64,000 nucleotides of DNA from Streptomyces sp. NBC_01231. Its GTDB lineage: Bacteria > Actinomycetota > Actinomycetes > Streptomycetales > Streptomycetaceae. A program made the position numbers and the translations under genes. Location: contig CP108521.1 of NCBI GenBank assembly GCA_035999765.1, forward strand, positions 7,006,001 through 7,070,000, written 5' to 3'. The notes under the pieces are model-generated. The model was not told where the DNA came from. It ran no database searches and worked only from the letters and a program-made list of their open reading frames with translations. Of this stretch, positions 1 to 64,000 are shown one piece after another; position 1 is the stretch's first letter, and every line of letters begins with the position of its first letter.

Positions 1-44
1 GCGCGTTCTTCGGCCACCGCCTTCTGCTCGGCTGCGCTGGACAC
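1..44 (-). CDS. 5' end of an unidentified gene running off the window
   Basis: Only the first 14 codons and part of the next are present. A GTG at 44-42 is preceded, after 7 bases, by a strong Shine-Dalgarno GGGAGG (57-52 on the minus strand). The frame stays open to the window edge and begins V-S-S-A-A-E-Q-K-A-V-A-E-E-R, rich in Ala and Glu. The family cannot be recognised from so few residues. It would be divergent from the lipoprotein gene starting at 197, so 45-196 should hold both promoters. Confidence 0.5.
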   Translation of the reverse strand, partial: MSSAAEQKAVAEER

Positions 45-196
45 CGTTCAGCCTCCCACGGCTCGTGGAACGACAGGGAAAAGGGCGTACGGCGTCCCGG
101 TCGTGGCACCCTCTCGAGTCATTCTCCCCACTGTTCTGCCCAGCGCTTGGCTCGCACTCACGTTTCCCAGGAGCATGCCCGCTCGTTGGGGTCGTC

Positions 197-1426
197 GTGA
201 GGCACGTAACTGGGCGCGCAGGGCGCGTGGGGGTCGCACTGACCGCCGTACTGACATGGGCAGGACTCGTCGCCGGAGCCGCGGGATGTACGGCGGACGA
301 CGCCGGCGGCATCGACATCGGCGGACTCGGCAAACCCCCGGCGCCCGAGGACGTCATCCGGATCTCCCCGGACGACGGCGCCAGGAACGTGCGCCCCGGG
401 GAGAGGTTCCGGGTACGGGTGCCCAGCGGGCGCCTGGAGTCGGTCCGGGTCGTCAAATCCCAGGACGCACAGGAGTTCCCGGTCCCCGGGCGGCTCTCCG
501 GCGACCGCCTCAGCTGGGAGCCCGACGAGGAGAGGCTGGCGCTCGCCGCCGAGTACACCGTCGACGCGGTCGCCCTGGACGGCCACGGCCGCCGCTCCGC
601 CCGGCACACCAGCTTCACCACGAAGGTCCCCGAGGAGCGCTTCATCGGGTACGTCACCCCGGAGAACCGCGCCACCGTCGGCACCGGAATGATCGTCTCC
701 CTGGAGTTCAACCGGGAGATCGAGCACCGCGCCGCCGTCGAACGGGCGGTCCGCGTCACCGCGCGTCCGCCCGTGAAGATCCGCCCGCACTGGTTCGGCA
801 ACGGCCGCCTCGACTTCCGCCCCAAGCGGTACTGGAAGCCCGGCACACAGGTCACGGTCTCCCTGCGGCTGCGGGACGTCGAGGGGGCACCGGGGGTCTA
901 CGGCGTCCAGCACAAGACGTTCTCCTTCACCGTCGGCCGCAGCCAGGTCTCCCTGGTGGACGCGGCCCGGCACACCATGGAGGTCCGGCGGGACGGCGAA
1001 CTGCTCGCCACCGTGCCGATCACCGCCGGCGCCCCGAAGACGACCACGTACAACGGCCGGATGGTCGTCAGCGAGATGCTCGAAGTGACCCGGATGAACA
1101 GCCGAACGGTCGGCTTCGGCGGCGAGTACGACATCCCGGACGTCCCGCACGCCATGCGCCTGACCGACTCCGGCACCTTCCTGCACGGCAACTACTGGGC
1201 GCCGGACGCCTTCGGCCAGGTCAACGTCAGCCACGGCTGCGTGGGCCTCATGGACGTGAAGGGCGGCGGGTCGGACACGCCCGCGGGCTGGTTCTTCGAC
1301 CGCAGCCTCGTCGGGGACGTCGTCGAGGTCGTCCACAGCAACGACAAAGAGGTCGATCCCGCCAACGGTCTCGGAGGCTGGAACATGGGCTGGAAGGATT
1401 GGAAGGCGGGCGGGGCGGTGAAGTAG
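197..1426 (+). CDS. L,D-transpeptidase lipoprotein with Ig-like domains (paralogue 1)
   Basis: Predicted cell-wall cross-linking enzyme that would make 3-3 (mDAP-mDAP) bonds in peptidoglycan at the outer face of the membrane. The GTG at 197 is chosen because it places a clean lipoprotein signal at the N-terminus, ending in the lipobox A-G-A-A-G-C; starts further upstream would put a long tail before it. The middle (about residues 50-240) is two Ig-like domains typical of actinobacterial Ldt enzymes. The C-terminal YkuD domain carries L-H-G-N at about residue 330 and S-H-G-C-V-G-L, with the catalytic Cys near 348. The 409 aa length is usual. The next gene is a paralogue of the same architecture. 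Confidence 0.9.
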   Translation: MRHVTGRAGRVGVALTAVLTWAGLVAGAAGCTADDAGGIDIGGLGKPPAPEDVIRISPDDGARNVRPGERFRVRVPSGRLESVRVVKSQDAQEFPVPGRLSGDRLSWEPDEERLALAAEYTVDAVALDGHGRRSARHTSFTTKVPEERFIGYVTPENRATVGTGMIVSLEFNREIEHRAAVERAVRVTARPPVKIRPHWFGNGRLDFRPKRYWKPGTQVTVSLRLRDVEGAPGVYGVQHKTFSFTVGRSQVSLVDAARHTMEVRRDGELLATVPITAGAPKTTTYNGRMVVSEMLEVTRMNSRTVGFGGEYDIPDVPHAMRLTDSGTFLHGNYWAPDAFGQVNVSHGCVGLMDVKGGGSDTPAGWFFDRSLVGDVVEVVHSNDKEVDPANGLGGWNMGWKDWKAGGAVK

Positions 1427-1586
1427 TCCCACAGGGGGGAAGGGCGGTCCGACTGCCCGTTGATGTTGGGACGGAACGGTGACCTTTGGCTCACACGATG
1501 CTCAAAACCCTCCGGTTAATATGCGCCGATGCGCGTGCAGCGCGCTTGGGGCGCGGGCCTGACCAGGCCCGTCGAGGGGAGCAGAC

Positions 1587-2828
1587 TTGAACGTGCGACC
1601 GATATCGGGGGCGTCGGTTGACGCGCGGGACCGAGGCGGCAGGGGGGCGTTGGCGCTGATACTGGGCGTCCTGCTGCTGACCGTCACCGCGTGCGGCGGG
1701 GGAGGCGACTCCGGCTCGGGGTCGGGTGAGGGGAAGAGCGGGGACGACAGGGCGGCACAGGCCAAGCAGTCACAGGCGGTTGTCACCATCGCCCCCAAGG
1801 ACGGCGCGAAGTCCGTCGACACCAGCGGCGCTCTCGAAATCAGCGCCGCCCGGGGCAAACTGATCGAGGTCCAGGTCAAGGACGCCGAGGGCACCGCGAT
1901 ATCCGGGAAGACAACCGGCGGCGGCGCCTCCTGGACGCCGTCCGCGCACCTGGCCTCCGGCACCAAGTACAGCGTGCACGCCGTCGCCAAGGACTCCGAG
2001 GGCCGAACGTCCGCCGAGGACTCCAGCTTCACCACGCTCACGCCGAAGAACACGTTCGTCGGCACCTTCACGCCCGAGGACGGCTCGAAGGTCGGCGTGG
2101 GCATGCCGTTCTCGATCCGCTTCACCCGGGGCATCACCCACCCCGAGGACGTCGAGAAGGCCATCAGCATCAAGACCGAGCCGGCCGTCGAGGTCGCGGG
2201 CCACTGGTTCGGCAACGACCGCCTCGACTTCCGGCCCGAGGACTACTGGAAGGCCGGCACCAAGGTGACGGTGAAGCTGAACCTCGACGGCGTCAAGGGG
2301 CGCGACGGCGTCTACGGCAAGCAGGACAAGACCGTCTCCTTCACCGTCGGCCGCAACCAGGTCTCCGTCGTCGACGCCGACAAGCACACGATGAAGGTCA
2401 TGCAGGAGGGCAAGGTCGTCAAGACCATCCCCGTCACCACCGGCAAGCCCGGCTACGACAGCTGGAACGGCCAGATGGTCATCAGCGAGAAGCTCGCCGT
2501 GACCCGGATGAACGGCGACACGGTCGGCTACGGCGGCGAGTACGACATCAAGGACGTCCCGCACGCCGCCCGCCTGACCAACTCCGGCACCTTCATCCAC
2601 GGCAACTACTGGGGCGGCGACGCCTTCGGCAACTACAACGCCAGCCACGGCTGCATCGGCCTGAAGGACGTCAAGGGCGGCTACGACAGCGGCGTACCGG
2701 CCGCCTGGTTCTTCAACCACTCGCTGATCGGCGACGTCGTGGTCGTCAAGAACTCCGACGACGCGACGGTCGCCCCGGACAACGGACTCAACGGCTGGAA
2801 CATGTCGTGGGAGAAGTGGACGGCGTGA
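1587..2828 (+). CDS. L,D-transpeptidase lipoprotein with Ig-like domains (paralogue 2)
   Basis: Same architecture as the preceding gene: lipoprotein signal with lipobox V-T-A-C followed by a Gly/Ser linker, two Ig-like domains, then a YkuD domain with H-G-N-Y-W-G and S-H-G-C-I-G-L (catalytic Cys near residue 356). It should also form 3-3 cross-links in peptidoglycan. Two starts are possible, TTG 1587 and GTG 1593, both behind GAGGGGA (1574-1580); the first has the better spacing. The pair shares blocks such as R-L-D-F-R-P and Y-G-G-E-Y-D-I and looks like a tandem duplication. The stop codon TGA is itself the first three bases of a 14-bp tandem repeat. Confidence 0.9.
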   Translation: MNVRPISGASVDARDRGGRGALALILGVLLLTVTACGGGGDSGSGSGEGKSGDDRAAQAKQSQAVVTIAPKDGAKSVDTSGALEISAARGKLIEVQVKDAEGTAISGKTTGGGASWTPSAHLASGTKYSVHAVAKDSEGRTSAEDSSFTTLTPKNTFVGTFTPEDGSKVGVGMPFSIRFTRGITHPEDVEKAISIKTEPAVEVAGHWFGNDRLDFRPEDYWKAGTKVTVKLNLDGVKGRDGVYGKQDKTVSFTVGRNQVSVVDADKHTMKVMQEGKVVKTIPVTTGKPGYDSWNGQMVISEKLAVTRMNGDTVGYGGEYDIKDVPHAARLTNSGTFIHGNYWGGDAFGNYNASHGCIGLKDVKGGYDSGVPAAWFFNHSLIGDVVVVKNSDDATVAPDNGLNGWNMSWEKWTA

Positions 2829-2935
2829 GGCACGGCGCCTGACGCATGGCGCTTGAGGCACGGCTCCTGACGCACGGTGCTTGAGGTCCGGCGTCTGAGG
2901 TATGGGATCGCGGTCCCGGTGTGAGGTACGGCACC
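2826..2935. repeat. Degenerate 14-bp tandem repeat, seven units
   Basis: Units at 2826, 2840, 2854, 2868, 2882 and 2896 follow one another without gaps. A seventh at 2922 comes after a 12-bp interruption. The consensus is TGAGGCACGGCGCC with alternating TGAGG/TGACG starts. The array begins inside the stop codon of the second L,D-transpeptidase gene. Function unknown. Confidence 0.8.
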
Positions 2936-2968
2936 GGGGCCGTTGTCGTTGGTCCCCGTGCTGTGTCT

Positions 2969-2990
2969 GCCTGGGGGCAACCCCCCAGGC
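2969..2990 (+). terminator. Perfect 9-bp stem-loop after the L,D-transpeptidase pair
   Basis: GCCTGGGGG (2969-2977), loop CAAC, then CCCCCAGGC (2982-2990). There is no U-tract, which is common for Streptomyces terminators. It lies 140 bp after the upstream stop and 63 bp before the enoyl-CoA hydratase start, so it could equally sit in the latter's leader. Confidence 0.5.
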
Positions 2991-3053
2991 CCCCGGCCGA
3001 GTGTGACCCACCGCACCGACCCCACCCCCGTTAGTCCCCGTTAACCTGCCTGC

Positions 3054-3821
3054 ATGACCGTGAATCTCGAAGTCGCCGAAGGTGTCGGCACGATCCGCCT
3101 CGACCGTCCGCCGATGAACGCGCTGGACGTGGCCACGCAGGACCGGCTCAAGGAGCTCGCCGAGGAGGCCACGCGGCGCGCCGACGTGCGTGCCGTGGTG
3201 CTCTACGGCGGGGAGAAGGTGTTCGCGGCCGGCGCGGACATCAAGGAGATGCAGGCGATGGACCACACGGCGATGGTCCTGCGCTCCCGCGACCTGCAGG
3301 ACGCGTTCACCGCCGTGGCCCGCATCCCCAAGCCGGTGGTCGCGGCCGTCACGGGCTACGCCCTGGGCGGCGGCTGCGAGCTCGCACTCTGCGCGGACTT
3401 CCGGATCGCCGCGGACGACGCCAAGTTGGGCCAGCCCGAGATCCTGCTCGGCCTGATCCCGGGCGCCGGCGGCACCCAGCGGCTGTCCCGGCTGATCGGC
3501 CCGTCCAAGGCGAAGGATCTGATCTTCACCGGCCGGATGGTGAAGGCGGACGAGGCGCTGACGCTCGGCCTGGTGGACCGGGTCGTCCCCGCGGCCGACG
3601 TGTACACCGAGGCGCACACCTGGGCGGCGAAGCTGGCGCAGGGACCGGCGCTCGCGCTGCGCGCGGCCAAGGAGTCGATCGACACCGGCCTGGAGACGGA
3701 CATCGAGACGGGCCTGGCGGTGGAACGGAACTGGTTCGCGGGCCTGTTCGCCACGGAGGACCGGGAGCGTGGGATGCGCAGCTTCGTGGAGGAGGGACCC
3801 GGTAAGGCGAAATTCCTTTGA
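3054..3821 (+). CDS. Enoyl-CoA hydratase/isomerase family protein
   Basis: 255-aa crotonase-fold enzyme, predicted to hydrate trans-2-enoyl-CoA in fatty-acid or branched-chain acid oxidation in the cytoplasm. The sequence shows the oxyanion-hole segments A-A-G-A-D-I-K-E-M and L-G-G-G-C-E-L-A-L, and the downstream P-E-I-L-L-G-L-I-P-G-A-G-G-T-Q-R-L that holds the second catalytic Glu. Length is normal for a single-domain family member. The substrate cannot be fixed from sequence. It stands alone: a putative stem-loop lies upstream and a 260-bp gap follows. Confidence 0.88.
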   Translation: MTVNLEVAEGVGTIRLDRPPMNALDVATQDRLKELAEEATRRADVRAVVLYGGEKVFAAGADIKEMQAMDHTAMVLRSRDLQDAFTAVARIPKPVVAAVTGYALGGGCELALCADFRIAADDAKLGQPEILLGLIPGAGGTQRLSRLIGPSKAKDLIFTGRMVKADEALTLGLVDRVVPAADVYTEAHTWAAKLAQGPALALRAAKESIDTGLETDIETGLAVERNWFAGLFATEDRERGMRSFVEEGPGKAKFL

Positions 3822-4081
3822 ACCACTTGCAATTGACGCGCTGTCTGACCCGGGTCCCTCGAAGGGGCGGTTTACCAGAACCTCAGAGCGCCCTTGAGTC
3901 TGCCTTTTCGAGGGTTTGTCGATTGCCTCCGGTTCAGCCTTTGTCGCAGGTCGGAAGGGTCGTCCAGGACTCCGAGATGCCGTTGGCATATGCCGTTCGA
4001 CTTCCGCGGAATAGGGAATTCCGGAGGGCGTATTCCCCGGGAACAGCCCCGGAGGGTGCTCTGGGCGGCCATGATGGGGGC

Positions 4082-4585
4082 ATGGCGGGGCTGGAGGATG
4101 TCGAACAGCCGCGGGGAGAGAGCCGTGCGACCGCGGCGCGCTGGTCTCCGGCGGTCGAGGACGAACGCGCGCTCAAGGCACTCGAACTGTTCGGCAACCC
4201 CACGGAGGCGGAGGTTCCGCTGCCGTCCCGCCCCGAGTCCGCGGCCACGGCGCGCAGACTGGCCCAGGTCGTGGTCCTGCGTGAGTGGGGTCTGTCCCCC
4301 AGGATGACCGAGGACGTCGTCTTACTCGTCTCCGAACTGGTCGGCAACGCCGTCCGGCACACCGGCGCCCGCGTCTTCGGCCTCCGTATGCGCCGCCGCC
4401 GCGGCTGGATCCGTGTCGAGGTCCGCGACCCCTCCCGCGGCCTTCCCTGTCTGATGCCGGTCCAGGAGACGGACATCAGCGGACGGGGTCTGTTCCTCGT
4501 CGACAAGCTGTCCGACCGCTGGGGCGTGGATCTGCTGCCGCGCGGCAAGACGACATGGTTCGAGATGAGGGTGGCGGACCGCTGA
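4082..4585 (+). CDS. ATP-binding (HATPase/RsbW-like) regulatory protein with a TTA codon
   Basis: 167-aa protein of the large Streptomyces family of anti-sigma-factor-like serine kinase domains. The GHKL ATP-binding motifs are visible: L-V-S-E-L-V-G-N-A-V-R-H-T (N box) and the Gly-rich I-S-G-R-G-L-F-L-V. Such proteins usually bind or phosphorylate an anti-sigma-antagonist or act in signalling; no partner gene is adjacent. ATG 4082 is chosen for its G-rich leader just upstream; an ATG at 3977 in the same frame would add 35 residues. Codon 81 (4322-4324) is TTA, so translation should depend on bldA tRNA. The 260-bp region upstream has short palindromes (4002-4011 and 4015-4022) but no clear promoter. 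Confidence 0.8.
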   Translation: MAGLEDVEQPRGESRATAARWSPAVEDERALKALELFGNPTEAEVPLPSRPESAATARRLAQVVVLREWGLSPRMTEDVVLLVSELVGNAVRHTGARVFGLRMRRRRGWIRVEVRDPSRGLPCLMPVQETDISGRGLFLVDKLSDRWGVDLLPRGKTTWFEMRVADR

Positions 4586-4674
4586 CGGTCACCGTCGGCG
4601 GTGGGGCGCAGTGCCCGGGCGTGCGGTGCGCCGCGTGCCTGAGGGGTCCGGAGTCCCCGCCTGCCTGACGGGCC

Positions 4675-4692
4675 GCCAATCGGGCCAATCGC
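4675..4692. repeat. 9-bp direct repeat in tandem
   Basis: GCCAATCGG at 4675 is followed at once by GCCAATCGC at 4684, 27 bp before the start of the deacetylase-like gene, where a promoter or operator would be expected. Confidence 0.4.
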
Positions 4693-4718
4693 CCGTTTCT
4701 CCCCATGTTCCCCCTTAA

Positions 4719-5504
4719 ATGGTGCGGGTGACCACGACCGACCGCCGGACGGCGCTCCGCACAGGCGTCGCCCTAGTCGCTGCAGGCGCACTGACCGCCG
4801 ACTGCACTCCCCACGGAGCCGCCGCCCATCCGGCCCCCGCCACCACGTCGCCCGCGCCCACCCATCCGCCCGTGCCCGTCCCCGTCCCGCGCCGCTTCCC
4901 CGCCCACCCCACCCAGCTCACCCACGGTCCCCGCACCCGCCCCCAAGTCGCCCTCACCTTCCACGGCCAGGGCGATCCCGGCATCGCCCGCTCCGTGCTC
5001 GGCGAAGCCGAACGCGCGGGCGCCCGCGTCACCGTCCTCGCGGTCGGCACCTGGCTCGACGAGCACCCCGACCTGGCCCGCCGGATCCTCGACGGCGGTC
5101 ACGACCTCGGCAACCACACCCTCCACCACCTCGACATCAACGCCATGTCCGAGGCCGACGCCCAGGCCGAGATCATCGGCTGCGCCGACCGCCTCACCCG
5201 CCTCACCGGCTCCATCGGCACCTGGTTCCGCCCCTCCCGCGCCGTCCGGGCCTCCCCCCTCGTCGAACGCCTCGCCGGGCGCGCGGGCTACCCGCACGTC
5301 CTGTCCTACGACGTCGACTCCCTCGACCACACCTCGCCCGGCGCCGCAGCCGTCGCCCGTCAGGTCCTCGGCGAGATCCGCAACGGATCCGTGGTGAGCC
5401 TGCACTTCGGGTTCCCGGACACCGTCGCCGCGCTCCCCGCCGTACTGGAAGAACTCGACCGCCGCGGCCTTCGCGCGGTGACCACCACGGAGCTGCTCAG
5501 CTGA
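4719..5504 (+). CDS. Polysaccharide-deacetylase-like (NodB fold) exported protein with degenerate active site
   Basis: 261 aa with an N-terminal twin-arginine-like stretch (D-R-R-T-A) and hydrophobic export segment, a Thr/Pro-rich linker, then a NodB-type domain. The metal His motif G-N-H-T-L-H-H-L is present. The first motif, normally T-F-D-D-G, reads T-F-H-G-Q, so the catalytic and one metal Asp are missing. R-P-P-Y-G has become R-P-S-R-A, and the last motif L-H-D is L-H-F. It may bind carbohydrate without deacetylating it, or use different chemistry. ATG 4719 has no Shine-Dalgarno, which suggests a leaderless transcript. The stop overlaps the next gene's start (TGATG), so the two are coupled. 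Confidence 0.75.
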   Translation: MVRVTTTDRRTALRTGVALVAAGALTADCTPHGAAAHPAPATTSPAPTHPPVPVPVPRRFPAHPTQLTHGPRTRPQVALTFHGQGDPGIARSVLGEAERAGARVTVLAVGTWLDEHPDLARRILDGGHDLGNHTLHHLDINAMSEADAQAEIIGCADRLTRLTGSIGTWFRPSRAVRASPLVERLAGRAGYPHVLSYDVDSLDHTSPGAAAVARQVLGEIRNGSVVSLHFGFPDTVAALPAVLEELDRRGLRAVTTTELLS

Positions 5505-6697
5505 TGACGCACCGCACCCTCTTCAAGCACGCCCTGATCCGCGGCGCCGCCCTCGGCGCCCTCGCCGCGGTCGCCGCCTGCGGTGCCGGATCCGAGGACC
5601 GCGCCGCCGAGCCCCCCGGTACCAGGGCCGCCGTCCCCGCGCCGGCGAAGAAGAAGACCGTCCAGGGCCTGCCCGGCATGCCGCCGGTCCTCGATCCGAA
5701 GGACGTCTACGCGGCGGACCGCCCGAACCGGCTCTCCCCGGTGGTGAAGGACTTCCCGTCCCGGATCTACGTTCCCAACTCGGAGTCCGACACCGTCTCG
5801 GTCATCGACCCCAAGACCTACGAGATCGTCGAGACCATCCGGGTCGGACGCCAGCCCCAACACGTCGTCCCCTCCTGGGACCTGAAGACCCTCTGGGTCA
5901 ACAACAACCGCGGTCACACCCTGACCCCCATCGACCCGAAGACCGGCAAGGCGGGCAAGGAGGTGAAGGTGCACGACCCGTACAACCTCTACTTCACGCC
6001 CAACGGCAGGTACGCCGTCGTGATGGCCTCCCTCGACCGCGAGCTCGTCTTCCGCGACCCGCACACCATGAAGACGATCAAGACCGAACCCGTCGCCTGC
6101 TACGGCGTCAACCACGCCGACTTCTCCCTGGACGGCCGGTACTTCATCGTCTCCTGCGAGTTCAGCGGCGAACTGCTCAAGGTCGACACGGAGAAGATGA
6201 AGGTCGTCGGCAGCCAGAAGCTCCCGTTCGACGGCGCGATGCCGCAGGACGTGAAGATCTCCCCGGACGGCAAGCGGTTCTACATCGCCGACATGATGGC
6301 CGACGGCGTGTGGGTCCTGGACGGCGACAGGTTCACCGAGCCGGCCCTCATGCGCACCGGCAAGGGCACCCACGGTCTCTACGTCAGCCGCGACTCACGC
6401 GAGATGTACGTGTCCAACCGCGGCGAGGGCACCATCTCGGTCTTCGACTTCACCAGGAACAAGCTCACCAAGAAGTGGCACCTGCCCGGCGGCGGCGCCA
6501 GTCCGGACATGGGCGGCGTCTCCGCGGACGGCAAGGTCCTGTGGCTGTCCGGACGTTACGACGCCGAGGTGTACGCCATCGACACCCGTACCGGCACCCA
6601 GCTCGCCCGCATCCCCGTCGGCAGCGGCCCGCACGGCCTCGCGGTGTACCCGCAGCCGGGCCGCTACTCGCTGGGCCACACGGGCGTCTTCCGCTGA
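5504..6697 (+). CDS. YVTN-type beta-propeller lipoprotein
   Basis: 397-aa exported lipoprotein: signal ending A-V-A-A-C, an Ala/Pro linker to about residue 60, then a seven-bladed beta-propeller built of YVTN/YncE-like repeats. Examples are I-Y-V-P-N-S-E-S-D-T-V-S-V-I-D-P near the start and M-Y-V-S-N-R-G-E-G-T-I-S-V-F further on. Proteins of this kind usually act as extracytoplasmic binding or scaffold domains; no ligand can be assigned. Translation is coupled to the deacetylase-like gene before it through a one-base overlap, so the two products probably work on the same cell-envelope target. Confidence 0.85.
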   Translation: MTHRTLFKHALIRGAALGALAAVAACGAGSEDRAAEPPGTRAAVPAPAKKKTVQGLPGMPPVLDPKDVYAADRPNRLSPVVKDFPSRIYVPNSESDTVSVIDPKTYEIVETIRVGRQPQHVVPSWDLKTLWVNNNRGHTLTPIDPKTGKAGKEVKVHDPYNLYFTPNGRYAVVMASLDRELVFRDPHTMKTIKTEPVACYGVNHADFSLDGRYFIVSCEFSGELLKVDTEKMKVVGSQKLPFDGAMPQDVKISPDGKRFYIADMMADGVWVLDGDRFTEPALMRTGKGTHGLYVSRDSREMYVSNRGEGTISVFDFTRNKLTKKWHLPGGGASPDMGGVSADGKVLWLSGRYDAEVYAIDTRTGTQLARIPVGSGPHGLAVYPQPGRYSLGHTGVFR

Positions 6698-6703
6698 CGT
6701 ACG

Positions 6704-7354
6704 TCATCGGGGTCCGCCCGGTCGCGCACTGAGCAGCACCTCGGATCCCACCGGCAGGTAACCGGCCGCCTGGAACGCCCGCAGACTACGGGCGTTCCCC
6801 GCCGAGACCTGGGCCCACACCGGCTCGCCCCCGCCGAGCTGCCGTGCCGCGCGCACCAGCGCGCGCCCCAGTCCCCGGTGTCGTACGTCCTCGTCCACCT
6901 CGACCGCCACCTCCAGCCGCCCCGCGACCCCGCGTCCCAGGACGAGCAGGCCGCCGTCCGCGGCCCACACCCGCACCTCGTCGCGCCGCCCGCGTGAGCT
7001 GACGACGCGGGGGTGGCCGGGGTCCTCGATCTCCCGCAGCGTGAGCGGCGGCTCACCCGGCAGCGGGGCGCCGACCGTCAGCACGTCGATGGTGTCGCTC
7101 GCGCGTCCGGTCCGCTCCATGAAGGCCGTGAGGAAGCGCGCGTTCATGGTCGCGGCGAGCCCGTCGCAGTCGACGGCCCGCAGAGCCTCGTGGACCCACA
7201 GCGGGTCCTCGTCCGTGAAGACCACGGAGTGCGCGGTGAACGCCAGGACCCCGGCGTCCCGGTGGGACGGCTGCGGTAGGACGGTCGTGGAACCGTCCGG
7301 CGGCGGGAAGACGCCGTGAGCCGCCGCGTCGAGAATGTCCCGGAGAGTCTCCAC
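6704..7354 (-). CDS. GNAT-family N-acetyltransferase
   Basis: 216 aa. The C-terminal half is a GNAT domain with the acetyl-CoA motif V-R-H-R-G-L-G-R-A-L-V-R-A-A and the usual following G-N-A-R-S-L-R-A-F-Q-A-A-G-Y. The N-terminal half (residues 1-110) is less conserved. The GTG at 7354 is preferred over GTG 7393 because AAGGAG (7365-7360) stands 5 bases before it. Substrate unknown. The gene ends 6 bp from the convergent propeller gene and is divergent from the MerR regulator, which may control both. Confidence 0.8.
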   Translation of the reverse strand: METLRDILDAAAHGVFPPPDGSTTVLPQPSHRDAGVLAFTAHSVVFTDEDPLWVHEALRAVDCDGLAATMNARFLTAFMERTGRASDTIDVLTVGAPLPGEPPLTLREIEDPGHPRVVSSRGRRDEVRVWAADGGLLVLGRGVAGRLEVAVEVDEDVRHRGLGRALVRAARQLGGGEPVWAQVSAGNARSLRAFQAAGYLPVGSEVLLSARPGGPR

Positions 7355-7363
7355 GCCCGCTCC

Positions 7364-7392
7364 TTGAGTCTCCACCCACTGGAAGGCCCACA
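7364..7392 (+). promoter_or_regulatory. Possible MerR operator/promoter between divergent genes
   Basis: The 47-bp divergent gap holds TTGAGT (7364-7369) and the short dyad CTCCA (7370-7374) / TGGAA (7380-7384). MerR proteins usually bind a dyad within the promoter spacer of their own gene. No clear -10 is seen. Confidence 0.3.
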
Positions 7393-7401
7393 CTCGCAGA
7401 C

Positions 7402-8316
7402 ATGATCGACGACGGCACCGGACTCTTCACCATCGGCGAGCTGGCCCGGACCACCGGACTGACGGTACGCACCATCCGCTACTGGTCCGACGAGGGCCTC
7501 CTGCCCCCGGTGACCCGCTCAACGGGCGGCTACCGGCTGTACGACGCCGCGGCCGTGGCCCGTCTGGAGCTGATCCGCACCCTGCGCGAACTGGGCCTCG
7601 GCCTGGAGGACGTTCACAAGGTGCTGGCCGGCGAGACCACGGTCGCGCGGGTCGCCGCCGCGCACGTGGCGGCGCTGGACACGCAGATCCGGTCGCTGAG
7701 GGTGACCCGCGCGGTGCTGTCGTCCGTGGCGCGACGCGGTTCGACCGCGGAGGAGATGACGTTGATGAACAGACTGGCCCGGCTGTCGGCGGCCGAGCGG
7801 AACCGGATCGTCGAGGACTTCATGGCAGAGGTCTTCGACGGCATCGACATGGCCGATCCCGACATCCGTACCCGGCTGCGGTTCGCGTCGGCCGATCTGC
7901 CCGACGACCCCACGCCCGAGCAGGTGGACGCGTGGGTGGAACTCGCCGAGCTGATCCAGGACCCGGAGTTCCGGGCGACCATGCGCAGGGCGGTCGAGTT
8001 CAACGCGGCGGACCGGGGGCCCGACATCCCGCCGGGCACCTCCCTGTGGTTCATGAGCCGTCTGGTGCAGCTGGCCGGCGAGGCGCTGCGCGCGGGCACC
8101 GCCCCCGAGGCACCGGAAGTGGACGAGGTGCTGCGCTCGATGCTCGGCGACGCCGACCTGGACGAGGTGCTGGAGCGCCTGGAGGCCGCCTCGACCGCGC
8201 GGCTCGCCCGGTACCGCGAACTGTCGGCCGTGGTGAAGGGACTCGAACCCCAGTCGGCGTACACCGAGGAGTTCTCCTGGGTGGTCGCCGCACTGCGAGC
8301 CCGGGCGGGCGGTTAA
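7402..8316 (+). CDS. MerR-family transcriptional regulator
   Basis: 304 aa. The N-terminal winged-helix DNA-binding domain is clear: F-T-I-G-E-L-A-R-T-T-G-L-T-V-R-T-I-R-Y-W (residues 8-27) and G-G-Y-R-L-Y-D. A coiled-coil dimerisation helix follows to about residue 115. The remaining 190 residues form an all-helical effector-like domain without recognisable Cys metal sites, so a small-molecule or multidrug-type ligand is more likely than a metal. Its likely targets are its own promoter and the divergent acetyltransferase. Confidence 0.9.
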   Translation: MIDDGTGLFTIGELARTTGLTVRTIRYWSDEGLLPPVTRSTGGYRLYDAAAVARLELIRTLRELGLGLEDVHKVLAGETTVARVAAAHVAALDTQIRSLRVTRAVLSSVARRGSTAEEMTLMNRLARLSAAERNRIVEDFMAEVFDGIDMADPDIRTRLRFASADLPDDPTPEQVDAWVELAELIQDPEFRATMRRAVEFNAADRGPDIPPGTSLWFMSRLVQLAGEALRAGTAPEAPEVDEVLRSMLGDADLDEVLERLEAASTARLARYRELSAVVKGLEPQSAYTEEFSWVVAALRARAGG

Positions 8317-8403
8317 TCTGACCTGCGTCAGTACGGCAGCACGTCATGAACAGCGCTCATGGCCGGCGCGTCATGAGCAGCACGAGAAAAAAGGGGCGGA
8401 TCG

Positions 8404-8616
8404 GTGGCGGACATCGACGAGGCACGCAAGCACTTCGAGCGGATCGACACGGACGGCGACGGAGTCATCACCGCGGCCGAGTTCAAGACCGCCCTGGCTC
8501 AGCAGGGCGACTGGAACGTCACCGAGTCGGTCGCCGAGGCCATCATCAAGTCCCGCGACCTCGACGGGGACAAGGTCCTGTCGTTCGACGAGTTCTGGGC
8601 CTACCTGAACAAGTGA
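8404..8616 (+). CDS. Small EF-hand calcium-binding protein (CabC/CabD type)
   Basis: 70-aa calmodulin-like protein with two EF-hands. Loop 1 spans residues 15-26 (D-T-D-G-D-G-V-I-T-A-A-E), a perfect consensus. Loop 2 spans 52-63 (D-L-D-G-D-K-V-L-S-F-D-E), which has Lys at the usual Gly position. Length and layout match the Streptomyces Cab proteins, linked in S. coelicolor to calcium buffering and aerial development; the position in the window also fits the S. coelicolor cabD locus as remembered. GTG start at 8404; no signal peptide, so cytoplasmic. A strong hairpin follows. Confidence 0.9.
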   Translation: MADIDEARKHFERIDTDGDGVITAAEFKTALAQQGDWNVTESVAEAIIKSRDLDGDKVLSFDEFWAYLNK

Positions 8617-8630
8617 CCCGAGTGGCAAAG

Positions 8631-8654
8631 GGGGGGCACCCGAGGGTGCCCCCC
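8631..8654. terminator. Bidirectional terminator hairpin
   Basis: GGGGGGCACCC (8631-8641) pairs perfectly with GGGTGCCCCCC (8644-8654) around a very short loop, followed by TTCCTC. It separates the convergent EF-hand gene and ABC ATPase gene, whose stop is at 8659-8661. Confidence 0.85.
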
Positions 8655-8658
8655 TTCC

Positions 8659-9447
8659 TCATGTCCGGCGCGCCACACGGACGTTCCAGCGGCCGTCGTG
8701 CCGCTCCAGGACCAGCGGCAGGTCGAAGCACTTGCCGGCCTGGTCACTGGTCAGGACCTCGGCCACCGGGCCCTGGGCGAGCACCCGCCCCTCGCGCAGG
8801 AGCAGCGCGTGCGTGGTGCCGGACGGAAGCTCCTCCAGGTGGTGCGTGACCAGGACCGTCGCCAGTTCGGGATGCTCCCGGCGCAGCGTGTCCAGCGCGC
8901 CGATCAGCCGCTCGCGGCCCGGCAGGTCGAGCCCGGTCGCCGGTTCGTCCAGCAGGAGCAGCCTCGGTTCCGGCATCAGGGCACGGGCGATCAGGGTCCG
9001 GCCGCGCTGCCCCTGGGAGAGCGTCGGCCAGCGCGCCGTGCGATGGTCGGCCAGCCCGAGGGTGTCGATGAGCCGGTTCGCGTGCGCCTCCTGCGCGGGC
9101 GTCGGCCGCCACCGGGGCAGCGGGGCGACCGAGTTGGTCAGCCCGGTCAGGACGACGTCCCGGACCCGCAGCGGCGCGGAGAGCGGATGACGGGGGTCGA
9201 CATGACCGACGTACGAGCGCAGCTCCCGCAGATCGACCCGGCCGAGACGGCGGCCCAGGACCTCCACGGTGCCCCGGGTCGGGTGCACCAGGGCGCCGAG
9301 CAGGCTGAGCAGGGTGGACTTGCCCGCGCCGTTGGCGCCGAGCAGCGCCCAGTGCTCGCCGGCCCGGACGGTGAGGGAGACCTCCTGGAGGATCGGGCGG
9401 CCGTCCCGTACGACGTGCACGTCCTCGGCGCGCAGGACCTCCCTCAT
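8659..9447 (-). CDS. Orphan ABC transporter ATP-binding protein
   Basis: 262 aa, a single nucleotide-binding domain with Walker A G-A-N-G-A-G-K-S, signature L-S-Q-G-Q, Walker [13 protein letters not shown] and H-loop V-T-H-H. ATG 9447 is chosen because it overlaps the leuA stop (ATGA), giving translational coupling. No permease gene is nearby, so its transport partner, if any, lies elsewhere. It might instead act as a non-transport ABC ATPase, though it lacks the duplicated domains of the ABC-F type. Coupling suggests it is expressed under the same leucine-responsive leader as leuA. Confidence 0.85.
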
Positions 9448-11165
9448 CGGCGCGTACCCCGGTCCACCGCCGACAGCACCGCCTGCACCGACGCCGCCAT
9501 CGCCGATGGGGCGCGGCCCGCGCCCCAGTGCGGGACGCCGCCGACACGGCACTCGACGTAGGCCGTCGTCTCGCCCCGCGCGTCCGTGTGCGCGGCGTGG
9601 TCGAGGACGTCAACGCGGTGGCCCGCACCGGCCAGTGCGTCGACGAACGCGATGAGCGGGCCGGGGCCGGTGCCCTCGTAGTCGCCGGTACGGTCGCCCG
9701 TGCGCAGGGTGCAGACGAAGCGGTGGGCGCCGGAGTCGTCGCGTTGCACCGACCAGGCGTCCAGGGCCACCTCGCCGTCCTCGACGACGTACGTCGACAG
9801 GAAGAGGCCGTACAGCTCCTTTGCCGTGATTTCCCTGCCGCTGCCGTCCGTGGCCTCCTGGACCACCCGGGAGAAGTCCGGCCGCATGCGCTCCGGCAGG
9901 TCCACGCCGTGGTGCGTACGCAGCAGGTACGCCGTTCCGCCCTTCCCCGACTGGGAGTTGACCCGGATGATCGCCTCGTACGAGCGCCCCACGTCCGCCG
10001 GATCGATCGGCAGGTACGGGACGGACCAGGGCGCCTCGCTCTCCGGCACCCCCGACCGCGCCGCCGTGCGGGCGTGATGGGCCAGGCCCTTGCTGATCGC
10101 GTCCTGGTGGGTACCGGAGAACGCCGTGTGGACGAGGGCGCCGGCGTACGGGTGACGGGGGTGGACCGGCAGCCGGTTGCAGTGCTCCACCGTCTCCTTC
10201 ACCGCGTCGATGTCCCCGAAGTCGACCATGGGGTCCACCCCTTGGGCGTACAGGTTGAGCGCCAGGGTCACCAGATCGACATTGCCGGTGCGCTCCCCGT
10301 TGCCGAAGAGGCAGCCCTCGACGCGCTGCGCCCCGGCCAGGACGGCGAGTTCGGCACAGGCCACGCCGGTGCCGCGGTCGTTGTGCGGATGGACGGAGAG
10401 GATCACCGAGTCGCGGCGGGCCAGGTGCCGGTGGACGTACTCGATCTGGTCGGCGTAGACGTTCGGTGTGGCGATCTCGACCGTGGCGGGCAGGTTGTGG
10501 GTGACCGGGCGGTCGGGGCTCGCGTCCCACAACTCGGTCAGCCCGTCGCAGAGTTCGAGGACGAAGTCCGGTTCGGTGAGGTTGAAGGTCTCCGGCGAGA
10601 ACTGGAACCGCACGGGCCGGTCCCCGGCCCGCCGCGCCATCTGCTCCGCCGCCTCGCGCACCGTCCGCCACACCTCGCCCCGGTCCCGGCCGAGGACGAC
10701 CTCCCGCCACACCGGCGAGGTCGCGATGTACAGGTGCACGACCGCCCTCGGCAGCCCCTCGACCGCGTCGAAGGTCCGGTCGATCAGGTCCCTGCGGGCC
10801 GGTGTGAACACCACGGGCGTCACGTCGTCCGGCACCGCGCCGGAGGTCACCAGGTGCCGTACGAAGTCGAAGTCCGTACGGCTCGCCGACGGGTAGCCGA
10901 CCTCGATCTCCTTGAAGCCGGTCGCGGCCAGCAGGTCGAAGAAGCGGCGCTTGCGGGCGGTGTCCATCGGCTCCGCGAGGGCCTGGTTGCCGTCGCGCAG
11001 GTCCACGGGGACCCAGAGCGGGGCGCGCTCGATACGGGCGGAGGGCCAGCTCCGGTCGGCGGTGGGCACGTGCACGCGCTTGTCGACGGGGCGGTAGCGG
11101 TGGTGCGGCATGGGGCTGGGGCGCTGGGGGTTCCACAGCGGCGGTGCGTAGACACTCGTGGTCAT
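9444..11165 (-). CDS. leuA: 2-isopropylmalate synthase
   Basis: 573 aa, the first committed step of leucine synthesis (acetyl-CoA + 2-oxoisovalerate). The TIM-barrel active site shows [14 protein letters not shown] and [14 protein letters not shown]. The C-terminal regulatory domain is present but its end motif, normally G-V-G-I-D, reads G-A-G-R-A, so leucine feedback binding may differ. It looks like a second, divergent LeuA rather than the housekeeping copy: its first 45 residues are unlike what I recall for that enzyme. It is preceded by a leader peptide and attenuator and followed by a coupled ABC ATPase. Confidence 0.93.
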
Positions 11166-11193
11166 CGTCTGCTGCTTTCGGCGGGGTCGGGGT

Positions 11194-11249
11194 GACCGGC
11201 AGCACGGCGTCCCGCGGCGGGGTGCCGGTCGCGTCAGGCCCCGCCGCGG
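11194..11249 (-). promoter_or_regulatory. Leucine attenuator: two mutually exclusive RNA pairings
   Basis: Minus-strand RNA. CCGCGGCGGGG inside the leader-peptide codons (11249-11239) is perfectly complementary to CCCCGCCGCGG (11222-11212). Alternatively GACCGGCA (11230-11223) pairs with TGCCGGTC (11201-11194), enclosing the second segment. Forming one pairing should hinder the other, the layout expected for ribosome-mediated attenuation. The segment lies between the leader stop and the leuA start. Confidence 0.7.
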
Positions 11250-11281
11250 CAGCCGAGAAGAAGGAGACCGCGAAGCGTCAT
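11234..11281 (-). CDS. leuA leader peptide (15 aa, five Leu)
   Basis: ATG at 11281-11279 and TGA at 11236-11234 give [15 protein letters not shown]. Five of 15 residues are leucine, with four in a row at codons 6-9; three Leu codons are CTT, which is rare in this G+C-rich genome. The ATG begins 6 bases after a -10 element and has no ribosome-binding site, so the transcript is probably leaderless. Its reading should report leucyl-tRNA supply to the attenuator directly downstream. A similar leader is known ahead of leuA in S. coelicolor. Confidence 0.8.
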
Positions 11282-11287
11282 GCCGGT

Positions 11288-11317
11288 AGGCTATCCACTA
11301 CTCAGGTCCTCAGACAA
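11288..11317 (-). promoter_or_regulatory. Promoter of the leuA leader transcript
   Basis: Minus strand: -35 TTGTCT (11317-11312), 18-bp spacer, -10 TAGCCT (11293-11288). The start point falls at or next to the ATG of the leader peptide. The -35 lies inside the first of three 13-bp repeats, so a bound regulator would block it. Confidence 0.6.
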
Positions 11318-11357
11318 GTGAATTCCTCGGGTCCTCAGATAAGTTCCTCGGACAAGT
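11307..11357. promoter_or_regulatory. Three 13-bp operator-like repeats between leuA and the GntR gene
   Basis: TCCTCAGACAAGT (11307-11319), TCCTCAGATAAGT (11332-11344) and TCCTCGGACAAGT (11345-11357), all in the same orientation with offsets of 25 and 13 bp. Each contains a GTC-N4-GAC-like half-dyad. The first covers the leuA-leader -35 and the last lies 27 bp before the regulator ATG. They are probable binding sites for the FadR-type regulator. Confidence 0.65.
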
Positions 11358-11383
11358 TTCCCGTTCTCCCTGATCGGAGCCCC

Positions 11384-12112
11384 ATGCCGCTCGGTGTCGT
11401 CCGCCCCAGCCCCCTGGTCGAACAGGCCGCGGCGCGGCTGCGCGAACAGATCGTCGACGGTTCCTGGCCGGTCGGCACCCGACTGCCCGGCGAGACCACC
11501 CTCGCCAGGGAACTGGGTGTCGGCCGGTCCACCGTCCGCGAGGCCCTGCGTGCGCTCGCCGGCGCCGGGCTCGTCCGGCCCCGGCAGGGCGCCGGTGTCT
11601 TCGTCATCGCGACCGAGCCGGTCGCGGACTGGCCCACCCGGCTGCGCCGGGCCGCGGTGACCGACGTGTACGAGGTCCGCATGGCCGTCGAAGTCCACGC
11701 GGCCCGGCTCGCCGCGCAACGACGTACGCCCGAGGACGTCACGGCGATGGAGCTCGCCCTGGAGGGCCGCCGGGCAGCGTCGACGGGTGACGACATGACC
11801 TTCGTCGACGCCGACATCGCCTTCCATGCGGCGGTGGTGGCCGCCGCGCACAACCCGGTGCTCGCGGACCTGTTCGCCGAGTTCACCCCCGTCCTGCGTG
11901 AGGGCCTGGTCGAACTGCTCACCCTGACCGGTCTGCGCGCCGACGACCCGAACACCGCCGACGACGCCCACGCGGCGCTGGTGCGGGCGGTCGCGGACGG
12001 GGACGCGGGGGCCGCGGCGGAGATCCTGCGCAGGGAGTTGGAGGATCCGTTCGCCGGTCAGGACACTCCTTCGGCAGGGGAAACCGGAAAAGTCCCGGAC
12101 CGCCCGGAATAG
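11384..12112 (+). CDS. GntR-family (FadR/FCD subfamily) transcriptional regulator
   Basis: 242 aa. The winged-helix domain (residues 8-75) shows P-G-E-T-T-L-A-R-E-L-G-V-G-R-S-T-V-R-E-A-L-R-A-L. The C-terminal helical FCD ligand domain follows, with its characteristic D-A-D-I-A-F-H-A-A-V-V. The start is ATG 11384 with GGAG (11376-11379) upstream; longer in-frame starts would run through the operator repeats. It is divergent from leuA and probably regulates itself and the leuA leader promoter through the three repeats between them. FCD regulators usually sense organic or amino acids, so a branched-chain intermediate is a reasonable guess. Confidence 0.88.
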   Translation: MPLGVVRPSPLVEQAAARLREQIVDGSWPVGTRLPGETTLARELGVGRSTVREALRALAGAGLVRPRQGAGVFVIATEPVADWPTRLRRAAVTDVYEVRMAVEVHAARLAAQRRTPEDVTAMELALEGRRAASTGDDMTFVDADIAFHAAVVAAAHNPVLADLFAEFTPVLREGLVELLTLTGLRADDPNTADDAHAALVRAVADGDAGAAAEILRRELEDPFAGQDTPSAGETGKVPDRPE

Positions 12113-12180
12113 CCCCCGGCCGCACGGGGTTGACGCACCACAGACGTATGCGCGTGCATCGACTTTTCGAAGGGTCTGTC

Positions 12181-12843
12181 ATGAAGATCGGCATCATCGG
12201 CGCGGGCAACATCGGCGGCAACCTCACCCGGCGGCTCACCGCCCTCGGCCATGACGTCTCCGTGGCCAACTCCCGTGGTCCGCACACGCTCACCGAGCTG
12301 GCCGCGGAGACGGGCGCGACCCCCGTCCCGGTCGCGGAGGCGGCGCGAGGCGCGGACGTCGTCATCGTCACGATCCCCTTGAAGGCGGTGCCTGACCTGG
12401 CGTCCGGCCTGTTCGACGAGGCGGCGGACGGGTTCGCCGTGATCGACACCGGCAACTACTACCCGCGACAGCGCGACGGCAGGATCGCGGGGATCGAGGA
12501 CGAGGGGCTCACCGAGAGCCGCTGGACCGCGCGGCACCTCGGCCACACCGTCATCAAGGCCTTCAACGGCACCTACGCCCAGGACATCCTGGACCGGCCG
12601 CGCCCGGGCGGTGCCCCCGACCGCATGGCCCTCCCGGTCGCCGGCGACGACGAGGCGGCCAAGCGGAAGGTGCGTGCCCTGATCGACGAGCTCGGCTTCG
12701 ACACGGTCGACGCGGGCGGCCTCGACGACTCCTGGCGCCAGCAGCCCGGCACCCCGGTGTACGGACTGCGGGAGGGTGTCGACGGCGTCACGAAGGCGCT
12801 CGCGGGGGCGAGCCCGGAGCGAGGGCCGGAGTGGCGGCACTAG
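12181..12843 (+). CDS. NADPH-dependent F420 reductase-like oxidoreductase
   Basis: 220 aa. The N-terminal Rossmann fold begins M-K-I-G-I-I-G-A-G-N-I-G-G-N and continues with V-A-N-S-R-G-P, typical of the F420-dependent NADP reductase family. Later segments V-I-K-A-F-N-G-T and P-V-A-G-D-D-E also fit it. The ATG at 12181 is directly preceded by AAGGG (12169-12173). The real substrate may be F420H2/NADP+ or another small molecule, because short Streptomyces relatives are numerous and mostly untested. It starts 68 bp after the GntR gene. Confidence 0.8.
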   Translation: MKIGIIGAGNIGGNLTRRLTALGHDVSVANSRGPHTLTELAAETGATPVPVAEAARGADVVIVTIPLKAVPDLASGLFDEAADGFAVIDTGNYYPRQRDGRIAGIEDEGLTESRWTARHLGHTVIKAFNGTYAQDILDRPRPGGAPDRMALPVAGDDEAAKRKVRALIDELGFDTVDAGGLDDSWRQQPGTPVYGLREGVDGVTKALAGASPERGPEWRH

Positions 12844-12890
12844 GTCCCGTCCTCCTGGCGCAACCGGCCCGGTGAGAGGGCTGGATCCGC

Positions 12891-13448
12891 TCAGGCGTCC
12901 GCGGCCCACTCCCGCAGGGCGGCCTTGCTCGCGAAGTTCGCCACGTTCTTGTCCAGCGGATCGTCGGTGTACTGGTGGAAGCGCCACTTCGCCTTGATGC
13001 GGGGCTTGCCGGCCGTGACGTAGTCGGCAATCCACAGGCCGTCACCGGCGTACGACGTGTCGTCCACATTGAGCCAGTAGCTGCGGTTGCAGTACAGGAT
13101 GACCCGGTTGTTCGGCCGCAGTGCCCTGACCTTCCGGATGAAGCTGTCCTTCTCCGCGTTGCTCGCGTGCGTGCCCTCCCCGGTCGTCTCCCAGTCGACG
13201 GCGAGGATGTCGCCCGCCTTCTCGGGGGCGTGTTTGACGAAGTGCTCCGCCTGGGCGGTGAGGTTGCCCGGCCAGAGGAAGTGGTAGAAGCCGACGACCA
13301 GGCCGGCGTCACGGCCGTGTTTCGTCTGGGCGGCGAGTCTCGGGTTGACGTACGAACGGCCCTCCGTCGCCTTGATGAAGGCGAAGGAGAGGCCGTCCGT
13401 GCCGTAGGACGAGGACTGGTACGCGCTGACGTCTATGCCACGCAGCAT
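12891..13448 (-). CDS. Glycoside hydrolase family 25 (muramidase-like) protein
   Basis: 185 aa, close to a bare GH25 catalytic barrel. Visible motifs are the N-terminal G-I-D-V-S-A-Y-Q, F-A-F-I-K-A-T-E-G, and the catalytic acidic pair in A-V-D-W-E. Members cleave the MurNAc-GlcNAc bond in peptidoglycan. There is no signal peptide or cell-wall-binding repeat, unlike secreted Streptomyces lysozymes, so it either uses another export route or acts inside the cell. AGGGAG lies 5 bases before ATG 13448. A run of ten G residues (13468-13477) follows upstream and is prone to sequencing error, but it lies outside the gene. Confidence 0.85.
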   Translation of the reverse strand: MLRGIDVSAYQSSSYGTDGLSFAFIKATEGRSYVNPRLAAQTKHGRDAGLVVGFYHFLWPGNLTAQAEHFVKHAPEKAGDILAVDWETTGEGTHASNAEKDSFIRKVRALRPNNRVILYCNRSYWLNVDDTSYAGDGLWIADYVTAGKPRIKAKWRFHQYTDDPLDKNVANFASKAALREWAADA

Positions 13449-13619
13449 GGGGGCTCCCTGAGTGCCTGGGGGGGGGGACAGGAGTTGATCCGTAACCGCT
13501 GTCCCACCCTGGCACGGGTAATCCTCGCGCGACCTCGAAACGTCGACCCGCGGCCTTTGTCGAACGTCCGGGCGGCCGTGGGGCGACGGGACGTCAGGCT
13601 GATGGGCGTCAGCACACCT

Positions 13620-14789
13620 TCAGATGCCGCGGGCCGCGAAGGCGATGAACTGGGTCACCTGGCGTGCGGCGAAGTTGTCGTCGGAGACCAGGACGACGGT
13701 GCGGCGGCCGTCGGGGAGGCGGGGGCCGAGGGTGATGCCCTCGACGTTGTCGACTCGGGTCAGCCCGGGGACGTCGGACAGGTCGGTCACGAGCGTCTTG
13801 CGGACCGGCTGCACGGGGTGCGCGGAGGTGTCGGTGAGGGAGTCGCGGCCGAGGACGTCGGTGGCGCCGTGGAGGTCGACCAGATAGACGCGGGCCTTCC
13901 AGTTGTTGTCGCTGTAGATCGAGGCGCGCTCGAGGACCAGGAAACGGTCGTCACCGAGGGCCACGATGTCGCTGACGCCGTTGGTGTCGGTGCTGCCCTC
14001 CGGTGGCGTGGCGAACAGCGGTTCCAGGGGGTAGGCGTACTGGGCCAGTGGCAGTCCGGTGCGTGCGTCGTGGACGGTGACGCGGGTGAGCGCGCCGTGC
14101 TCGGGGGTGGGGTCGTCGCCGTCCTGGTAGAGGGGGTCCTCCATGGCGGTGACGATCCGCCGCCCGTCCGGGGTGAAGGTGACTCCTTCGAGGGTCTGGT
14201 TCTTGCGGGGGCCGAACTCCTGGGAGTTCATGTGCAGTTGCGGTGGCAGCGGGAGCTGTCCGGTGGAGGCGCCGGTCGTGGTGGCGCGGCGGATCCAGGG
14301 ATCGCCGAGGAGGGCGGGCCCGTCGGACGGGACGATGCGCTCGCCCTCGCTCGTCCAGGCCAGGCTGCCGTCGCGCGGGTCCACGGCGATGCCCTCCGGG
14401 TCGGGTGCCACGGTGGAGGTGGCGGTCGAGGTCGGGGGGAAGGCGGTGCCGTCCGGCCGGCGCCACGCTTGGGTGCCGGTGAGTTCGACGCCGGTGAGGG
14501 CGCCGTCGGCGACGTCGACGTGGGCGGTGTAGAAACGGGCGGGGCCGGTCTGCGACCGGTCGTCGCTGATCACGTAGTACGTGCCGGTCCTCGCGTCGTA
14601 GCTGATGGCCGACAGGCCACCGACGGTGGTGCCCTGGAAGGCCATCGCGCCGGGCAGCTCGCGCTCCCCGAGGAAGTCCAGCCGTACGCCGCTGTCGTGT
14701 GCGGAGGCCGGGGTGCCGACGAGGGCGGGGAGGACGGCGAGGACGACTGCGGAGGCGATGATCCGGGCGCGTGCGGCTCGGACGCTCAT
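13620..14789 (-). CDS. Secreted esterase-like/phytase-like protein, last gene of the nucleoside operon
   Basis: 389 aa with a typical Sec signal (cleavage after T-P-A-S-A) and a phytase-like (esterase-like activity of phytase) propeller domain. Recognisable segments include G-G-L-S-A-I-S-Y-D, D-P-E-G-I-A-V-D-P-R-D-G-S, and N-V-E-G-I-T-L-G-P near the end. Family members are linked to calcium-dependent phosphoester cleavage, though most are untested. The ATG overlaps the stop of the upstream ABC permease (ATGA), so it is made with the nucleoside importer. A role in freeing nucleosides from external nucleotides would fit, as an inference from context. Confidence 0.82.
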   Translation of the reverse strand: MSVRAARARIIASAVVLAVLPALVGTPASAHDSGVRLDFLGERELPGAMAFQGTTVGGLSAISYDARTGTYYVISDDRSQTGPARFYTAHVDVADGALTGVELTGTQAWRRPDGTAFPPTSTATSTVAPDPEGIAVDPRDGSLAWTSEGERIVPSDGPALLGDPWIRRATTTGASTGQLPLPPQLHMNSQEFGPRKNQTLEGVTFTPDGRRIVTAMEDPLYQDGDDPTPEHGALTRVTVHDARTGLPLAQYAYPLEPLFATPPEGSTDTNGVSDIVALGDDRFLVLERASIYSDNNWKARVYLVDLHGATDVLGRDSLTDTSAHPVQPVRKTLVTDLSDVPGLTRVDNVEGITLGPRLPDGRRTVVLVSDDNFAARQVTQFIAFAARGI

Positions 14790-15748
14790 GTGGTCTCCAA
14801 GGTGGGCAGGGCGGGCGGTGAGGTGGGCGCGGTAGCGGTGCGTGCCGCGCTACGGCGGCGCCAGGCGAAGAACGCCAGCGCCAGCAGGGTGAAGACGTAC
14901 GGGATCGCGGAGACCAGCTGGGACGGGATGTCGAGGTTGCCGAGCTGGACGGCGAGTGCCTCCGCGGCGCCGAAGCCGAGCGCGGCCAGGAACACGCCCC
15001 AGGGACGGAGGGCGCCGAGGAAGACGGCGGCCAGCGCGATGTAGCCGCGGCCGGCGGTCATGCCGGTGACGAAGAAGGACACGGCGCCCATGCTCAGGAA
15101 CACTCCGGACGCCCCGGCCAGCGCGCCGCTGAGCGCGAGGGCGCGGAACTGGACCCGGTGGACGTGAATGCCGGTCGAGCGTGCCGCCTCGGGGTGCTCG
15201 CCGACCGCGCGCAGGTGGAAGCCGAACCGGGCCCGGTACAGCAGCCAGGCGACCGCCGGGGTGGTGGCCAGGGCGGCCCAGGTCAGCACGTTCTGCCCGC
15301 TGAGCACCGCGCCGAGGCCGGGAACGTCCTCGATCAGGGGCAGCCGGACCGAGGGCAGGGCGCCGCTGTGCAGTCGGCTGGTCCCGCCCTTGTCGCCGAG
15401 CAGCGCGTACACGGTGTACGCGGTCGCGCCCGCCGCCAGGAGGTTGAGGCCGATGCCCGCGATGATGGCGTCCGCGCCGAGATACAGGTGCAGCACGCCG
15501 AGCAGCAGCGCGAGCAGCGCACCGGCGGCGATCCCGCAGGCGGCTCCGGCCCACACCGAGCCGCTGTACCCGGCGACCAGCGCGCCCGTGCAGGCGGCGG
15601 CCAGCATCGAGCCCTCCAGGGCGATGTTGGGCACCCCGGCCCGCTCGGCGAGCAGCCCGCCGAGGGCGGCGAGGACGTATGGCGTCGACACCCCGAGGAT
15701 CGCCGCGAGGAATCCGGTGCTGAGCACCACGTCGAGGACGGGACCCAT
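14786..15748 (-). CDS. Nucleoside-type ABC transporter permease (second subunit)
   Basis: 320 aa, about eight to nine membrane segments, of the branched-chain/nucleoside permease family. The Glu-Gly motif P-N-I-A-L-E-G-S-M-L near residue 41 is typical. It pairs with the upstream permease to form the membrane channel of a BMP-type purine nucleoside importer. Its ATG (15748-15746) overlaps the upstream permease's TGA by one base (TGATG), and its own stop overlaps the phytase-like gene's start. Confidence 0.9.
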   Translation of the reverse strand: MGPVLDVVLSTGFLAAILGVSTPYVLAALGGLLAERAGVPNIALEGSMLAAACTGALVAGYSGSVWAGAACGIAAGALLALLLGVLHLYLGADAIIAGIGLNLLAAGATAYTVYALLGDKGGTSRLHSGALPSVRLPLIEDVPGLGAVLSGQNVLTWAALATTPAVAWLLYRARFGFHLRAVGEHPEAARSTGIHVHRVQFRALALSGALAGASGVFLSMGAVSFFVTGMTAGRGYIALAAVFLGALRPWGVFLAALGFGAAEALAVQLGNLDIPSQLVSAIPYVFTLLALAFFAWRRRSAARTATAPTSPPALPTLETT

Positions 15749-16881
15749 CAGCGGGCCTCCCTTCGGGCGAGGTACCGCTTGACGAGTTCGGGCAGTGCCC
15801 GGGCGGTCACGAGCAGCACGATGACCGCCTGGATGATGGTCACGGCCTCGGAGCCGACGTCGGTCTGCTGCTCCATCACGTCGCCGCCGACCCGCAGATA
15901 CGAGTAGAGGAGCGCGGCGGCGACCACCCCGACGGGGTTGTTGCGGCCCAGCAGCGCGACGACGATGCCCTCGAAGGCGAGGCCGCCGGCCATGTCGGGC
16001 TGGAGTCCGCCGTAGATCCCGAGCGCGAGGTGCGCTCCGGCGAGGCCGGCCAGCGCGCCGCCGATGACGAAGCTCCACTCGATGGTGCGGGGCACGTCGA
16101 GGCCGCCGAACCGGGCGAAGTCCGGGTTGGATCCGGTCATGCGGATGCGGTAGCCGAGCGGGGTCCGGGCGAGCAGGAACCAGACGGCGGCGGCCACCGC
16201 GAGCATGCCGAAGAGGCCGATGTTGGCCTGGTCCAGGGGGACGCCGAAGAAGTCGGAGAGGAGCGGCAGCGCCGAGTCGGGGCGTACCGGGGCGGACTGT
16301 ACGGCGGTGCTGCCGGGTGCCTTGAGGTGGTCGGTGAGGAGATAGTCGAAGACCCGCACGACCACGGCGTTCAGCATCAGCGTCGCGACGATCTCGTTGG
16401 CGCCGAGGCGGGCCTTCATCACCCCCGGGACCGCGCCCAGCGCGCCTCCGGCGAGGGCGGCGGCGCCCAGCGGCACCAGGACGGCGGCGACGGGCGGCAG
16501 AGGGAGGTTGATCGCCACCAGGGCGCTCGCCAGAGCGCCGGCGTACACCTGGCCCTCCGCGCCGAGGCTGATCTGCCGGGCCCGGAAGGGGATCGCGACG
16601 GACAGGCCGAGCAGCGACAGGGTGGTGGCGTCGGCGAGCCAGCGGCCGATCCGGGGGGTGCGCTCCAACGGGCCGGTGAGCAGGGCGTTCAGCGCGCCGG
16701 TGGCGTCCTTGCCGGTGGCCAGGACGACCAGGAAGGCGATGAGGACGGCGACGGCGACGGTCAGTACCGTCATGGTCAGCTCGACGACCACCGCACGGCG
16801 CCGGGCGGCCAGGAACTCCCTGCGGCCCTGCGTCTCGGGCCGCCTCTGCTGTTCCGCCGCCGGTTCCAGGGTCGAGGTCAT
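15748..16881 (-). CDS. Nucleoside-type ABC transporter permease (first subunit)
   Basis: 377 aa with a cytoplasmic N-terminal tail and about nine to ten membrane helices. It has the family segment I-S-L-G-A-E-G-Q-V-Y-A-G and the EAA-like loop around A-R-L-G-A-N-E-I-V-A-T-L-M. It belongs with the ATPase, the second permease and the BMP lipoprotein in one importer. Start ATG 16881 overlaps the ATPase stop by four bases (ATGA), giving coupled translation and likely equal subunit supply. Confidence 0.9.
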   Translation of the reverse strand: MTSTLEPAAEQQRRPETQGRREFLAARRRAVVVELTMTVLTVAVAVLIAFLVVLATGKDATGALNALLTGPLERTPRIGRWLADATTLSLLGLSVAIPFRARQISLGAEGQVYAGALASALVAINLPLPPVAAVLVPLGAAALAGGALGAVPGVMKARLGANEIVATLMLNAVVVRVFDYLLTDHLKAPGSTAVQSAPVRPDSALPLLSDFFGVPLDQANIGLFGMLAVAAAVWFLLARTPLGYRIRMTGSNPDFARFGGLDVPRTIEWSFVIGGALAGLAGAHLALGIYGGLQPDMAGGLAFEGIVVALLGRNNPVGVVAAALLYSYLRVGGDVMEQQTDVGSEAVTIIQAVIVLLVTARALPELVKRYLARREAR

Positions 16882-18512
16882 CGGACACCTGCCGTGATCC
16901 GCTCGTCCGGGTGCCGCCGCACCCCGAGCATGTACAGGCCGGTGGTCTCCTCGGTGAGTCCGGCCGGGTCGTCGAAGCGGGCGACGAGGCGGCCGTCCTT
17001 GACGACCAGCAGCCGGTCGGACAGCGCGAGGAGTTCACCGAGGTCGGCGGAGACCAGCAGGACCGCCGCGCCCGCGTCACGGGCCTCGACGAGCCGCTCG
17101 TACATGAAGTGCATGGCACCGATGTCGACGCCCCGGGTCAGCTGCGCGGCCAGCAACAGGCGTGGCCGGGCGGACAGTTCGCGGGCGACCACGACCTTCT
17201 GCAGATTGCCGCCGGACAGCGCCCCGGCCGCCGCGTCGGGGTGCGGGGCGCGGATCGCGTAACGGCTGATCAGGTCCTCGGCCAGCTCGCGTATGCGACG
17301 GGTGTGCAGGATGCCGCGGTGGGCGATCGGGGGCCGGTCGTGGCGGTCGACGATCAGGTTGTCGGCGATGGAGCGGTCCAGGGCCGCCCCGTTGGACAGC
17401 CGGTCCTCGGGCACGTGGGCGACACCGGCGCGGCGGTGGCCCGCCGCGTCGAGGTGGGTGACGTCGATGCCGTCCACGGTGACCGAGCCCGCGGCGGGGC
17501 GGCGCAGTCCGGCGAGCAGTTCGACGAGTTCGCTCTGGCCGTTGCCCTCGACGCCCGCGAGGCCGACGATCTCACCGGCCGCGATGTCGAGGGAGACCCC
17601 GTGCACCGACGGGCCGGAGAGTCCGCGCACCCGCAGCACTCCCGCTCCGGGCCGCGCCGGGGGCTTCGGTACGTCGAGCGACATCTCCCGGCCGACCATC
17701 ATGGACGCCAGCTGCGCGGGCGTCGCCTCCTCGGTGCGCACGGTGCCGATCACCGACCCGGCGCGCATGACGGTGACCCGGTCGCTGATCTCCCGTACCT
17801 CCTTGAGCTTGTGCGAGATGAACAGCACGGTCATGCCCGAGTCGCGGAGCCTGCGGACCGCCGTGAAGAGGTCGGTGGTCTCCTGGGGGGTGAGCACGGC
17901 GGTGGGCTCGTCGAGGATCAGGATGCGGGCGCCGCGGTGCAGGGCCTTGAGGATCTCGGCGCGCTGGCGCATCCCGACGGACACCGCGTCGACCCTCGCC
18001 TTCGGGTCGACGGCGAGCCCCGCCTCCTTGGCCAGCTGGGCGGTGCGTTCGGCGGCGGCCGCGCGGTCGACCCGGCCCGCCCGGCCCGGTTCGACGCCGA
18101 GGACGACGTTCTCGGCGATGGTGAACGACGGGACCAGCATGAGGTTCTGGTGGACCATGCCCACGCCGAGGGCGATGGCGTCCTGCGGCCCGGAGAACCT
18201 GACCCGCCTGCCATGAACCCTGAGCTGCCCGGTCGACGGCTGTTCGAGCCCGTACAGAAGCTTCATCAGGGTGGACTTGCCGGCGCCGTTCTGCCCGACG
18301 ATCGCCCTGATCTCGCCGGTGGGCACCGACAGGTCGACGTCGCTGACGGCGCGGGTGCCGTTGGGGTAGGTCTTGCCGAGGCCGGTGGCCTCCAGGGCGG
18401 GCGGGGCCGCTTCCCCGGGCTTGTGCAGGGAGGCGTCGGGCTCGGCGGATCCGGCGTACTCGGCGGCTTCGCCGGGTTCGACGGGTTCGGCGGTTTCGTT
18501 GACGGGTTCCAC
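16878..18512 (-). CDS. ABC transporter ATPase with two nucleotide-binding domains (nucleoside importer)
   Basis: 544 aa, RbsA/NupA-like double ATPase. Domain 1 (about residues 35-270) has Walker A G-Q-N-G-A-G-K-S, signature V-S-V-G-M and Walker B I-L-I-L-D-E-P-T-A-V-L. Domain 2 has the degenerate Walker A G-V-E-G-N-G-Q-S usual in this family, signature L-S-G-G-N-L-Q-K, and a Walker B reading L-A-A-Q-L-T-R-G-V-D where Pro is usual in place of Leu. GTG 18512 is chosen for the GAGGA 6 bases upstream. The first 35 residues are a Glu/Pro/Ala-rich tail. It starts 16 bp after the BMP lipoprotein. Confidence 0.9.
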   Translation of the reverse strand: MEPVNETAEPVEPGEAAEYAGSAEPDASLHKPGEAAPPALEATGLGKTYPNGTRAVSDVDLSVPTGEIRAIVGQNGAGKSTLMKLLYGLEQPSTGQLRVHGRRVRFSGPQDAIALGVGMVHQNLMLVPSFTIAENVVLGVEPGRAGRVDRAAAAERTAQLAKEAGLAVDPKARVDAVSVGMRQRAEILKALHRGARILILDEPTAVLTPQETTDLFTAVRRLRDSGMTVLFISHKLKEVREISDRVTVMRAGSVIGTVRTEEATPAQLASMMVGREMSLDVPKPPARPGAGVLRVRGLSGPSVHGVSLDIAAGEIVGLAGVEGNGQSELVELLAGLRRPAAGSVTVDGIDVTHLDAAGHRRAGVAHVPEDRLSNGAALDRSIADNLIVDRHDRPPIAHRGILHTRRIRELAEDLISRYAIRAPHPDAAAGALSGGNLQKVVVARELSARPRLLLAAQLTRGVDIGAMHFMYERLVEARDAGAAVLLVSADLGELLALSDRLLVVKDGRLVARFDDPAGLTEETTGLYMLGVRRHPDERITAGVR

Positions 18513-18528
18513 CAGTGTTCCTCGGAGC

Positions 18529-19623
18529 TCAGAAGGCCGAAGGGACCTTGACGGCACCGGACTTGACCTTCGCGGCCTGCGCCTTGAGGTCGGCGCGCAC
18601 GGCGGCGGGGACGAGCTTGTCGAAGTTGGCGTTGTCCACGTAGCCCACGCCGTCCTCGGCCAGACCCACGGCCGCGGGCTTCCCATACGCCAGCGTGCCG
18701 GCCGTGTTCGCCTTGGCCGCCAGATAGAGGGCGTTGCCGGCGTTCTTGAGGATGGAGGTGACGACGGTCTGCCGCTGGTCGGCGTCGGTGAGCGTCTTGT
18801 ACTGGTCGGAGTCGACCCCGAAGGCGTACCGCTTGGCGGCCACGGCCGACTCGAAGGCCCCGAGGCCCGAGGATCCGGCGACGGGCCACACCAGTTCGGC
18901 CCCCTGCCCGTACATCGCCGAGGCGATCTGCTTGCCCTTGGCCGGGTCGCCGAACGGGTTGTCGCCGCCGACGTACTGCACGAGGACACCGGAGGACGGA
19001 TTTCCGCCCGCCGCCTTGAAGCCCGCCTTGAAGCCGACGACGAAGTCCTCGATGACCGGTATCTTCACACCGCCGATCACGCCCACCTTGGCGTTTCCGG
19101 TACTGCCGGGAAGGGCCTTGGCGGCGACCAGTTTGTCGGCGAGGAATCCGGCCAGATAGGCGGCCTCGTTCTGCTTGAAAGTGACGGAGTAGACGTTCGC
19201 GCACTTGTTGGAACAGCCGCTCTTTCCCGTGTAGTCGACGGATCCGTCGAAGAGCCAGAACTTCTTGTCCGGGTACTCCGGGGCCAGTTTGGAGACGAAG
19301 CCGACGGTGTCGACGGTGCCCGCGGCGAGCACGTCGTAGTCGTCGCCGGCGGCCGCGTCCTCGAAACCGGAGGACCACTTGGTGCGGTCACTTCCCAGCT
19401 CGACGACCTTCAGGCTGTAGCCGAGGTCCTTCTCCGTCTTCTTCAGGCCCGCGTACGCCGAGTCGAAGAAGGAACGGTCGCCGAGATTTCCGTTGATGAC
19501 GAACTTGATTCTCGGCATTCCGGATTTCCCCGACTGGGCGGAGTCCGTGGCGGTCGAGGCACCGCATCCGGCGAGGGTGAGGGAGAGCGCCGCGACGCTC
19601 CCCAGAATTCTGATCTTGTGCAT
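18529..19623 (-). CDS. BMP-family nucleoside-binding lipoprotein
   Basis: 364-aa substrate-binding protein. The lipoprotein signal ends L-A-G-C. The mature part has the two-lobe BmpA/PnrA fold with G-N-L-G-D-R-S-F-F-D, E-A-A-Y-L-A-G-F-L-A and V-G-V-I-G-G. Characterised PnrA-type proteins bind purine nucleosides, which matches the adjacent purine nucleoside phosphorylase. Start ATG 19623. The 99-bp gap to deoD holds a LacI-type operator, so the importer can be made from its own regulated promoter as well as by read-through. Confidence 0.92.
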   Translation of the reverse strand: MHKIRILGSVAALSLTLAGCGASTATDSAQSGKSGMPRIKFVINGNLGDRSFFDSAYAGLKKTEKDLGYSLKVVELGSDRTKWSSGFEDAAAGDDYDVLAAGTVDTVGFVSKLAPEYPDKKFWLFDGSVDYTGKSGCSNKCANVYSVTFKQNEAAYLAGFLADKLVAAKALPGSTGNAKVGVIGGVKIPVIEDFVVGFKAGFKAAGGNPSSGVLVQYVGGDNPFGDPAKGKQIASAMYGQGAELVWPVAGSSGLGAFESAVAAKRYAFGVDSDQYKTLTDADQRQTVVTSILKNAGNALYLAAKANTAGTLAYGKPAAVGLAEDGVGYVDNANFDKLVPAAVRADLKAQAAKVKSGAVKVPSAF

Positions 19624-19709
19624 CGTCCGGATTCTCTTTCTGCAGTGGGATCTTCAGCGGGGGATTCAGTGGGGGACGTTCTTCGCCATTGGCCGAAAGG
19701 TATGCAATG

Positions 19710-19721
19710 CAAAACGTTTTG
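19710..19721. promoter_or_regulatory. LacI-type operator 2 (CAAAACGTTTTG)
   Basis: Perfect 12-bp palindrome with the central CG typical of LacI-family sites, between deoD and the BMP lipoprotein gene. It is identical to the site at 23721-23732 in front of the operon. No convincing -10/-35 pair was found around it. Confidence 0.8.
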
Positions 19722-19722
19722 G

Positions 19723-20466
19723 CTATGGGCTTCTGTGTGAGGAGATTGTTTCCGTGATCAGCGCGGTGGCCGCGATGGTGACGGCACGGTCGAAGTCCGT
19801 CTCGCGCTCGGCCGGAGTGAGTGCCTCCGCGCGGCGCACGTGATCGCTGACCGTCAGCACGGCGAGCGCACGACCGCCCTCGGCGGCGGCGGTCGCGTAC
19901 AGGCCCGCGGCCTCCATCTCCACGGCCAGCGTGCCGTGCGCCTCCAGCCGCTCGAACAGCGCCGGACGCTCCAGATAGAAGTGGTCGGTGGTGAACACGG
20001 GCCCGATGTGCACGCGCGGTCCGGATCCGCCCCCGGTCGCGGCGGCCCGTGCGGCGGCCCCGGCCAGGTCGAAGGAGGCGACGTGGCTCAGGTGCGCCCC
20101 GTCGATACGGTGGCCGCTCATCGCGGAGTCCGTGTGGGCGGCGGTGGCCACGACGACGTCACGCAGACCCACCGAGGCGGGGATGCCGCCCGCGGTGCCG
20201 ACCCGCGCGATGCTGCGCACCCCGTAGTGCCGGAAGAGCTCGGTGGCGTAGATGGTCACCGACGGCATCCCCATGCCGGAGGCCAGGACGGACAGCGGCA
20301 CGCCCCGGTACGTTCCGGTGTACCCCTCGATGCCGCGCACGTCGGTGACCAGGCGCGCGTCCTCGAGGACCGTCTCGGCGATGCGGCGTGCCCGGCGTGG
20401 GTCGCCGGGCATCAGCACGTCCGGTGCGAAGTCGCCGACGGCGGCCGAGATATGGGGGGTGACCAT
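19723..20466 (-). CDS. deoD: Purine nucleoside phosphorylase, DeoD type
   Basis: 247 aa. It catalyses phosphorolysis of purine (deoxy)nucleosides to base and (deoxy)ribose 1-phosphate in the cytoplasm. It matches the hexameric DeoD family throughout: V-L-M-P-G-D-P-R-R-A, R-V-G-T-A-G-G, the substrate-binding V-E-M-E-A-A-G-L-Y, and the catalytic Asp in V-S-D-H-V-R. ATG 20466 overlaps the upstream gene's stop (TGATG). It stands between the amidotransferase-like gene and the importer, so imported nucleosides can be cleaved at once. Confidence 0.93.
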   Translation of the reverse strand: MVTPHISAAVGDFAPDVLMPGDPRRARRIAETVLEDARLVTDVRGIEGYTGTYRGVPLSVLASGMGMPSVTIYATELFRHYGVRSIARVGTAGGIPASVGLRDVVVATAAHTDSAMSGHRIDGAHLSHVASFDLAGAAARAAATGGGSGPRVHIGPVFTTDHFYLERPALFERLEAHGTLAVEMEAAGLYATAAAEGGRALAVLTVSDHVRRAEALTPAERETDFDRAVTIAATALITETISSHRSP

Positions 20467-21227
20467 CAGGCCACCTCCTCCACCGGGGCCTGCGCCAGCC
20501 AGCGCACCAGCCGGTCCCACAGCTCGGCGTAGCCCTTCCACTCGAGAAAGCCGGGCGGGGCCCAGTGGGGCGCCAGGTCGGACGTGAAGGCGGCCGATCT
20601 TCCCGCGCCGTAGCCGCCGACCGCCAACAGCGGATGGCCCGCGCACTCGACGAGCAGTTCCGACCCGTCCCGCAGCGTCACCTCGTTGAGCCCGAGCAGA
20701 TCCGGCCAGGTCCCGTCCAGCCCGTCGACCACCGCGTGGCGGGCGACGACTCGCGGTGCGGCCCCGGCGGGCAGCTCCACCCGGTCGTCCCGGTCGTGCA
20801 GAGAGACCGGCAGTGCCGCCGCCAGCGGTGTGCGCCCCCAGCGGGCCTTGGCGTCGATCCCGGTGAAGGTGAGGTAGCCGCCCACCATCAACAGGCCTCC
20901 GCCGCGCTCGACGTGGGCCCGCAGCAGCTCGGTCCGGTCGGGCGAGGGCACCGAGTGCGTGAAGGTCTCCGGCGTGAGCTGGAAACTGTTGGCCCCGACA
21001 TCGCTGATCACGACGACGTCGTAGGGCTCCAGTCCTTCGGCCGTGGTGGGCAGCCTGCTGGGTATCTCGTGCGACGGGACGTAGGTCACCGTGTGGCCCC
21101 GGCCGCGCAGCGCGTCGAGGAAGACCTGGGCGCCCTCGACGTACTCGGAGGTGAAGAAGGAGTCGAACCCCTTCTGGTGGACGGATTGGGTGAACCAGGA
21201 CTCACCCACGACGAGGACATGGGGCAT
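20466..21227 (-). CDS. Glutamine-amidotransferase-like (ThuA/DJ-1 superfamily) protein
   Basis: 253 aa with a class I glutamine-amidotransferase-like fold: V-L-V-V-G-E-S-W-F at the N-terminus, V-V-I-S-D-V-G-A-N-S in the middle, and the nucleophile-elbow region L-L-M-V-G-G-Y-L-T-F, where the expected Cys is replaced by Gly. So it is unlikely to be a glutaminase. Relatives in this superfamily occur in sugar-utilisation operons with unknown roles. ATG 21227 is used; ATG 21245 is possible. It is coupled to deoD by a one-base overlap and belongs to the nucleoside operon. Confidence 0.7.
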   Translation of the reverse strand: MPHVLVVGESWFTQSVHQKGFDSFFTSEYVEGAQVFLDALRGRGHTVTYVPSHEIPSRLPTTAEGLEPYDVVVISDVGANSFQLTPETFTHSVPSPDRTELLRAHVERGGGLLMVGGYLTFTGIDAKARWGRTPLAAALPVSLHDRDDRVELPAGAAPRVVARHAVVDGLDGTWPDLLGLNEVTLRDGSELLVECAGHPLLAVGGYGAGRSAAFTSDLAPHWAPPGFLEWKGYAELWDRLVRWLAQAPVEEVA

Positions 21228-21292
21228 CGCTGCACGGCCTTTCATGTGAAGTGTGCGGAGGAGGAGGAGGGGGAGGGGGCGGCAGCGCCCGG

Positions 21293-22351
21293 TCAGGGGG
21301 TCGGGCTCACGGGAGCCGTGCTGGCGCGGACCTTCAGCCGGACCGGCAGGATGTGCCGGGAGGCAGGGGGCACCTCGTCCCGGTGGACGTAGCTCAGCAG
21401 CTGGGCGCCGGCCGTGCGGCCGACGTCGTAGGCGGGCTGGTGGACGGTGGTGAGACGGGGGTGGATGCGGGAGGCGAGCATGATGTCGTCGAAGCCCGCC
21501 ACCGAGACGTCGTCGGGGACGCGCAGGCCCGCGTCCTCCAGGGCGGCGACCGCGCCGAGGGCCATCAGGTCGTTGGCGGCGAACACCGCGGTGAAGCGGC
21601 GTCGGCCGCCGTCCTCCAGGGCCGCGGCGACCAGGCTGTAGCCGGACCGCTCGACGAAGGCGCCCTCGACCTCGGTGACCCCCGCGTCGCCGAACGCCTC
21701 CCGGAAACCGGCGATCCGCTCCAGGCTGCTGACCAGGTCCACCGGGCCGCTGATCGCCAGCACCCGGCGGTGGTCCAACTCCCGCAGGTGCTGCCCGATC
21801 AGCCGGCCTCCCGCACGGTGGTCCGCGGTGACGAGGATGGTCTGTTCCAGCAGGTCGGGAACGACCTCGTCGGCCAGGGCGATGGGGAACCGCCCGAGCA
21901 GCGACGCCAGCCGGCCACGGGACGGCGGCGACCCGGAGGCGTACACCATGCCGTCGATGAACCGCCCGCGCAGCATCTCCAGATAGCGGTCCTCGCGGTC
22001 CGGGTCGAACTCGGTGTTGCACAGGATGACCCCGTAGCCCAGGTCGTGGGCGGCGTCGTCGACACCCTTGGCCAGTTCGGCGAAGAACTGGTTGGTGATG
22101 TCGGGCACCAGCAGGCCTATGACGTTGGTCGAACCGGCCTGGAGATTGCGGGCCGTCGAGGCCGGTACGTAGCCGAGTCGGCTGACGACCGCGCGGACCC
22201 GCTCGGCCGTGTCGTCGGCGACCGGCCGGTTGCCGCTCAGCACGTGCGACACCGTGGTCGGGCTCACCCGGGCGGCGGCCGCCACGTCCTTGATCGACGC
22301 GGGCCGCCGCACCCGGCGGCGCCCCACGTCCTGGTCCTGCTCACGGGTCAT
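21293..22351 (-). CDS. LacI-family transcriptional regulator of the nucleoside operon
   Basis: 352 aa. The helix-turn-helix and hinge are clear: [21 protein letters not shown] (about residues 20-40), followed by the periplasmic-binding-like sensor domain. Its likely ligand is a purine nucleoside or ribose-derived product, by context. It probably binds the two identical CAAAACGTTTTG palindromes at 19710 and 23721, the form expected of LacI proteins. It overlaps the end of the amidohydrolase gene by 11 bp and so is the second gene of the operon it should repress, giving negative autoregulation. Confidence 0.9.
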
Positions 22352-23684
22352 AGTGCTGGACCGCCCTGCCGTGCGAGGTGTCCAGCAGTGCGGGCACGCG
22401 CGCCTCGATCTCGGCCAGCAGCCCCGGCAGGTCCACCGTCAGCAGCCGGCCGTCACGCACCACGACCCGCCCGTCCACCACGACCGTGCGCACATCACTG
22501 GCCCGCACGCTGTAGACCAGGGCCGCCACCGGGTCGTGCACCGGCCGGCAGTGCGCCCCGCTCAGATCGACCAGCACGATGTCCGCGGCCCGGCCCGGCG
22601 CCAGCGCGCCGATCCGGTCCCCGAGTCCGAGCGCCCGGGCCCCGCCGCGCGTGGCCAGCCGGACCGTGTCGGAGACGGTCATCCAGGTGGCGTCCCGCTC
22701 GGCCTGCTTCTGGGTCAACGCGACCAGCCGCATCGCCTCCCACACGTCCAGCGTGTTGTGCCCGGCCGCCCCGTCGGTCCCGGCCCCGACGGCGACGCCG
22801 GCGTCCAGCAGGCTCCGCACCGGCGTGAGCGGACGCAGGGCGTGTTTCAGATACACCTTCGGGCAGCAGGCCACGCCCGTACGGTCCCCGACCGCCTCCA
22901 GCACCGGCAGGTCGGCCGGTGTGATGCCGCACCCGTGCGCGATCAGCGCCCCGGCGTCCAGCACCCCGGTCCGCTCCAGCACCCCGATGGGGGTGACGCC
23001 GCGCCGCGCCAGGCTCGACTCGGTCTGCTCCAGGTGCTCGGCGGCGTGGATGTGGATCCGTACGCCCAGGTCCCGGGCCAGCTCCGCGACTCGGACCAGG
23101 TCCGCGTCCTCGACCGTGTACGGCGCGTGCGGGCCAAGCGACGCGGTGACCCGTCCGTCGCCCGTGCCGTGCAGGGCGGCGGCGGTCTCGGCGCTCTCCT
23201 CCAGGGCCGCGCGACCCCGGCTGCTGAAGTACGTCGGCGCTATGTCGGCCCGGATTCCGGTACGGACGACGGCGTCGGCGATCCGCTCGGCGTCGAAGTA
23301 GTGGTCGGCGAACGTGGTCACCCCGCTGAGCAGCATCTCCGCACAGGCCAGCTCCGCGCCGAGGCCGATGTCGGCAGGGGTGAGGTTGACCTCCATGGGC
23401 CACACCCGCTCGTTGAACCAGGCCTCGACACCCACGTCCTCGGCGGCGCCGCGCATCAGCGTCATCGGGCCGTGCGTGTGGGCGTTCACCAGCCCGGGTA
23501 CGGCGATCAGTCCCGTTCCGTCCACGGTCTCGGCCCCGGCCGCCTGAGGCCCGGAGCCCGCCGGGCCCAGCCAGACGATCACTCCGTCCTCGACCAGGAT
23601 GTCCTGGCCCGTCTCCACTCGGCAGGGGCCCCGCTCGGGCACCACGAGCACCGAGCAGGACGTCACGATCAGTCGGCGCGTCAT
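22341..23684 (-). CDS. Amidohydrolase of the MTA/SAH/guanine deaminase group
   Basis: 447 aa, metal-dependent amidohydrolase of the TrzA/AtzA/MtaD type. Metal ligands and signatures seen: N-A-H-T-H-G-P-M near residue 68, I-H-I-H-A-A-E-H, I-A-H-G-C-G, and A-G-T-D-G-A-A-G-H-N-T-L-D. By family and by its place ahead of deoD and a nucleoside importer, it most likely deaminates adenosine, a purine base or a related nucleoside. GGAAGGA stands 6 bases before ATG 23684. It is the first gene of the LacI-controlled operon. Confidence 0.85.
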   Translation of the reverse strand: MTRRLIVTSCSVLVVPERGPCRVETGQDILVEDGVIVWLGPAGSGPQAAGAETVDGTGLIAVPGLVNAHTHGPMTLMRGAAEDVGVEAWFNERVWPMEVNLTPADIGLGAELACAEMLLSGVTTFADHYFDAERIADAVVRTGIRADIAPTYFSSRGRAALEESAETAAALHGTGDGRVTASLGPHAPYTVEDADLVRVAELARDLGVRIHIHAAEHLEQTESSLARRGVTPIGVLERTGVLDAGALIAHGCGITPADLPVLEAVGDRTGVACCPKVYLKHALRPLTPVRSLLDAGVAVGAGTDGAAGHNTLDVWEAMRLVALTQKQAERDATWMTVSDTVRLATRGGARALGLGDRIGALAPGRAADIVLVDLSGAHCRPVHDPVAALVYSVRASDVRTVVVDGRVVVRDGRLLTVDLPGLLAEIEARVPALLDTSHGRAVQHYDP

Positions 23685-23708
23685 GCGGAATCCTTCCGTC
23701 CGAACCGG

Positions 23709-23737
23709 ACGCTAAGGATCCAAAACGTTTTGCACAA
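23709..23737 (-). promoter_or_regulatory. Operon promoter with the operator in its spacer
   Basis: Minus strand: -35 TTGTGC (23737-23732), 17-bp spacer, -10 TAGCGT (23714-23709). The LacI-type palindrome fills most of the spacer, so a bound repressor would exclude RNA polymerase. The predicted start lies about 20 bp before the amidohydrolase ATG. Confidence 0.65.
23721..23732. promoter_or_regulatory. LacI-type operator 1 (CAAAACGTTTTG)
   Basis: Perfect 12-bp palindrome between the -35 and -10 of the nucleoside-operon promoter, identical to the site at 19710-19721. The A/T core stands out sharply in this G+C-rich sequence. Confidence 0.85.
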
Positions 23738-23753
23738 GCCCCTGACTTGCCGG

Positions 23754-23861
23754 GTGATCGACGGGCGCCGACGCCGGCACGTCGAACGAACCCACGCCCG
23801 GCAGAACGCCTTCCAGAGCCTCGCCCGCTGCTACGAACGCCGCGCTCCCGTCATCGACGCG
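23754..23861 (+). pseudogene. Fragment of an IS5-like transposase C-terminus
   Basis: Thirty-six codons read V-I-D-G-R-R-R-R-H-V-E-R-T-H-A-R and then N-A-F-Q-S-L-A-R-C-Y-E-R-R-A-P-V-I-D-A. This matches, from memory, the end of Streptomyces IS5-family transposases (V-V-E-R-T, N-A-F, R-C-Y-E-R-R, V-I-D-A). The usual continuation is absent and no start, inverted repeat or upstream catalytic part is seen, so it is a fossil of an old insertion. It lies immediately beyond the operon promoter. Confidence 0.6.
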
Positions 23862-24040
23862 CGACAGCCCCGGGGCACACAGCTTGATCCCTGGAGAGGA
23901 TGCCACTGCCAACTCCGCGGCCGGCGAACATACGTAGCCGATTGCGTAGTTCTACTGATTTCTTCAGCGTCCGCTCAGGGGAGGGTCTTCATCGAGGATG
24001 AGCCGTGCGCGACCGGTAGAGCCACTGAGCACAGGTCGGG
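23862..24040. other. Non-coding remainder between the transposase fragment and a lipoprotein gene
   Basis: With the preceding fragment this makes a gap of about 300 bp. It is less G+C-rich than its surroundings around 23925-23970 and contains CTGGAGAGGA near 23891 without a following gene. No convincing promoter, RNA gene or further transposase sequence was found. Confidence 0.4.
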
Positions 24041-24961
24041 ATGATGACGTTGCTGGAGTCTGCAGGAGACCGGGGACGGTGGCTGGTCCGGGCCGTCACC
24101 CCAACGGGACGTAACCGGCCGGCTCGGTATGCCGCGGCTCCGGTCACCGCCTTGCTGGCGGCCGTCGCGCTGCTGACGGCCGGCTGCTCGGGCGGCGGAG
24201 TCGGCACCGACGCATCGGCCGCCACGCCCTCCGTGACGGGCACTGCCACCGCTGCCCCGACCACCCCGTCGGCCACGCCCTCCCCGCTCTACCCGACCAA
24301 CGCCAAGGGCTGCCACCCCAACGGGGAGTGGACGACGGAACAGGCCGTGAGCTGGGTGCGAATAGCGGCCGATGCCCCCGCCGCAGGCGTCGACACCTCC
24401 AAGGATCCGGTCACGATCCACGAGAGCGTGGAGGGCTACAACGGCCCGCTGTGCGAAACGGTCACCGTTCAGGTGGAGTTCTGGAAGCTCACCTACGGCT
24501 CGGCGGGCGCCGGAGAGTACACGCCCGGCGCCACGGAGGCCCCGCCGGACTACTACTTCGACATGGACTCCGTGAAGCGGACCGAGCTGCGCGTCGACGG
24601 ACGCAAGGAGCAGCTCGTGAAACCGCCGGAGCGGCTCTACGCCGGCGACCGCAGCGTCTGTGTGGGGGCCCTGGTCGCGGTGTACGTCGGCAGGCCCCTC
24701 AAGAGCAAGGAACTGCCCGAGCAGATCAGCACCGGGGGCCTCGACATCTACGGCGGGGACGTGAAATTCAGGACCGAGCGGGTGGCCGAGTACGAGCTGT
24801 CACCTCCAGCGGCGCCGCACGTCTGCAGCCCCGACGGCAAGCCCACCGCCGACCCGTACGACGTGCCCGACACCACGGGTGTGCCCGACCCGCTGTACCC
24901 GACGCCGACGTTCAGCTTCGACCTGGACGACGTCATGCGCACCCCGAGGCACGGAAATTGA
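24041..24961 (+). CDS. Lipoprotein of unknown function
   Basis: 306 aa. A basic N-terminus of about 30 residues, a hydrophobic segment and the lipobox L-L-T-A-G-C place the acylated Cys near residue 48, which is late for a lipoprotein; no better in-frame start exists (ATG 24041 or 24044). A Thr/Ala/Pro linker follows, then a domain of about 230 residues with four Cys and no family that I recognise. The last third is rich in Pro and Asp (D-P-Y-D-V-P-D, Y-P-T-P-T-F). It is monocistronic by spacing. Confidence 0.7.
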   Translation: MMTLLESAGDRGRWLVRAVTPTGRNRPARYAAAPVTALLAAVALLTAGCSGGGVGTDASAATPSVTGTATAAPTTPSATPSPLYPTNAKGCHPNGEWTTEQAVSWVRIAADAPAAGVDTSKDPVTIHESVEGYNGPLCETVTVQVEFWKLTYGSAGAGEYTPGATEAPPDYYFDMDSVKRTELRVDGRKEQLVKPPERLYAGDRSVCVGALVAVYVGRPLKSKELPEQISTGGLDIYGGDVKFRTERVAEYELSPPAAPHVCSPDGKPTADPYDVPDTTGVPDPLYPTPTFSFDLDDVMRTPRHGN

Positions 24962-25073
24962 GCATGGGGGGCCCGGCGACCGACGGGGCCGTGGGCTCAC
25001 GGAATAGCTGGTGGGGGAGGGGCCGATCGATTATCGGGACGGTCCGACAGGTATCCGACATAGGGAGGCTGCT

Positions 25074-25547
25074 ATGGGCAAGCGGGAATTGGGGCCGTAT
25101 CCAGGTCTGAGATATGCGCACATGGTGTCCAAGGACGTCCACAGCAGCCATGTCGTCCGCCGGTTTGCTCTCTATCCGATCGATATCGAGCGTCCGGAGA
25201 AGGGCCGGCGGGTGGAGGCGCGGGAGTGCGGGAGCTGCCAGAAGCCGCTGACGTTCAAGGTGCTCAGTGTCGCGGCGACCAGGAGCCGCCGGTGGGTGTG
25301 GCTGGTGCTGGGCCTGGCCGGGGTAGCGGCGGCGCTCGGGTTCGGGGTGGCGCTCTTCGAGGTCGGCGGGCAAGTGGTCGAGGAAGGGGCCCCCAACCCG
25401 GTGGGCCCGCTGGTGCTGGGCTTCCTCGCCGGGTTCCTTTCCGGGATCGTCGGCCTGAGCTACTGGTGGTACGAGGACGGGGTGCGCGGGCCCGGCTCGC
25501 CGCTGATGTCGTTCGGTGCGCACGTTCTCCGGTGGCCGCGGCACTAG
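25074..25547 (+). CDS. Small membrane protein of unknown function
   Basis: 157 aa. The cytoplasmic N-terminal half carries E-C-G-S-C-Q-K-P, a single C-x-x-C that could bind metal or be redox-active. Two hydrophobic segments follow: W-V-W-L-V-L-G-L-A-G-V and, after a short loop, G-P-L-V-L-G-F-L-A-G-F. ATG 25074 is preceded by GGGAGG (25063-25068) at 5 bases. I do not recognise the family. It is next to, but probably not co-transcribed with, the lipoprotein gene 112 bp before it. Confidence 0.7.
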   Translation: MGKRELGPYPGLRYAHMVSKDVHSSHVVRRFALYPIDIERPEKGRRVEARECGSCQKPLTFKVLSVAATRSRRWVWLVLGLAGVAAALGFGVALFEVGGQVVEEGAPNPVGPLVLGFLAGFLSGIVGLSYWWYEDGVRGPGSPLMSFGAHVLRWPRH

Positions 25548-25589
25548 CGCGACCCCCAGCGCGACCCCTGGCGAGATGCCTGGTAGGCC

Positions 25590-26030
25590 TCAGTCCTGGG
25601 CGGGGATGTCCAGGGCGGTCCCGTACAGGCGGGACACCCGGATCAGGATCACCACACGCCGGTCGGGCAGCGGCTGCTCGCCGGGGGCCGCCCCGTCGGC
25701 CGGGTCCACTATCTCCGCCTCGCCCTCCGCGACGGCGAACGACCAGACGTCCGCACCGCTGACGTGCAGTGAGGTGTGCGGGTCGCGGCGCAGCCGGCGG
25801 ACCTTGAGGCGGTCGGCGGTGGAGGAGACGCGCAGGACGCGCTCCTCGGCGTTCCAGTCGTAGAGGACGGTCGACAGATGCGGGTGGCCGGTGCTCCTGA
25901 CGCTCGCGAGTACGCCGAACCGCTGCTGCCGCAGCAGCTGGGAGAGCTCCTGGTCGGTGAGCACCCGGGGGGCCGGGCCGTCGTTCTTGGTGGCGCCGGT
26001 GGTGGTCTCGGTGGCGGTGTTCTCGCTCAT
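25590..26030 (-). CDS. Pyridoxamine 5'-phosphate oxidase-family (PPOX, F420/FMN) protein
   Basis: 146 aa with the split-barrel flavin-binding fold. Segments R-F-G-V-L-A-S-V-R-S-T-G-H-P-H-L-S-T-V, K-V-R-R-L-R-R-D-P and Y-G-T-A-L-D are typical of the actinobacterial PPOX class that uses F420 or FMN. The first 20 residues are a Thr/Glu-rich tail. The reaction is unknown; relatives reduce small molecules or protect against oxidative stress. It ends the same minus-strand run as the MFS exporter, 48 bp after it, and may be co-expressed. Confidence 0.82.
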   Translation of the reverse strand: MSENTATETTTGATKNDGPAPRVLTDQELSQLLRQQRFGVLASVRSTGHPHLSTVLYDWNAEERVLRVSSTADRLKVRRLRRDPHTSLHVSGADVWSFAVAEGEAEIVDPADGAAPGEQPLPDRRVVILIRVSRLYGTALDIPAQD

Positions 26031-26078
26031 GGGGATCAGCCTTTCGGTGGTCGGGGTGTGGATGGGGGAGAGGGCGGG

Positions 26079-27572
26079 TCAGACGGCTGCGGCGTGGGCG
26101 GGAACCTGAGGGTCGGCGGCCGGCTCCTTGGCGGCCTGGCGCTCGGGGCGGCGCAGCATCGTGAAGGCGACGGCGAAGGCGATGACGAGGAGCCCCGCGC
26201 CCACCGCGAAGGCGAGCCGGTAGCCGCCGGTCAGCGCCTCGGCCGCCGTCCGGCCATCCGCCGCGAGGCTCTCGGTGCGGGAGGCGGCCAGGGTGGACAG
26301 GACCGCGACGCCCAGGGCCATGCCGATCTGCTGGGTGGTGTTGAACAGGCCGGACGCGAGACCGGCGTCCTCCTCGTTCGCGCCGGACATACCGAGTGTG
26401 GTCAGCGCCGGCAGCGCGAGGCCGAAACCCGCGGCGAGCAGCATGACCGGGAGGAGGTCGACGGCGTAACTGGCCTGCACGGAGACGCGGGCGAGGAGGG
26501 CGAGGACGCCGATGAGGAGCACGATGCCCGCCAGCAGGACGTTGCGCTCACCGAAGCGGGCGTTGAGACGGGCGGAGACTCCCAGGGAGACGGCCCCGAT
26601 GACGGCGGCTGCCGGGAGCATCGCGAGGCCGGTCTCGGCGGCGCCGTATCCGAGCACCTTCTGGAGGTACAGGGCGACGAGGATCTGGAAGGAGAAGAGC
26701 GCGGCGACCATCAGGATCTGGACCAGGTTGGCGGCCAGGACACTGCGCGAGCGGAAGATCCGCAGCGGCATCAGGGGGTTCTTCGCGGTGGCCTGACGGA
26801 CGAGGAACGCGGCGAGCAGTACGGCGGCGAGGGCGCCGAAGCCGAGGGTGCGGCCCGAGGCCCAGCCGTACTCCTCGACCTTGACGACGGTGTAGATGCC
26901 GAGCATCAGACCGGCGGTGACCAGAGCCGCGCCGCATACGTCCGCGCCCGCTCTGAGGCCCACACCGACGTCACCGGGCAGGACGCGTACGGCGATCGCG
27001 AGGACGGCGATGCCGATCGGCAGGTTGATGAAGAAGATCCAGTGCCAGTTGAGCGCGTCGGTGAGTACGCCGCCGAGGACCTGGCCGATGGACGCGCCCG
27101 CGGCGCCGGTGAAGCTGAAGACGGCGATGGCCCTGGCGCGTTCCCCGGGCTCGGTGAACAGCGTCACGAGGATGCCCAGGCCGACGGCGGAGGCCATCGC
27201 GCTGCCGACGCCCTGGAGGAAGCGGGCGACGATCAGTACGGCGGGCGAGGTGGCCACGCCCGCCAACAGCGAGGCGGCGGTGAAGACGGCGGTGCCGGCC
27301 AGGAACATGCGCCTGCGGCCGATCAGGTCGCCGAGCCGGCCGGCCAGCAGGAGCAGGCTGCCGAACGCGATGAGGTAGGCGTTGACGACCCAGCTGAGGC
27401 CGGCGGGGGTGAACCCCAGGTCGTTCTGGATGGCCGGCATCGCCACGGTCACGATGGAACCGTCGAGGATGATCATCAGCATCCCGGTGGCGATGACGCC
27501 GAGGGCGAGTCGGCGTGAGCGCGGGGCGGCGGGAGAAGCGGGCGACGGCGCGTAGTCGGATGCGGCAGACAT
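26079..27572 (-). CDS. MFS drug/proton antiporter (DHA2, EmrB/QacA type)
   Basis: 497 aa with 14 predicted membrane helices. The DHA2 signature motifs are visible: near residues 35-80 I-I-L-D-G-S-I-V-T-V-A-M-P and G-R-L-G-D-L-I-G-R-R-R, and later the motif C region G-A-A-G-A-S-I-G-Q-V-L-G-G. It should export a toxic compound or antibiotic against the proton gradient. A MarR-family gene lies just upstream in the same direction, the usual arrangement for ligand-induced efflux. Its ribosome-binding site lies within a perfect 13-bp hairpin (27575-27609). Confidence 0.9.
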   Translation of the reverse strand: MSAASDYAPSPASPAAPRSRRLALGVIATGMLMIILDGSIVTVAMPAIQNDLGFTPAGLSWVVNAYLIAFGSLLLLAGRLGDLIGRRRMFLAGTAVFTAASLLAGVATSPAVLIVARFLQGVGSAMASAVGLGILVTLFTEPGERARAIAVFSFTGAAGASIGQVLGGVLTDALNWHWIFFINLPIGIAVLAIAVRVLPGDVGVGLRAGADVCGAALVTAGLMLGIYTVVKVEEYGWASGRTLGFGALAAVLLAAFLVRQATAKNPLMPLRIFRSRSVLAANLVQILMVAALFSFQILVALYLQKVLGYGAAETGLAMLPAAAVIGAVSLGVSARLNARFGERNVLLAGIVLLIGVLALLARVSVQASYAVDLLPVMLLAAGFGLALPALTTLGMSGANEEDAGLASGLFNTTQQIGMALGVAVLSTLAASRTESLAADGRTAAEALTGGYRLAFAVGAGLLVIAFAVAFTMLRRPERQAAKEPAADPQVPAHAAAV

Positions 27573-27574
27573 GC

Positions 27575-27609
27575 GGTCTCTCCTGTCAGTTGGGGCGACA
27601 GGAGAGACC
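27575..27609 (-). promoter_or_regulatory. Perfect 13-bp inverted repeat covering the MFS ribosome-binding site
   Basis: GGTCTCTCCTGTC (27575-27587) and GACAGGAGAGACC (27597-27609) flank a 9-base spacer, directly before the MFS ATG (27572). On the minus strand the arm nearest the gene contains AGGAGA, the Shine-Dalgarno. It may be a MarR operator in DNA, or an RNA hairpin that hides the ribosome-binding site, or both. Confidence 0.7.
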
Positions 27610-27672
27610 GTAGCAGATGGTTTTGTTGCAGACTATTTTTTTCGGTCTTACTTTAGGCCGCGCTCCCACCGC

Positions 27673-28158
27673 TCACCTGGACTGGCGCGCCCGGCGGGCG
27701 GTGCGCGGGGCCTCGACGGGGGTTGCCAGACTGTCGTCGACCAGGTGATTCAGGGCCCGCAGGAGAGCCTCCCTGTCCCTGCCGGGAAGGGTGGCCAGGG
27801 CGTCGCGATGCACGCGATCGACGATCTTCTGACTCTGCCCGGCGACGCGGGCGCCCTCGTCGGTGACAGCGATGATCCGGGCCCGCCGGTCCGTACTGGA
27901 AGGGCGGCGCTCGGCCAGACCCGCCTTCTCCAGGGCGTCCACCGTCACCACCATCGTGGTCTTGTCCATGTCGCCGATCTCGGCGAGCTGGATCTGAGTG
28001 CGCTCCTCCTCCAGGGCATGGACGAGCACGCAGTGCATTCGAGCGGTCAGGCCGATCTCGGCGAGGGCGGCGGACATCTTGCTCCGCAGCACGTGACTGG
28101 TGTGGTCGAGGAGGAACGACAAGTCCGGTTCGGTGCGGGCGGGCGTCATGGCGGTCAT
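27673..28158 (-). CDS. MarR-family transcriptional regulator
   Basis: 161 aa with the MarR winged-helix arrangement: long N-terminal dimer helix, Q-L-A-E-I-G-D-M-D-K-T-T-M-V-V-T-V-D-A-L-E-K-A-G-L as recognition region, then the wing [14 protein letters not shown]. Two starts nine bases apart are possible (28158 and 28149); the first has GGCAGG upstream. Its likely job is to repress the MFS exporter downstream, through the inverted repeat at 27575-27609, and perhaps itself. Confidence 0.88.
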   Translation of the reverse strand: MTAMTPARTEPDLSFLLDHTSHVLRSKMSAALAEIGLTARMHCVLVHALEEERTQIQLAEIGDMDKTTMVVTVDALEKAGLAERRPSSTDRRARIIAVTDEGARVAGQSQKIVDRVHRDALATLPGRDREALLRALNHLVDDSLATPVEAPRTARRARQSR

Positions 28159-28326
28159 GCCTGCCAGCGTAGAGCAAATCGATCCGAGGCGGATTATCCA
28201 GAAGAGACCTTGATGCCATCGCTGTAGCCGTCGACGAGGTGTGAGATCGAGGACACGAAGCCACAGGTTGTCAGTGGCGTACGACAGGATGCGCGGGGGC
28301 ACCAACTGTCGTGGGGGCGTGAGGAT

Positions 28327-31173
28327 ATGGCGACGGAACGGACACCGCTGGTCGGCAGAGAGGCGGAACTCGCGCGGCTCGACCGGCTGCTGGCGGAACT
28401 GGTGGGGGACGTGCCCGGCCGCCCGGCGGTGCTGGACGTCGGCGGTGAGGCGGGCATCGGCAAGAGCCGGCTGGTCCACGAGCTGTGCCTGGCCGCGACG
28501 CGGCGCGGGGCGGCGGTGCTGCGCGGCCGGGCGACGGAGTACGAACGTCACATCCCGTTCCAGCCGTTCACCGACGCCTTCTCCGACCTCGCCCCGGAGG
28601 CCGTCGAATCCTTCCCGGAGGCTGCCGAGGTCGCCCCGGTGCTGAGCGGCGCTCCCCGCAGCACGGACCGCTTCCACCTGCACCGGGCCACCGCCGCCCT
28701 GTTGACCCACGCCGCGGCGTCTCCGCTGGTCGTGGTCCTGGACGACATGCACTGGGCGGACGCCGCGTCGCTGGAACTCCTCGACCATCTCGTACGGCAC
28801 CCCGTGCGCGCCCGCGTCCTGCTGGTCCTCGCCCGCCGCGACCGGCAGAGCCCCGCGCTGCTTGCCGCGACCCTCACCCGCGGCACGGAGACCGGCGCGG
28901 TACGGCGGACGGTCCTCGGCCCGCTCGGCGAGCGGGACTGCGTCGAACTGCTCACCCCTGACCTGGCCCGCGACCAGGCCGTACGGCTCTTCACGGCGAG
29001 CGAGGGCAACCCGCTGTACCTGCTGACCCTGCTCCAGGCGCACCGCGAGGGCGCGTCGGTGAGTCGACTGTCCACGACGGGCCTCGGGGCGCTGCTGCTC
29101 GACGAGTTGACCCCGCTGACGCCGTCGCAGGGCCGGCTCGTCCAAGTGGTGGCAGCTCTGGGCGACCACGCCACGCCCGCGCTGCTCGGCCCGGTGACCG
29201 GCCACGAGCCGGGGCAACTGGCCGACGATCTCGCCGTACTGACCCGGCGCGACCTGCTGCGCACCGGCACGCACGGGCGGATCGCGCTGCGTCACCCCGT
29301 GCTGCGCAGCCTCGTCCGCGACGGCACCGACCCCTGGCAGCGCACAGAGATCCACCGGGTCGTCGGCGCCGAACTCGCCCGTACCGGAGCCCCGTTGGCC
29401 GGGCGGGCGCACCACGCCGAGCAGTCGCTGTCCGGCTGGGACCCGCGGGCGGCGGCGGTGCTGGTCGAGGCCGCCGAGCAGGCCGCGCAGACGGCGCCCG
29501 CGAGCAGCGCGCACTGGCTTGAAGTGGTGCTGCGGCAACTTCCGCACACGCCGGAACACGCGGCCAGACGGCGCGAGTTGATGCTGCGGCGGGCCCGGGC
29601 GCTGGGCGTCGGCGGCCGGCTCCGGGAGAGCCGGGACCTGTTGCACCAGGTGATCGCCCTGCCCGACCCGGGCGACGGGACGGGGTCGCGGGCGTCTGCT
29701 GTCGTGCTGTGCGCCGTCATGGAGCGCCACCTGGGGCGTTACTCGGAGGCGGTCGCCCTGCTCCGCCGCGAGTTGCACCGCACTGATCCCGCGCCGTCGC
29801 TCGCCGACCAGGTGGCGCTGGGCCTGGAGCTGGGCTCCTCGGCCCCGCACGACACCTCGTACCCGGCGGTGCGCTCCGAGGTGGCACACACCCTGGAGGT
29901 GGCCCGCTCCCTCGGGGACGAGACGGGGGTGGCGGGTGCGCTGAGCGTCGCGGCGCTGGGGGAGGCGTACGAGGGGGAGACGGCTGCGGCGGACGACTTC
30001 ACCCGCCGGGCGGCGGCCCTCGTGGACTCGCTGCCGGACGGCGATCTGACCGGCCTGTGCGAGCCGCTGGTACGGCTGGCCTGGGCGGAGGCGTTCCTGG
30101 AGCGCTTCGCCGACGCCGAGCGGCACGCCGATCGCGGCCTGGCCATTGCCCGCCGCACCGGCCAGATCTACCTTCTGCCCCACCTTCTCCTGTGCAAGAC
30201 ACACGTGCGCACCCAGACCTGCCGGCTCGCGTCGGCGGTGGAACTGTCCGAGGAGGCCGAGGACATCGCCCGCGGCATCGGCAGTGACGAACTGCTCGCC
30301 TTCGTCCTCGCCACCAGGGCCCACGCCCTGGTCGACGCCTGCCCGCCCGGCGATCCGCGGCCACTGGCCACCGCCGAGGAGGCGGTGGCCGCGGCGGGTC
30401 TGGGCGTCAACTGGTGGGCGTCCATCGCTTGGTGTGTACTCGGCTACGCGGCGCTCATCGCCGGCGATCCGGCTCGTGCCCGGGAGGCGGTCCTGCGTGC
30501 CGGCGGCCCCGGCCTGCGGCGGATGCAGCCCTCCATGCGTCCGCTGTTCCTTGAGGTCCTGGTGACCGCCGCCGTCACCATGGGTGACCTGGACGCGGCG
30601 AAGGACTGGGCCGAGCGGGCCCGCGAGGAGGCCGAGCGGCTCGATCTGCCCGTGCAGCGCGCCTCTGCCCTGCGCAGCGCCGCGCAGATACGCCTCGGTC
30701 TCGGTGACGACAATGCGGCGGCGGACCTGTTCGTGGCGGCGGCCGACGAGAGCGCCCGCAGTGGAGGGGTGTTCTGGGAGGCGTTCTCCCTGCTCTTCGG
30801 CGCCTCCCTGTCGGCGGCGGACCCGGGCGGCTCGCGGCGCGGGCAGGCGGCCTGGCACCGGGGGCGGCGGCTCGCCGTGGCCGGGGGCTGCGGGATGCTG
30901 ACCGGTCTTGCCGACGCGGTTGGCCCGGCGCTGGCCGCCGCCGCTGACGGGCCCGAGCGCCGCCTCGCCGAACTGACCGCCCGCGAACGGGAGATCGCCG
31001 ACCTCGTCGCCGACGGCCTCACCAGCCCGGCGATCGCCGAACGACTCTGCCTGAGCCGCCGCACGGTCGAGACCCACATCTCCCGGGTCTACCGCAAGAC
31101 GGGAGTCTCATCGCGGGCAGCTCTGGCGGGCCTGATGGCGGGGCGCACGCCGAGGCCTGCCTCGGGAGGATGA
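28327..31173 (+). CDS. LAL-family (large ATP-binding LuxR-type) regulator
   Basis: 948 aa. An N-terminal AAA-type ATPase shows Walker A G-G-E-A-G-I-G-K-S-R-L near residue 40 and Walker B L-V-V-V-L-D-D-M-H-W-A-D near 140. A long central TPR-like helical region follows, and a C-terminal LuxR helix-turn-helix: L-T-A-R-E-R-E-I-A-D-L-V-A-D-G, then R-R-T-V-E-T-H-I-S. LAL proteins activate antibiotic clusters or sugar operons; none is in the window, so its target is unknown. It is divergent from the MarR gene across 168 bp. No TTA codon was found. Confidence 0.92.
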   Translation: MATERTPLVGREAELARLDRLLAELVGDVPGRPAVLDVGGEAGIGKSRLVHELCLAATRRGAAVLRGRATEYERHIPFQPFTDAFSDLAPEAVESFPEAAEVAPVLSGAPRSTDRFHLHRATAALLTHAAASPLVVVLDDMHWADAASLELLDHLVRHPVRARVLLVLARRDRQSPALLAATLTRGTETGAVRRTVLGPLGERDCVELLTPDLARDQAVRLFTASEGNPLYLLTLLQAHREGASVSRLSTTGLGALLLDELTPLTPSQGRLVQVVAALGDHATPALLGPVTGHEPGQLADDLAVLTRRDLLRTGTHGRIALRHPVLRSLVRDGTDPWQRTEIHRVVGAELARTGAPLAGRAHHAEQSLSGWDPRAAAVLVEAAEQAAQTAPASSAHWLEVVLRQLPHTPEHAARRRELMLRRARALGVGGRLRESRDLLHQVIALPDPGDGTGSRASAVVLCAVMERHLGRYSEAVALLRRELHRTDPAPSLADQVALGLELGSSAPHDTSYPAVRSEVAHTLEVARSLGDETGVAGALSVAALGEAYEGETAAADDFTRRAAALVDSLPDGDLTGLCEPLVRLAWAEAFLERFADAERHADRGLAIARRTGQIYLLPHLLLCKTHVRTQTCRLASAVELSEEAEDIARGIGSDELLAFVLATRAHALVDACPPGDPRPLATAEEAVAAAGLGVNWWASIAWCVLGYAALIAGDPARAREAVLRAGGPGLRRMQPSMRPLFLEVLVTAAVTMGDLDAAKDWAERAREEAERLDLPVQRASALRSAAQIRLGLGDDNAAADLFVAAADESARSGGVFWEAFSLLFGASLSAADPGGSRRGQAAWHRGRRLAVAGGCGMLTGLADAVGPALAAAADGPERRLAELTAREREIADLVADGLTSPAIAERLCLSRRTVETHISRVYRKTGVSSRAALAGLMAGRTPRPASGG

Positions 31174-31366
31174 GCCACGCACGGTTCGAGCCGCGGATAC
31201 CGGGGGTCCTGTGCATCAGCCACACGTCACAAGTCAGCAAGCCATGAGGCGGGACTCCCATCGCGTCGACGCCATCCTCCGCCTTGCAGCTCGACGCACC
31301 AGGCCCTGCTCGCCTGCGTCGATGAGGCGCCGTCGATTTCCTGCTACCTGATCCGCCGGACAGGCC

Positions 31367-32734
31367 CTAGCACTCGATGATGTTCACCGCGAGCCCGCCC
31401 CGGGCCGTCTCCTTGTACTTGACGCTCATGTCCGCGCCGGTGTCCTTCATCGTCTTGATGACCTTGTCGAGGGACACCTTGTGGGAGCCATCCCCGCGCA
31501 TCGCCATGCGGGCGGCCGTGACCGCCTTCGCCGCGGCCATGCCGTTGCGTTCGATGCAGGGGATCTGGACCAGGCCGCCGACCGGGTCACAGGTCAGGCC
31601 GAGATTGTGTTCCATGCCGATCTCGGCGGCGTTCTCGACCTGTTCCGGAGATCCGCCGAGCACCTCCGCGAGCGCACCCGCCGCCATCGAGCAGGCCGAG
31701 CCGACCTCGCCCTGGCAGCCGACCTCGGCGCCGGAGATGGACGCGTTCTCCTTGAAGAGCATGCCGATCGCCCCGGCGGCCAGCAGGAAGCGGACCACTC
31801 CGTCCTCGTCGGCGCCCGGCACGAAGTTGATGTAGTAGTGCAGGACGGCGGGGATGATCCCCGCGGCCCCGTTGGTGGGCGCGGTCACCACCCGTCCGCC
31901 CGCCGCGTTCTCCTCGTTCACGGCCATCGCATAGAGCGTGATCCACTCCATCGCGCGCGCCAACGGGTCGCCCTCCGAGCGCAGTTGGCGGGCGGAGACG
32001 GCCGCGCGGCGACGGACCTTCAGGCCGCCCGGGAGGATGCCCTCGCGGGACATGCCGCGCGACACGCACGCCTGCATCACCCGCCAGATCGCCAGCAGTC
32101 CCTCGCGGATCTCCTCGTCGGTGCGCCAGGCCCGCTCGTTCTCCAGCATCAGCGCGGAGATCGACAGGCCCGTCTCCTTCGTCAGGCGCAGCAGCTCGTC
32201 GCCCGTACGGAAGGGGTACTTGAGGACCGTGTCGTCGAGCTTGATGCGGTCCGCGCCCATCGCGTCCTCGTCCACGACGAAGCCGCCGCCGACCGAGTAG
32301 TACGTCTTCGACAGCACCTGCGAGCCCGCCGCGTCGTAGGCCCACAGGGTCATGCCGTTCGCGTGGTGGGGGAGGGTCTTGCGGCGGTGCAGGACCAGGT
32401 CGTCGTCGTAGGAGAAGGGGATCTCGTGCTCGCCGAGCAGGCTGATGCGGCCCGTCTCCCTGATCCGTGTCACCCGGTCGTCCGCCGACTCCACGTCCAC
32501 CGTGCGCGGCGAGTCGCCCTCCAGGCCGAGCAGCACCGCCTTGGGCGTGCCGTGGCCGTGCCCGGTCGCGCCCAGGGAGCCGTACAACTCGGTGCGCACC
32601 GAGGCGACCTGCTCCAGCAGGCCCTCGTTGCGCAACCGGCGGGCGAACATGCGCGCCGCGCGCATCGGGCCGACCGTGTGGGAGCTGGACGGGCCTATGC
32701 CGATCGAGAACAGGTCGAAGACCGAAATGGCCAC
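31367..32734 (-). CDS. sdaA: L-serine ammonia-lyase (single-chain, iron-sulfur)
   Basis: 455 aa. It deaminates L-serine to pyruvate and ammonia. The beta domain (residues 1-160, beginning with S-S-S-H-T-V-G-P-M) and the alpha domain are fused, as usual in actinobacteria. The iron-sulfur Cys residues lie in [11 protein letters not shown] and L-T-C-D-P-V-G-G with P-C-I-E-R-N. It is the last gene of gcvT-gcvH-glyA-sdaA, 74 bp after glyA, so serine made from glycine by GlyA can be drained to pyruvate. The stop (31369-31367) touches a sequence resembling an IS end. Confidence 0.95.
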
Positions 32735-32808
32735 GGTGACTCCTCCGTACGGGGTGGTGCGGGGTGCCGCACACGCCTCTCAGTGTGCGCGGCACCCGGG
32801 AAAAGGAA

Positions 32809-34089
32809 CTACTTGCCCAGACCGGGATACAGCGGGTGCTTGTCGGCGAGGGCTTCGACCCGGGCCTTCAGCGTCTCCACCGCGGACCCCTCGAAGGGCG
32901 CGGGCGCCTTCAGGGTCTCGGCGATGACGTCCGCGACCTCGGCGAAGTCCTCGGTCGTGAAGCCGCGGGTGGCGAGGGCGGGCGTACCGATCCGCAGGCC
33001 CGAGGTGACCATCGGCGGACGCGGGTCGTCGGGGACGGCGTTGCGGTTGACCGTGATGCCGACCTCGTGGAGCCGGTCCTCGGCCTGCCGGCCGTCCAGC
33101 TCGGACTCGCGCAGGTCCACCAGGATCAGATGCACGTCGGTGCCGCCGGACAGCACGTTCACACCGGCCGCGCGGGCATCCGGCGCGGTGAGGCGCTCGG
33201 CGAGGATCCGCGCGCCGTCGACCGTGCGGCGCTGGCGCTCCTTGAAGTCCTCGCTCGCGGCGACCTTGAAGGACACCGCCTTGGCCGCGATCACGTGCTC
33301 CAGGGGGCCGCCCTGGAAGCCCGGGAAGACGGACGAGTTCAGCTTCTTCGCGAACTCCTTCTTCGCGAGGATGATGCCGCCGCGCGGGCCGCCCAGCGTC
33401 TTGTGGGTGGTGGAGGTGACGACGTCCGCGTACTCCACCGGGTTGGGGTGCAGACCGGCCGCGACCAGACCCGCGAAGTGCGCCATGTCCACCCACAGAT
33501 GGGCCTCGACCTCGTCGGCGATCCGGCGGAACTCGGCGAAGTCCAGCTGCCGCGGATACGCCGACCAGCCCGCGATGATCACCTTGGGCCGGTGCTCCTT
33601 GGCGAGCCGCTCCAGCTCGGCCATGTCGACCAGGCCGGTGGCGGCGTCCACGTGGTAGGCGACCACGTCGAACTGCTTGCCGGAGAAGTTCAGCCGCATC
33701 CCGTGGGTCAGGTGGCCGCCGTGCGCCAGGTCCAGGCCGAGGATGGTGTCACCGGGCTGGGCCAGCGCGAACAGGGCGGCCTGGTTGGCCGAAGCGCCCG
33801 AGTGGGGCTGCACGTTGGCGTACTCGGCGCCGAACAGCTCCTTGACCCGGTCGATGGCGATCTGCTCGGTGACGTCGACGTGCTCGCAGCCGCCGTAGTA
33901 ACGGCGCCCCGGGTAGCCCTCGGCGTACTTGTTGGTCAGGACGGAACCCTGCGCCTCCAGCACCGCGAGGGGCGCGAAGTTCTCGGAGGCGATCATCTCC
34001 AGGGTGGACTGCTGGCGGACCAGCTCGGCGTCGACGGCGGCGGCGACCTCGGGGTCGAGCTCGTGCAGGGGCGTGTTCAGAACGGACAT
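32809..34089 (-). CDS. glyA: Serine hydroxymethyltransferase
   Basis: 426 aa, PLP enzyme interconverting serine and glycine with methylene-tetrahydrofolate. The PLP lysine lies in [15 protein letters not shown], and other landmarks are [15 protein letters not shown] and S-G-A-S-A-N. Full length. With the glycine-cleavage T and H proteins upstream, it condenses one-carbon units with glycine to serine. It may be a second, catabolic copy, because it sits in a glycine-induced operon rather than alone; a housekeeping copy elsewhere would be expected. Confidence 0.96.
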
Positions 34090-34104
34090 GGGGTGTACGA
34101 CTCC

Positions 34105-34482
34105 TCAGCCGGCGGAAAAGGCGGTGTACTCGTCGGCGGAGAGCAGGTCGGCCGGCTCCTCCGCGACGCGTACCTTGAACAGCCAGCCGCCCTCGAAGGG
34201 GGCGGAGTTCACCAGCGACGGGTCGTTGACCACGTCCTCGTTGACCTCGGTGACCTCACCGTTGACGGGGGAGTACAGGTCGCTGACCGACTTGGTCGAC
34301 TCCAGCTCGCCGCAGGTCTCGCCCGCGGTCACACCGGCACCGACCTCCGGGAGCTGCACGAAGACGACGTCACCGAGCGCGTTGGCCGCGTGCTCCGTGA
34401 TGCCGACCGTCGAGACGCCGTTCTCGGCGCCCGACAGCCACTCGTGCTCCTTGCTGTAGCGCAGCTGCTGGGGGTTGCTCAT
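34105..34482 (-). CDS. gcvH: Glycine cleavage system H protein
   Basis: 125 aa lipoyl carrier that shuttles the aminomethyl group between the P, T and L proteins. The lipoylated Lys is in [17 protein letters not shown], and the conserved start H-E-W-L is present. It lies 15 bp before glyA and 110 bp after gcvT in the same operon. The P protein (decarboxylase) and the L protein are not in the window and must be supplied from elsewhere. Confidence 0.96.
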
Positions 34483-34592
34483 GGCCTGAATTCTCCTGTA
34501 CGCGGGGGAGTGCTGATGAAGGGGGGACTGCTGGAAACGTACGTGAGCAGCGGAAAGTGCGCAGGGTCACGCACGCCGACTGCTTCCGGCCG

Positions 34593-35726
34593 CTACTTCT
34601 GACGCTTGTAGAACGGCAACGCCACGACCTCGTACGGCTCGTGACTGCCCCGGATGTCCACTCCGACACCGGTCGTGCCCGGTGCCGCGTGCGCCGCGTC
34701 GACGTACGCCATCGCGATCGGCTTGCCCAGCGTGGGGGAGGGGGCGCCGGAGGTGACCTCGCCGACGACCCGGCCGTCCGCGACGACGGCGTATCCGGCG
34801 CGCGGGACCCGGCGGCCCTCGGCGACCAGGCCGACGAGGACCCGCGGGGGGTTCTGCTCCGAACGGGTGGCGGCCTCCTGGAGGGCCTCGCGGCCCACGA
34901 AGTCGCCCTCCTTCTCGAACTTCACGACCCGGCCGAGGCCGGCGTCGAAGGGCGTCAACGACGTGGAGAGCTCATGCCCGTACAGCGGCATGCCCGCCTC
35001 CAGGCGCAGCGTGTCCCGGCAGGACAGTCCGCAGGGGACCAGGCCGACGCCCTCGCCGGCCTTGGTCAGGGCCTGCCACAGCTCGACCGCGTGCTCAGGC
35101 TTCACGAACAGTTCGAAGCCGTCCTCGCCGGTGTAGCCGGTGCGGGCGATGAGAGCGGGGACCCCGGCGACGGTGCCGGGCAGGCCGGCGTAGTACTTCA
35201 GGCCGTCGAGGTCGGCGTCGGTGAGGGACGTCAGGACACCGGCGGACTGCGGACCCTGTACGGCGATCAGCGCGTACGCGTCCCGGTCGTCGCGCACCTC
35301 GACGTCGAAGCCGGCCGCACGCTCGGTCAACGCGTCCAGCACCACCTGGGCGTTGGAGGCGTTGGCGACGACCATGTAGTGAGCGGACCCGGCCTCCGTC
35401 TCGGCGAGCCGGTACACGATCAGGTCGTCCAGGATGCCGCCGTCACTCCGGCAGATCATGGTGTAGCGGGCGCGGCCGGTACCGACGGACGCGATGTTGC
35501 CGACCAGCGCGTGGTTCAGGAAGGAAGCCGCCTGCGGCCCGGTGACCGTGATCTCGCCCATGTGCGAGAGGTCGAAGAGCCCGGCACGGGTGCGCACGGC
35601 GGTGTGTTCGTCGCGCTCGGAGCCGTAGCGCAGGGGCATGTCCCAGCCGGCGAAGTCGGTCATGGTCGCGCCCAGTGAACGATGCAGGGCGTCGAGCGCG
35701 GTGTGACGGGGTGCGGTACTGCTCAT
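34593..35726 (-). CDS. gcvT: Glycine cleavage system aminomethyltransferase (T protein)
   Basis: 377 aa; transfers the methylene carbon from the H-protein-bound intermediate to tetrahydrofolate, releasing ammonia. Family landmarks: [11 protein letters not shown] near the start, [19 protein letters not shown] and [18 protein letters not shown] 35726 is chosen; an in-frame start 54 bp upstream would reach the riboswitch end and has no conserved sequence. First gene of the operon, 46 bp after a tandem glycine riboswitch. Confidence 0.95.
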
Positions 35727-35772
35727 CGGACGGTCGTCTCCCAAGGCATGACGGCGAGGTCGTTCCTCCCCA

Positions 35773-35985
35773 TCTGTCATCGGAACCTGAGAGGTTCGTC
35801 AGGACCCCGCGAAGCGGTGATCATGACTTGCACCTTGGGTGGAGCCACTGTCGCAGCGGCCCGCTTTTCAGATGTGCCTCGCCCGCGCGGTAACGGGGCC
35901 TGAGAGATTCAAGGGAGGGACTTGCTCCTTCGGCGCCCGGGCACCCGTACGAGGGACGTACGACCCGGAACTCTCCCGCGCGGAT
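35773..35985 (-). ncRNA. Tandem glycine riboswitch upstream of gcvT
   Basis: Two aptamers on the minus strand. The first (about 35985-35882) shows GCGCGGGAGAG, then GGCGCCGAAGGAGCAA and AATCTCTCAGGC, closing with CCGCGCGGG, the classic glycine-aptamer order. The second (about 35856-35773) has TGGCTCCACC, GGTGCAAGTC and ACCTCTCAGG and is less canonical in its first half. Glycine binding normally switches such operons on, and the downstream genes consume glycine. The expression platform must lie in the 46 bases before gcvT. Boundaries are approximate. Confidence 0.88.
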
Positions 35986-36166
35986 TCAAGCGGCCGGTAT
36001 GCAGTTGGCGCCGACATCATTGCACGCATCGGTCGAGCGCGGCAGGGCCGCATCTGTAACCGGCTTGTGGCAGGACGAGCACGAAAACACGAGACACCGC
36101 GCATTACCTTCTCTTTACACTCGACGGGGAGGGAACTCGTGACCACCCCAGGGGAGGACGACCACG

Positions 36167-36835
36167 GTGAACAGGACCACGGCGTACGCGACCACCTCGG
36201 CTCTCGCGCTGCCCCCGCAGCCGACGGTCCCGGCCACGGAGGCCTGCGGCCCGCTCGGCGCACCCGTCGTCCGCGATCTCCGTGAGCGCGGCGGCCACAG
36301 CCCGCACGCACTGCTCTTCGGCCCCCAGGACCTCGTCGCGATCACCGGCCTGCCCGGCAGCGGCAAGTCCACGCTGATGCGACGCACGGTCAAGGGCCTG
36401 CGCATCGACTCCCAGGACGCCCGCGACCGCTGGGCGACGCGGATGCCCCGCTTCCTGCCGTACGCGGTCTACCGCCCGCTGGTCCGCCTCGCGCACTACG
36501 CCGGTCTGCGCCGCGCCCTGCGCTCCGGCGAGGGGGTCGTGGTGCACGACTGCGGTACGCAGGCCTGGGTGCGCGGCTGGCTGGCCCGCGAGGCGCGGCG
36601 CCGGGGCGGCACCCTGCACCTGCTGCTGCTCGACGTCACGCCGGACACCGCGCTGGCCGGGCAGCGCGAGCGCGGCCGCGGTGTCTCGCGGTACGCGTTC
36701 CTGCGCCACCGGGGCGCCGCCTCGCGCCTGATCGGCTCCGTGGGGAAGGGCGACCTGCCCCCGGGCTGCGGCTCGGCGGTGCTGGTCGACCGGGACGCGG
36801 CGAACGTGCTGCGGCGGATCGGCTTCGCCGGTTGA
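36167..36835 (+). CDS. P-loop ATP/GTP-binding (zeta/AAA kinase-like) protein
   Basis: 222 aa. The Walker A motif I-T-G-L-P-G-S-G-K-S-T near residue 65 is followed by I-D-S-Q-D-A-R-D and a Walker-B-like L-H-L-L-L-L-D-V-T, in the manner of small kinases and zeta-toxin-like nucleotide kinases that phosphorylate small molecules. The substrate is unknown. GTG 36167 is preceded by GGGGAGG (36151-36157). It is divergent from the gcv operon, 180 bp beyond the riboswitch. No antitoxin-like partner gene is next to it. Confidence 0.78.
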   Translation: MNRTTAYATTSALALPPQPTVPATEACGPLGAPVVRDLRERGGHSPHALLFGPQDLVAITGLPGSGKSTLMRRTVKGLRIDSQDARDRWATRMPRFLPYAVYRPLVRLAHYAGLRRALRSGEGVVVHDCGTQAWVRGWLAREARRRGGTLHLLLLDVTPDTALAGQRERGRGVSRYAFLRHRGAASRLIGSVGKGDLPPGCGSAVLVDRDAANVLRRIGFAG

Positions 36836-36949
36836 GCCGGATCGGCTCGGTGGCCGGTTCGCACCGGTCGCCCGTCTCTCATGAGCGCTCCGTACCCGTT
36901 AGCCTTTTCAGCCACAGCAGGCGGTACCAGGCAGGCGGTAGGCAGGCAG

Positions 36950-37750
36950 ATGGACTTCCCGGCGGATCTCCCCGCTGACTTCCCGGGTTTCCCGGCACAG
37001 GCACACCCTCATCCGCACGGCGGATGGCCCGGCAACGAGCTGGAGGAGGTGCTGTCCGCCTCCCTCGGCGTCCCCGGGGCGGGCGGGCGGATCCTCGAGG
37101 TGCTCGGCCGCAGCTTCGTCTGGGTGCCGCTGCCCAACGGCGGCGGCCCGCACAGCGGTCCGCTGGACCTGCCCACGCTGGAGATCGAGGGCCAGGTGCA
37201 TGTCCCGGTGTTCAGCTCCGAGGAGCAGTTCCGCCAGGTCGTCGGCTCGCACCTGTCGTACACCATCGCCCCGGCGGTCGAGTTCGCCCGCGGTCTGCCG
37301 CCCCAGGTCGGCCTCGCGGTGAACCCGGACGGCACGGTCGGTGTCCCCTTGCCGCCGGCCGCCGTCGCCGAACTGTGCCGGATGGGCCGTACCCCGCTGG
37401 ACGGCCCCGCGGCCGGCGGCCGGGTCCGTCTGTTCGAGCCGGACTGGCAGGACGACCCGGTCGACTTCCTCGCGACGGCCTCGTCCGAGTTCGCCGCCAC
37501 GGGAGTGGTGCGCACCGCCCGCCGCTGCCTCGCCGTCATCGAGACGGCCGACCCGGTCATGTTCGTGGGCGTGGAACTGTCCCAGTGGGAGGGCGACTTG
37601 AGGGCCCTGCCGATGGAGGCCCTGGCCCGGGCCCTGGGCACCAGCCCCGTCCAGTGGCCGGTCAACCTGGTCCTCCTGGACGTGGCGGACGACCCGGTCG
37701 GCCACTGGATGCGGCAGAGCGTGCGGCCCTTCTACCAACACGGCTACTGA
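36950..37750 (+). CDS. SseB-family (enhanced serine sensitivity) protein, first of a pair
   Basis: 266 aa, with two SseB-type units: one around V-H-V-P-V-F-S-S-E-E-Q-F and V-G-L-A-V-N-P-D-G-T-V-G, and a C-terminal one ending N-L-V-L-L-D-V-A-D-D-P-V-G-H-W-M and R-P-F-Y. The E. coli member affects serine sensitivity by an unknown mechanism, so the site next to serine/glycine genes is suggestive. No signal peptide or membrane segment. ATG 36950 is used; ATG 36881 would add 23 poorly conserved residues. The second SseB gene begins 80 bp after. Confidence 0.8.
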   Translation: MDFPADLPADFPGFPAQAHPHPHGGWPGNELEEVLSASLGVPGAGGRILEVLGRSFVWVPLPNGGGPHSGPLDLPTLEIEGQVHVPVFSSEEQFRQVVGSHLSYTIAPAVEFARGLPPQVGLAVNPDGTVGVPLPPAAVAELCRMGRTPLDGPAAGGRVRLFEPDWQDDPVDFLATASSEFAATGVVRTARRCLAVIETADPVMFVGVELSQWEGDLRALPMEALARALGTSPVQWPVNLVLLDVADDPVGHWMRQSVRPFYQHGY

Positions 37751-37830
37751 AACAGCTCAACGGCTGAACCCGGCGGAGCGCCTAAGCTGGGTCCCTATTC
37801 AGGGGCCACATCACGAAGGGTCGGTAAAAG

Positions 37831-38625
37831 GTGAGCGCCAGCAGCACCGCGGCCGGGCAGGTCGAGCACATGCTGCGCCAGGTGACGCCGGGGCGTTACG
37901 ACGCCTACGAGGCGCTCCTGCGCGCGCTCGCCACCCCGTCCTCCGGACAGGTGTGGATGCTGCTGTGGCACGGCCAGGCGGGTTCCCCCGACGCCCAGTA
38001 CGGGAACATGGAGGTCGAGGGGTTCGGCTACGCCCCGTGCGTCACCTCCGCCCAGGAGTTGTCGGCCAGCGGCTGGAACAGATCGTACGAAGTGATCGAC
38101 GGCCTCGACGCGGCCCGCACCCTCTACCCCGACCACTACGGCCTCTGGCTCAATCCGCATGCCCCGGGCGGCGGTGTCGGCATCCCCTGGCTCGACCTGC
38201 GCCGCATCGCCACCGGCCTGGAACGCCAGCCGGCCGGGCCCCTCAGGCTCTCCGAACCCGGCATCGAGATCCCGCAGTTCTACGCCCTGCTCGCCCAGAA
38301 CGCCCACCGCACCCCGGCCGTCCGCGCCCTGCGCCGCGCCTGGGTGCAGCCCGCGCTCGGGGCGCCGTATCTCGCCATCGGTCTCGATGTGTACGACACC
38401 AGCCCGCAGGCCGTCGACTCGGTGCGCGCGATGATGCAGCAGTCCATCGGTGCCGTCCCGGACGGGCTGCCGGTGTCGACCGTGGCCATGTCCGACGAGT
38501 ACGACCCGGTCGCCCTGTGGATGCGGGTCAACGCCCGCCCGTTCTACGACCGTGAGGCACATGCGGCCCCGGCCCCGGCCCCGGCGAGCGGCTACGGCTA
38601 TCCGCAGGCGGGTGGCCGGTACTGA
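37831..38625 (+). CDS. SseB-family protein, second of a pair
   Basis: 264 aa. The N-terminal SseB domain (residues 1-125) contains R-Y-D-A-Y-E-A-L-L-R-A-L and L-W-L-N-P-H-A-P-G-G-G-V. The C-terminal SseB_C-like domain contains Y-L-A-I-G-L-D-V-Y and ends D-E-Y-D-P-V-A-L-W-M-R-V, R-P-F-Y. It resembles its upstream neighbour in layout, so the pair may form a complex or be an old duplication. A short Pro/Ala tail follows. GTG 37831 has AAGGG 10 bases before it. Function unknown beyond the family name. Confidence 0.82.
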   Translation: MSASSTAAGQVEHMLRQVTPGRYDAYEALLRALATPSSGQVWMLLWHGQAGSPDAQYGNMEVEGFGYAPCVTSAQELSASGWNRSYEVIDGLDAARTLYPDHYGLWLNPHAPGGGVGIPWLDLRRIATGLERQPAGPLRLSEPGIEIPQFYALLAQNAHRTPAVRALRRAWVQPALGAPYLAIGLDVYDTSPQAVDSVRAMMQQSIGAVPDGLPVSTVAMSDEYDPVALWMRVNARPFYDREAHAAPAPAPASGYGYPQAGGRY

Positions 38626-38985
38626 CCGGGTACGAGCGGCGGTTCACGCTCGTGACATGAGTCACTTCGAGGTTGTTGATCTTTCTTTGGCTCTCGGCGT
38701 CGATCCATGCGCGTAGATTGGCGTCGGATGACCTCGGTGCTGCCCGTTTCGCCCCGGTGTCCCGACTTCCACACGTCCGGCAGGTGTTACCCCCTGTTCG
38801 GATAACGGAATCGCTGGTGCAGCATCACGGTTGCGCATCCATTCACCGTCAAGGCTGGCACCTGATCGCCGAGGCGTTGAAGACTCCCCGTCCAAGGGGG
38901 GTCGCCCCTGTGTGTTCGTTGGAAGAAGAGGCCGCTACAGCGGCAAGTGCGGGCCGGTCACCGCCGGTTGAGAGGGGTCCCTGCC
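38626..38985. other. 360-bp intergenic region before the peptide ABC operon
   Basis: It holds the palindrome GTGACATGAGTCAC (38652-38665), reminiscent of BldD-type dyads, and a possible -10 TAGATT near 38716 without a good -35. GTTACC (38786-38791) and GGATAAC (38799-38805) form an imperfect dyad. A C/G-rich hairpin-like run lies near 38890-38915. No gene was found. Confidence 0.4.
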
Positions 38986-39987
38986 ATGACGGCGCCATTG
39001 CACGACACAGCTGCGGAAGCGGCGCCGACCGCTCCGGTCGACCCCGCGGCCTCAGGCGCCAAGAAGGTCGAAGGCCGGTCCCTGAGGCAGATCGCCTGGT
39101 ACCGCCTGAAGCAGGACAAGGTGGCTCTCGCGGGCGGTATCACCGTGCTGGTCCTGGTGTTGGTCGCCGTGTTCGCCCCGCTGATCGTCTCGCTGCTCGG
39201 ACACCCGCCGAACGAGTTTCACCAAGAGGAACTCGACCCGCTGACCAACCTGCCACAGGGCGCCTGGGGCGGCGTGAGCGGCGACTACCTGTTCGGCGTC
39301 GAGCCCAACAAGGGCCGCGACGTGTTCAGTCGCATCGTCTACGGCGCCCGCATCTCGCTCCTGGTGGCCTTCCTGGCCGCCGTCGTCGCGGTGGTCCTCG
39401 GCACGCTCTTCGGGATCGTTGCCGGCTACTTCGGCGGCTGGATCGACGCGCTGATCAGCCGCGTCATGGACGTGCTGCTCTCCTTCCCGCAGCTTCTCTT
39501 CATCATCTCCCTGGTCTCGGTTCTCCCGGACGACCTGCTGGGACTGACCGGCTCGGGCGTGCGCATCGCCGTCCTGGTCGCGGTCATCGGCTTCTTCGGC
39601 TGGCCCTACGTCGGCCGTATCGTCCGGGGCCAGACGCTGAGCCTCCGTGAGCGCGAGTACATCGAGGCCGCGCGCAGCCTGGGCGGTGGCAGGCGGTACA
39701 TCCTCTTCCGGGAGCTGCTGCCCAACCTGTTCGCGCCGATCATGGTCTACGCGACGCTGATGATTCCGACCAACATCCTCACGGAGGCGGCGCTCAGCTT
39801 CCTCGGTGCGGGTGTGCGGCCGCCGACGGCGTCGTGGGGCGGCATGCTGCGCGACGCCCTGCAGACCTACGAGCACGACCCGATGTTCATGGTCTTCCCC
39901 GGCGCGACGATCTTCATCACCGTCCTGGCCTTCAACCTCTTCGGTGACGGCCTGCGGGACGCTCTCGATCCCAAGGGGACCCGCTGA
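38986..39987 (+). CDS. Oligopeptide ABC transporter permease (OppC/DppC type)
   Basis: 333 aa with six membrane segments after a 35-residue cytoplasmic tail. The EAA loop R-E-R-E-Y-I-E-A-A-R-S-L-G-G-G is typical of the C-type dipeptide permeases. ATG 38986 has GAGAGGGG about 8 bases upstream. First gene of a five-gene importer; its order (C, A, B, D, F) is unusual, because B normally precedes C. The locus resembles the BldK-like peptide importer cluster of S. coelicolor, as recalled. Confidence 0.9.
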   Translation: MTAPLHDTAAEAAPTAPVDPAASGAKKVEGRSLRQIAWYRLKQDKVALAGGITVLVLVLVAVFAPLIVSLLGHPPNEFHQEELDPLTNLPQGAWGGVSGDYLFGVEPNKGRDVFSRIVYGARISLLVAFLAAVVAVVLGTLFGIVAGYFGGWIDALISRVMDVLLSFPQLLFIISLVSVLPDDLLGLTGSGVRIAVLVAVIGFFGWPYVGRIVRGQTLSLREREYIEAARSLGGGRRYILFRELLPNLFAPIMVYATLMIPTNILTEAALSFLGAGVRPPTASWGGMLRDALQTYEHDPMFMVFPGATIFITVLAFNLFGDGLRDALDPKGTR

Positions 39988-40079
39988 TCCACGACTTGCC
40001 CCTGCCGCACCGTCAGGTGGCTCTTCCCATGGTTTTCCGGCACAGGACCGGAACCGCGAATCTCGGAGGATACGAGAAA

Positions 40080-41846
40080 ATGCCCACAGGTTTCCCGAAG
40101 CGGCGGCTCGCTGCTGGCGCAGCCCTCGTTGTCGCGGCGCTGGTGACCACCACGGCGTGCGGCGGCGGAGACGGTGACGACAAAGGCGAGGAGGGCGCCG
40201 GCTACAGCGCGGCGCTGAACAAGGTCGTCAACGCGTCCACCAAGACGGGCGGGACGCTGAAGTTCGTCGGCAAGCAGGACTTCGACTCGCTGGACCCGCA
40301 GCGTACGTACTACGGCATGACGTGGGACTTCATGCGGTTCTTCACCCGCACCCTGGTCACGTACGACACCAAGCCGGGCGAGGCCTCGAACAAGCTGGTC
40401 GGCGACCTGGCCACCGGCCCCGCCGAGGTCTCGACCGACGGCAAGACCTACACGTACAAGCTGCGTGACGGGCTCACCTGGGAGGACGGCTCCGCGCTGA
40501 CCTCCAAGGACATCAAGTACGGCATCGAGCGCATCTGGGCGACCGACACCATCACCGGTGGCCCGGCGTACATCAAGCAGACGCTCGACCCGAAGGGTGA
40601 GTACAAGGGTCCGTACAAGGACAAGTCCAAGGACAAGCTGGGCCTGAAGGCGATCGAGACGCCCGACGACCAGACCATCGTCTTCAAACTGCCGAAGCCC
40701 AACGGCGACTTCGAGCAGTTCCTGGCCATGCCCACCGGTGCCCCGGTGAAGCAGAGCAAGGACACCGGCGCCAAGTACACGCAGCACCCGTTCTCCTCCG
40801 GCCCGTACAAGATCCAGTCGTACAACGCCAACAAGGGCCTGGTGCTGGTCCGCAACACCGCCTGGAAGAAGGCCTCGGACCCGCTCCGCCCGGCCCTGCC
40901 GGACAAGATCACCGTGACGATCTCCGCCAACCTGGAGGAGAACGACAAGCGGCTGATGGAGGGCGACTACGACCTCGACGTCAACGGCACCGGCATGACC
41001 CAGTCGGGCCGCGTCAGCGCTGTCGAGGACCACAGGTCGGACATCGACAACATCCAGACCTCCTTCGTCCGTTACGTGGCCCTGGTCCAGACGGCGAAGC
41101 CGTTCGACAACGTCGACTGCCGCAAGGCCGTCTTCTACGCCACGGACTTCGCCGGTCTGCAGCAGACCCGCGGTGGGGCGATCGCCGGTGGCGACATCGC
41201 CAACTCGGTCTTCCCGAAGACGATCCCGGGCTACACCGACTACGACCCGTACGGCGTCGTCGCCCGCAAGGGCAAGCCGGACCTGGCCAAGGCCAAGGAG
41301 TCGCTGAAGGCGTGCGGCAAGCCGTCCGGCTTCTCCACCAAGCTGACCGCCCGCACCAACCAGCCGGGTGAGGTCGACGCGGCCGAGGCCATGCAGGAGC
41401 AGCTCGGCAAGGTCGGCATCAAGGTCTCGGTAGACCCGATCGACGGCGCCCAGTCCTCCAGCATCACCGGCTCGCCGAAGGTCGTGAAGGAGCGCGGCTA
41501 CGGCATGACGATGAGCGGCTGGGGTCCGGACTTCCCGACCGGCCAGGGCTACGCGCAGCCGCTGTTCGACAGCCGTTTCATCTTCGAGAACGGCAACTAC
41601 AACGAGTCGCAGATCAAGGACAAGGCGATCGACCAGCTCTTCGACGACGCGATCGCCTCGACCGACCCGGCCAAGTCCAAGGGCCTGTACGAGCAGATGA
41701 ACAAGCGCCTGCTCGACAACGCCGACTGGATGCCGTTCATCTACGAGAAGAACATCTCGTGGCGCGGCCCCCGGCTGACCAACATCTACTCGTCCGCCGC
41801 CTACAACGGCCGCTACGACTACGTGTCCCTGGGCGTCGTGAAGTAG
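40080..41846 (+). CDS. Oligopeptide-binding lipoprotein (OppA/SBP family 5)
   Basis: 588 aa, extracytoplasmic substrate-binding protein. The lipoprotein signal ends T-T-T-A-C followed by Gly/Asp-rich residues. The mature protein shows G-G-T-L-K-F, F-D-S-L-D-P-Q-R-T-Y and W-E-D-G-S-A-L-T, hallmarks of family 5 binding proteins. GGAGGA stands 9 bases before ATG 40080. It captures peptides for the importer encoded around it. In Streptomyces such importers affect aerial growth through extracellular peptide signals; that role here is only by analogy. Confidence 0.93.
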   Translation: MPTGFPKRRLAAGAALVVAALVTTTACGGGDGDDKGEEGAGYSAALNKVVNASTKTGGTLKFVGKQDFDSLDPQRTYYGMTWDFMRFFTRTLVTYDTKPGEASNKLVGDLATGPAEVSTDGKTYTYKLRDGLTWEDGSALTSKDIKYGIERIWATDTITGGPAYIKQTLDPKGEYKGPYKDKSKDKLGLKAIETPDDQTIVFKLPKPNGDFEQFLAMPTGAPVKQSKDTGAKYTQHPFSSGPYKIQSYNANKGLVLVRNTAWKKASDPLRPALPDKITVTISANLEENDKRLMEGDYDLDVNGTGMTQSGRVSAVEDHRSDIDNIQTSFVRYVALVQTAKPFDNVDCRKAVFYATDFAGLQQTRGGAIAGGDIANSVFPKTIPGYTDYDPYGVVARKGKPDLAKAKESLKACGKPSGFSTKLTARTNQPGEVDAAEAMQEQLGKVGIKVSVDPIDGAQSSSITGSPKVVKERGYGMTMSGWGPDFPTGQGYAQPLFDSRFIFENGNYNESQIKDKAIDQLFDDAIASTDPAKSKGLYEQMNKRLLDNADWMPFIYEKNISWRGPRLTNIYSSAAYNGRYDYVSLGVVK

Positions 41847-41970
41847 TCGCCGACCGAAGCTGATTGATCCCTTGCCGCCGAATCCCGCCAGTCCGAAGGG
41901 CAGGTGATGGCTCTGGTGGCGGTCGGGACCTCCCACGAGGAGGGCCCCGGCCGCCGCCGGGCCGCGCACA

Positions 41971-42972
41971 GTGCTTGCTTATCTCATCCGGCGTCTGGTC
42001 GCCGTTGTCATCATGGTGCTGGTCGTACTGCTCGCGACCTTCACCGTCTTCTACATGCTGCCCAAGTGGGCGGGACAGGACGTCGCCGTCCTCTTCGCCG
42101 GCAAGGCAACCGGAGCCGAGCAGGTCGAGGGCATCCGGACCAAGCTGGGCCTGGGCGATCCGCTGTTCATCCAGTTCTGGGACTTCGTCAAGGGCATTCC
42201 GCTGGGCCGGACCTACGCCAACGGCAATGACGTTACGCACTGCCCGGCCCCCTGCTTCGGCTACTCCTTCGTCACGGAGGAGCCGGTGTGGAACACGCTG
42301 AAGGAGGCGCTCCCGGTCACCGCCGCGCTCGCCGCCGGTGCCTGTGTCCTCTGGCTCATCGCGGGTGTCAGCACCGGCGTCGTCTCCGCGCTCAAGCGGG
42401 GTTCCGTCTGGGACCGCGCCGCGATGATCGGTGCCCTCGGCGGCGTCTCCCTGCCGATCTTCTTCACCGGCATGGTGGCGATGGGCATCTTCGTGCACAG
42501 CCTCGGCTGGGTGCACATCGAGGACAGCCTCAGTACCGACGACTCCATCGGCGTCTGGTTCGAGACCCTGCTCCTGCCATGGATCGTGCTGGCCCTGCTG
42601 AACGCGGCGATGTACGCCCGTCTCACCCGGGCCACCATGCTCGACGTGCTCGGCGAGGACTACATCCGCACCGCCCGGGCCAAGGGGCTCGGGGAACGCG
42701 TGGTCATCACCCGGCACGCGTTGCGGTCCGCGATGACGCCGATCCTGACCGTCTTCGGCCTCGACATCGGCGTCCTGCTCGGCGGCGCCGTCCTGACGGA
42801 GTCCACGTTCAACCTGCCCGGCCTCGGTCTCGCCGCGGTCCAGGCCATCGGCAGCAAGGACCTGCCGGTGATCCTGGGGGTGACGCTGTTCGCGGCCCTC
42901 GCGATCGCCGTCGCCAACCTCGTCGTGGACCTTCTGTACGCCGTCATCGACCCGCGAGTGAGGCTGGGATGA
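41971..42972 (+). CDS. Oligopeptide ABC transporter permease (OppB/DppB type)
   Basis: 333 aa, six membrane segments, starting with the family's L-A-Y-L-I-R-R-L-V-A-V-V. The EAA loop reads D-Y-I-R-T-A-R-A-K-G-L-G. Compared with the usual form it has an extra loop after the first helix (residues about 60-105) with three Cys (H-C-P-A-P-C-F-G), perhaps a disulfide outside the membrane. GTG 41971 is used; Shine-Dalgarno weak. Its stop overlaps the ATPase start (ATGA). Confidence 0.9.
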   Translation: MLAYLIRRLVAVVIMVLVVLLATFTVFYMLPKWAGQDVAVLFAGKATGAEQVEGIRTKLGLGDPLFIQFWDFVKGIPLGRTYANGNDVTHCPAPCFGYSFVTEEPVWNTLKEALPVTAALAAGACVLWLIAGVSTGVVSALKRGSVWDRAAMIGALGGVSLPIFFTGMVAMGIFVHSLGWVHIEDSLSTDDSIGVWFETLLLPWIVLALLNAAMYARLTRATMLDVLGEDYIRTARAKGLGERVVITRHALRSAMTPILTVFGLDIGVLLGGAVLTESTFNLPGLGLAAVQAIGSKDLPVILGVTLFAALAIAVANLVVDLLYAVIDPRVRLG

Positions 42973-44066
42973 CCGAACTGCACAAGTCCGGAGCGGCCGT
43001 GGGGGAACCCGTGTCCGGCCGGCCCGCACCCACCGCCTTCCTCGAAGTGCGCGACCTCAAGGTGCACTTCCCGACCGACGACGGCCTGGTCAAGTCCGTC
43101 GACGGGCTCAGCTTCCAGCTGGAGAAGGGCAAGACCCTCGGCATCGTGGGCGAGTCCGGCTCCGGCAAGTCGGTGACCTCGCTCGGCATCATGGGGTTGC
43201 ACACCGCCGGTCAGTACGGCAAGAAGAAGGCGCAGATCTCCGGCGAGATCTGGCTGGACGGCACCGAGCTGCTGACCGCCGACCCGGACCACGTGCGCAA
43301 GCTCCGCGGCCGCGAGATGGCGATGATCTTCCAGGACCCGCTGTCCTCGCTGCACCCGTACTACACGATCGGCCAGCAGATCGTGGAGGCGTACCGGGTC
43401 CACAACGACGTGGACAAGAAGACCGCCAAGCGTCGTGCCGTGGAGATGCTCGACCGGGTCGGCATCCCGCAGCCGGACAAGCGGGTGAACAGCTACCCGC
43501 ACGAGTTCTCCGGCGGTATGCGCCAGCGCGCGATGATCGCGATGTCGCTGGTCAACAACCCCGAGCTGCTGATCGCGGACGAGCCGACGACCGCCCTGGA
43601 CGTGACCGTCCAGGCGCAGATCCTCGACCTGATCCGGGACCTGCAGAAGGAGTTCGGTTCCGCGGTCATCGTCATCACCCACGACCTGGGTGTCGTCGCC
43701 GAACTGGCCGACGACATCCTGGTGATGTACGGCGGGCGCTGTGTCGAGCGGGGTCCCGCCGAGGACGTGTTCTACGAGCCGCGGCACCCGTACACCTGGG
43801 GCCTGCTCGGCTCGATGCCGCGCCTGGACCGTGACCAGCAGGAGCGCCTCATCCCGGTCAAGGGGTCCCCGCCCTCGCTGATCAACATCCCGTCCGGCTG
43901 CGCCTTCAACCCGCGTTGCCCGTACGCCGACATCCCCAAGGACAACGTCACCCGCACGGTCCGCCCCGAGCTGACCGAGGTCGGTGGCCGGCACTGGGCC
44001 GCCTGCCACATGACGCAGGAGCAGCGGGAGCGTATCTGGATCGAAGAGATTGCGCCGAAGCTGTGA
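42969..44066 (+). CDS. Oligopeptide ABC transporter ATPase (OppD type)
   Basis: 365 aa. Walker A G-E-S-G-S-G-K-S, signature F-S-G-G-M-R-Q-R, Walker [13 protein letters not shown]. The C-terminal oligopeptide/dipeptide extension with [10 protein letters not shown] is present, which in related ATPases binds an iron-sulfur cluster. It energises peptide uptake together with the following OppF. The start overlaps the permease stop (ATGA) and its own stop overlaps the next start (GTGA). Confidence 0.94.
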
Positions 44067-45376
44067 GCGACCAGAAAGCCGAGAAGGCCGGGAAAGCCGA
44101 GAAAACAGGGACGATTCCCGCGCAGAGCGATGGCAGGCGTCCCGGCGGCGAGGTGCTGCTGAAGGTCACCGGCCTGCAGAAGCACTTCCCGATCAAGAAG
44201 GGCCTGCTGCAGCGGCAGGTCGGCGCCGTGCACGCGGTCGACGGCATCGACTTCGAGGTCCGCTCCGGTGAGACGCTCGGGGTCGTGGGCGAGTCCGGCT
44301 GCGGCAAGTCCACGATGGGCCGGCTGATCACCCGGCTGCTGGAGCCGACCGGCGGCACGGTCGAGTTCGAGGGCAAGGACATCACGCACCTCGGCGTGGG
44401 CGGGATGCGTCCGCTGCGCCGCGATGTGCAGATGATCTTCCAGGACCCGTATTCGTCGCTGAACCCGCGGCACACCATCGGCACCATCGTCGGCGCCCCC
44501 TTCAAGCTCCAGGGCGTCTCGCCCGAGGGCGGCGTGAAGAAGGAGGTGCAGCGGCTGCTGTCGGTGGTCGGTCTCAACCCCGAGCACTACAACCGCTATC
44601 CGCACGAGTTCTCCGGTGGTCAGCGCCAGCGCATCGGCATCGCCCGCGCGCTCGCCCTCAACCCCAAGCTGGTGGTGGCGGACGAGCCGGTCTCCGCGCT
44701 GGACGTGTCGATCCAGGCGCAGGTGGTGAACCTGCTGGACGACCTCCAGCAGGAGCTCGGGCTGACGTACGTGATCATCGCGCACGACCTGTCCGTCGTC
44801 CGGCACGTCTCGGACCGGATCGCGGTGATGTACCTCGGCAAGATCGTCGAACTGGCCGACCGCGACGCGCTGTACAAGGCGCCGATGCACCCGTACACCA
44901 AGGCGCTGATGTCGGCCGTGCCGATCCCGGACCCCAGGCGCCGGGCGGCCAAGAGCGAGCGCATCCTGCTCAAGGGCGACGTGCCCTCGCCGATCTCGCC
45001 GCCGAGCGGCTGCCGTTTCCACACCCGGTGCTGGAAGGCGACGGAGATCTGCCGGACCACGGAGCCGAAGCTCGTCGAGCTGAAGCCCGGTCAGCGCGTG
45101 GCCTGCCACCACCCGGAGAACTTCGAGGACCAGGCCCCGCAGGAGACGGTCCTGCTCTCCGCGGCCAAGGAGGCGGCGGAACTGGTGCCGGACGCGGTGC
45201 TGGAGGAGTCGGCGGAGACGTCGGCGGCGGTTGCTGCGGAGGTGGCCGAACCTGTCGAGCAGACGGAGGTCGCCGAACCCGGCGAGCCCGCGGAGGTCGC
45301 CCAACCCGCCGAGCCCGCCGAGCCCGTCACGAAGACCGATGGCGCCGCTGAGAGCCAGGAGTCAACCGACAAGTAA
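44063..45376 (+). CDS. Oligopeptide ABC transporter ATPase (OppF type) with an acidic Pro/Ala tail
   Basis: 437 aa. Walker A G-E-S-G-C-G-K-S, signature F-S-G-G-Q-R-Q-R, Walker [13 protein letters not shown], and the C-terminal [10 protein letters not shown] segment. The catalytic part ends near residue 360. About 75 further residues are low-complexity, rich in Glu, Ala, Val and Pro (V-A-E-P, P-A-E-P repeats), an addition not seen in standard OppF. GTG 44063 overlaps the OppD stop. Last gene of the importer. Confidence 0.93.
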
Positions 45377-45472
45377 CGCATGACGAGTTGGCAAAGTCAT
45401 GCACATGCCTAAACGGGAGAGCGCAGAGTCCTCCGTGTCCGACTCACCGGCACAGGTTCGAAGGGACGACTC

Positions 45473-46864
45473 ATGGCGCTCTCCCGTTCGGCACGTTTAG
45501 GGGTCCTCGCGACCGCGGCGGCCTCCTTCCTGGTCATCGCCGCCGCCCCCGCCCCGGCCCCGGGCGCACCCGGCATCGGCGACCCCTACTTCCCCGACCT
45601 CGGCAACGGCGGCTTCGACGCCCGCCACTACGCCCTCGACCTCGCGTACGCCCCGGACACCGACCGCCTCGACGGCCGTACGACGATCACCGCCCGCGCC
45701 ACCCGGAACCTGTCCTCCTTCGACCTGGACCTGCAGAAACTGGAGGTCACCAGAGTCGAGGTGAACGGCAGACGGGCCCAGTTCACGCGCGCTGGAGACG
45801 AACTGCGCATCACTCCGCGCGCATCCCTGCGCAAGGGCCGCACCTTCACGGTCACCGTCACCTACGGCGGTGTCCCCGAGCCCCTCGGCGGCCCCATCGT
45901 CTTCGGGTCCGACTACGGCTGGATGAAGACCGACGACGGCGTCTTCGTCGCCTGCGAACCCAACGCCGCCTCCACCTGGTTCCCGTCCAGCGACCACCCC
46001 TCGGACAAGGCCGCCTACGACATCCGGATCAAGGCCCCCAAGGGGTTGACCGCGATCTCCAACGGGCGGCTGGTGTCGACGTACGACAAGGGCGGCTCGA
46101 CGTACACCCACTGGCGCGAGAAGAAGCCGATGGCGACGTACCTCGCGACGGCCACCATCGGAAAGTTCGACGTACGGACCGGGAGGACTCCCTCCGGCAT
46201 CCCGATCTACGTGGCCGTCGACCCGGTGCTCGCGGACGCCAACGCCGTCGACGTGTACGGCGTGACCGCCGCCGCCACCGACTACTGGGCGCAGGTCTTC
46301 GGGCCGTACCCCTTCGAGGAGACCGGCGCGATCGTCGACGACATGCCCCAGGCCGGGTTCTCGCTGGAGGTGCAGTCGAAGCCGGTCTACTCGGCGGTGC
46401 GCAACGAGACGACGATCGTGCACGAACTGGCCCACCAGTGGTTCGGCGACTCTGTCTCGCCGGCGCACTGGAAGGACATCTGGCTCAACGAGGGCTTCGC
46501 CACCTACGCCCAGTGGCTGTGGGCCGAGCACCAGGGCACCCGCTCGGCGCACGACTCCTTCCTCGCCGGCTACACCTCCCGGCCCGCCGACAACGCCTTC
46601 TGGCAGGTGACGGTCGGCGACCCGCAGCGCGACACGATGTTCGCCTCGGCCGTCTACCAGCGCGGCGCGATGACCCTCCAGGTGCTGCGCGAACGCATCG
46701 GCGACACCGCGTTCTTCAAGCTGCTGCCGACCTGGACGAAGCTGCACCGGTACGGCAACGCCGACACGGACGACTTCGTCCGCCTCGCCGAGAAGATCAG
46801 CGGCAAGCAGCTGGACGATCTGTTCCGGACCTGGCTGTTCACCACAGGGAAGCCAGCTTTGTAG
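45473..46864 (+). CDS. Secreted M1-family zinc metallopeptidase with a TTA codon
   Basis: 463 aa, short-form M1 aminopeptidase-like enzyme. A Sec signal (to about residue 30) precedes an N-terminal beta domain and the thermolysin-like catalytic domain with H-E-L-A-H-Q-W-F-G (His near 317) and the downstream zinc Glu in N-E-G-F-A-T-Y-A. It should trim peptides outside the cell, suited to the peptide importer just upstream. Codon 9 (45497-45499) is TTA, inside the signal peptide, so export should depend on bldA tRNA and be limited to late growth. Confidence 0.92.
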   Translation: MALSRSARLGVLATAAASFLVIAAAPAPAPGAPGIGDPYFPDLGNGGFDARHYALDLAYAPDTDRLDGRTTITARATRNLSSFDLDLQKLEVTRVEVNGRRAQFTRAGDELRITPRASLRKGRTFTVTVTYGGVPEPLGGPIVFGSDYGWMKTDDGVFVACEPNAASTWFPSSDHPSDKAAYDIRIKAPKGLTAISNGRLVSTYDKGGSTYTHWREKKPMATYLATATIGKFDVRTGRTPSGIPIYVAVDPVLADANAVDVYGVTAAATDYWAQVFGPYPFEETGAIVDDMPQAGFSLEVQSKPVYSAVRNETTIVHELAHQWFGDSVSPAHWKDIWLNEGFATYAQWLWAEHQGTRSAHDSFLAGYTSRPADNAFWQVTVGDPQRDTMFASAVYQRGAMTLQVLRERIGDTAFFKLLPTWTKLHRYGNADTDDFVRLAEKISGKQLDDLFRTWLFTTGKPAL

Positions 46865-46890
46865 GCATCGTGAAGCCTTTGGGCCTTGTA

Positions 46891-46921
46891 TTGCAAGGGG
46901 CACCCGGGTTCTGAGTAACAA
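46891..46921 (+). promoter_or_regulatory. Possible promoter giving a leaderless TRIC mRNA
   Basis: TTGCAA (46891-46896), 19-bp spacer, TAACAA (46916-46921). The start point would fall at the GTG of the next gene, which has no Shine-Dalgarno. Confidence 0.35.
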
Positions 46922-46927
46922 TATGGG

Positions 46928-47584
46928 GTGCTTCAGCAACTGTTCAGTCCCTCCGTCCAGCACACGCTCGAGGTCGTCGGCATCTTCGTGTTCGCGATAT
47001 CCGGCGCGCTGCTGGCCGTCCGTAAGAACTTCGACGTCTTCGGTATAGCCGTCCTCGCCGAGGTCACCGCGCTGGGCGGGGGGCTGTTCCGCGACCTGGT
47101 CATCGGAGCCGTGCCGCCCGCCGCGTTCACGGACCTCGGCTACTTCATCACCCCGCTGTTCGCCGCGCTCCTCGTCTTCTTCCTGCACCCGCACGTGGAA
47201 CGCATCCAGGGCGCGGTCAACGTCTTCGACGCGGCCGGCCTCGGCCTGTTCTGCGTCGCCGGCACCACCAAGGCGTACGAGTACGGACTCGGCCTCACCT
47301 CGTCGGTGGCCCTGGGTCTGGCCACCGCGGTCGGCGGCGGTGTCCTGCGGGACGTGCTCGCCAACGAGGTGCCGTCGCTGCTGCGTTGGGACCGCGACCT
47401 GTACGCGGTCCCCGCGATCGTCGGCGCCACGATCGTCGTACTGTGCCTCCGCTACTCCGCCCTCACCCCGCTCACCAGCGGGTCCGCGGCCCTCACGGCC
47501 TTCGTGCTGCGGTTGCTCGCGATGCGGTTCCACTGGCGAGCTCCGCGTGCCTGGCACCGGCGGTCGACGGTACGGGAGGAGTAG
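46928..47584 (+). CDS. TRIC-type cation channel family membrane protein
   Basis: 218 aa with seven hydrophobic segments arranged as two repeats, each carrying the Gly-rich motif: A-L-G-G-G-L-F-R-D-L and A-V-G-G-G-V-L-R-D-V. This is the bacterial TRIC (formerly UPF0126) fold, a trimeric monovalent-cation channel. GTG 46928 has no Shine-Dalgarno and may be leaderless. The last 92 bp overlap the convergent esterase gene on the other strand. Confidence 0.88.
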   Translation: MLQQLFSPSVQHTLEVVGIFVFAISGALLAVRKNFDVFGIAVLAEVTALGGGLFRDLVIGAVPPAAFTDLGYFITPLFAALLVFFLHPHVERIQGAVNVFDAAGLGLFCVAGTTKAYEYGLGLTSSVALGLATAVGGGVLRDVLANEVPSLLRWDRDLYAVPAIVGATIVVLCLRYSALTPLTSGSAALTAFVLRLLAMRFHWRAPRAWHRRSTVREE

Positions 47585-48722
47585 CGCCCCGCCCGGGACG
47601 GCTCTGGCCCATCTCCACGGTCAGCCAGCGGAACGACGGGACCACCTGGGGCCGCCACAGCGCCATGGTGTGTCCGCCCGCGCTCTTCGGGACGTAGACC
47701 ACGTGCACGGTCGTCGGCGCCTTCGCACCCTGTTCGAGAGCCACCGCCGCCTCGTAGCCGTCGTGCGGCTGGCCGGAGAGGTAGAGCGCGATCCGGGGCG
47801 GGGTGCGGGCCTCCCTCAGCTTCAGGAGCGGGTTGTTCGCGTTGCGCAGGGCGGGGCTCTGCGCGGTCAGCGAGTTGCGTTCGCCGATCGGGTCGTCGTA
47901 GCCGGACAGGCTGACCGCGGCCCGGTAGCGGTCGGGGTGGGCGACGGCGAGCTTTGTCGCACAGTGCCCGCCCGCCGAGTACCCGGCGACCGCCCAGCCC
48001 GCCGGAGCCGGCTCGGCGCGGAAGTTGTCCATCACCATCTTCGGCACGTCGACGCTGAGCCAGCTGTCGGCGTTCACCGTGCCCGGGAGGTTGGCGCAGC
48101 CGGTGTCCACCCCGGCCAGCAGGTTGGTGCGTGGCGCGACCAGGATGAACGGCGCGACCTGGCCGTCCTTCATCAGCGGCAGCAACTGCTCGTGCACCCG
48201 CAGGGATCCGAACCAGGCCTTCGCCGACCCGGGATAGCCCGGCAGCAACTCCACCACCGGGAACCTGTGATGACGGTAGGCGGGCTCGTGGTACTGCGGC
48301 GGCAGCCAGACGTAGACCTCGGCGTTCACGCCCGACACCCGGCCCTTGAGCTGGGTGACCCGCACGCCGCCCGCGGCGCGCATCCCGGACCCGCCGGCCT
48401 GCTCGAACGTCTGCCGGACCTTGGGCAACCGGTGCAGCGCGATCCCGCCGGTGCCGTCGGTGCCCAGATCGGCGGCCTGCTGGACGTGGTCGCCGGTGCC
48501 GAGAACGTCGCCCCAGTTGTCGTAGAGGTTGTTCTCGTTGTTGACCAGAACGAAGACCAGGGCCACCGCCGTTCCCTGGGCGAACAGCAGCATCAGCACA
48601 CGAGCCGCGGCCCGCGCGACTTTGGGTCCCGGCAGCCGTGACCACAGCACGAGCGGCAGCACGACCGCGACGACGGCCAGGGCGATCAGCGTGTAGAGGA
48701 AGGTAGTCCCGGTGAGGCTCAT
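47493..48722 (-). CDS. Membrane-anchored alpha/beta-hydrolase esterase (esterase D/Ag85-like)
   Basis: 409 aa. ATG 48722 begins a stretch with two membrane helices (about residues 8-30 and 45-65), then an extracytoplasmic esterase-D-like alpha/beta-hydrolase domain with the nucleophile motif V-A-G-Y-S-A-G-G near residue 240 and late acidic and His residues (S-A-G-G-H-T-M). It probably hydrolyses or transfers an acyl ester at the cell surface. The last 30 residues (after R-P-G-R-G-A) are low-complexity and coded antisense to the end of the TRIC gene, so the original stop may have lain earlier. Confidence 0.82.
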   Translation of the reverse strand: MSLTGTTFLYTLIALAVVAVVLPLVLWSRLPGPKVARAAARVLMLLFAQGTAVALVFVLVNNENNLYDNWGDVLGTGDHVQQAADLGTDGTGGIALHRLPKVRQTFEQAGGSGMRAAGGVRVTQLKGRVSGVNAEVYVWLPPQYHEPAYRHHRFPVVELLPGYPGSAKAWFGSLRVHEQLLPLMKDGQVAPFILVAPRTNLLAGVDTGCANLPGTVNADSWLSVDVPKMVMDNFRAEPAPAGWAVAGYSAGGHCATKLAVAHPDRYRAAVSLSGYDDPIGERNSLTAQSPALRNANNPLLKLREARTPPRIALYLSGQPHDGYEAAVALEQGAKAPTTVHVVYVPKSAGGHTMALWRPQVVPSFRWLTVEMGQSRPGRGATPPVPSTAGARHAELASGTASRATAARRP

Positions 48723-48801
48723 GCCCCTACAGAGGGGAAGCCGGGGCCATGGGTTTACGGACGAGTACGGACACTTACCGAGATATTGCCGAGGCCTCAC
48801 C

Positions 48802-48878
48802 TGATCTCGAGCCGACCTCGAGCCGACCTCGAGCCGACCTCGAGCTGACCTTGAGCTGACCTCGACCTGATCTCGCCG
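48802..48878. repeat. Seven-unit 11-bp tandem repeat (CGACCTCGAGC)
   Basis: Units start at 48802, 48813, 48824, 48835, 48846, 48857 and 48868. Three central units are identical and the outer ones differ by one to three bases. The period is about one helical turn, so any bound protein would line up on one face. It lies between the divergent esterase and thioesterase genes. Confidence 0.85.
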
Positions 48879-48944
48879 GAGGGCGTCATGCGCCCGTAAC
48901 GTTCAAAGCTACCGCTTAGTAATCTACTGTTGTACCGTTCAGGC

Positions 48945-49796
48945 ATGCCAGAAGCAGCTATCGCGCGCGCCGTCGTCGGCGACAGCGAGTTCGACCGCGA
49001 CACCGCGCTCACCCTCCGCGAGCCCGGGGTCTACGACATCGACCTCTCCGCCGGCTGGACGATCATCAGCGCCGTCAACGGCGGCTATCTGCTGGCCGTC
49101 CTGGGTCGCGCGCTCGCGCACGCCCTGCCGCACGACGACCCGTTCACCATCTCGGCGCACTACCTGACCGCCTCCCAGCCGGGCCCGGCAGTGGTGCGTA
49201 CGGACGTCGTCCGTACCGGCCGCACGCTCTCGACCGGCCAGGCCTCGCTCTTCCAGTACGACGACCAGGGCCGCGAGATCGAACGCATCCGCGTCCTCGC
49301 CTCCTACGGCGACCTGGACTCCCTTCCGGGCGACGTCCGTACGACCGCGACGCCGCCCGCGATCCCGCCCGTCGAGCAGTGCTTCGGCCCCGAGGACGGA
49401 CCCGCCCCGGTGGAGGGCAGTTCGGCCATCGCCGACCGGCTGATGCTCAAGCTCGACCCGTCGACGCTGGGCTGGGCGCTCGGCGCGCCCTCGGGCAAGG
49501 GCGAGATGCGGGCCTGGTTCGGGCTCGCCGACGGCCGCGACGCCGACCCCCTCTCGCTGTTGCTCGCGGTCGACGCGCTGCCGCCGACCGCGTTCGAGAT
49601 CGGCCTGTCGGGCTGGGTGCCGACGGTCGAGCTGACGGTCCATGTCCGCTCCCGTCCGGCGCCGGGCCCGCTGCGGGTGTCGATCACCACGCGCAACCTG
49701 GCGGGCGGCTTCCTGGAGGAGGACGCCGAGGTGTGGGACAGCGCGGACCGACTGGTGGCGCAGTCGCGGCAACTGGCCCGGGTCAGGCTCGGCTGA
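48945..49796 (+). CDS. Acyl-CoA thioesterase-like (TesB-type double hot-dog) protein
   Basis: 283 aa with two hot-dog units. The first contains G-G-Y-L-L-A-V-L-G-R-A and Y-L-T-A-S-Q-P-G-P-A, and the second P-T-V-E-L-T-V-H-V-R. These fit the actinobacterial thioesterase family that cleaves medium- or long-chain acyl-CoA. ATG 48945 has only a weak Shine-Dalgarno. An 11-bp repeat array and the A/T-richer segment TTAGTAATCTACTGTTGTACC (48916-48936) lie upstream and may hold its promoter and an operator. Substrate unknown. Confidence 0.82.
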   Translation: MPEAAIARAVVGDSEFDRDTALTLREPGVYDIDLSAGWTIISAVNGGYLLAVLGRALAHALPHDDPFTISAHYLTASQPGPAVVRTDVVRTGRTLSTGQASLFQYDDQGREIERIRVLASYGDLDSLPGDVRTTATPPAIPPVEQCFGPEDGPAPVEGSSAIADRLMLKLDPSTLGWALGAPSGKGEMRAWFGLADGRDADPLSLLLAVDALPPTAFEIGLSGWVPTVELTVHVRSRPAPGPLRVSITTRNLAGGFLEEDAEVWDSADRLVAQSRQLARVRLG

Positions 49797-50010
49797 GCGG
49801 TCGGTGCCCTCCGAGTTCGGCCCCTTCTGTCACGGGGCTGTACCAGCGGGTGGATGAGGTGTCCGGGGAGAAGGGCAGGTCAGGGCGCTCCCTATAGGGG
49901 CACTTGACCTGGCGCACAGACCCGGCACAGGGCAGCCCCAAGGAAGGCCTGAGCGGCGTTGGTTGAGTGCCCGCCTCAGGACATCCTCATCTTCCTTGGA
50001 GTTGATTCCC

Positions 50011-50418
50011 ATGCGGCGTGTGCGTCTCGTCCCCGCGGTGGCCCTGCTCGCGCTCTCGCCCCTGGTCCTGGTGGCCTGCGGCTCGGGTGACTCCTCGTCG
50101 TCGAACAGTGGCAACTCCGGTCAGCAGCAGGCCTGCCAGGCGCCGTCCGGAGCGCCGAGCGGCAACCCCTCGGGGATGCCGAGCGGCGCCCCTTCGGGCG
50201 CTCCGTCAGGCTCTGTGTCGGGTGCCCCCACCGGCAACGCGACGGGGAAGCCGACCGGCACCCCTTCGGGCATGCCGAGCGGCGCACCCGGCGGCGGGCA
50301 GGGCGGCCCCGGAGGGGGTCCGGGAGGCGGCTGCGGCGGGCCGGGCGGGGGCGGCGGGGCGGGCGGCGGTGGCGCGGCGCCCAGCGGGGCCCCCAGCCGG
50401 CAGGCGCAGCAGGGCTGA
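50011..50418 (+). CDS. Small lipoprotein with Pro-Ser-Gly and poly-Gly repeats
   Basis: 135 aa. Signal with lipobox L-V-A-C, then Ser/Asn/Gln linker, about ten copies of P-S-G-A/N/M or close variants (residues 44-92), and a Gly-rich tail with P-G-G-G blocks to the end. There is no folded domain, so it is an intrinsically disordered surface protein. GGAG lies 9 bases before ATG 50011. Codon bias agrees with neighbours. Family not recognised beyond low-complexity lipoproteins; roles as a spacer or surface coat are guesses. Confidence 0.7.
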   Translation: MRRVRLVPAVALLALSPLVLVACGSGDSSSSNSGNSGQQQACQAPSGAPSGNPSGMPSGAPSGAPSGSVSGAPTGNATGKPTGTPSGMPSGAPGGGQGGPGGGPGGGCGGPGGGGGAGGGGAAPSGAPSRQAQQG

Positions 50419-50566
50419 CGACCGCGCGGGTCGTGTGCGGGGGCGGAACACTCGGCCGACGGGTGGGCCGCCCCTGTGTGGTGTCCGGGCCCGCCCGTCA
50501 CGTGTGCGTTGTCCGGACCCGGGCGCGCGAAGGTTGGCCGGATCTGGCCGATGGTTGTCGACGGTT

Positions 50567-50636
50567 GGTCCGCGGTCCGCGGTCCGTGGTCAGTGGCCTG
50601 TGGCCCGTTGACCTTGGTCGCTGGCGGTTGGCGGTC
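50567..50636. repeat. Ten-unit degenerate 7-bp tandem repeat (GGTCCGT type)
   Basis: Units of 7 bp run without gaps from 50567 to 50636: two exact GGTCCGC copies, then GGTCCGT, GGTCAGT, GGCCTGT, GGCCCGT and four further divergent units. They lie in the 228-bp gap between the convergent lipoprotein and TetR genes. Confidence 0.75.
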
Positions 50637-50646
50637 CCGGTCCCGG

Positions 50647-51273
50647 TCAGTCCAGCCAGTGCCGGCGGCCGATGCTGATGAGCCGCATCTGGCGCTCCGC
50701 CACCTGTGCGACCCGCTCCCGTTCCTCCTCCGGGGACTCCTGGGCCTCCAGGAACAGCGAGGCGGTCATCAGCATCTGGTCGACGTAGAGGTTGGCGAGC
50801 ATCAGGAGGTCGTCGTCGTCCCAGCCGGCGGACTCCGGGTCCTTGGCCAGTTCGTCCCTCACCTCCTGGCCGAACCTTGACAGTTGGTCCCGTATCGCCT
50901 GCCGGACCGGCTGGACCCCGCCGTGCCGCTCGCGGGCGATGAACCGGACATGTGCGGGGTACACGGCCACGTGGTCGGCGATCAGCTCGATGGCGCGCTC
51001 GATGCGCTGGCCACTGCCGTCGGCGGTGGACACCGTCGTCCGGATCATCGGGTGCAGGCTGCCCAGCGCCTCCTCGACCAGGGCCACGCCGAGATCCGCG
51101 ATGGAGCGGAAGTGCCGGTAGAAGGCGGTGGGCGCGACGCCGACGGCGCGCGTGACCTCGCGCAGCCCGAGGCTGCTCAGGCTCTGTTCCTCCAACAGGC
51201 CCAGCGCCGCGTCCAGGAGGGCCTGGCGGGTCTTCTGCTTCTGGACCTGTCGGATGCCGAGAGTGTGACTCAT
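50647..51273 (-). CDS. TetR-family transcriptional regulator
   Basis: 208 aa. Helix-turn-helix in residues 12-57: T-R-Q-A-L-L-D-A-A-L-G-L-L and V-T-R-A-V-G-V-A-P-T-A-F-Y-R-H-F. The ligand domain is helical and diverged. The length and start layout recall TetR regulators of lipid metabolism in actinobacteria. It is divergent from two small membrane-protein genes, and the 121-bp gap between them carries two copies of AGTKAACAACTGT (K = T or G), the likely operators. Confidence 0.9.
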   Translation of the reverse strand: MSHTLGIRQVQKQKTRQALLDAALGLLEEQSLSSLGLREVTRAVGVAPTAFYRHFRSIADLGVALVEEALGSLHPMIRTTVSTADGSGQRIERAIELIADHVAVYPAHVRFIARERHGGVQPVRQAIRDQLSRFGQEVRDELAKDPESAGWDDDDLLMLANLYVDQMLMTASLFLEAQESPEEERERVAQVAERQMRLISIGRRHWLD

Positions 51274-51280
51274 GACATGC

Positions 51281-51293
51281 AGTTAACAACTGT
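51281..51293. promoter_or_regulatory. TetR operator candidate 1
   Basis: AGTTAACAACTGT, directly upstream of the TetR ATG. It differs by one base from the copy at 51338. It contains the near-dyad GTTAACAAC. Confidence 0.45.
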
Positions 51294-51302
51294 TCTCTGG
51301 AA

Positions 51303-51329
51303 TTGAAAAGCCATGGGGAGCGCTAGACT
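51303..51329 (+). promoter_or_regulatory. Possible promoter of the small membrane-protein genes
   Basis: TTGAAA (51303-51308), a short 15-bp spacer, TAGACT (51324-51329). The start point would fall next to operator candidate 2 at 51338. Confidence 0.35.
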
Positions 51330-51337
51330 GGGAAGTC

Positions 51338-51350
51338 AGTGAACAACTGT
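51338..51350. promoter_or_regulatory. TetR operator candidate 2
   Basis: AGTGAACAACTGT, 57 bp after candidate 1 and just downstream of a possible promoter. GTGAAC here and GTTCAC about 20 bp further also form a dyad. Confidence 0.45.
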
Positions 51351-51394
51351 GACTACAACCGTTCACCCAAACGTAACGGAGGGGGATTCCCGCC

Positions 51395-51562
51395 ATGCTG
51401 TTCCTCGTTGCCGCGCTCCTGCTGCTCGGTGTCGTCATGGGCACCGTCGCCCACGCGCCGCTGTCCTTCACCCTCGTCGCCGCCGCCGTCATCGCCGTCT
51501 GGCTCGGCATCTTCGCGATCCGCGAGCACCACGGCCGCCGTCGCGGCACGACCGCGAACTGA
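51395..51562 (+). CDS. 55-aa membrane protein
   Basis: Too short for most gene finders. ATG 51395 follows an excellent Shine-Dalgarno GGAGGGGG (51378-51385). The product has two hydrophobic helices: [14 protein letters not shown] and [19 protein letters not shown], then a basic tail (R-E-H-H-G-R-R-R). Divergent from TetR and 54 bp before the DUF4190 gene, with which it is probably co-transcribed. Function unknown. Confidence 0.75.
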
Positions 51563-51616
51563 CGCGAACCGACCAGCCGTCCGTACGACCTCTCGTCCCC
51601 AAGGAGCTGACCCGTC

Positions 51617-51895
51617 ATGCAACTCACCGCACCGGCCAACGCCACCACCACGCGCCGCACCGGCGCCCGCGACGCCAACGGCATGGCCGTCGCGTCCTTC
51701 ATCCTCGGCCTTCTCGGGCTGCTGGTCCTCAACCTCTTCCTCGGCCCGATCGCCATCGCCCTGGCCGGAGCGGCCCTGTGGCGCGGCACGACCCGCAAGG
51801 GCCGTGCGTACCTGGGCCTGGGACTGGGCGTGGCGGACCTCCTGGTCCTCGTCACCTTCATGCAGATGGACAACACGGTGTCCTGGAGCTTCTGA
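51617..51895 (+). CDS. DUF4190-type membrane protein
   Basis: 92 aa with a short polar start and two to three membrane helices. The DUF4190 pattern is clear: [16 protein letters not shown], then [12 protein letters not shown] and a helix ending in the aromatic C-terminus W-S-F. AAGGAG lies 11 bases before ATG 51617. Such proteins are widespread in actinobacteria and uncharacterised. It is likely in one transcript with the 55-aa protein under the TetR regulator. Confidence 0.78.
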
Positions 51896-51963
51896 GGCCG
51901 GCCGAGGATCTGTCCGGCCGCCCCCGAGGCCGCCTGCCGGCGACCCGTAGAATCGGGGCCACC

Positions 51964-53127
51964 ATGGCATACCTCGACCACGCCGCGACCACCCCGATGC
52001 TCCCCGAGGCGGTCGAGGCACTCACCGCGCACGTGGGTACCACCGGCAACGCCTCCTCCCTCCACGCGTCCGGCCGTCGTGCGCGGCGATCCGTCGAGGA
52101 GGCCCGAGAAGCCCTCGCCGAAGCGCTCGGCGCCCGTCCCAGCGAGATCGTGTTCACCTCCGGCGGCACCGAGGCCGACAACCTCGCGGTCAAGGGCCTG
52201 TACTGGTCCCGCCGTGACGCCGATCCGGCCCGCACCCGGGTCCTCGCCAGCCCCGTGGAACACCACGCCGTCCTGGACGCCGTCCACTGGCTCGGCGAAC
52301 ACGAGGGCGCCACGATCGAGTACCTCCCGGTCGATCCGCACGGCCGAGTCCACCCCGAGGCGCTGCGCGAAGCCATCGCCCGCAACCCCGACGACGTGGC
52401 CCTCGCCACCGTCATGTGGGCCAACAACGAGATCGGCACGGTCCTGCCGGTCCGTGAACTCGCGGCGACCGCAGCCGAGTTCGGCATCCCCCTGCACTCC
52501 GACGCCGTCCAGGCCTTCGGCCAGATCCCCCTCGACTTCACCGCCTCCGGCCTCGCCGCGATGACGGTGTCCGGCCACAAGATCGGCGGCCCCTACGGCA
52601 TCGGCGCCCTGGTCCTCGGCCGCGAGCACACCCCCGTCCCCGTCCTGCACGGCGGCGGCCAGGAGCGACACGTCCGCTCCGGCACCCTCGACGTGCCCGC
52701 GATCGCCTCGTTCGCGGTGGCCGGCCGTCTGGCCGCCGAGCAGCGCGAGTGGTTCGCCCGGGAGATCGGCGCCCTGCGCGACAGCCTGATCGAGGCGGTG
52801 CGTACGGCGGTCCCGGACGCGATCCTCGGCGGCGACCCCGTCGACCGCCTCCCGGCCAACGCCCACTTCACCTTCCCGGGCTGCGAGGGCGACTCCCTGC
52901 TGCTCCTGCTGGACGCCCAGGGCATCGAGTGCTCCACCGGCTCCGCCTGCACCGCGGGCGTCGCCCAGCCCAGCCACGTCCTCCTCGCCACCGGCACCGA
53001 ACCCGACCTGGCGCGCGGCACCCTGCGCTTCTCCCTCGGCCACACCTCCACGGAGGCCGACGTGGAAGCGGTCGCCAAGGTGATCGGCCCGGTGGTGGAA
53101 CGGGCGCGGGCGGCGGGGCTGACCTAG
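51964..53127 (+). CDS. Cysteine desulfurase (NifS/IscS type)
   Basis: 387 aa, PLP enzyme giving sulfur from cysteine to a persulfide. It begins Y-L-D-H-A-A-T-T-P. The PLP Lys is in S-G-H-K-I-G-G-P near residue 206 and the catalytic Cys is in T-G-S-A-C-T-A-G near 329. ATG 51964 begins the recognisable family sequence. MnmA is encoded 785 bp downstream on the same strand, so this enzyme probably supplies sulfur for tRNA 2-thiouridine as well as for other clusters. Confidence 0.94.
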
Positions 53128-53170
53128 GGCCCGGGCCCAGGTCCGGGACCAGGGATCGGGACCCCGGGCC
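53128..53170. terminator. Inverted repeat between convergent genes
   Basis: GGCCCGGG (53128-53135) and CCCGGGCC (53163-53170) with a 27-base loop that can itself fold. It starts one base after the cysteine desulfurase stop and ends 13 bp before the amidase stop, so it may terminate both. Confidence 0.45.
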
Positions 53171-53182
53171 GGGCGCGCACGC

Positions 53183-53851
53183 TCACGCCGCCGCCGTACG
53201 GGCCTGCCGGACGAGCTTCATGTACCGGTCCCAGTCCCAGTGCTTCCCGGGATCGGTGTGGTCCGTCCCCGGCACCTCCACATGGCCGATGATGTGCTCA
53301 CGGTCGACGGGGATGTCGTAGCGGGCGCAGATCCGGGCGGTGAGCCGCGCCGAGGCCCCGTACATCTCGTCCGTGAAGTCCTCGGGCCGGTCGACGAATC
53401 CCTCGTGCTCGATGCCGACGCTGCGTTCGTTGTAGGCGCGGTTGCCCGCGTGGTACGCCACGTCCAGCTCGCGGATCATCTGTGTGACGTGGCCGTCCTT
53501 GCGGACGATGTAGTGGGCGGCCGCCCCGTGCCCCGGGTCCTGGAACACCTTCACGGCGCTGTCGAAGCTGCCCTGGGTGACATGGACGACCACCATGTCT
53601 ATGCCGTAGTCGTCGGGGCGGTCCGCGCGCCGCCAGTTCGCGTCGGACGCGGCAACCCACTTCGCGCCCGCGTAGTCCACCTCGCCCTCCTTGCGCGGCT
53701 TCTCCACGCCGGGCGCGCGCCACCACAGGCGCGCCAGCTCGTCACGGGCCAGCACGGCGGTGCCCGCCGCGGCCGCCGTCCCGCCGATCAGCAGGGCACG
53801 CCGACCGATGCGCCGGTCGGCGTCCTTCTCGTTGGCTCGTCTCGCCCCCAT
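53183..53851 (-). CDS. Exported N-acetylmuramoyl-L-alanine amidase (Amidase_2)
   Basis: 222 aa. The N-terminus has a twin-arginine-like export signal ([13 protein letters not shown]). The Amidase_2 domain shows M-V-V-V-H-V-T-Q-G (zinc His), [10 protein letters not shown] and the final [10 protein letters not shown] with a second zinc His. It cleaves the link between the glycan strand and stem peptide in peptidoglycan. ATG 53851 is used. It stands convergent to cysteine desulfurase and divergent from mnmA. Confidence 0.88.
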
Positions 53852-53911
53852 GTGATCGTGAACGGATACTCGGCGGCTCCGGTTCCCGCGCCCCCGTACC
53901 CTGGAAGGGTT

Positions 53912-55042
53912 ATGACTGACACCACGCAGCCCACCCGTCCGCTCCGCGTCCTCGCCGCCATGTCGGGCGGGGTCGACTCCGCCGTCGCCGCCGCCCGCGC
54001 GGCCGAGGCGGGGCACGACGTGACCGGCGTCCATCTCGCCCTCTCCGCGAACCCGCAGTCGTTCCGCACGGGAGCGCGTGGCTGTTGCACCATCGAGGAC
54101 TCCCGCGACGCCCGCCGCGCCGCCGACGTCATCGGCATCCCGTTCTACGTGTGGGACCTCGCCGACCGCTTCCGCGAGGACGTCGTCGAGGACTTCGTCG
54201 CCGAGTACGAGGCCGGCCGTACCCCGAACCCCTGCCTGCGCTGCAACGAGAAGATCAAGTTCGCGGCCCTGCTCGACAAGGCGCTCGCTCTCGGCTTCGA
54301 CGCGGTCTGCACCGGCCACTACGCCCAGGTGATCGTGAACTCCGGCGGCACCCGCGAACTGCACCGCGCCTCCGACATGGCGAAGGACCAGTCGTACGTC
54401 CTCGGCGTCCTGGACGACCGGCAGCTCGCCCACGCGATGTTCCCGCTCGGCGACACCGTCACCACGAAGGACGAGATCCGCGCGGAGGCCGAGCGCCGCG
54501 GCCTCGCGGTCGCCAAGAAGCCCGACTCGCACGACATCTGCTTCATCGCCGACGGCGACACCCAGGGCTTCCTCGCCAAGCGCCTCGGCAAGGCCGAGGG
54601 CGACATCGTGGACGAGTCGGGGAGCAGGCTCGGCACCCACGAGGGCGCGTACGGCTACACCATCGGCCAGCGCAAGGGCCTCAGGATCGGCACCCCGGCC
54701 CCCGACGGCAAGCCGCGCTACGTCCTCGACATCTCCCCGGTCGACAACACGGTGACGGTCGGCCCGGCGGCCGCGCTGGACGTGACCGCACTGACGGCGA
54801 TCAAGCCACGCTGGTGCGGAGCCGCACCCGTCGGCCCCGGCACCTACACCGCCCAGCTGCGCGCCCACGGCGGCGAGACCGAGGTACACGCCGAACCGGT
54901 CGACGGCACCCTGGAGGTGACGTTCACCGAGCCGGTCCGCGGCGTCGCCCCGGGGCAGGCGATCGTGCTGTACGACGGCACGCGCGTGGTGGGGTCGGCG
55001 ACGATCGCGTCGACGGTGCGGGCGACGGCCGGGGTCGCCTGA
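53912..55042 (+). CDS. mnmA: tRNA-specific 2-thiouridylase
   Basis: 376 aa. It thiolates U34 of Lys, Glu and Gln tRNAs using ATP and a persulfide. The PP-loop is [10 protein letters not shown]; the paired catalytic Cys residues are in N-P-C-L-R-C-N-E-K and H-D-I-C-F-I. The C-terminal beta-barrel is complete. ATG 53912 follows GGAAGGG. It is close to the cysteine desulfurase that likely serves it. Also called trmU in older annotations. Confidence 0.95.
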
Positions 55043-55073
55043 ACCGACGGCCGGGGCGGCCCGGTCCGTACCC

Positions 55074-55853
55074 CTACTGACCCAGGAACTCCGCCAGCAC
55101 AGGTGCCAGCACCTGCGGATCCACCATGTGGGTCTGCCCCTCCAGCACCCTGTACGAGCCCTCGGGTGCCGCCTCGGCGACCGCCTGGGCCGCCTCGCGC
55201 AGCCACCCCGGGCTCGCGCTGCCCGCCGCGGACAGGACCGGGACGGTGACCGACGCCAGCAGGTCCCGGGGCACCAGGCCGTCGCCCATGACCGTGTTGT
55301 CGTGGGCGAGGCTCGGGGCGATGGCCTCCATGCCGGACCACATGGGGGACTGGCGGGCGCCCTGGATCATCTGCTCGGCCAGGCCGGTCAGCCTCAGGAA
55401 CAGCTCCACCGCGTCCCCACGCCGCCCGTGTGCGAGCGCCTCGTCCAGGCGCTCGGTGTACTCGGCGCGCTCCTTGGCGCCGCCCTCGTACACGGCGTAC
55501 GGCACCTCGTACACGGCCACCCGGCGCACCGGCAGTCCGCTCGCCGCGGCGTGCAGCGCCAGCGCGCCGCCGGACGAGATGCCGTACAGCGCCGCCTCGC
55601 CGCCCAGCAGCTCGATCAGCGCGGCCAGGTCCTCGACCTCCCGGTCCACCGCGTAGGGGGCCGTGTCGCCGCTCTCGCCGCGGCCCCGACGGTCGTACAC
55701 GACGACGTCGAAACGGTCCGCCAGGGCGGCGGCCAGCGGCCGCATCGTGCCGCCCGTCGACATCGCGCCGCTCACCAGGACGACCGCCGGGCCCTGTCCG
55801 GTGCGTTCGTACGCGACAGGGGTGCCGTCGCGCGAAAGGGTCTTCTTGTCCAT
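55074..55853 (-). CDS. Alpha/beta-fold hydrolase
   Basis: 259 aa without signal peptide. The nucleophile elbow is Y-G-I-S-S-G-G-A-L (Ser near residue 94), preceded by the oxyanion region V-L-V-S-G-A-M-S and D-R-R-G-R-G-E-S-G. The final His is in G-Q-T-H-M-V-D. Cytoplasmic and of unknown substrate; similar to small non-specific esterases or lactonases. Convergent with mnmA, with only 31 bp between stops. Confidence 0.85.
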   Translation of the reverse strand: MDKKTLSRDGTPVAYERTGQGPAVVLVSGAMSTGGTMRPLAAALADRFDVVVYDRRGRGESGDTAPYAVDREVEDLAALIELLGGEAALYGISSGGALALHAAASGLPVRRVAVYEVPYAVYEGGAKERAEYTERLDEALAHGRRGDAVELFLRLTGLAEQMIQGARQSPMWSGMEAIAPSLAHDNTVMGDGLVPRDLLASVTVPVLSAAGSASPGWLREAAQAVAEAAPEGSYRVLEGQTHMVDPQVLAPVLAEFLGQ

Positions 55854-55902
55854 GCCTCAGAAGACTGCCCCACAGCACCGGATTAATCGGTCACCACACC
55901 GG

Positions 55903-56229
55903 CTACTCCACTTCTTCCACTTCGTAGAAGCAGAGGTGGTCCTTGATACCGGCCACGTCCGGCTTCGGTTCGGGGTAGGCCCACACCACGTCCGCCGCGT
56001 CCGGCAGCGACCAGTAGGAGGCCGTTCCCTTGAACGGACAGTACGTGTGGGTGTCGGAGGGGGTCAGCAGGTCGAGCCGTACGTCCTCGGGCGGGAGGTA
56101 GTAGCGCACCGGACAGCCCGTCTCCCGCAGGAGAAGGGGCCGTTCACTCTCCGCCAGCACCTGGTCGCCATGGACGGCCCGTACGCGCCGCGTGCCCTGC
56201 TCGATGGTGATCGTGTGTCCTTCAGCCAT
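55903..56229 (-). CDS. DUF427-family protein
   Basis: 108 aa, a complete DUF427 domain: R-V-R-A-V-H-G-D-Q-V-L-A, R-Y-Y-L-P-P-E-D-V-R, Y-C-P-F-K-G-T-A-S-Y-W and A-W-A-Y-P-E-P-like V-W-A-Y-P-E-P-K-P. The conserved C-P-F-K-G-x-A motif is exact. The family is small, cytoplasmic and of unknown function in bacteria. It is divergent from the LOG-family gene across 50 bp. Confidence 0.88.
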   Translation of the reverse strand: MAEGHTITIEQGTRRVRAVHGDQVLAESERPLLLRETGCPVRYYLPPEDVRLDLLTPSDTHTYCPFKGTASYWSLPDAADVVWAYPEPKPDVAGIKDHLCFYEVEEVE

Positions 56230-56279
56230 ACCGTGAAAGCACTCGGGGGCCCCTGGTTCTTCCCGCGTACGGTGACCGT

Positions 56280-56819
56280 ATGCGAATCTGCGTCTTCCTC
56301 TCCGCCGCCGACCTCGACGACCGCTACACCCGTCCGGCGCGCGAGTTCGCCGAACTGATCGGCAAGGGCGGACACACCCTCGTCTGGGGAGGCTCCGACG
56401 TCGGGCTGATGAAGGTGGTCGCGGACGGGGTGCAGGAGGCGGGCGGTCGGCTCTGCGGGGTCTCCGTGGACTTCCTGGCGGCCAAGGCGCGGCAGGGCGT
56501 CGAGGAGATGGTGATCGCGAAGGACCTCGCCGAGCGCAAGAAGCTGCTCCTGGACAGGGCTGACGCGGTGGTCGTCATGGTGGGCGGCACCGGCACGCTG
56601 GACGAGGCCACCGAGATCCTGGAGCTGAAGAAGCACGGGCACACCGACAAGCCGGTGGTGCTTCTCAACACCGCGGGCTTCTACGACGGCCTCAAGGAGC
56701 AGTTCCGCCGCATGGAGGACGAGGGGTTCCTGCCTCGGCCGCTGACCGACCTGGTGTTCTTCGCCCAGGAGCCGGTGGGGGCGCTGGCGTACCTCGAGGA
56801 GAGCGCGGGCGTCGAGTGA
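56280..56819 (+). CDS. LOG-family (nucleotide 5'-monophosphate phosphoribohydrolase-like) protein
   Basis: 179 aa. The Rossmann-like fold carries L-V-W-G-G-S-D-V-G-L-M and the family active-site signature, here V-G-G-T-G-T-L-D-E, where P-G-G-x-G-T-x-x-E is usual. Pro is replaced by Val, so activity may be altered. LOG enzymes release cytokinin-type bases or other bases from nucleotide monophosphates. It is 34 bp before the SDR gene. Confidence 0.85.
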   Translation: MRICVFLSAADLDDRYTRPAREFAELIGKGGHTLVWGGSDVGLMKVVADGVQEAGGRLCGVSVDFLAAKARQGVEEMVIAKDLAERKKLLLDRADAVVVMVGGTGTLDEATEILELKKHGHTDKPVVLLNTAGFYDGLKEQFRRMEDEGFLPRPLTDLVFFAQEPVGALAYLEESAGVE

Positions 56820-56853
56820 GGTGGGTGCGGTGCCCGGCCCGGGTGATGCGAGC

Positions 56854-57552
56854 ATGGCGGACATGGCGACACATGTGATCACCGGGGCCGGATCCGGCAT
56901 CGGCGCGGCCGTGGCCCGCCGGCTGCACGCGCGCGGGGACGATCTCGTGCTGCACGCGCGCGACGCGCGCCGTGCCAAGGAACTGGCGGCGGAGTTTCCC
57001 GGGGCGAGGACACTGGTCGGCGACCTCGCGGACCCCGACAAGCTGTCCTGGGCCTTCTCCCACCAAACGCTCCCGGACCGGGTGGACTCCCTCCTGCACA
57101 TCGCCGGCGTGGTCGACCTCGGGCCGGTCGGCGAGCTGACTCCCAAGTCCTGGCGCCATCAGCTCAACGTCAATCTGATCGCGCCCGCCGAGCTGACCCG
57201 CCACTTCCTGCCCCAACTCCGCACCGCCCACGGCCACGTGGTGTTCGTGAACTCGGGCGCGGGGCTGCGGGCGAGCGCCGAGTGGTCCGCGTACGCCGCC
57301 TCCAAGCACGGCCTGAAGGCGCTCGCCGACTCGCTCCGCAACGAGGAGCACGACAACGGCGTCCGTGTCACCACGGTCTACCCCGGCCGCACCGCGAGCC
57401 CCATGCAGGTCAAGGTCCACCAGCAGGAGGGCAAGGAGTACGACCCCGCGCGGTGGATCGACCCCGAGTCGGTCGCGACGACGATCCTGCTCGCCCTCGA
57501 CCTGCCGAGGGACGCGGAGATCAACGACCTGACGGTGCGGCCGGGGCGGTGA
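56854..57552 (+). CDS. Short-chain dehydrogenase/reductase
   Basis: 232 aa, NAD(P)-dependent SDR. Cofactor motif T-G-A-G-S-G-I-G at the start, then N-S-G-A-G and the catalytic Y-A-A-S-K, all in canonical spacing; the substrate-side Ser precedes it in V-F-V-N-S-G. ATG 56854 or 56863 can be used, neither with a clear Shine-Dalgarno. Substrate unknown. It runs with the LOG gene and may be co-transcribed. Confidence 0.88.
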   Translation: MADMATHVITGAGSGIGAAVARRLHARGDDLVLHARDARRAKELAAEFPGARTLVGDLADPDKLSWAFSHQTLPDRVDSLLHIAGVVDLGPVGELTPKSWRHQLNVNLIAPAELTRHFLPQLRTAHGHVVFVNSGAGLRASAEWSAYAASKHGLKALADSLRNEEHDNGVRVTTVYPGRTASPMQVKVHQQEGKEYDPARWIDPESVATTILLALDLPRDAEINDLTVRPGR

Positions 57553-57602
57553 AGGGAGGCTTCGCGGGCGAGGTCGCACCGAGCCCTACGTAGGCTTCAC
57601 CC

Positions 57603-58604
57603 GTGAACGCACACTTCAGCTTCGGCCCCGCCACCGGAATCGGCTCCATGCCCGGCGGTGACGCCCGCGAGGCCGCCAAGACCGTCACCGGGTCCTTCGA
57701 GGACTTCCCGTTCCTCACCGAGCTGCCCGCCCGGGGGCCGGGCGCGGACATGATCGGCCGCACCGCCGGTCTGCTCGTCGAGCTCTACGCGCGCGTGGAG
57801 CCCAGCGGCTGGCGGATCGGTGACCGCCCGGGACGGGACACCAAGCGGGCCCGGTCCTGGCTCGGCGAGGACCTGGACGCCCTGGAGGAGTTCACCCAGG
57901 GATACGAGGGCCCGCTGAAGGTCCAGGCGGTCGGGCCCTGGACCCTGGCGGCCGCCCTGGAGCTGAGGAACGGCGAGGCCGCCCTCTCCGACGCGGGCGC
58001 CTGCCGTGACCTCGCCGCCTCCCTCGCCGAAGGGCTGCGCGTGCATCTGGAGGAGGTCCGGCGCCGGATCCCCGGCGCCCAGGTCGTCCTCCAGCTCGAC
58101 GAGCCGTCCCTCGTCGCCGTACTGCGCGGCCATGTGAAGTCCGCCAGCGGCTACCGCACTCACCGTGCCATGGACCGCCAGGTGGTCGAGGACACGCTCC
58201 GGGACGTCGTCGGGGTCCACGGCGGCGGACCGGTCGTGGTCCACTCGTGCGCGCCGGACGTCCCGTTCGCCCTGCTGCGCCGGGCGGGCGCGGCCGCGGT
58301 CTCCTTCGACTTCTCGCTTCTCACCGAGCGTGACGACGACGCGATCGGTGAGGCGGTGGAAGCGGGGACCCGGCTCTTCGCCGGAGTGGTGCCGGGCACG
58401 GACGGCCCATTGTCAGACCCTGCCGGTAGCGTCATGGGTGTCAGAACGCTGTGGCGCAGGCTGGGGCTGCATCCGGGACTTCTCACGGAGGCGGTCACGG
58501 TGACTCCGGCGTGCGGCCTCGCGGGGGCTTCTCCCGCGTACGCACGCGAGGCGCTCGCCCACTGCGTCCGGGCGGCGAGATCCCTCGCGGACAACCCTGA
58601 GTAA
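57603..58604 (+). CDS. MetE C-terminal-like (cobalamin-independent methionine synthase-type) protein
   Basis: 333 aa, the size of a single MetE-like barrel rather than full MetE. The start I-G-S-M-P-G-G and later L-Q-L-D-E-P-S, plus zinc ligands H-S-C (near residue 217) and the final A-C-G-L-A-G, are conserved. It probably transfers a methyl group to a thiol, but lacks the folate-binding N-terminal half of MetE, so the donor is unclear. GTG 57603. It is followed by ligA after 15 bp, an arrangement common in streptomycetes. Confidence 0.85.
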   Translation: MNAHFSFGPATGIGSMPGGDAREAAKTVTGSFEDFPFLTELPARGPGADMIGRTAGLLVELYARVEPSGWRIGDRPGRDTKRARSWLGEDLDALEEFTQGYEGPLKVQAVGPWTLAAALELRNGEAALSDAGACRDLAASLAEGLRVHLEEVRRRIPGAQVVLQLDEPSLVAVLRGHVKSASGYRTHRAMDRQVVEDTLRDVVGVHGGGPVVVHSCAPDVPFALLRRAGAAAVSFDFSLLTERDDDAIGEAVEAGTRLFAGVVPGTDGPLSDPAGSVMGVRTLWRRLGLHPGLLTEAVTVTPACGLAGASPAYAREALAHCVRAARSLADNPE

Positions 58605-60812
<2,208 letters not shown>

Positions 60813-60830
60813 CGAGGAACAGCGGTTGAA

Positions 60831-60870
60831 GGCCACCCGATCAGCGCATACCAGATGCATACGGGTGGCC
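60831..60870 (+). terminator. 9-bp inverted repeat after ligA
   Basis: GGCCACCCG (60831-60839) and CGGGTGGCC (60862-60870), separated by 22 bases that also contain the direct repeat GCATAC twice. It is a probable ligA terminator in the 282-bp gap before the GGDEF-EAL gene. The rest of the gap shows a small hairpin (CCTGAA/TTCAGG near 60979) but no other gene. Confidence 0.5.
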
Positions 60871-61094
60871 GGGGCGCATTCGGGCAACCGTCGACGACCG
60901 CCGCCCGTAAAAGCCTTCTGCGGCCTACTGTTGAGAGGTGCGCCTGCCGTGCCCAGCTGCGGCCGGGGCATCCCTTTGCTCCTGAAGAGCCTTCAGGGGC
61001 GGTGGGAAGGGTTGACCAACGCGGCGCCGTCGAGGGTTGTTGTCGGGCACCGGGCCGCGTGGCGTGGGCACCGCCGGCTGTGAGAGGGACGGGA

Positions 61095-63350
61095 ATGGAA
61101 CCGAGCGAGAGCGCCCCCCCGGACTCACGGCTGCGCCTGCGCCGGATGGTCGGCGCATGGCGGGAGAGCCGGTGGACCGGGCTGACCGGGGAGCGTCCGG
61201 GCGCCGAGCGGCACGCCGCCGGACAGTACCCGGCCGGACCCTACACGGCGGCCGAAGGCCTTGCCGCCTTCCCCCGCACCACCGAACGCACGCCCGGACT
61301 GCCGGGCGAGGAACCGGACCGGCACCTGTCCTGGCCCACGCTGCCCGCCGCGATCGTCGCGTCCGCCGGATTCGTGCTGGGCGCCGGCTTCTACCGGGCC
61401 TTCACCGGCGGCCACGCGCTCTTCCCGTCCGGCACGGTCGGCTGGTCCCTGGCCGTGCTGACCGGAGTCATCGTCGGCCATCTGGTCGCCCTCGGCCGCG
61501 CCCGCTGGTGGGGTGGCACCGGCTCCGGCGCCGCCCTCACCCTCGCCGTCCTGCTGTTGTACGGCTGGGTGTCGGCCGGCCTGGTCAGCCTGACCGTGGT
61601 CCTGCTGGTCGGTGTGGCCCGCCGGCACCGCTGGCGACAGGGCGTGCTGCACGGCGCGGTGGACATCCTCGGCATCGCCGCCGGTGCCCTGCTGCTCGGC
61701 GCGTTCGGCCGAGTGCCGTCCGTCGAGCGCCCCTGGAACTCCGAATCCTGGACGTTCTACACCGCCCCCCAGGTGGTGCTGGTCGCGGTCGCCTATCTCG
61801 CGGTCACCCGCATCCTGGGCTGGTATCTCCACGCCCCGCGCTCCAGCGGTCTGCCGACCGTCGCGCGCACCGCCCTGGTCAGACAGGGCCTGGTCGCCGT
61901 CGCGCTGCTCGGCATCGCGCCCCTGATCTGTGTGGTCGCCACCGCCGAGCCCATCCTGCTGCCGCTGTTCGCCATTCCGCTCATCGCCCTCGACTCCACC
62001 CTCTGGATGGCCCGGGCCCGGGCCGAGGAGCAGCTGCGCGATCCGCTGACCGGGCTTCCCAACCGCCAGTGGCTGCTGGAACGCATCTGGACCGCCCTGG
62101 ACGACGCGGAACGCATAGGCGCCCGCTCCGCCCTGATGCTCATCGACCTGGACCGCTTCCGGTCGGTCAACGACACGTTGGGCCACCTCGCCGGTGACCG
62201 GCTGCTGTTGCAGATCGCCGACCGGCTCCGGCTGGCGCTGCCCCGAGGCGCGGAGGCGGCGCGGCTCGGCGGTGACGAGTTCGCCGTCTTACTGCCGGTC
62301 GCCGACTCCACCACCTCCGCGACCCGGGTCGCCCGCGGCCTCGTGGCCGCCCTCAGCTCCCCGCTCGACCTCGACGGCCTCACCCTCGTGCTGGAGGCCA
62401 GCGCCGGAGTCGCCGTCTTCCCCGACCACGCCCTCGACGCCGAGGGACTGCTGCGCCGGGCCGACGTGGCGATGTACCAGGCGAAGCGCGACCGTACGGG
62501 CGTCGAGGTCTACGAGTCCAAGCGGGACTCCAACACACCGGACCGGCTCGGACTGCTCGGTGATCTGCGCCGGGCCCTGGACGCCCACGAGGTCCAGCTG
62601 CACTACCAGCCCAAGGTCCGCTTCGACGGACAGGTGGCCGGGCTCGAAGCCCTGGTCCGCTGGGTGCACCCCGAGCGGGGCAAGGTCCCGCCGGACGAGT
62701 TCATCGCCATCGCCGAGTCGTCCGGGCTGATGCCCTATCTCACGGAGTACGTCCTCGACACGGCCCTCGCCCAGGTCGCGCGGTGGCGCTCCCAGGGGCT
62801 GTTCGTCCCGGTGGCGGTCAACGTCTCCCCGCGCGATGTCCACACCCCCGGCTTCGCGGGATCGGTGGCCGCCCGGCTGGCCCGTCACGGTGTCCCCGCG
62901 GGATCGCTCCAACTGGAGATAACCGAGCACGTCCTCCTGGAGGACCCGCAGCGTGCCGCCGACACCCTCGCCGGGCTGACCGCGCACGGCGTGAAGATGT
63001 CCCTGGACGACTTCGGCACCGGCTACTCCTCGCTGGTGCACCTGCGTCGGCTTCCCGTCAGCGAGCTGAAGATCGACCGGTCCTTCGTGGCCCGCCTCGC
63101 CGTCGACAACGAGGACGCGGCGATCGTGCGCTGCACGGTCGACCTCGCGCATTCCCTGGGCCTCCTCGTGGTCGCCGAGGGCGTCGAGGACGACGAGACC
63201 TGGGAGCGGCTGCGCGACCTGGGCTGTGATGCCGTACAGGGCTGGCTGGTCGCGGCGGCGATGCCGCCGGAGGAGACGACGGCGTGGCTGCTGGCGCGGG
63301 GTTCGCGGGGCTGGCAGCGGCCGCGTGCGGCGCTGCCGGCCGCCGAGTAA
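61095..63350 (+). CDS. GGDEF-EAL membrane protein (c-di-GMP turnover) with a TTA codon
   Basis: 751 aa. The first 80 residues are cytoplasmic and the next 220 hold about six membrane helices. The GGDEF domain has the intact R-L-G-G-D-E-F; the EAL domain has E-A-L-V-R-W, catalytic E-I-T-E, the loop D-D-F-G-T-G-Y-S-S and K-I-D-R-S-F. Both activities look possible. The product-inhibition site R-x-x-D before GGDEF is absent. Codon 399 (62289-62291), three codons after the GGDEF motif, is TTA. It corresponds in position to S. coelicolor cdgF, as recalled. GAGG lies 8 bases before ATG 61095. Confidence 0.93.
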
Positions 63351-63438
63351 CCGCAGGTACGCCGTCAGAACGGCCGGTTCTCGCGGAGTGCGGTCGGGGA
63401 GCGGCAGCGCGCAGCCGCCGGTGGTGCGGGGAAACCGT

Positions 63439-63469
63439 TTAACAGGCACAGCGCGCCGCCCCATAGGAT
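63439..63469 (+). promoter_or_regulatory. Promoter of gatC-gatA
   Basis: TTAACA (63439-63444), 19-bp spacer, -10 TAGGAT (63464-63469), a perfect match to the vegetative Streptomyces -10. Start point near 63476, giving about 32 bases of leader before gatC. Confidence 0.55.
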
Positions 63470-63507
63470 TGGTCCCAAACCACTCACTCACCCCAGAGGA
63501 TCGCTGC

Positions 63508-63804
63508 ATGCCTGGCATCACGCGCGAGGAGGTCGCCCACCTCGCCCGGCTGGCGCGTCTGGAGCTGAAGCCCGAAGAGCTCGACCACTTCGCGGGACAG
63601 CTGGACGACATCATCGGCGCGGTCGCCCGCGTCAGTGAGGTCGCCGACCAAGACGTACCGCCGACCTCGCACCCGCTCCCGCTGACGAACGTCATGCGGA
63701 ACGACGAGGTCCGTCCGTCGCTCACCCCCGAGCAGGCGCTCTCCGGCGCCCCGGCCCAGGAGCAGCAGCGTTTCAAGGTGCCGCAGATCCTGGGGGAGGA
63801 CTAA
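63508..63804 (+). CDS. gatC: Aspartyl/glutamyl-tRNA amidotransferase subunit C
   Basis: 98 aa, the small chaperone-like subunit of GatCAB, which makes Gln-tRNA (and in some bacteria Asn-tRNA) by amidating misacylated tRNA. Family features: [12 protein letters not shown] near the start, [13 protein letters not shown] in the middle and V-P-Q-I-L at the end. AGAGGA lies 7 bases before ATG 63508. gatA begins 5 bp after its stop. Confidence 0.95.
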
Positions 63805-63809
63805 CCGCC

Positions 63810-64000
63810 ATGACGGACCACATCACCATCATCAAGCTCACGGCCGCCGAGACCGCCGCGAAGATCGCCTCCGGCGAGCTCACGGCCGTCGAGGTCGCCG
63901 AGGCGCATCTGGCGCGCATCGAGGCCGTCGACGAGAAGGTGCACGCCTTCCTGCACGTCGACCGTGAGGGCGCTCTCGCGCAGGCCCGTGCCGTCGACGA
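63810..64000 (+). CDS. gatA: Aspartyl/glutamyl-tRNA amidotransferase subunit A (5' part)
   Basis: The first 63 codons only; the frame continues beyond the window. ATG 63810 follows GGGGGAGGA (63792-63800). The residues [21 protein letters not shown] and H-A-F-L-H-V are typical of the GatA N-terminus, ahead of the amidase catalytic triad, which is not reached here. Confidence 0.93.

What the first reader, a model, noticed from the sequence alone, without database searches (positions are those of the whole stretch)
13620..23737. LacI-controlled purine-nucleoside scavenging operon that includes a secreted phytase-like protein
Nine minus-strand genes, mostly overlapping by 1 to 11 bp, run amidohydrolase, LacI, amidotransferase-like, deoD, BMP lipoprotein, ATPase, two permeases, phytase-like. 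All parts of a pathway can be read: an outside phosphoester enzyme, importer, phosphorylase and deaminase. Linking a phytase-like exoenzyme by translational overlap to a BMP importer, with an amidotransferase-like protein lacking its Cys, is not a layout I know. Order and overlaps are seen; the family roles are established; the joint pathway is inference.
Basis: partly seen in the sequence, partly recalled or inferred. Interest (0 to 1): 0.75.

Follow-up and report, generated by a model that had tools for sequence, protein, structure and literature searches.

The report
LacI-controlled nucleotide and nucleoside scavenging operon
In a Streptomyces genome nine neighbouring genes, apparently switched by one dedicated repressor, look like a kit for feeding on purine nucleosides and probably nucleotides: a secreted enzyme-like protein, an importer and two nucleoside-processing enzymes; related strains carry the secreted part fused to a nucleotide phosphatase, which hints at what it does.

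Summary
In detail: nine minus-strand genes (23684-13620), five of eight junctions overlapping. Three gaps remain, and one explains the layout. A perfect palindrome, CAAAACGTTTTG, lies before the amidohydrolase and again in the 99-bp deoD-BMP gap, and at no other place found in the 11.3-Mb genome. In relatives both sites sit before a TAnnnT box at fixed spacing. So this is probably one LacI regulon with two promoters: amidohydrolase-lacI-PF07090-deoD, and BMP importer plus phytase-like gene.

Of 21 Streptomyces operons, 19 have a visible end: 16 carry an intact PF13449 (phytase-like) gene next after the importer, 2 a remnant, 1 a displaced copy. Two PF13449 lineages fill the slot; in five operons it is a PF13449 + 5'-nucleotidase fusion. 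In S. phyllanthi a fusion gene sits apart behind its own copy of the operator. This supports an outside dephosphorylation step, but the window's PF13449 protein lacks the nucleotidase and its own activity is unproven. PF07090 has Tyr, not the amidotransferase Cys, in 81 of 81 sequences and recurs beside BMP importers and nucleoside hydrolases elsewhere.

New variant of a known kind.

The parts
23720..23733 (-). Operator 1: palindrome TGCAAAACGTTTTG before the amidohydrolase, in a promoter-like pair (TTGTGC - 17 nt - TAGCGT)
   Evidence: TAnnnT six bases on in 20 of 20 A-type sites counted
22341..23684 (-). Amidohydrolase of the MTA/SAH/adenosine-deaminase type (PF01979), 447 aa
   Evidence: NAHTH 67, HIHAAE 211, GTDG 302
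21293..22351 (-). LacI-family regulator, 352 aa; 11-bp overlap with the amidohydrolase gene
20466..21227 (-). PF07090 'GATase1-like' protein without the amidotransferase Cys (Tyr118), 253 aa
19723..20466 (-). DeoD-type purine-nucleoside phosphorylase, 247 aa
   Evidence: (above cut-offs of NF004489 and TIGR00107)
19709..19722 (-). Operator 2: same palindrome in the 99-bp deoD-BMP gap, followed by TACCTT seven bases on (putative second promoter)
   Evidence: TAnnnT seven bases on in 21 of 21 B-type sites counted
18529..19623 (-). BMP/PnrA-type substrate-binding lipoprotein (PF02608), lipobox LAGC
16878..18512 (-). Two-domain ABC ATPase (GTG start); second Walker B region reads LLLAAQ
15748..16881 (-). 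ABC permease 1 (PF02653)
14786..15748 (-). ABC permease 2 (PF02653)
13620..14789 (-). PF13449 'phytase-like' beta-propeller with a signal-peptide-like start, 389 aa, 4-bp overlap with permease 2

Best explanation
This is a dedicated LacI regulon, with two putative promoters on one gene run, for scavenging purine nucleosides and probably nucleotides. LacI binds CAAAACGTTTTG in the spacer of both promoters and blocks (1) amidohydrolase-lacI-PF07090-deoD and (2) the BMP importer genes plus the phytase-like gene. When an inducer (a nucleoside or a breakdown product) appears, both units are expressed. Outside the cell the secreted PF13449 propeller, alone or fused to a 5'-nucleotidase in sister lineages, helps turn phosphorylated nucleotides into nucleosides. 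The BMP lipoprotein and ABC importer bring these in, the amidohydrolase deaminates adenosine-like compounds, DeoD splits them to base and ribose-1-phosphate, and PF07090 acts on one of these products. Shown by sequence: gene order, the palindromes and their conservation, family membership, conservation of the PF13449 slot, and the fusions. Inferred: LacI binding and repression, the promoters, the substrates, secretion, the PF13449 activity, and the PF07090 step.
For: Families; motifs of DeoD and amidohydrolase kept. Operator: two places in the whole own genome at up to 1 mismatch of the 14-mer. In 13 genomes the 12-mer occurs at two places in 10, at one in 2 drafts and at four in one; the reversed control gave 0 in all 13. 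TAnnnT at fixed spacing follows 41 of 41 sites counted (two sites before G049's second LacI were left out of that count and lack it). PF13449 after permease 2: of 19 operons 16 intact, 2 remnants, 1 displaced. Fusion with a 5'-nucleotidase in the slot in 5 operons, and apart from the importer behind a perfect operator in S. phyllanthi. Two PF13449 clades fill the slot (p-AU 0.0055). Purifying selection on PF13449 with or without the nucleotidase (dN/dS 0.13-0.37). PF07090 lies within about 10 kb of both a BMP protein and a nucleoside hydrolase in 25 of 69 other loci.
Against: The window's own PF13449 protein has no nucleotidase domain, and three fusion-type genes lack it, so the nucleotidase is not always needed. 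Of 24 loci of PF13449 relatives elsewhere, 0 have a BMP importer, DeoD or PF07090 nearby. The gene is a remnant in 2 of 19 operons, so it is dispensable. The amidohydrolase is below the cut-off of all 25 NCBIfam models shown of 45 matched. The strict sigma-70 scan found no promoter, and the two operators before G049's second LacI lack the TAnnnT box. In G049 the fusion's own operator copy has two changes. The group of the AU test was named after an earlier tree had been seen, and the fusion clade sits on a long branch.
Confidence: 0.66

Rival explanations
1. The PF13449 gene is a passenger: a secreted propeller of unrelated function that happens to sit behind the importer and is read through.
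For: 0 of 24 loci of PF13449 relatives elsewhere have a BMP importer, DeoD or PF07090 nearby. The gene is a remnant in 2 of 19 operons. The overlap is not conserved.
Against: Two distinct PF13449 clades occupy the slot. The S. phyllanthi copy lies apart behind the same operator and box. G049 has a displaced copy behind an altered copy of the first promoter. dN/dS is 0.22-0.30 in six comparisons with the window's gene.
Confidence: 0.2
2. The importer and LacI serve another ligand (a modified nucleoside, deoxynucleoside, pterin or a B6-like compound) and the purine enzymes are broad-range relatives.
For: Best NCBIfam matches of the ATPase and both permeases are putative B6 importer subunits, though far below cut-off. 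The amidohydrolase family has many substrates.
Against: DeoD is above its cut-offs. BMP relatives with solved structures found by sequence include BmpD and TmpC, which I recall as nucleoside binders. PF07090 clusters elsewhere often hold a nucleoside hydrolase and a BMP protein (25 of 69 loci).
Confidence: 0.2
3. The regulon serves phosphate rather than carbon or nitrogen supply: the PF13449 protein (or fusion) frees phosphate and the importer clears the nucleoside left over.
For: A protein annotated as atypical alkaline phosphatase (esterase-like activity of phytase family) is strongly induced by phosphate limitation in Nodularia (PMC9846622, passages seen).
Against: Phosphate control was not looked for here; the shared operator points to a regulator of its own.
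Confidence: 0.15

Closest known systems
BMP/PnrA-type nucleoside ABC importers (TmpC/PnrA; Lactococcus BmpA-NupABC, the latter recalled)
   Same: PF02608 lipoprotein, two-domain ATPase, two PF02653 permeases in that order
   Different: Here under a LacI with two operator sites, with deoD, a deaminase-type amidohydrolase, PF07090 and a PF13449 protein in the same regulon
LacI/GalR-family regulators RbsR, PurR, CytR
   Same: LacI HTH plus periplasmic-binding domain; these are the nearest profiles; CG-centred palindrome
   Different: Below all their cut-offs; the operator was found only at this locus in the own genome
PF07090 proteins STM1381 (3SOZ) and STM3548 (2GK3); ThuA-like proteins (1T0B)
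   Different: No function for them in anything I saw; here the protein sits in a nucleoside regulon
UshA-type secreted 5'-nucleotidases
   Same: PF00149 + PF02872 with NDFHG, GNHEF and GHTH motifs in the sister lineage's fusion protein
   Different: Fused behind a PF13449 propeller; absent from the window's own copy
Beta-propeller phytases (PF02333, accession recalled)
   Same: Propeller fold with invariant acidic residues
   Different: Different Pfam family (PF13449); no sequence match to a phytase structure; nearest folds listed are YjiK and glutaminyl cyclase

Membership tests
BMP-type nucleoside ABC importer | PF02608 lipoprotein with lipobox, tandem ATPase, two PF02653 permeases | tested here: met
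   (LAGC)
BMP-type nucleoside ABC importer | Binds and imports nucleosides | not testable with these tools
   needs a binding assay; sequence relatives BmpD and TmpC
DeoD purine-nucleoside phosphorylase | Score above curated model and catalytic residues kept | tested here: met
   NF004489 261.2 vs 230, TIGR00107 239 vs 232.25; SDH and AER motifs aligned to DeoD chains (residue roles recalled)
MTA/SAH or 5'-deoxyadenosine deaminase (named equivalogs) | Score above a curated NCBIfam model | tested here: not met
   best 326.9 bits vs 540; all 25 models shown of 45 are below cut-off; it belongs to PF01979 and keeps the metal motifs
Class I glutamine amidotransferase | Catalytic Cys in the nucleophile elbow | tested here: not met
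   Tyr118 in 81 of 81 PF07090 sequences; the elbow position is assigned by eye
PF07090 GATase1-like | Pfam gathering score | tested here: met
   306.1 vs 27 bits
LacI-family local repressor | LacI HTH + binding-protein domain, and palindromic CG-centred sites at the operon's promoters | tested here: met
LacI-family local repressor | Binding and ligand-released repression | not testable with these tools
   needs EMSA and reporter assays
Beta-propeller phytase | Match to the beta-propeller phytase Pfam family (PF02333, recalled) | tested here: not met
   only PF13449 and a below-cut-off PF08884 matched
Beta-propeller phytase | Six-bladed phytase fold | tested here: inconclusive
PF13449 phytase-like | Pfam gathering score | tested here: met
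   277.6 vs 27.6 bits
Secreted 5'-nucleotidase | PF00149 + PF02872 in the operon's own protein | tested here: not met
   absent from the window protein; present in relatives' fusions. Two PF02872 genes lie elsewhere in the own genome

The most novel reading that the evidence does not exclude
The PF13449 propeller is itself an extracellular nucleotide phosphoesterase (or nucleotide-capturing partner of one) that was recruited twice into the same LacI regulon and can replace the 5'-nucleotidase it is fused to in sister strains; and the Cys-less PF07090 protein is an undescribed enzyme of nucleoside breakdown, used across several phyla after either DeoD or a nucleoside hydrolase.
Probability: 0.3. 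Interest if true: 0.72.

Novelty: new variant of a known kind. Interest (0 to 1): 0.52.

Why it matters
PF13449 and PF07090 are families whose names (phytase, amidotransferase) rest on little that I could find. A small regulon, with an operator found nowhere else in the window's genome, ties both to purine nucleosides and makes their functions directly testable. If true, it describes a complete outside-to-inside nucleotide scavenging route in Streptomyces, with a domain fusion as a natural clue.

Tried and rejected
Phytase by fold: sequence search of solved structures gave no phytase (its five weak rows were WD-repeat designs and an RNase P protein). Foldseek (50 rows listed) gave generic propellers with low TM-scores; VIA-align listed YjiK and glutaminyl cyclase first and no phytase among 50 rows, which excludes nothing. 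The promoter scan with strict consensus found 0 promoters; the promoter reading rests on conserved spacing instead, whose offsets were chosen after seeing the sequences. No terminator-like site was reported in the deoD-BMP gap, so read-through from promoter 1 stays possible.

Literature: searches for phytase-like + BMP + Streptomyces terms, PF07090, the PF13449 name and accession, nucleoside ABC transporter + LacI, STM1381, nucleoside hydrolase + BMP + amidotransferase terms, phytase-like domain + nucleotidase and atypical alkaline phosphatase showed no title or abstract describing this operon in the listings seen. Most subscription journals are not in that library. Passages of two papers were read; the rest are listings only.

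Rejected: that PF13449 relatives generally travel with nucleoside importers (0 of 24 loci; three of these loci lie within 2 kb of a contig start). An early tree held one row translated in a wrong frame; it was rebuilt and only the second is used. In one search the stop of permease 2 was misplaced for some loci (the match had run past the true stop); those values are not used.
Full report
Observation. Families: PF01979 amidohydrolase, LacI, PF07090, DeoD, PF02608 BMP lipoprotein, tandem ABC ATPase, two PF02653 permeases, PF13449. Five of eight junctions overlap (11, 1, 4, 1, 4 bp) and three are gaps of 65, 99 and 16 bp.

Two operators. The palindrome CAAAACGTTTTG occurs before the amidohydrolase (23721-23732) and in the 99-bp deoD-BMP gap (19710-19721). 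In the whole own genome the 14-mer TGCAAAACGTTTTG with up to one mismatch is found only at these two places; the third listed match is a shifted register at the first place. In 13 genomes searched for the 12-mer (own, G049, and 11 genomes of relatives), 10 have exactly two places, the drafts G108 and G110 have one, and G049 has four; the pattern read backwards gave none in any of the 13. In one search I counted 41 sites in the window and 21 loci, sorted into two types by the bases before the palindrome. TAnnnT follows six bases on in 20 of 20 of the first type and seven bases on in 21 of 21 of the second; these include the S. phyllanthi fusion gene's site and one site with a single change (L045). 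The offsets were chosen after seeing the sequences, the loci are related, and two further sites, before G049's second LacI, were left out and do not have the box. The palindrome thus lies in the spacer of a promoter-like pair, a classical place for steric repression, though the strict consensus scan reported no promoter. I conclude that the run is one regulon with two LacI-controlled promoters, the second serving importer and PF13449 gene.

Neighbourhood. A scan of the species-genome collection with the PF07090 protein found 145 loci and kept the best 80. Eleven are the same Streptomyces operon (L036-L045, L051). A second search of 392 Streptomyces genomes (own included) found 24 with a match at E 1e-60 or better, 11 of them at 74% identity or more. 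That makes 21 operons. In two (L043, L045) the contig ends before the slot. Of the other 19, 8 have an intact single-domain PF13449 gene next (window, L036, L037, L038, L039, L042, L051, L170), 5 a PF13449 + 5'-nucleotidase fusion (L041, L172, L174, L176, L177), 3 a fusion-type PF13449 without the nucleotidase (L040, L171, L175), 2 a remnant (L044, L173), and in G049 the fusion gene lies about 6.5 kb before the amidohydrolase on the other strand. Pfam domains were scanned for L041, L123, L128 and L040; the other fusions rest on tblastn and reading frames.

The fusion. L041's protein (995 aa) carries PF13449, a short dockerin-like match, PF00149 and PF02872, with NDFHG, GNHEF and GHTH motifs. 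In S. phyllanthi the gene lies on a 9.3-kb contig without the importer, with a perfect operator 135 bp before its ATG. In G049 the fusion gene has a copy of the first promoter with two changes in the palindrome, about 260 bp before its ATG. A protein search listed 120 of 602 relatives; 26 of the 120 carry both PF13449 and PF02872 (P0121-P0144, P0148, P0164).

Two recruitments. In a 30-row tree the single-domain operon proteins and the fusion-type ones form separate clades, each with 100/100 support; holding them as one clade is rejected (p-AU 0.0055). The group was chosen after an earlier tree had been seen, and the fusion clade is on a long branch. Either the slot was filled twice or one type displaced the other. 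Both types are under purifying selection, also where the nucleotidase is missing: dN/dS 0.22-0.30 in 6 comparisons with the window's gene, 0.13-0.37 in 21 pairs for the PF13449 part of the fusion type, 0.12-0.16 in 6 pairs for the nucleotidase part. So the propeller itself is worth keeping.

Against. PF13449 relatives outside the operon are not beside importers of this kind: 0 of 6 Streptomyces paralogues and 0 of 18 loci from other genera have a BMP importer, DeoD or PF07090 in the stretch fetched. None of the 69 other PF07090 loci matched the window's PF13449 protein (tblastn, so a distant PF13449 could be missed), nor did the 9 that I fetched of 13 Streptomyces loci with divergent PF07090. 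The association therefore looks like a Streptomyces invention, not an ancient one. The 4-bp overlap with the permease is seen in 4 of 8 single-domain operons.

How it most likely works, and how sure. Nucleoside import and cleavage under LacI: about 0.8. A nucleotide-dephosphorylating role of the PF13449 slot: about 0.55. Phytate as the substrate: about 0.1. These are my estimates.

Verdict. The finding is real, better organised than described (two operators), conserved within Streptomyces, and partly explained by a fusion. It is a new variant of a known kind: a nucleoside importer operon extended outward to nucleotides.

Noticed in passing
window 35764-35988 (-): Two adjacent glycine riboswitch aptamers (Rfam RF00504) before a gcvT-like gene and a glyA-like gene (named by eye); an ordinary arrangement.
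   Followed up: partly
window 12891-13448 (-): GH25 muramidase (PF01183) about 170 bp downstream of the phytase-like gene; no operator copy between them.
   Followed up: partly
L125/L126 (G049:C1:9357795-9358998): A second LacI (71%) with two operators 21 bp apart before it, about 10 kb from the operon: a duplicated regulator, probably of the same specificity.
   Followed up: partly
L178-L181, L184-L186: In Streptomyces with divergent PF07090 (45-54%), 7 of 9 loci fetched have a phosphotriesterase-like gene close by, with LacI and an M20-like peptidase: a different PF07090 guild (labels by similarity to queries named by eye).
   Followed up: no
L070, L078, L083 and other Paenibacillus loci: PF07090 follows LacI, a PfkB-like kinase, a sugar-type ATPase and an M20-like peptidase: another recurrent layout.
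   Followed up: no
window 16878-18512 (-): The second nucleotide-binding domain of the ATPase has LLLAAQ where a Walker B would end in DE; possibly one degenerate ATP site.
   Followed up: no
L124 (G084:C202:177196-177366): A 57-codon end piece of the single-domain PF13449 gene (79%) with none of the nine operon genes otherwise matched in 17 kb: a relic.
   Followed up: partly
G000:C1:3887967-3888767: A second, distant PF13449 gene in the own genome; similar ones occur in other Streptomyces.
   Followed up: partly
L051 14312-15447: Permease 1 matches in two frames in S. stelliscabiei (assembly error or broken gene).
   Followed up: no
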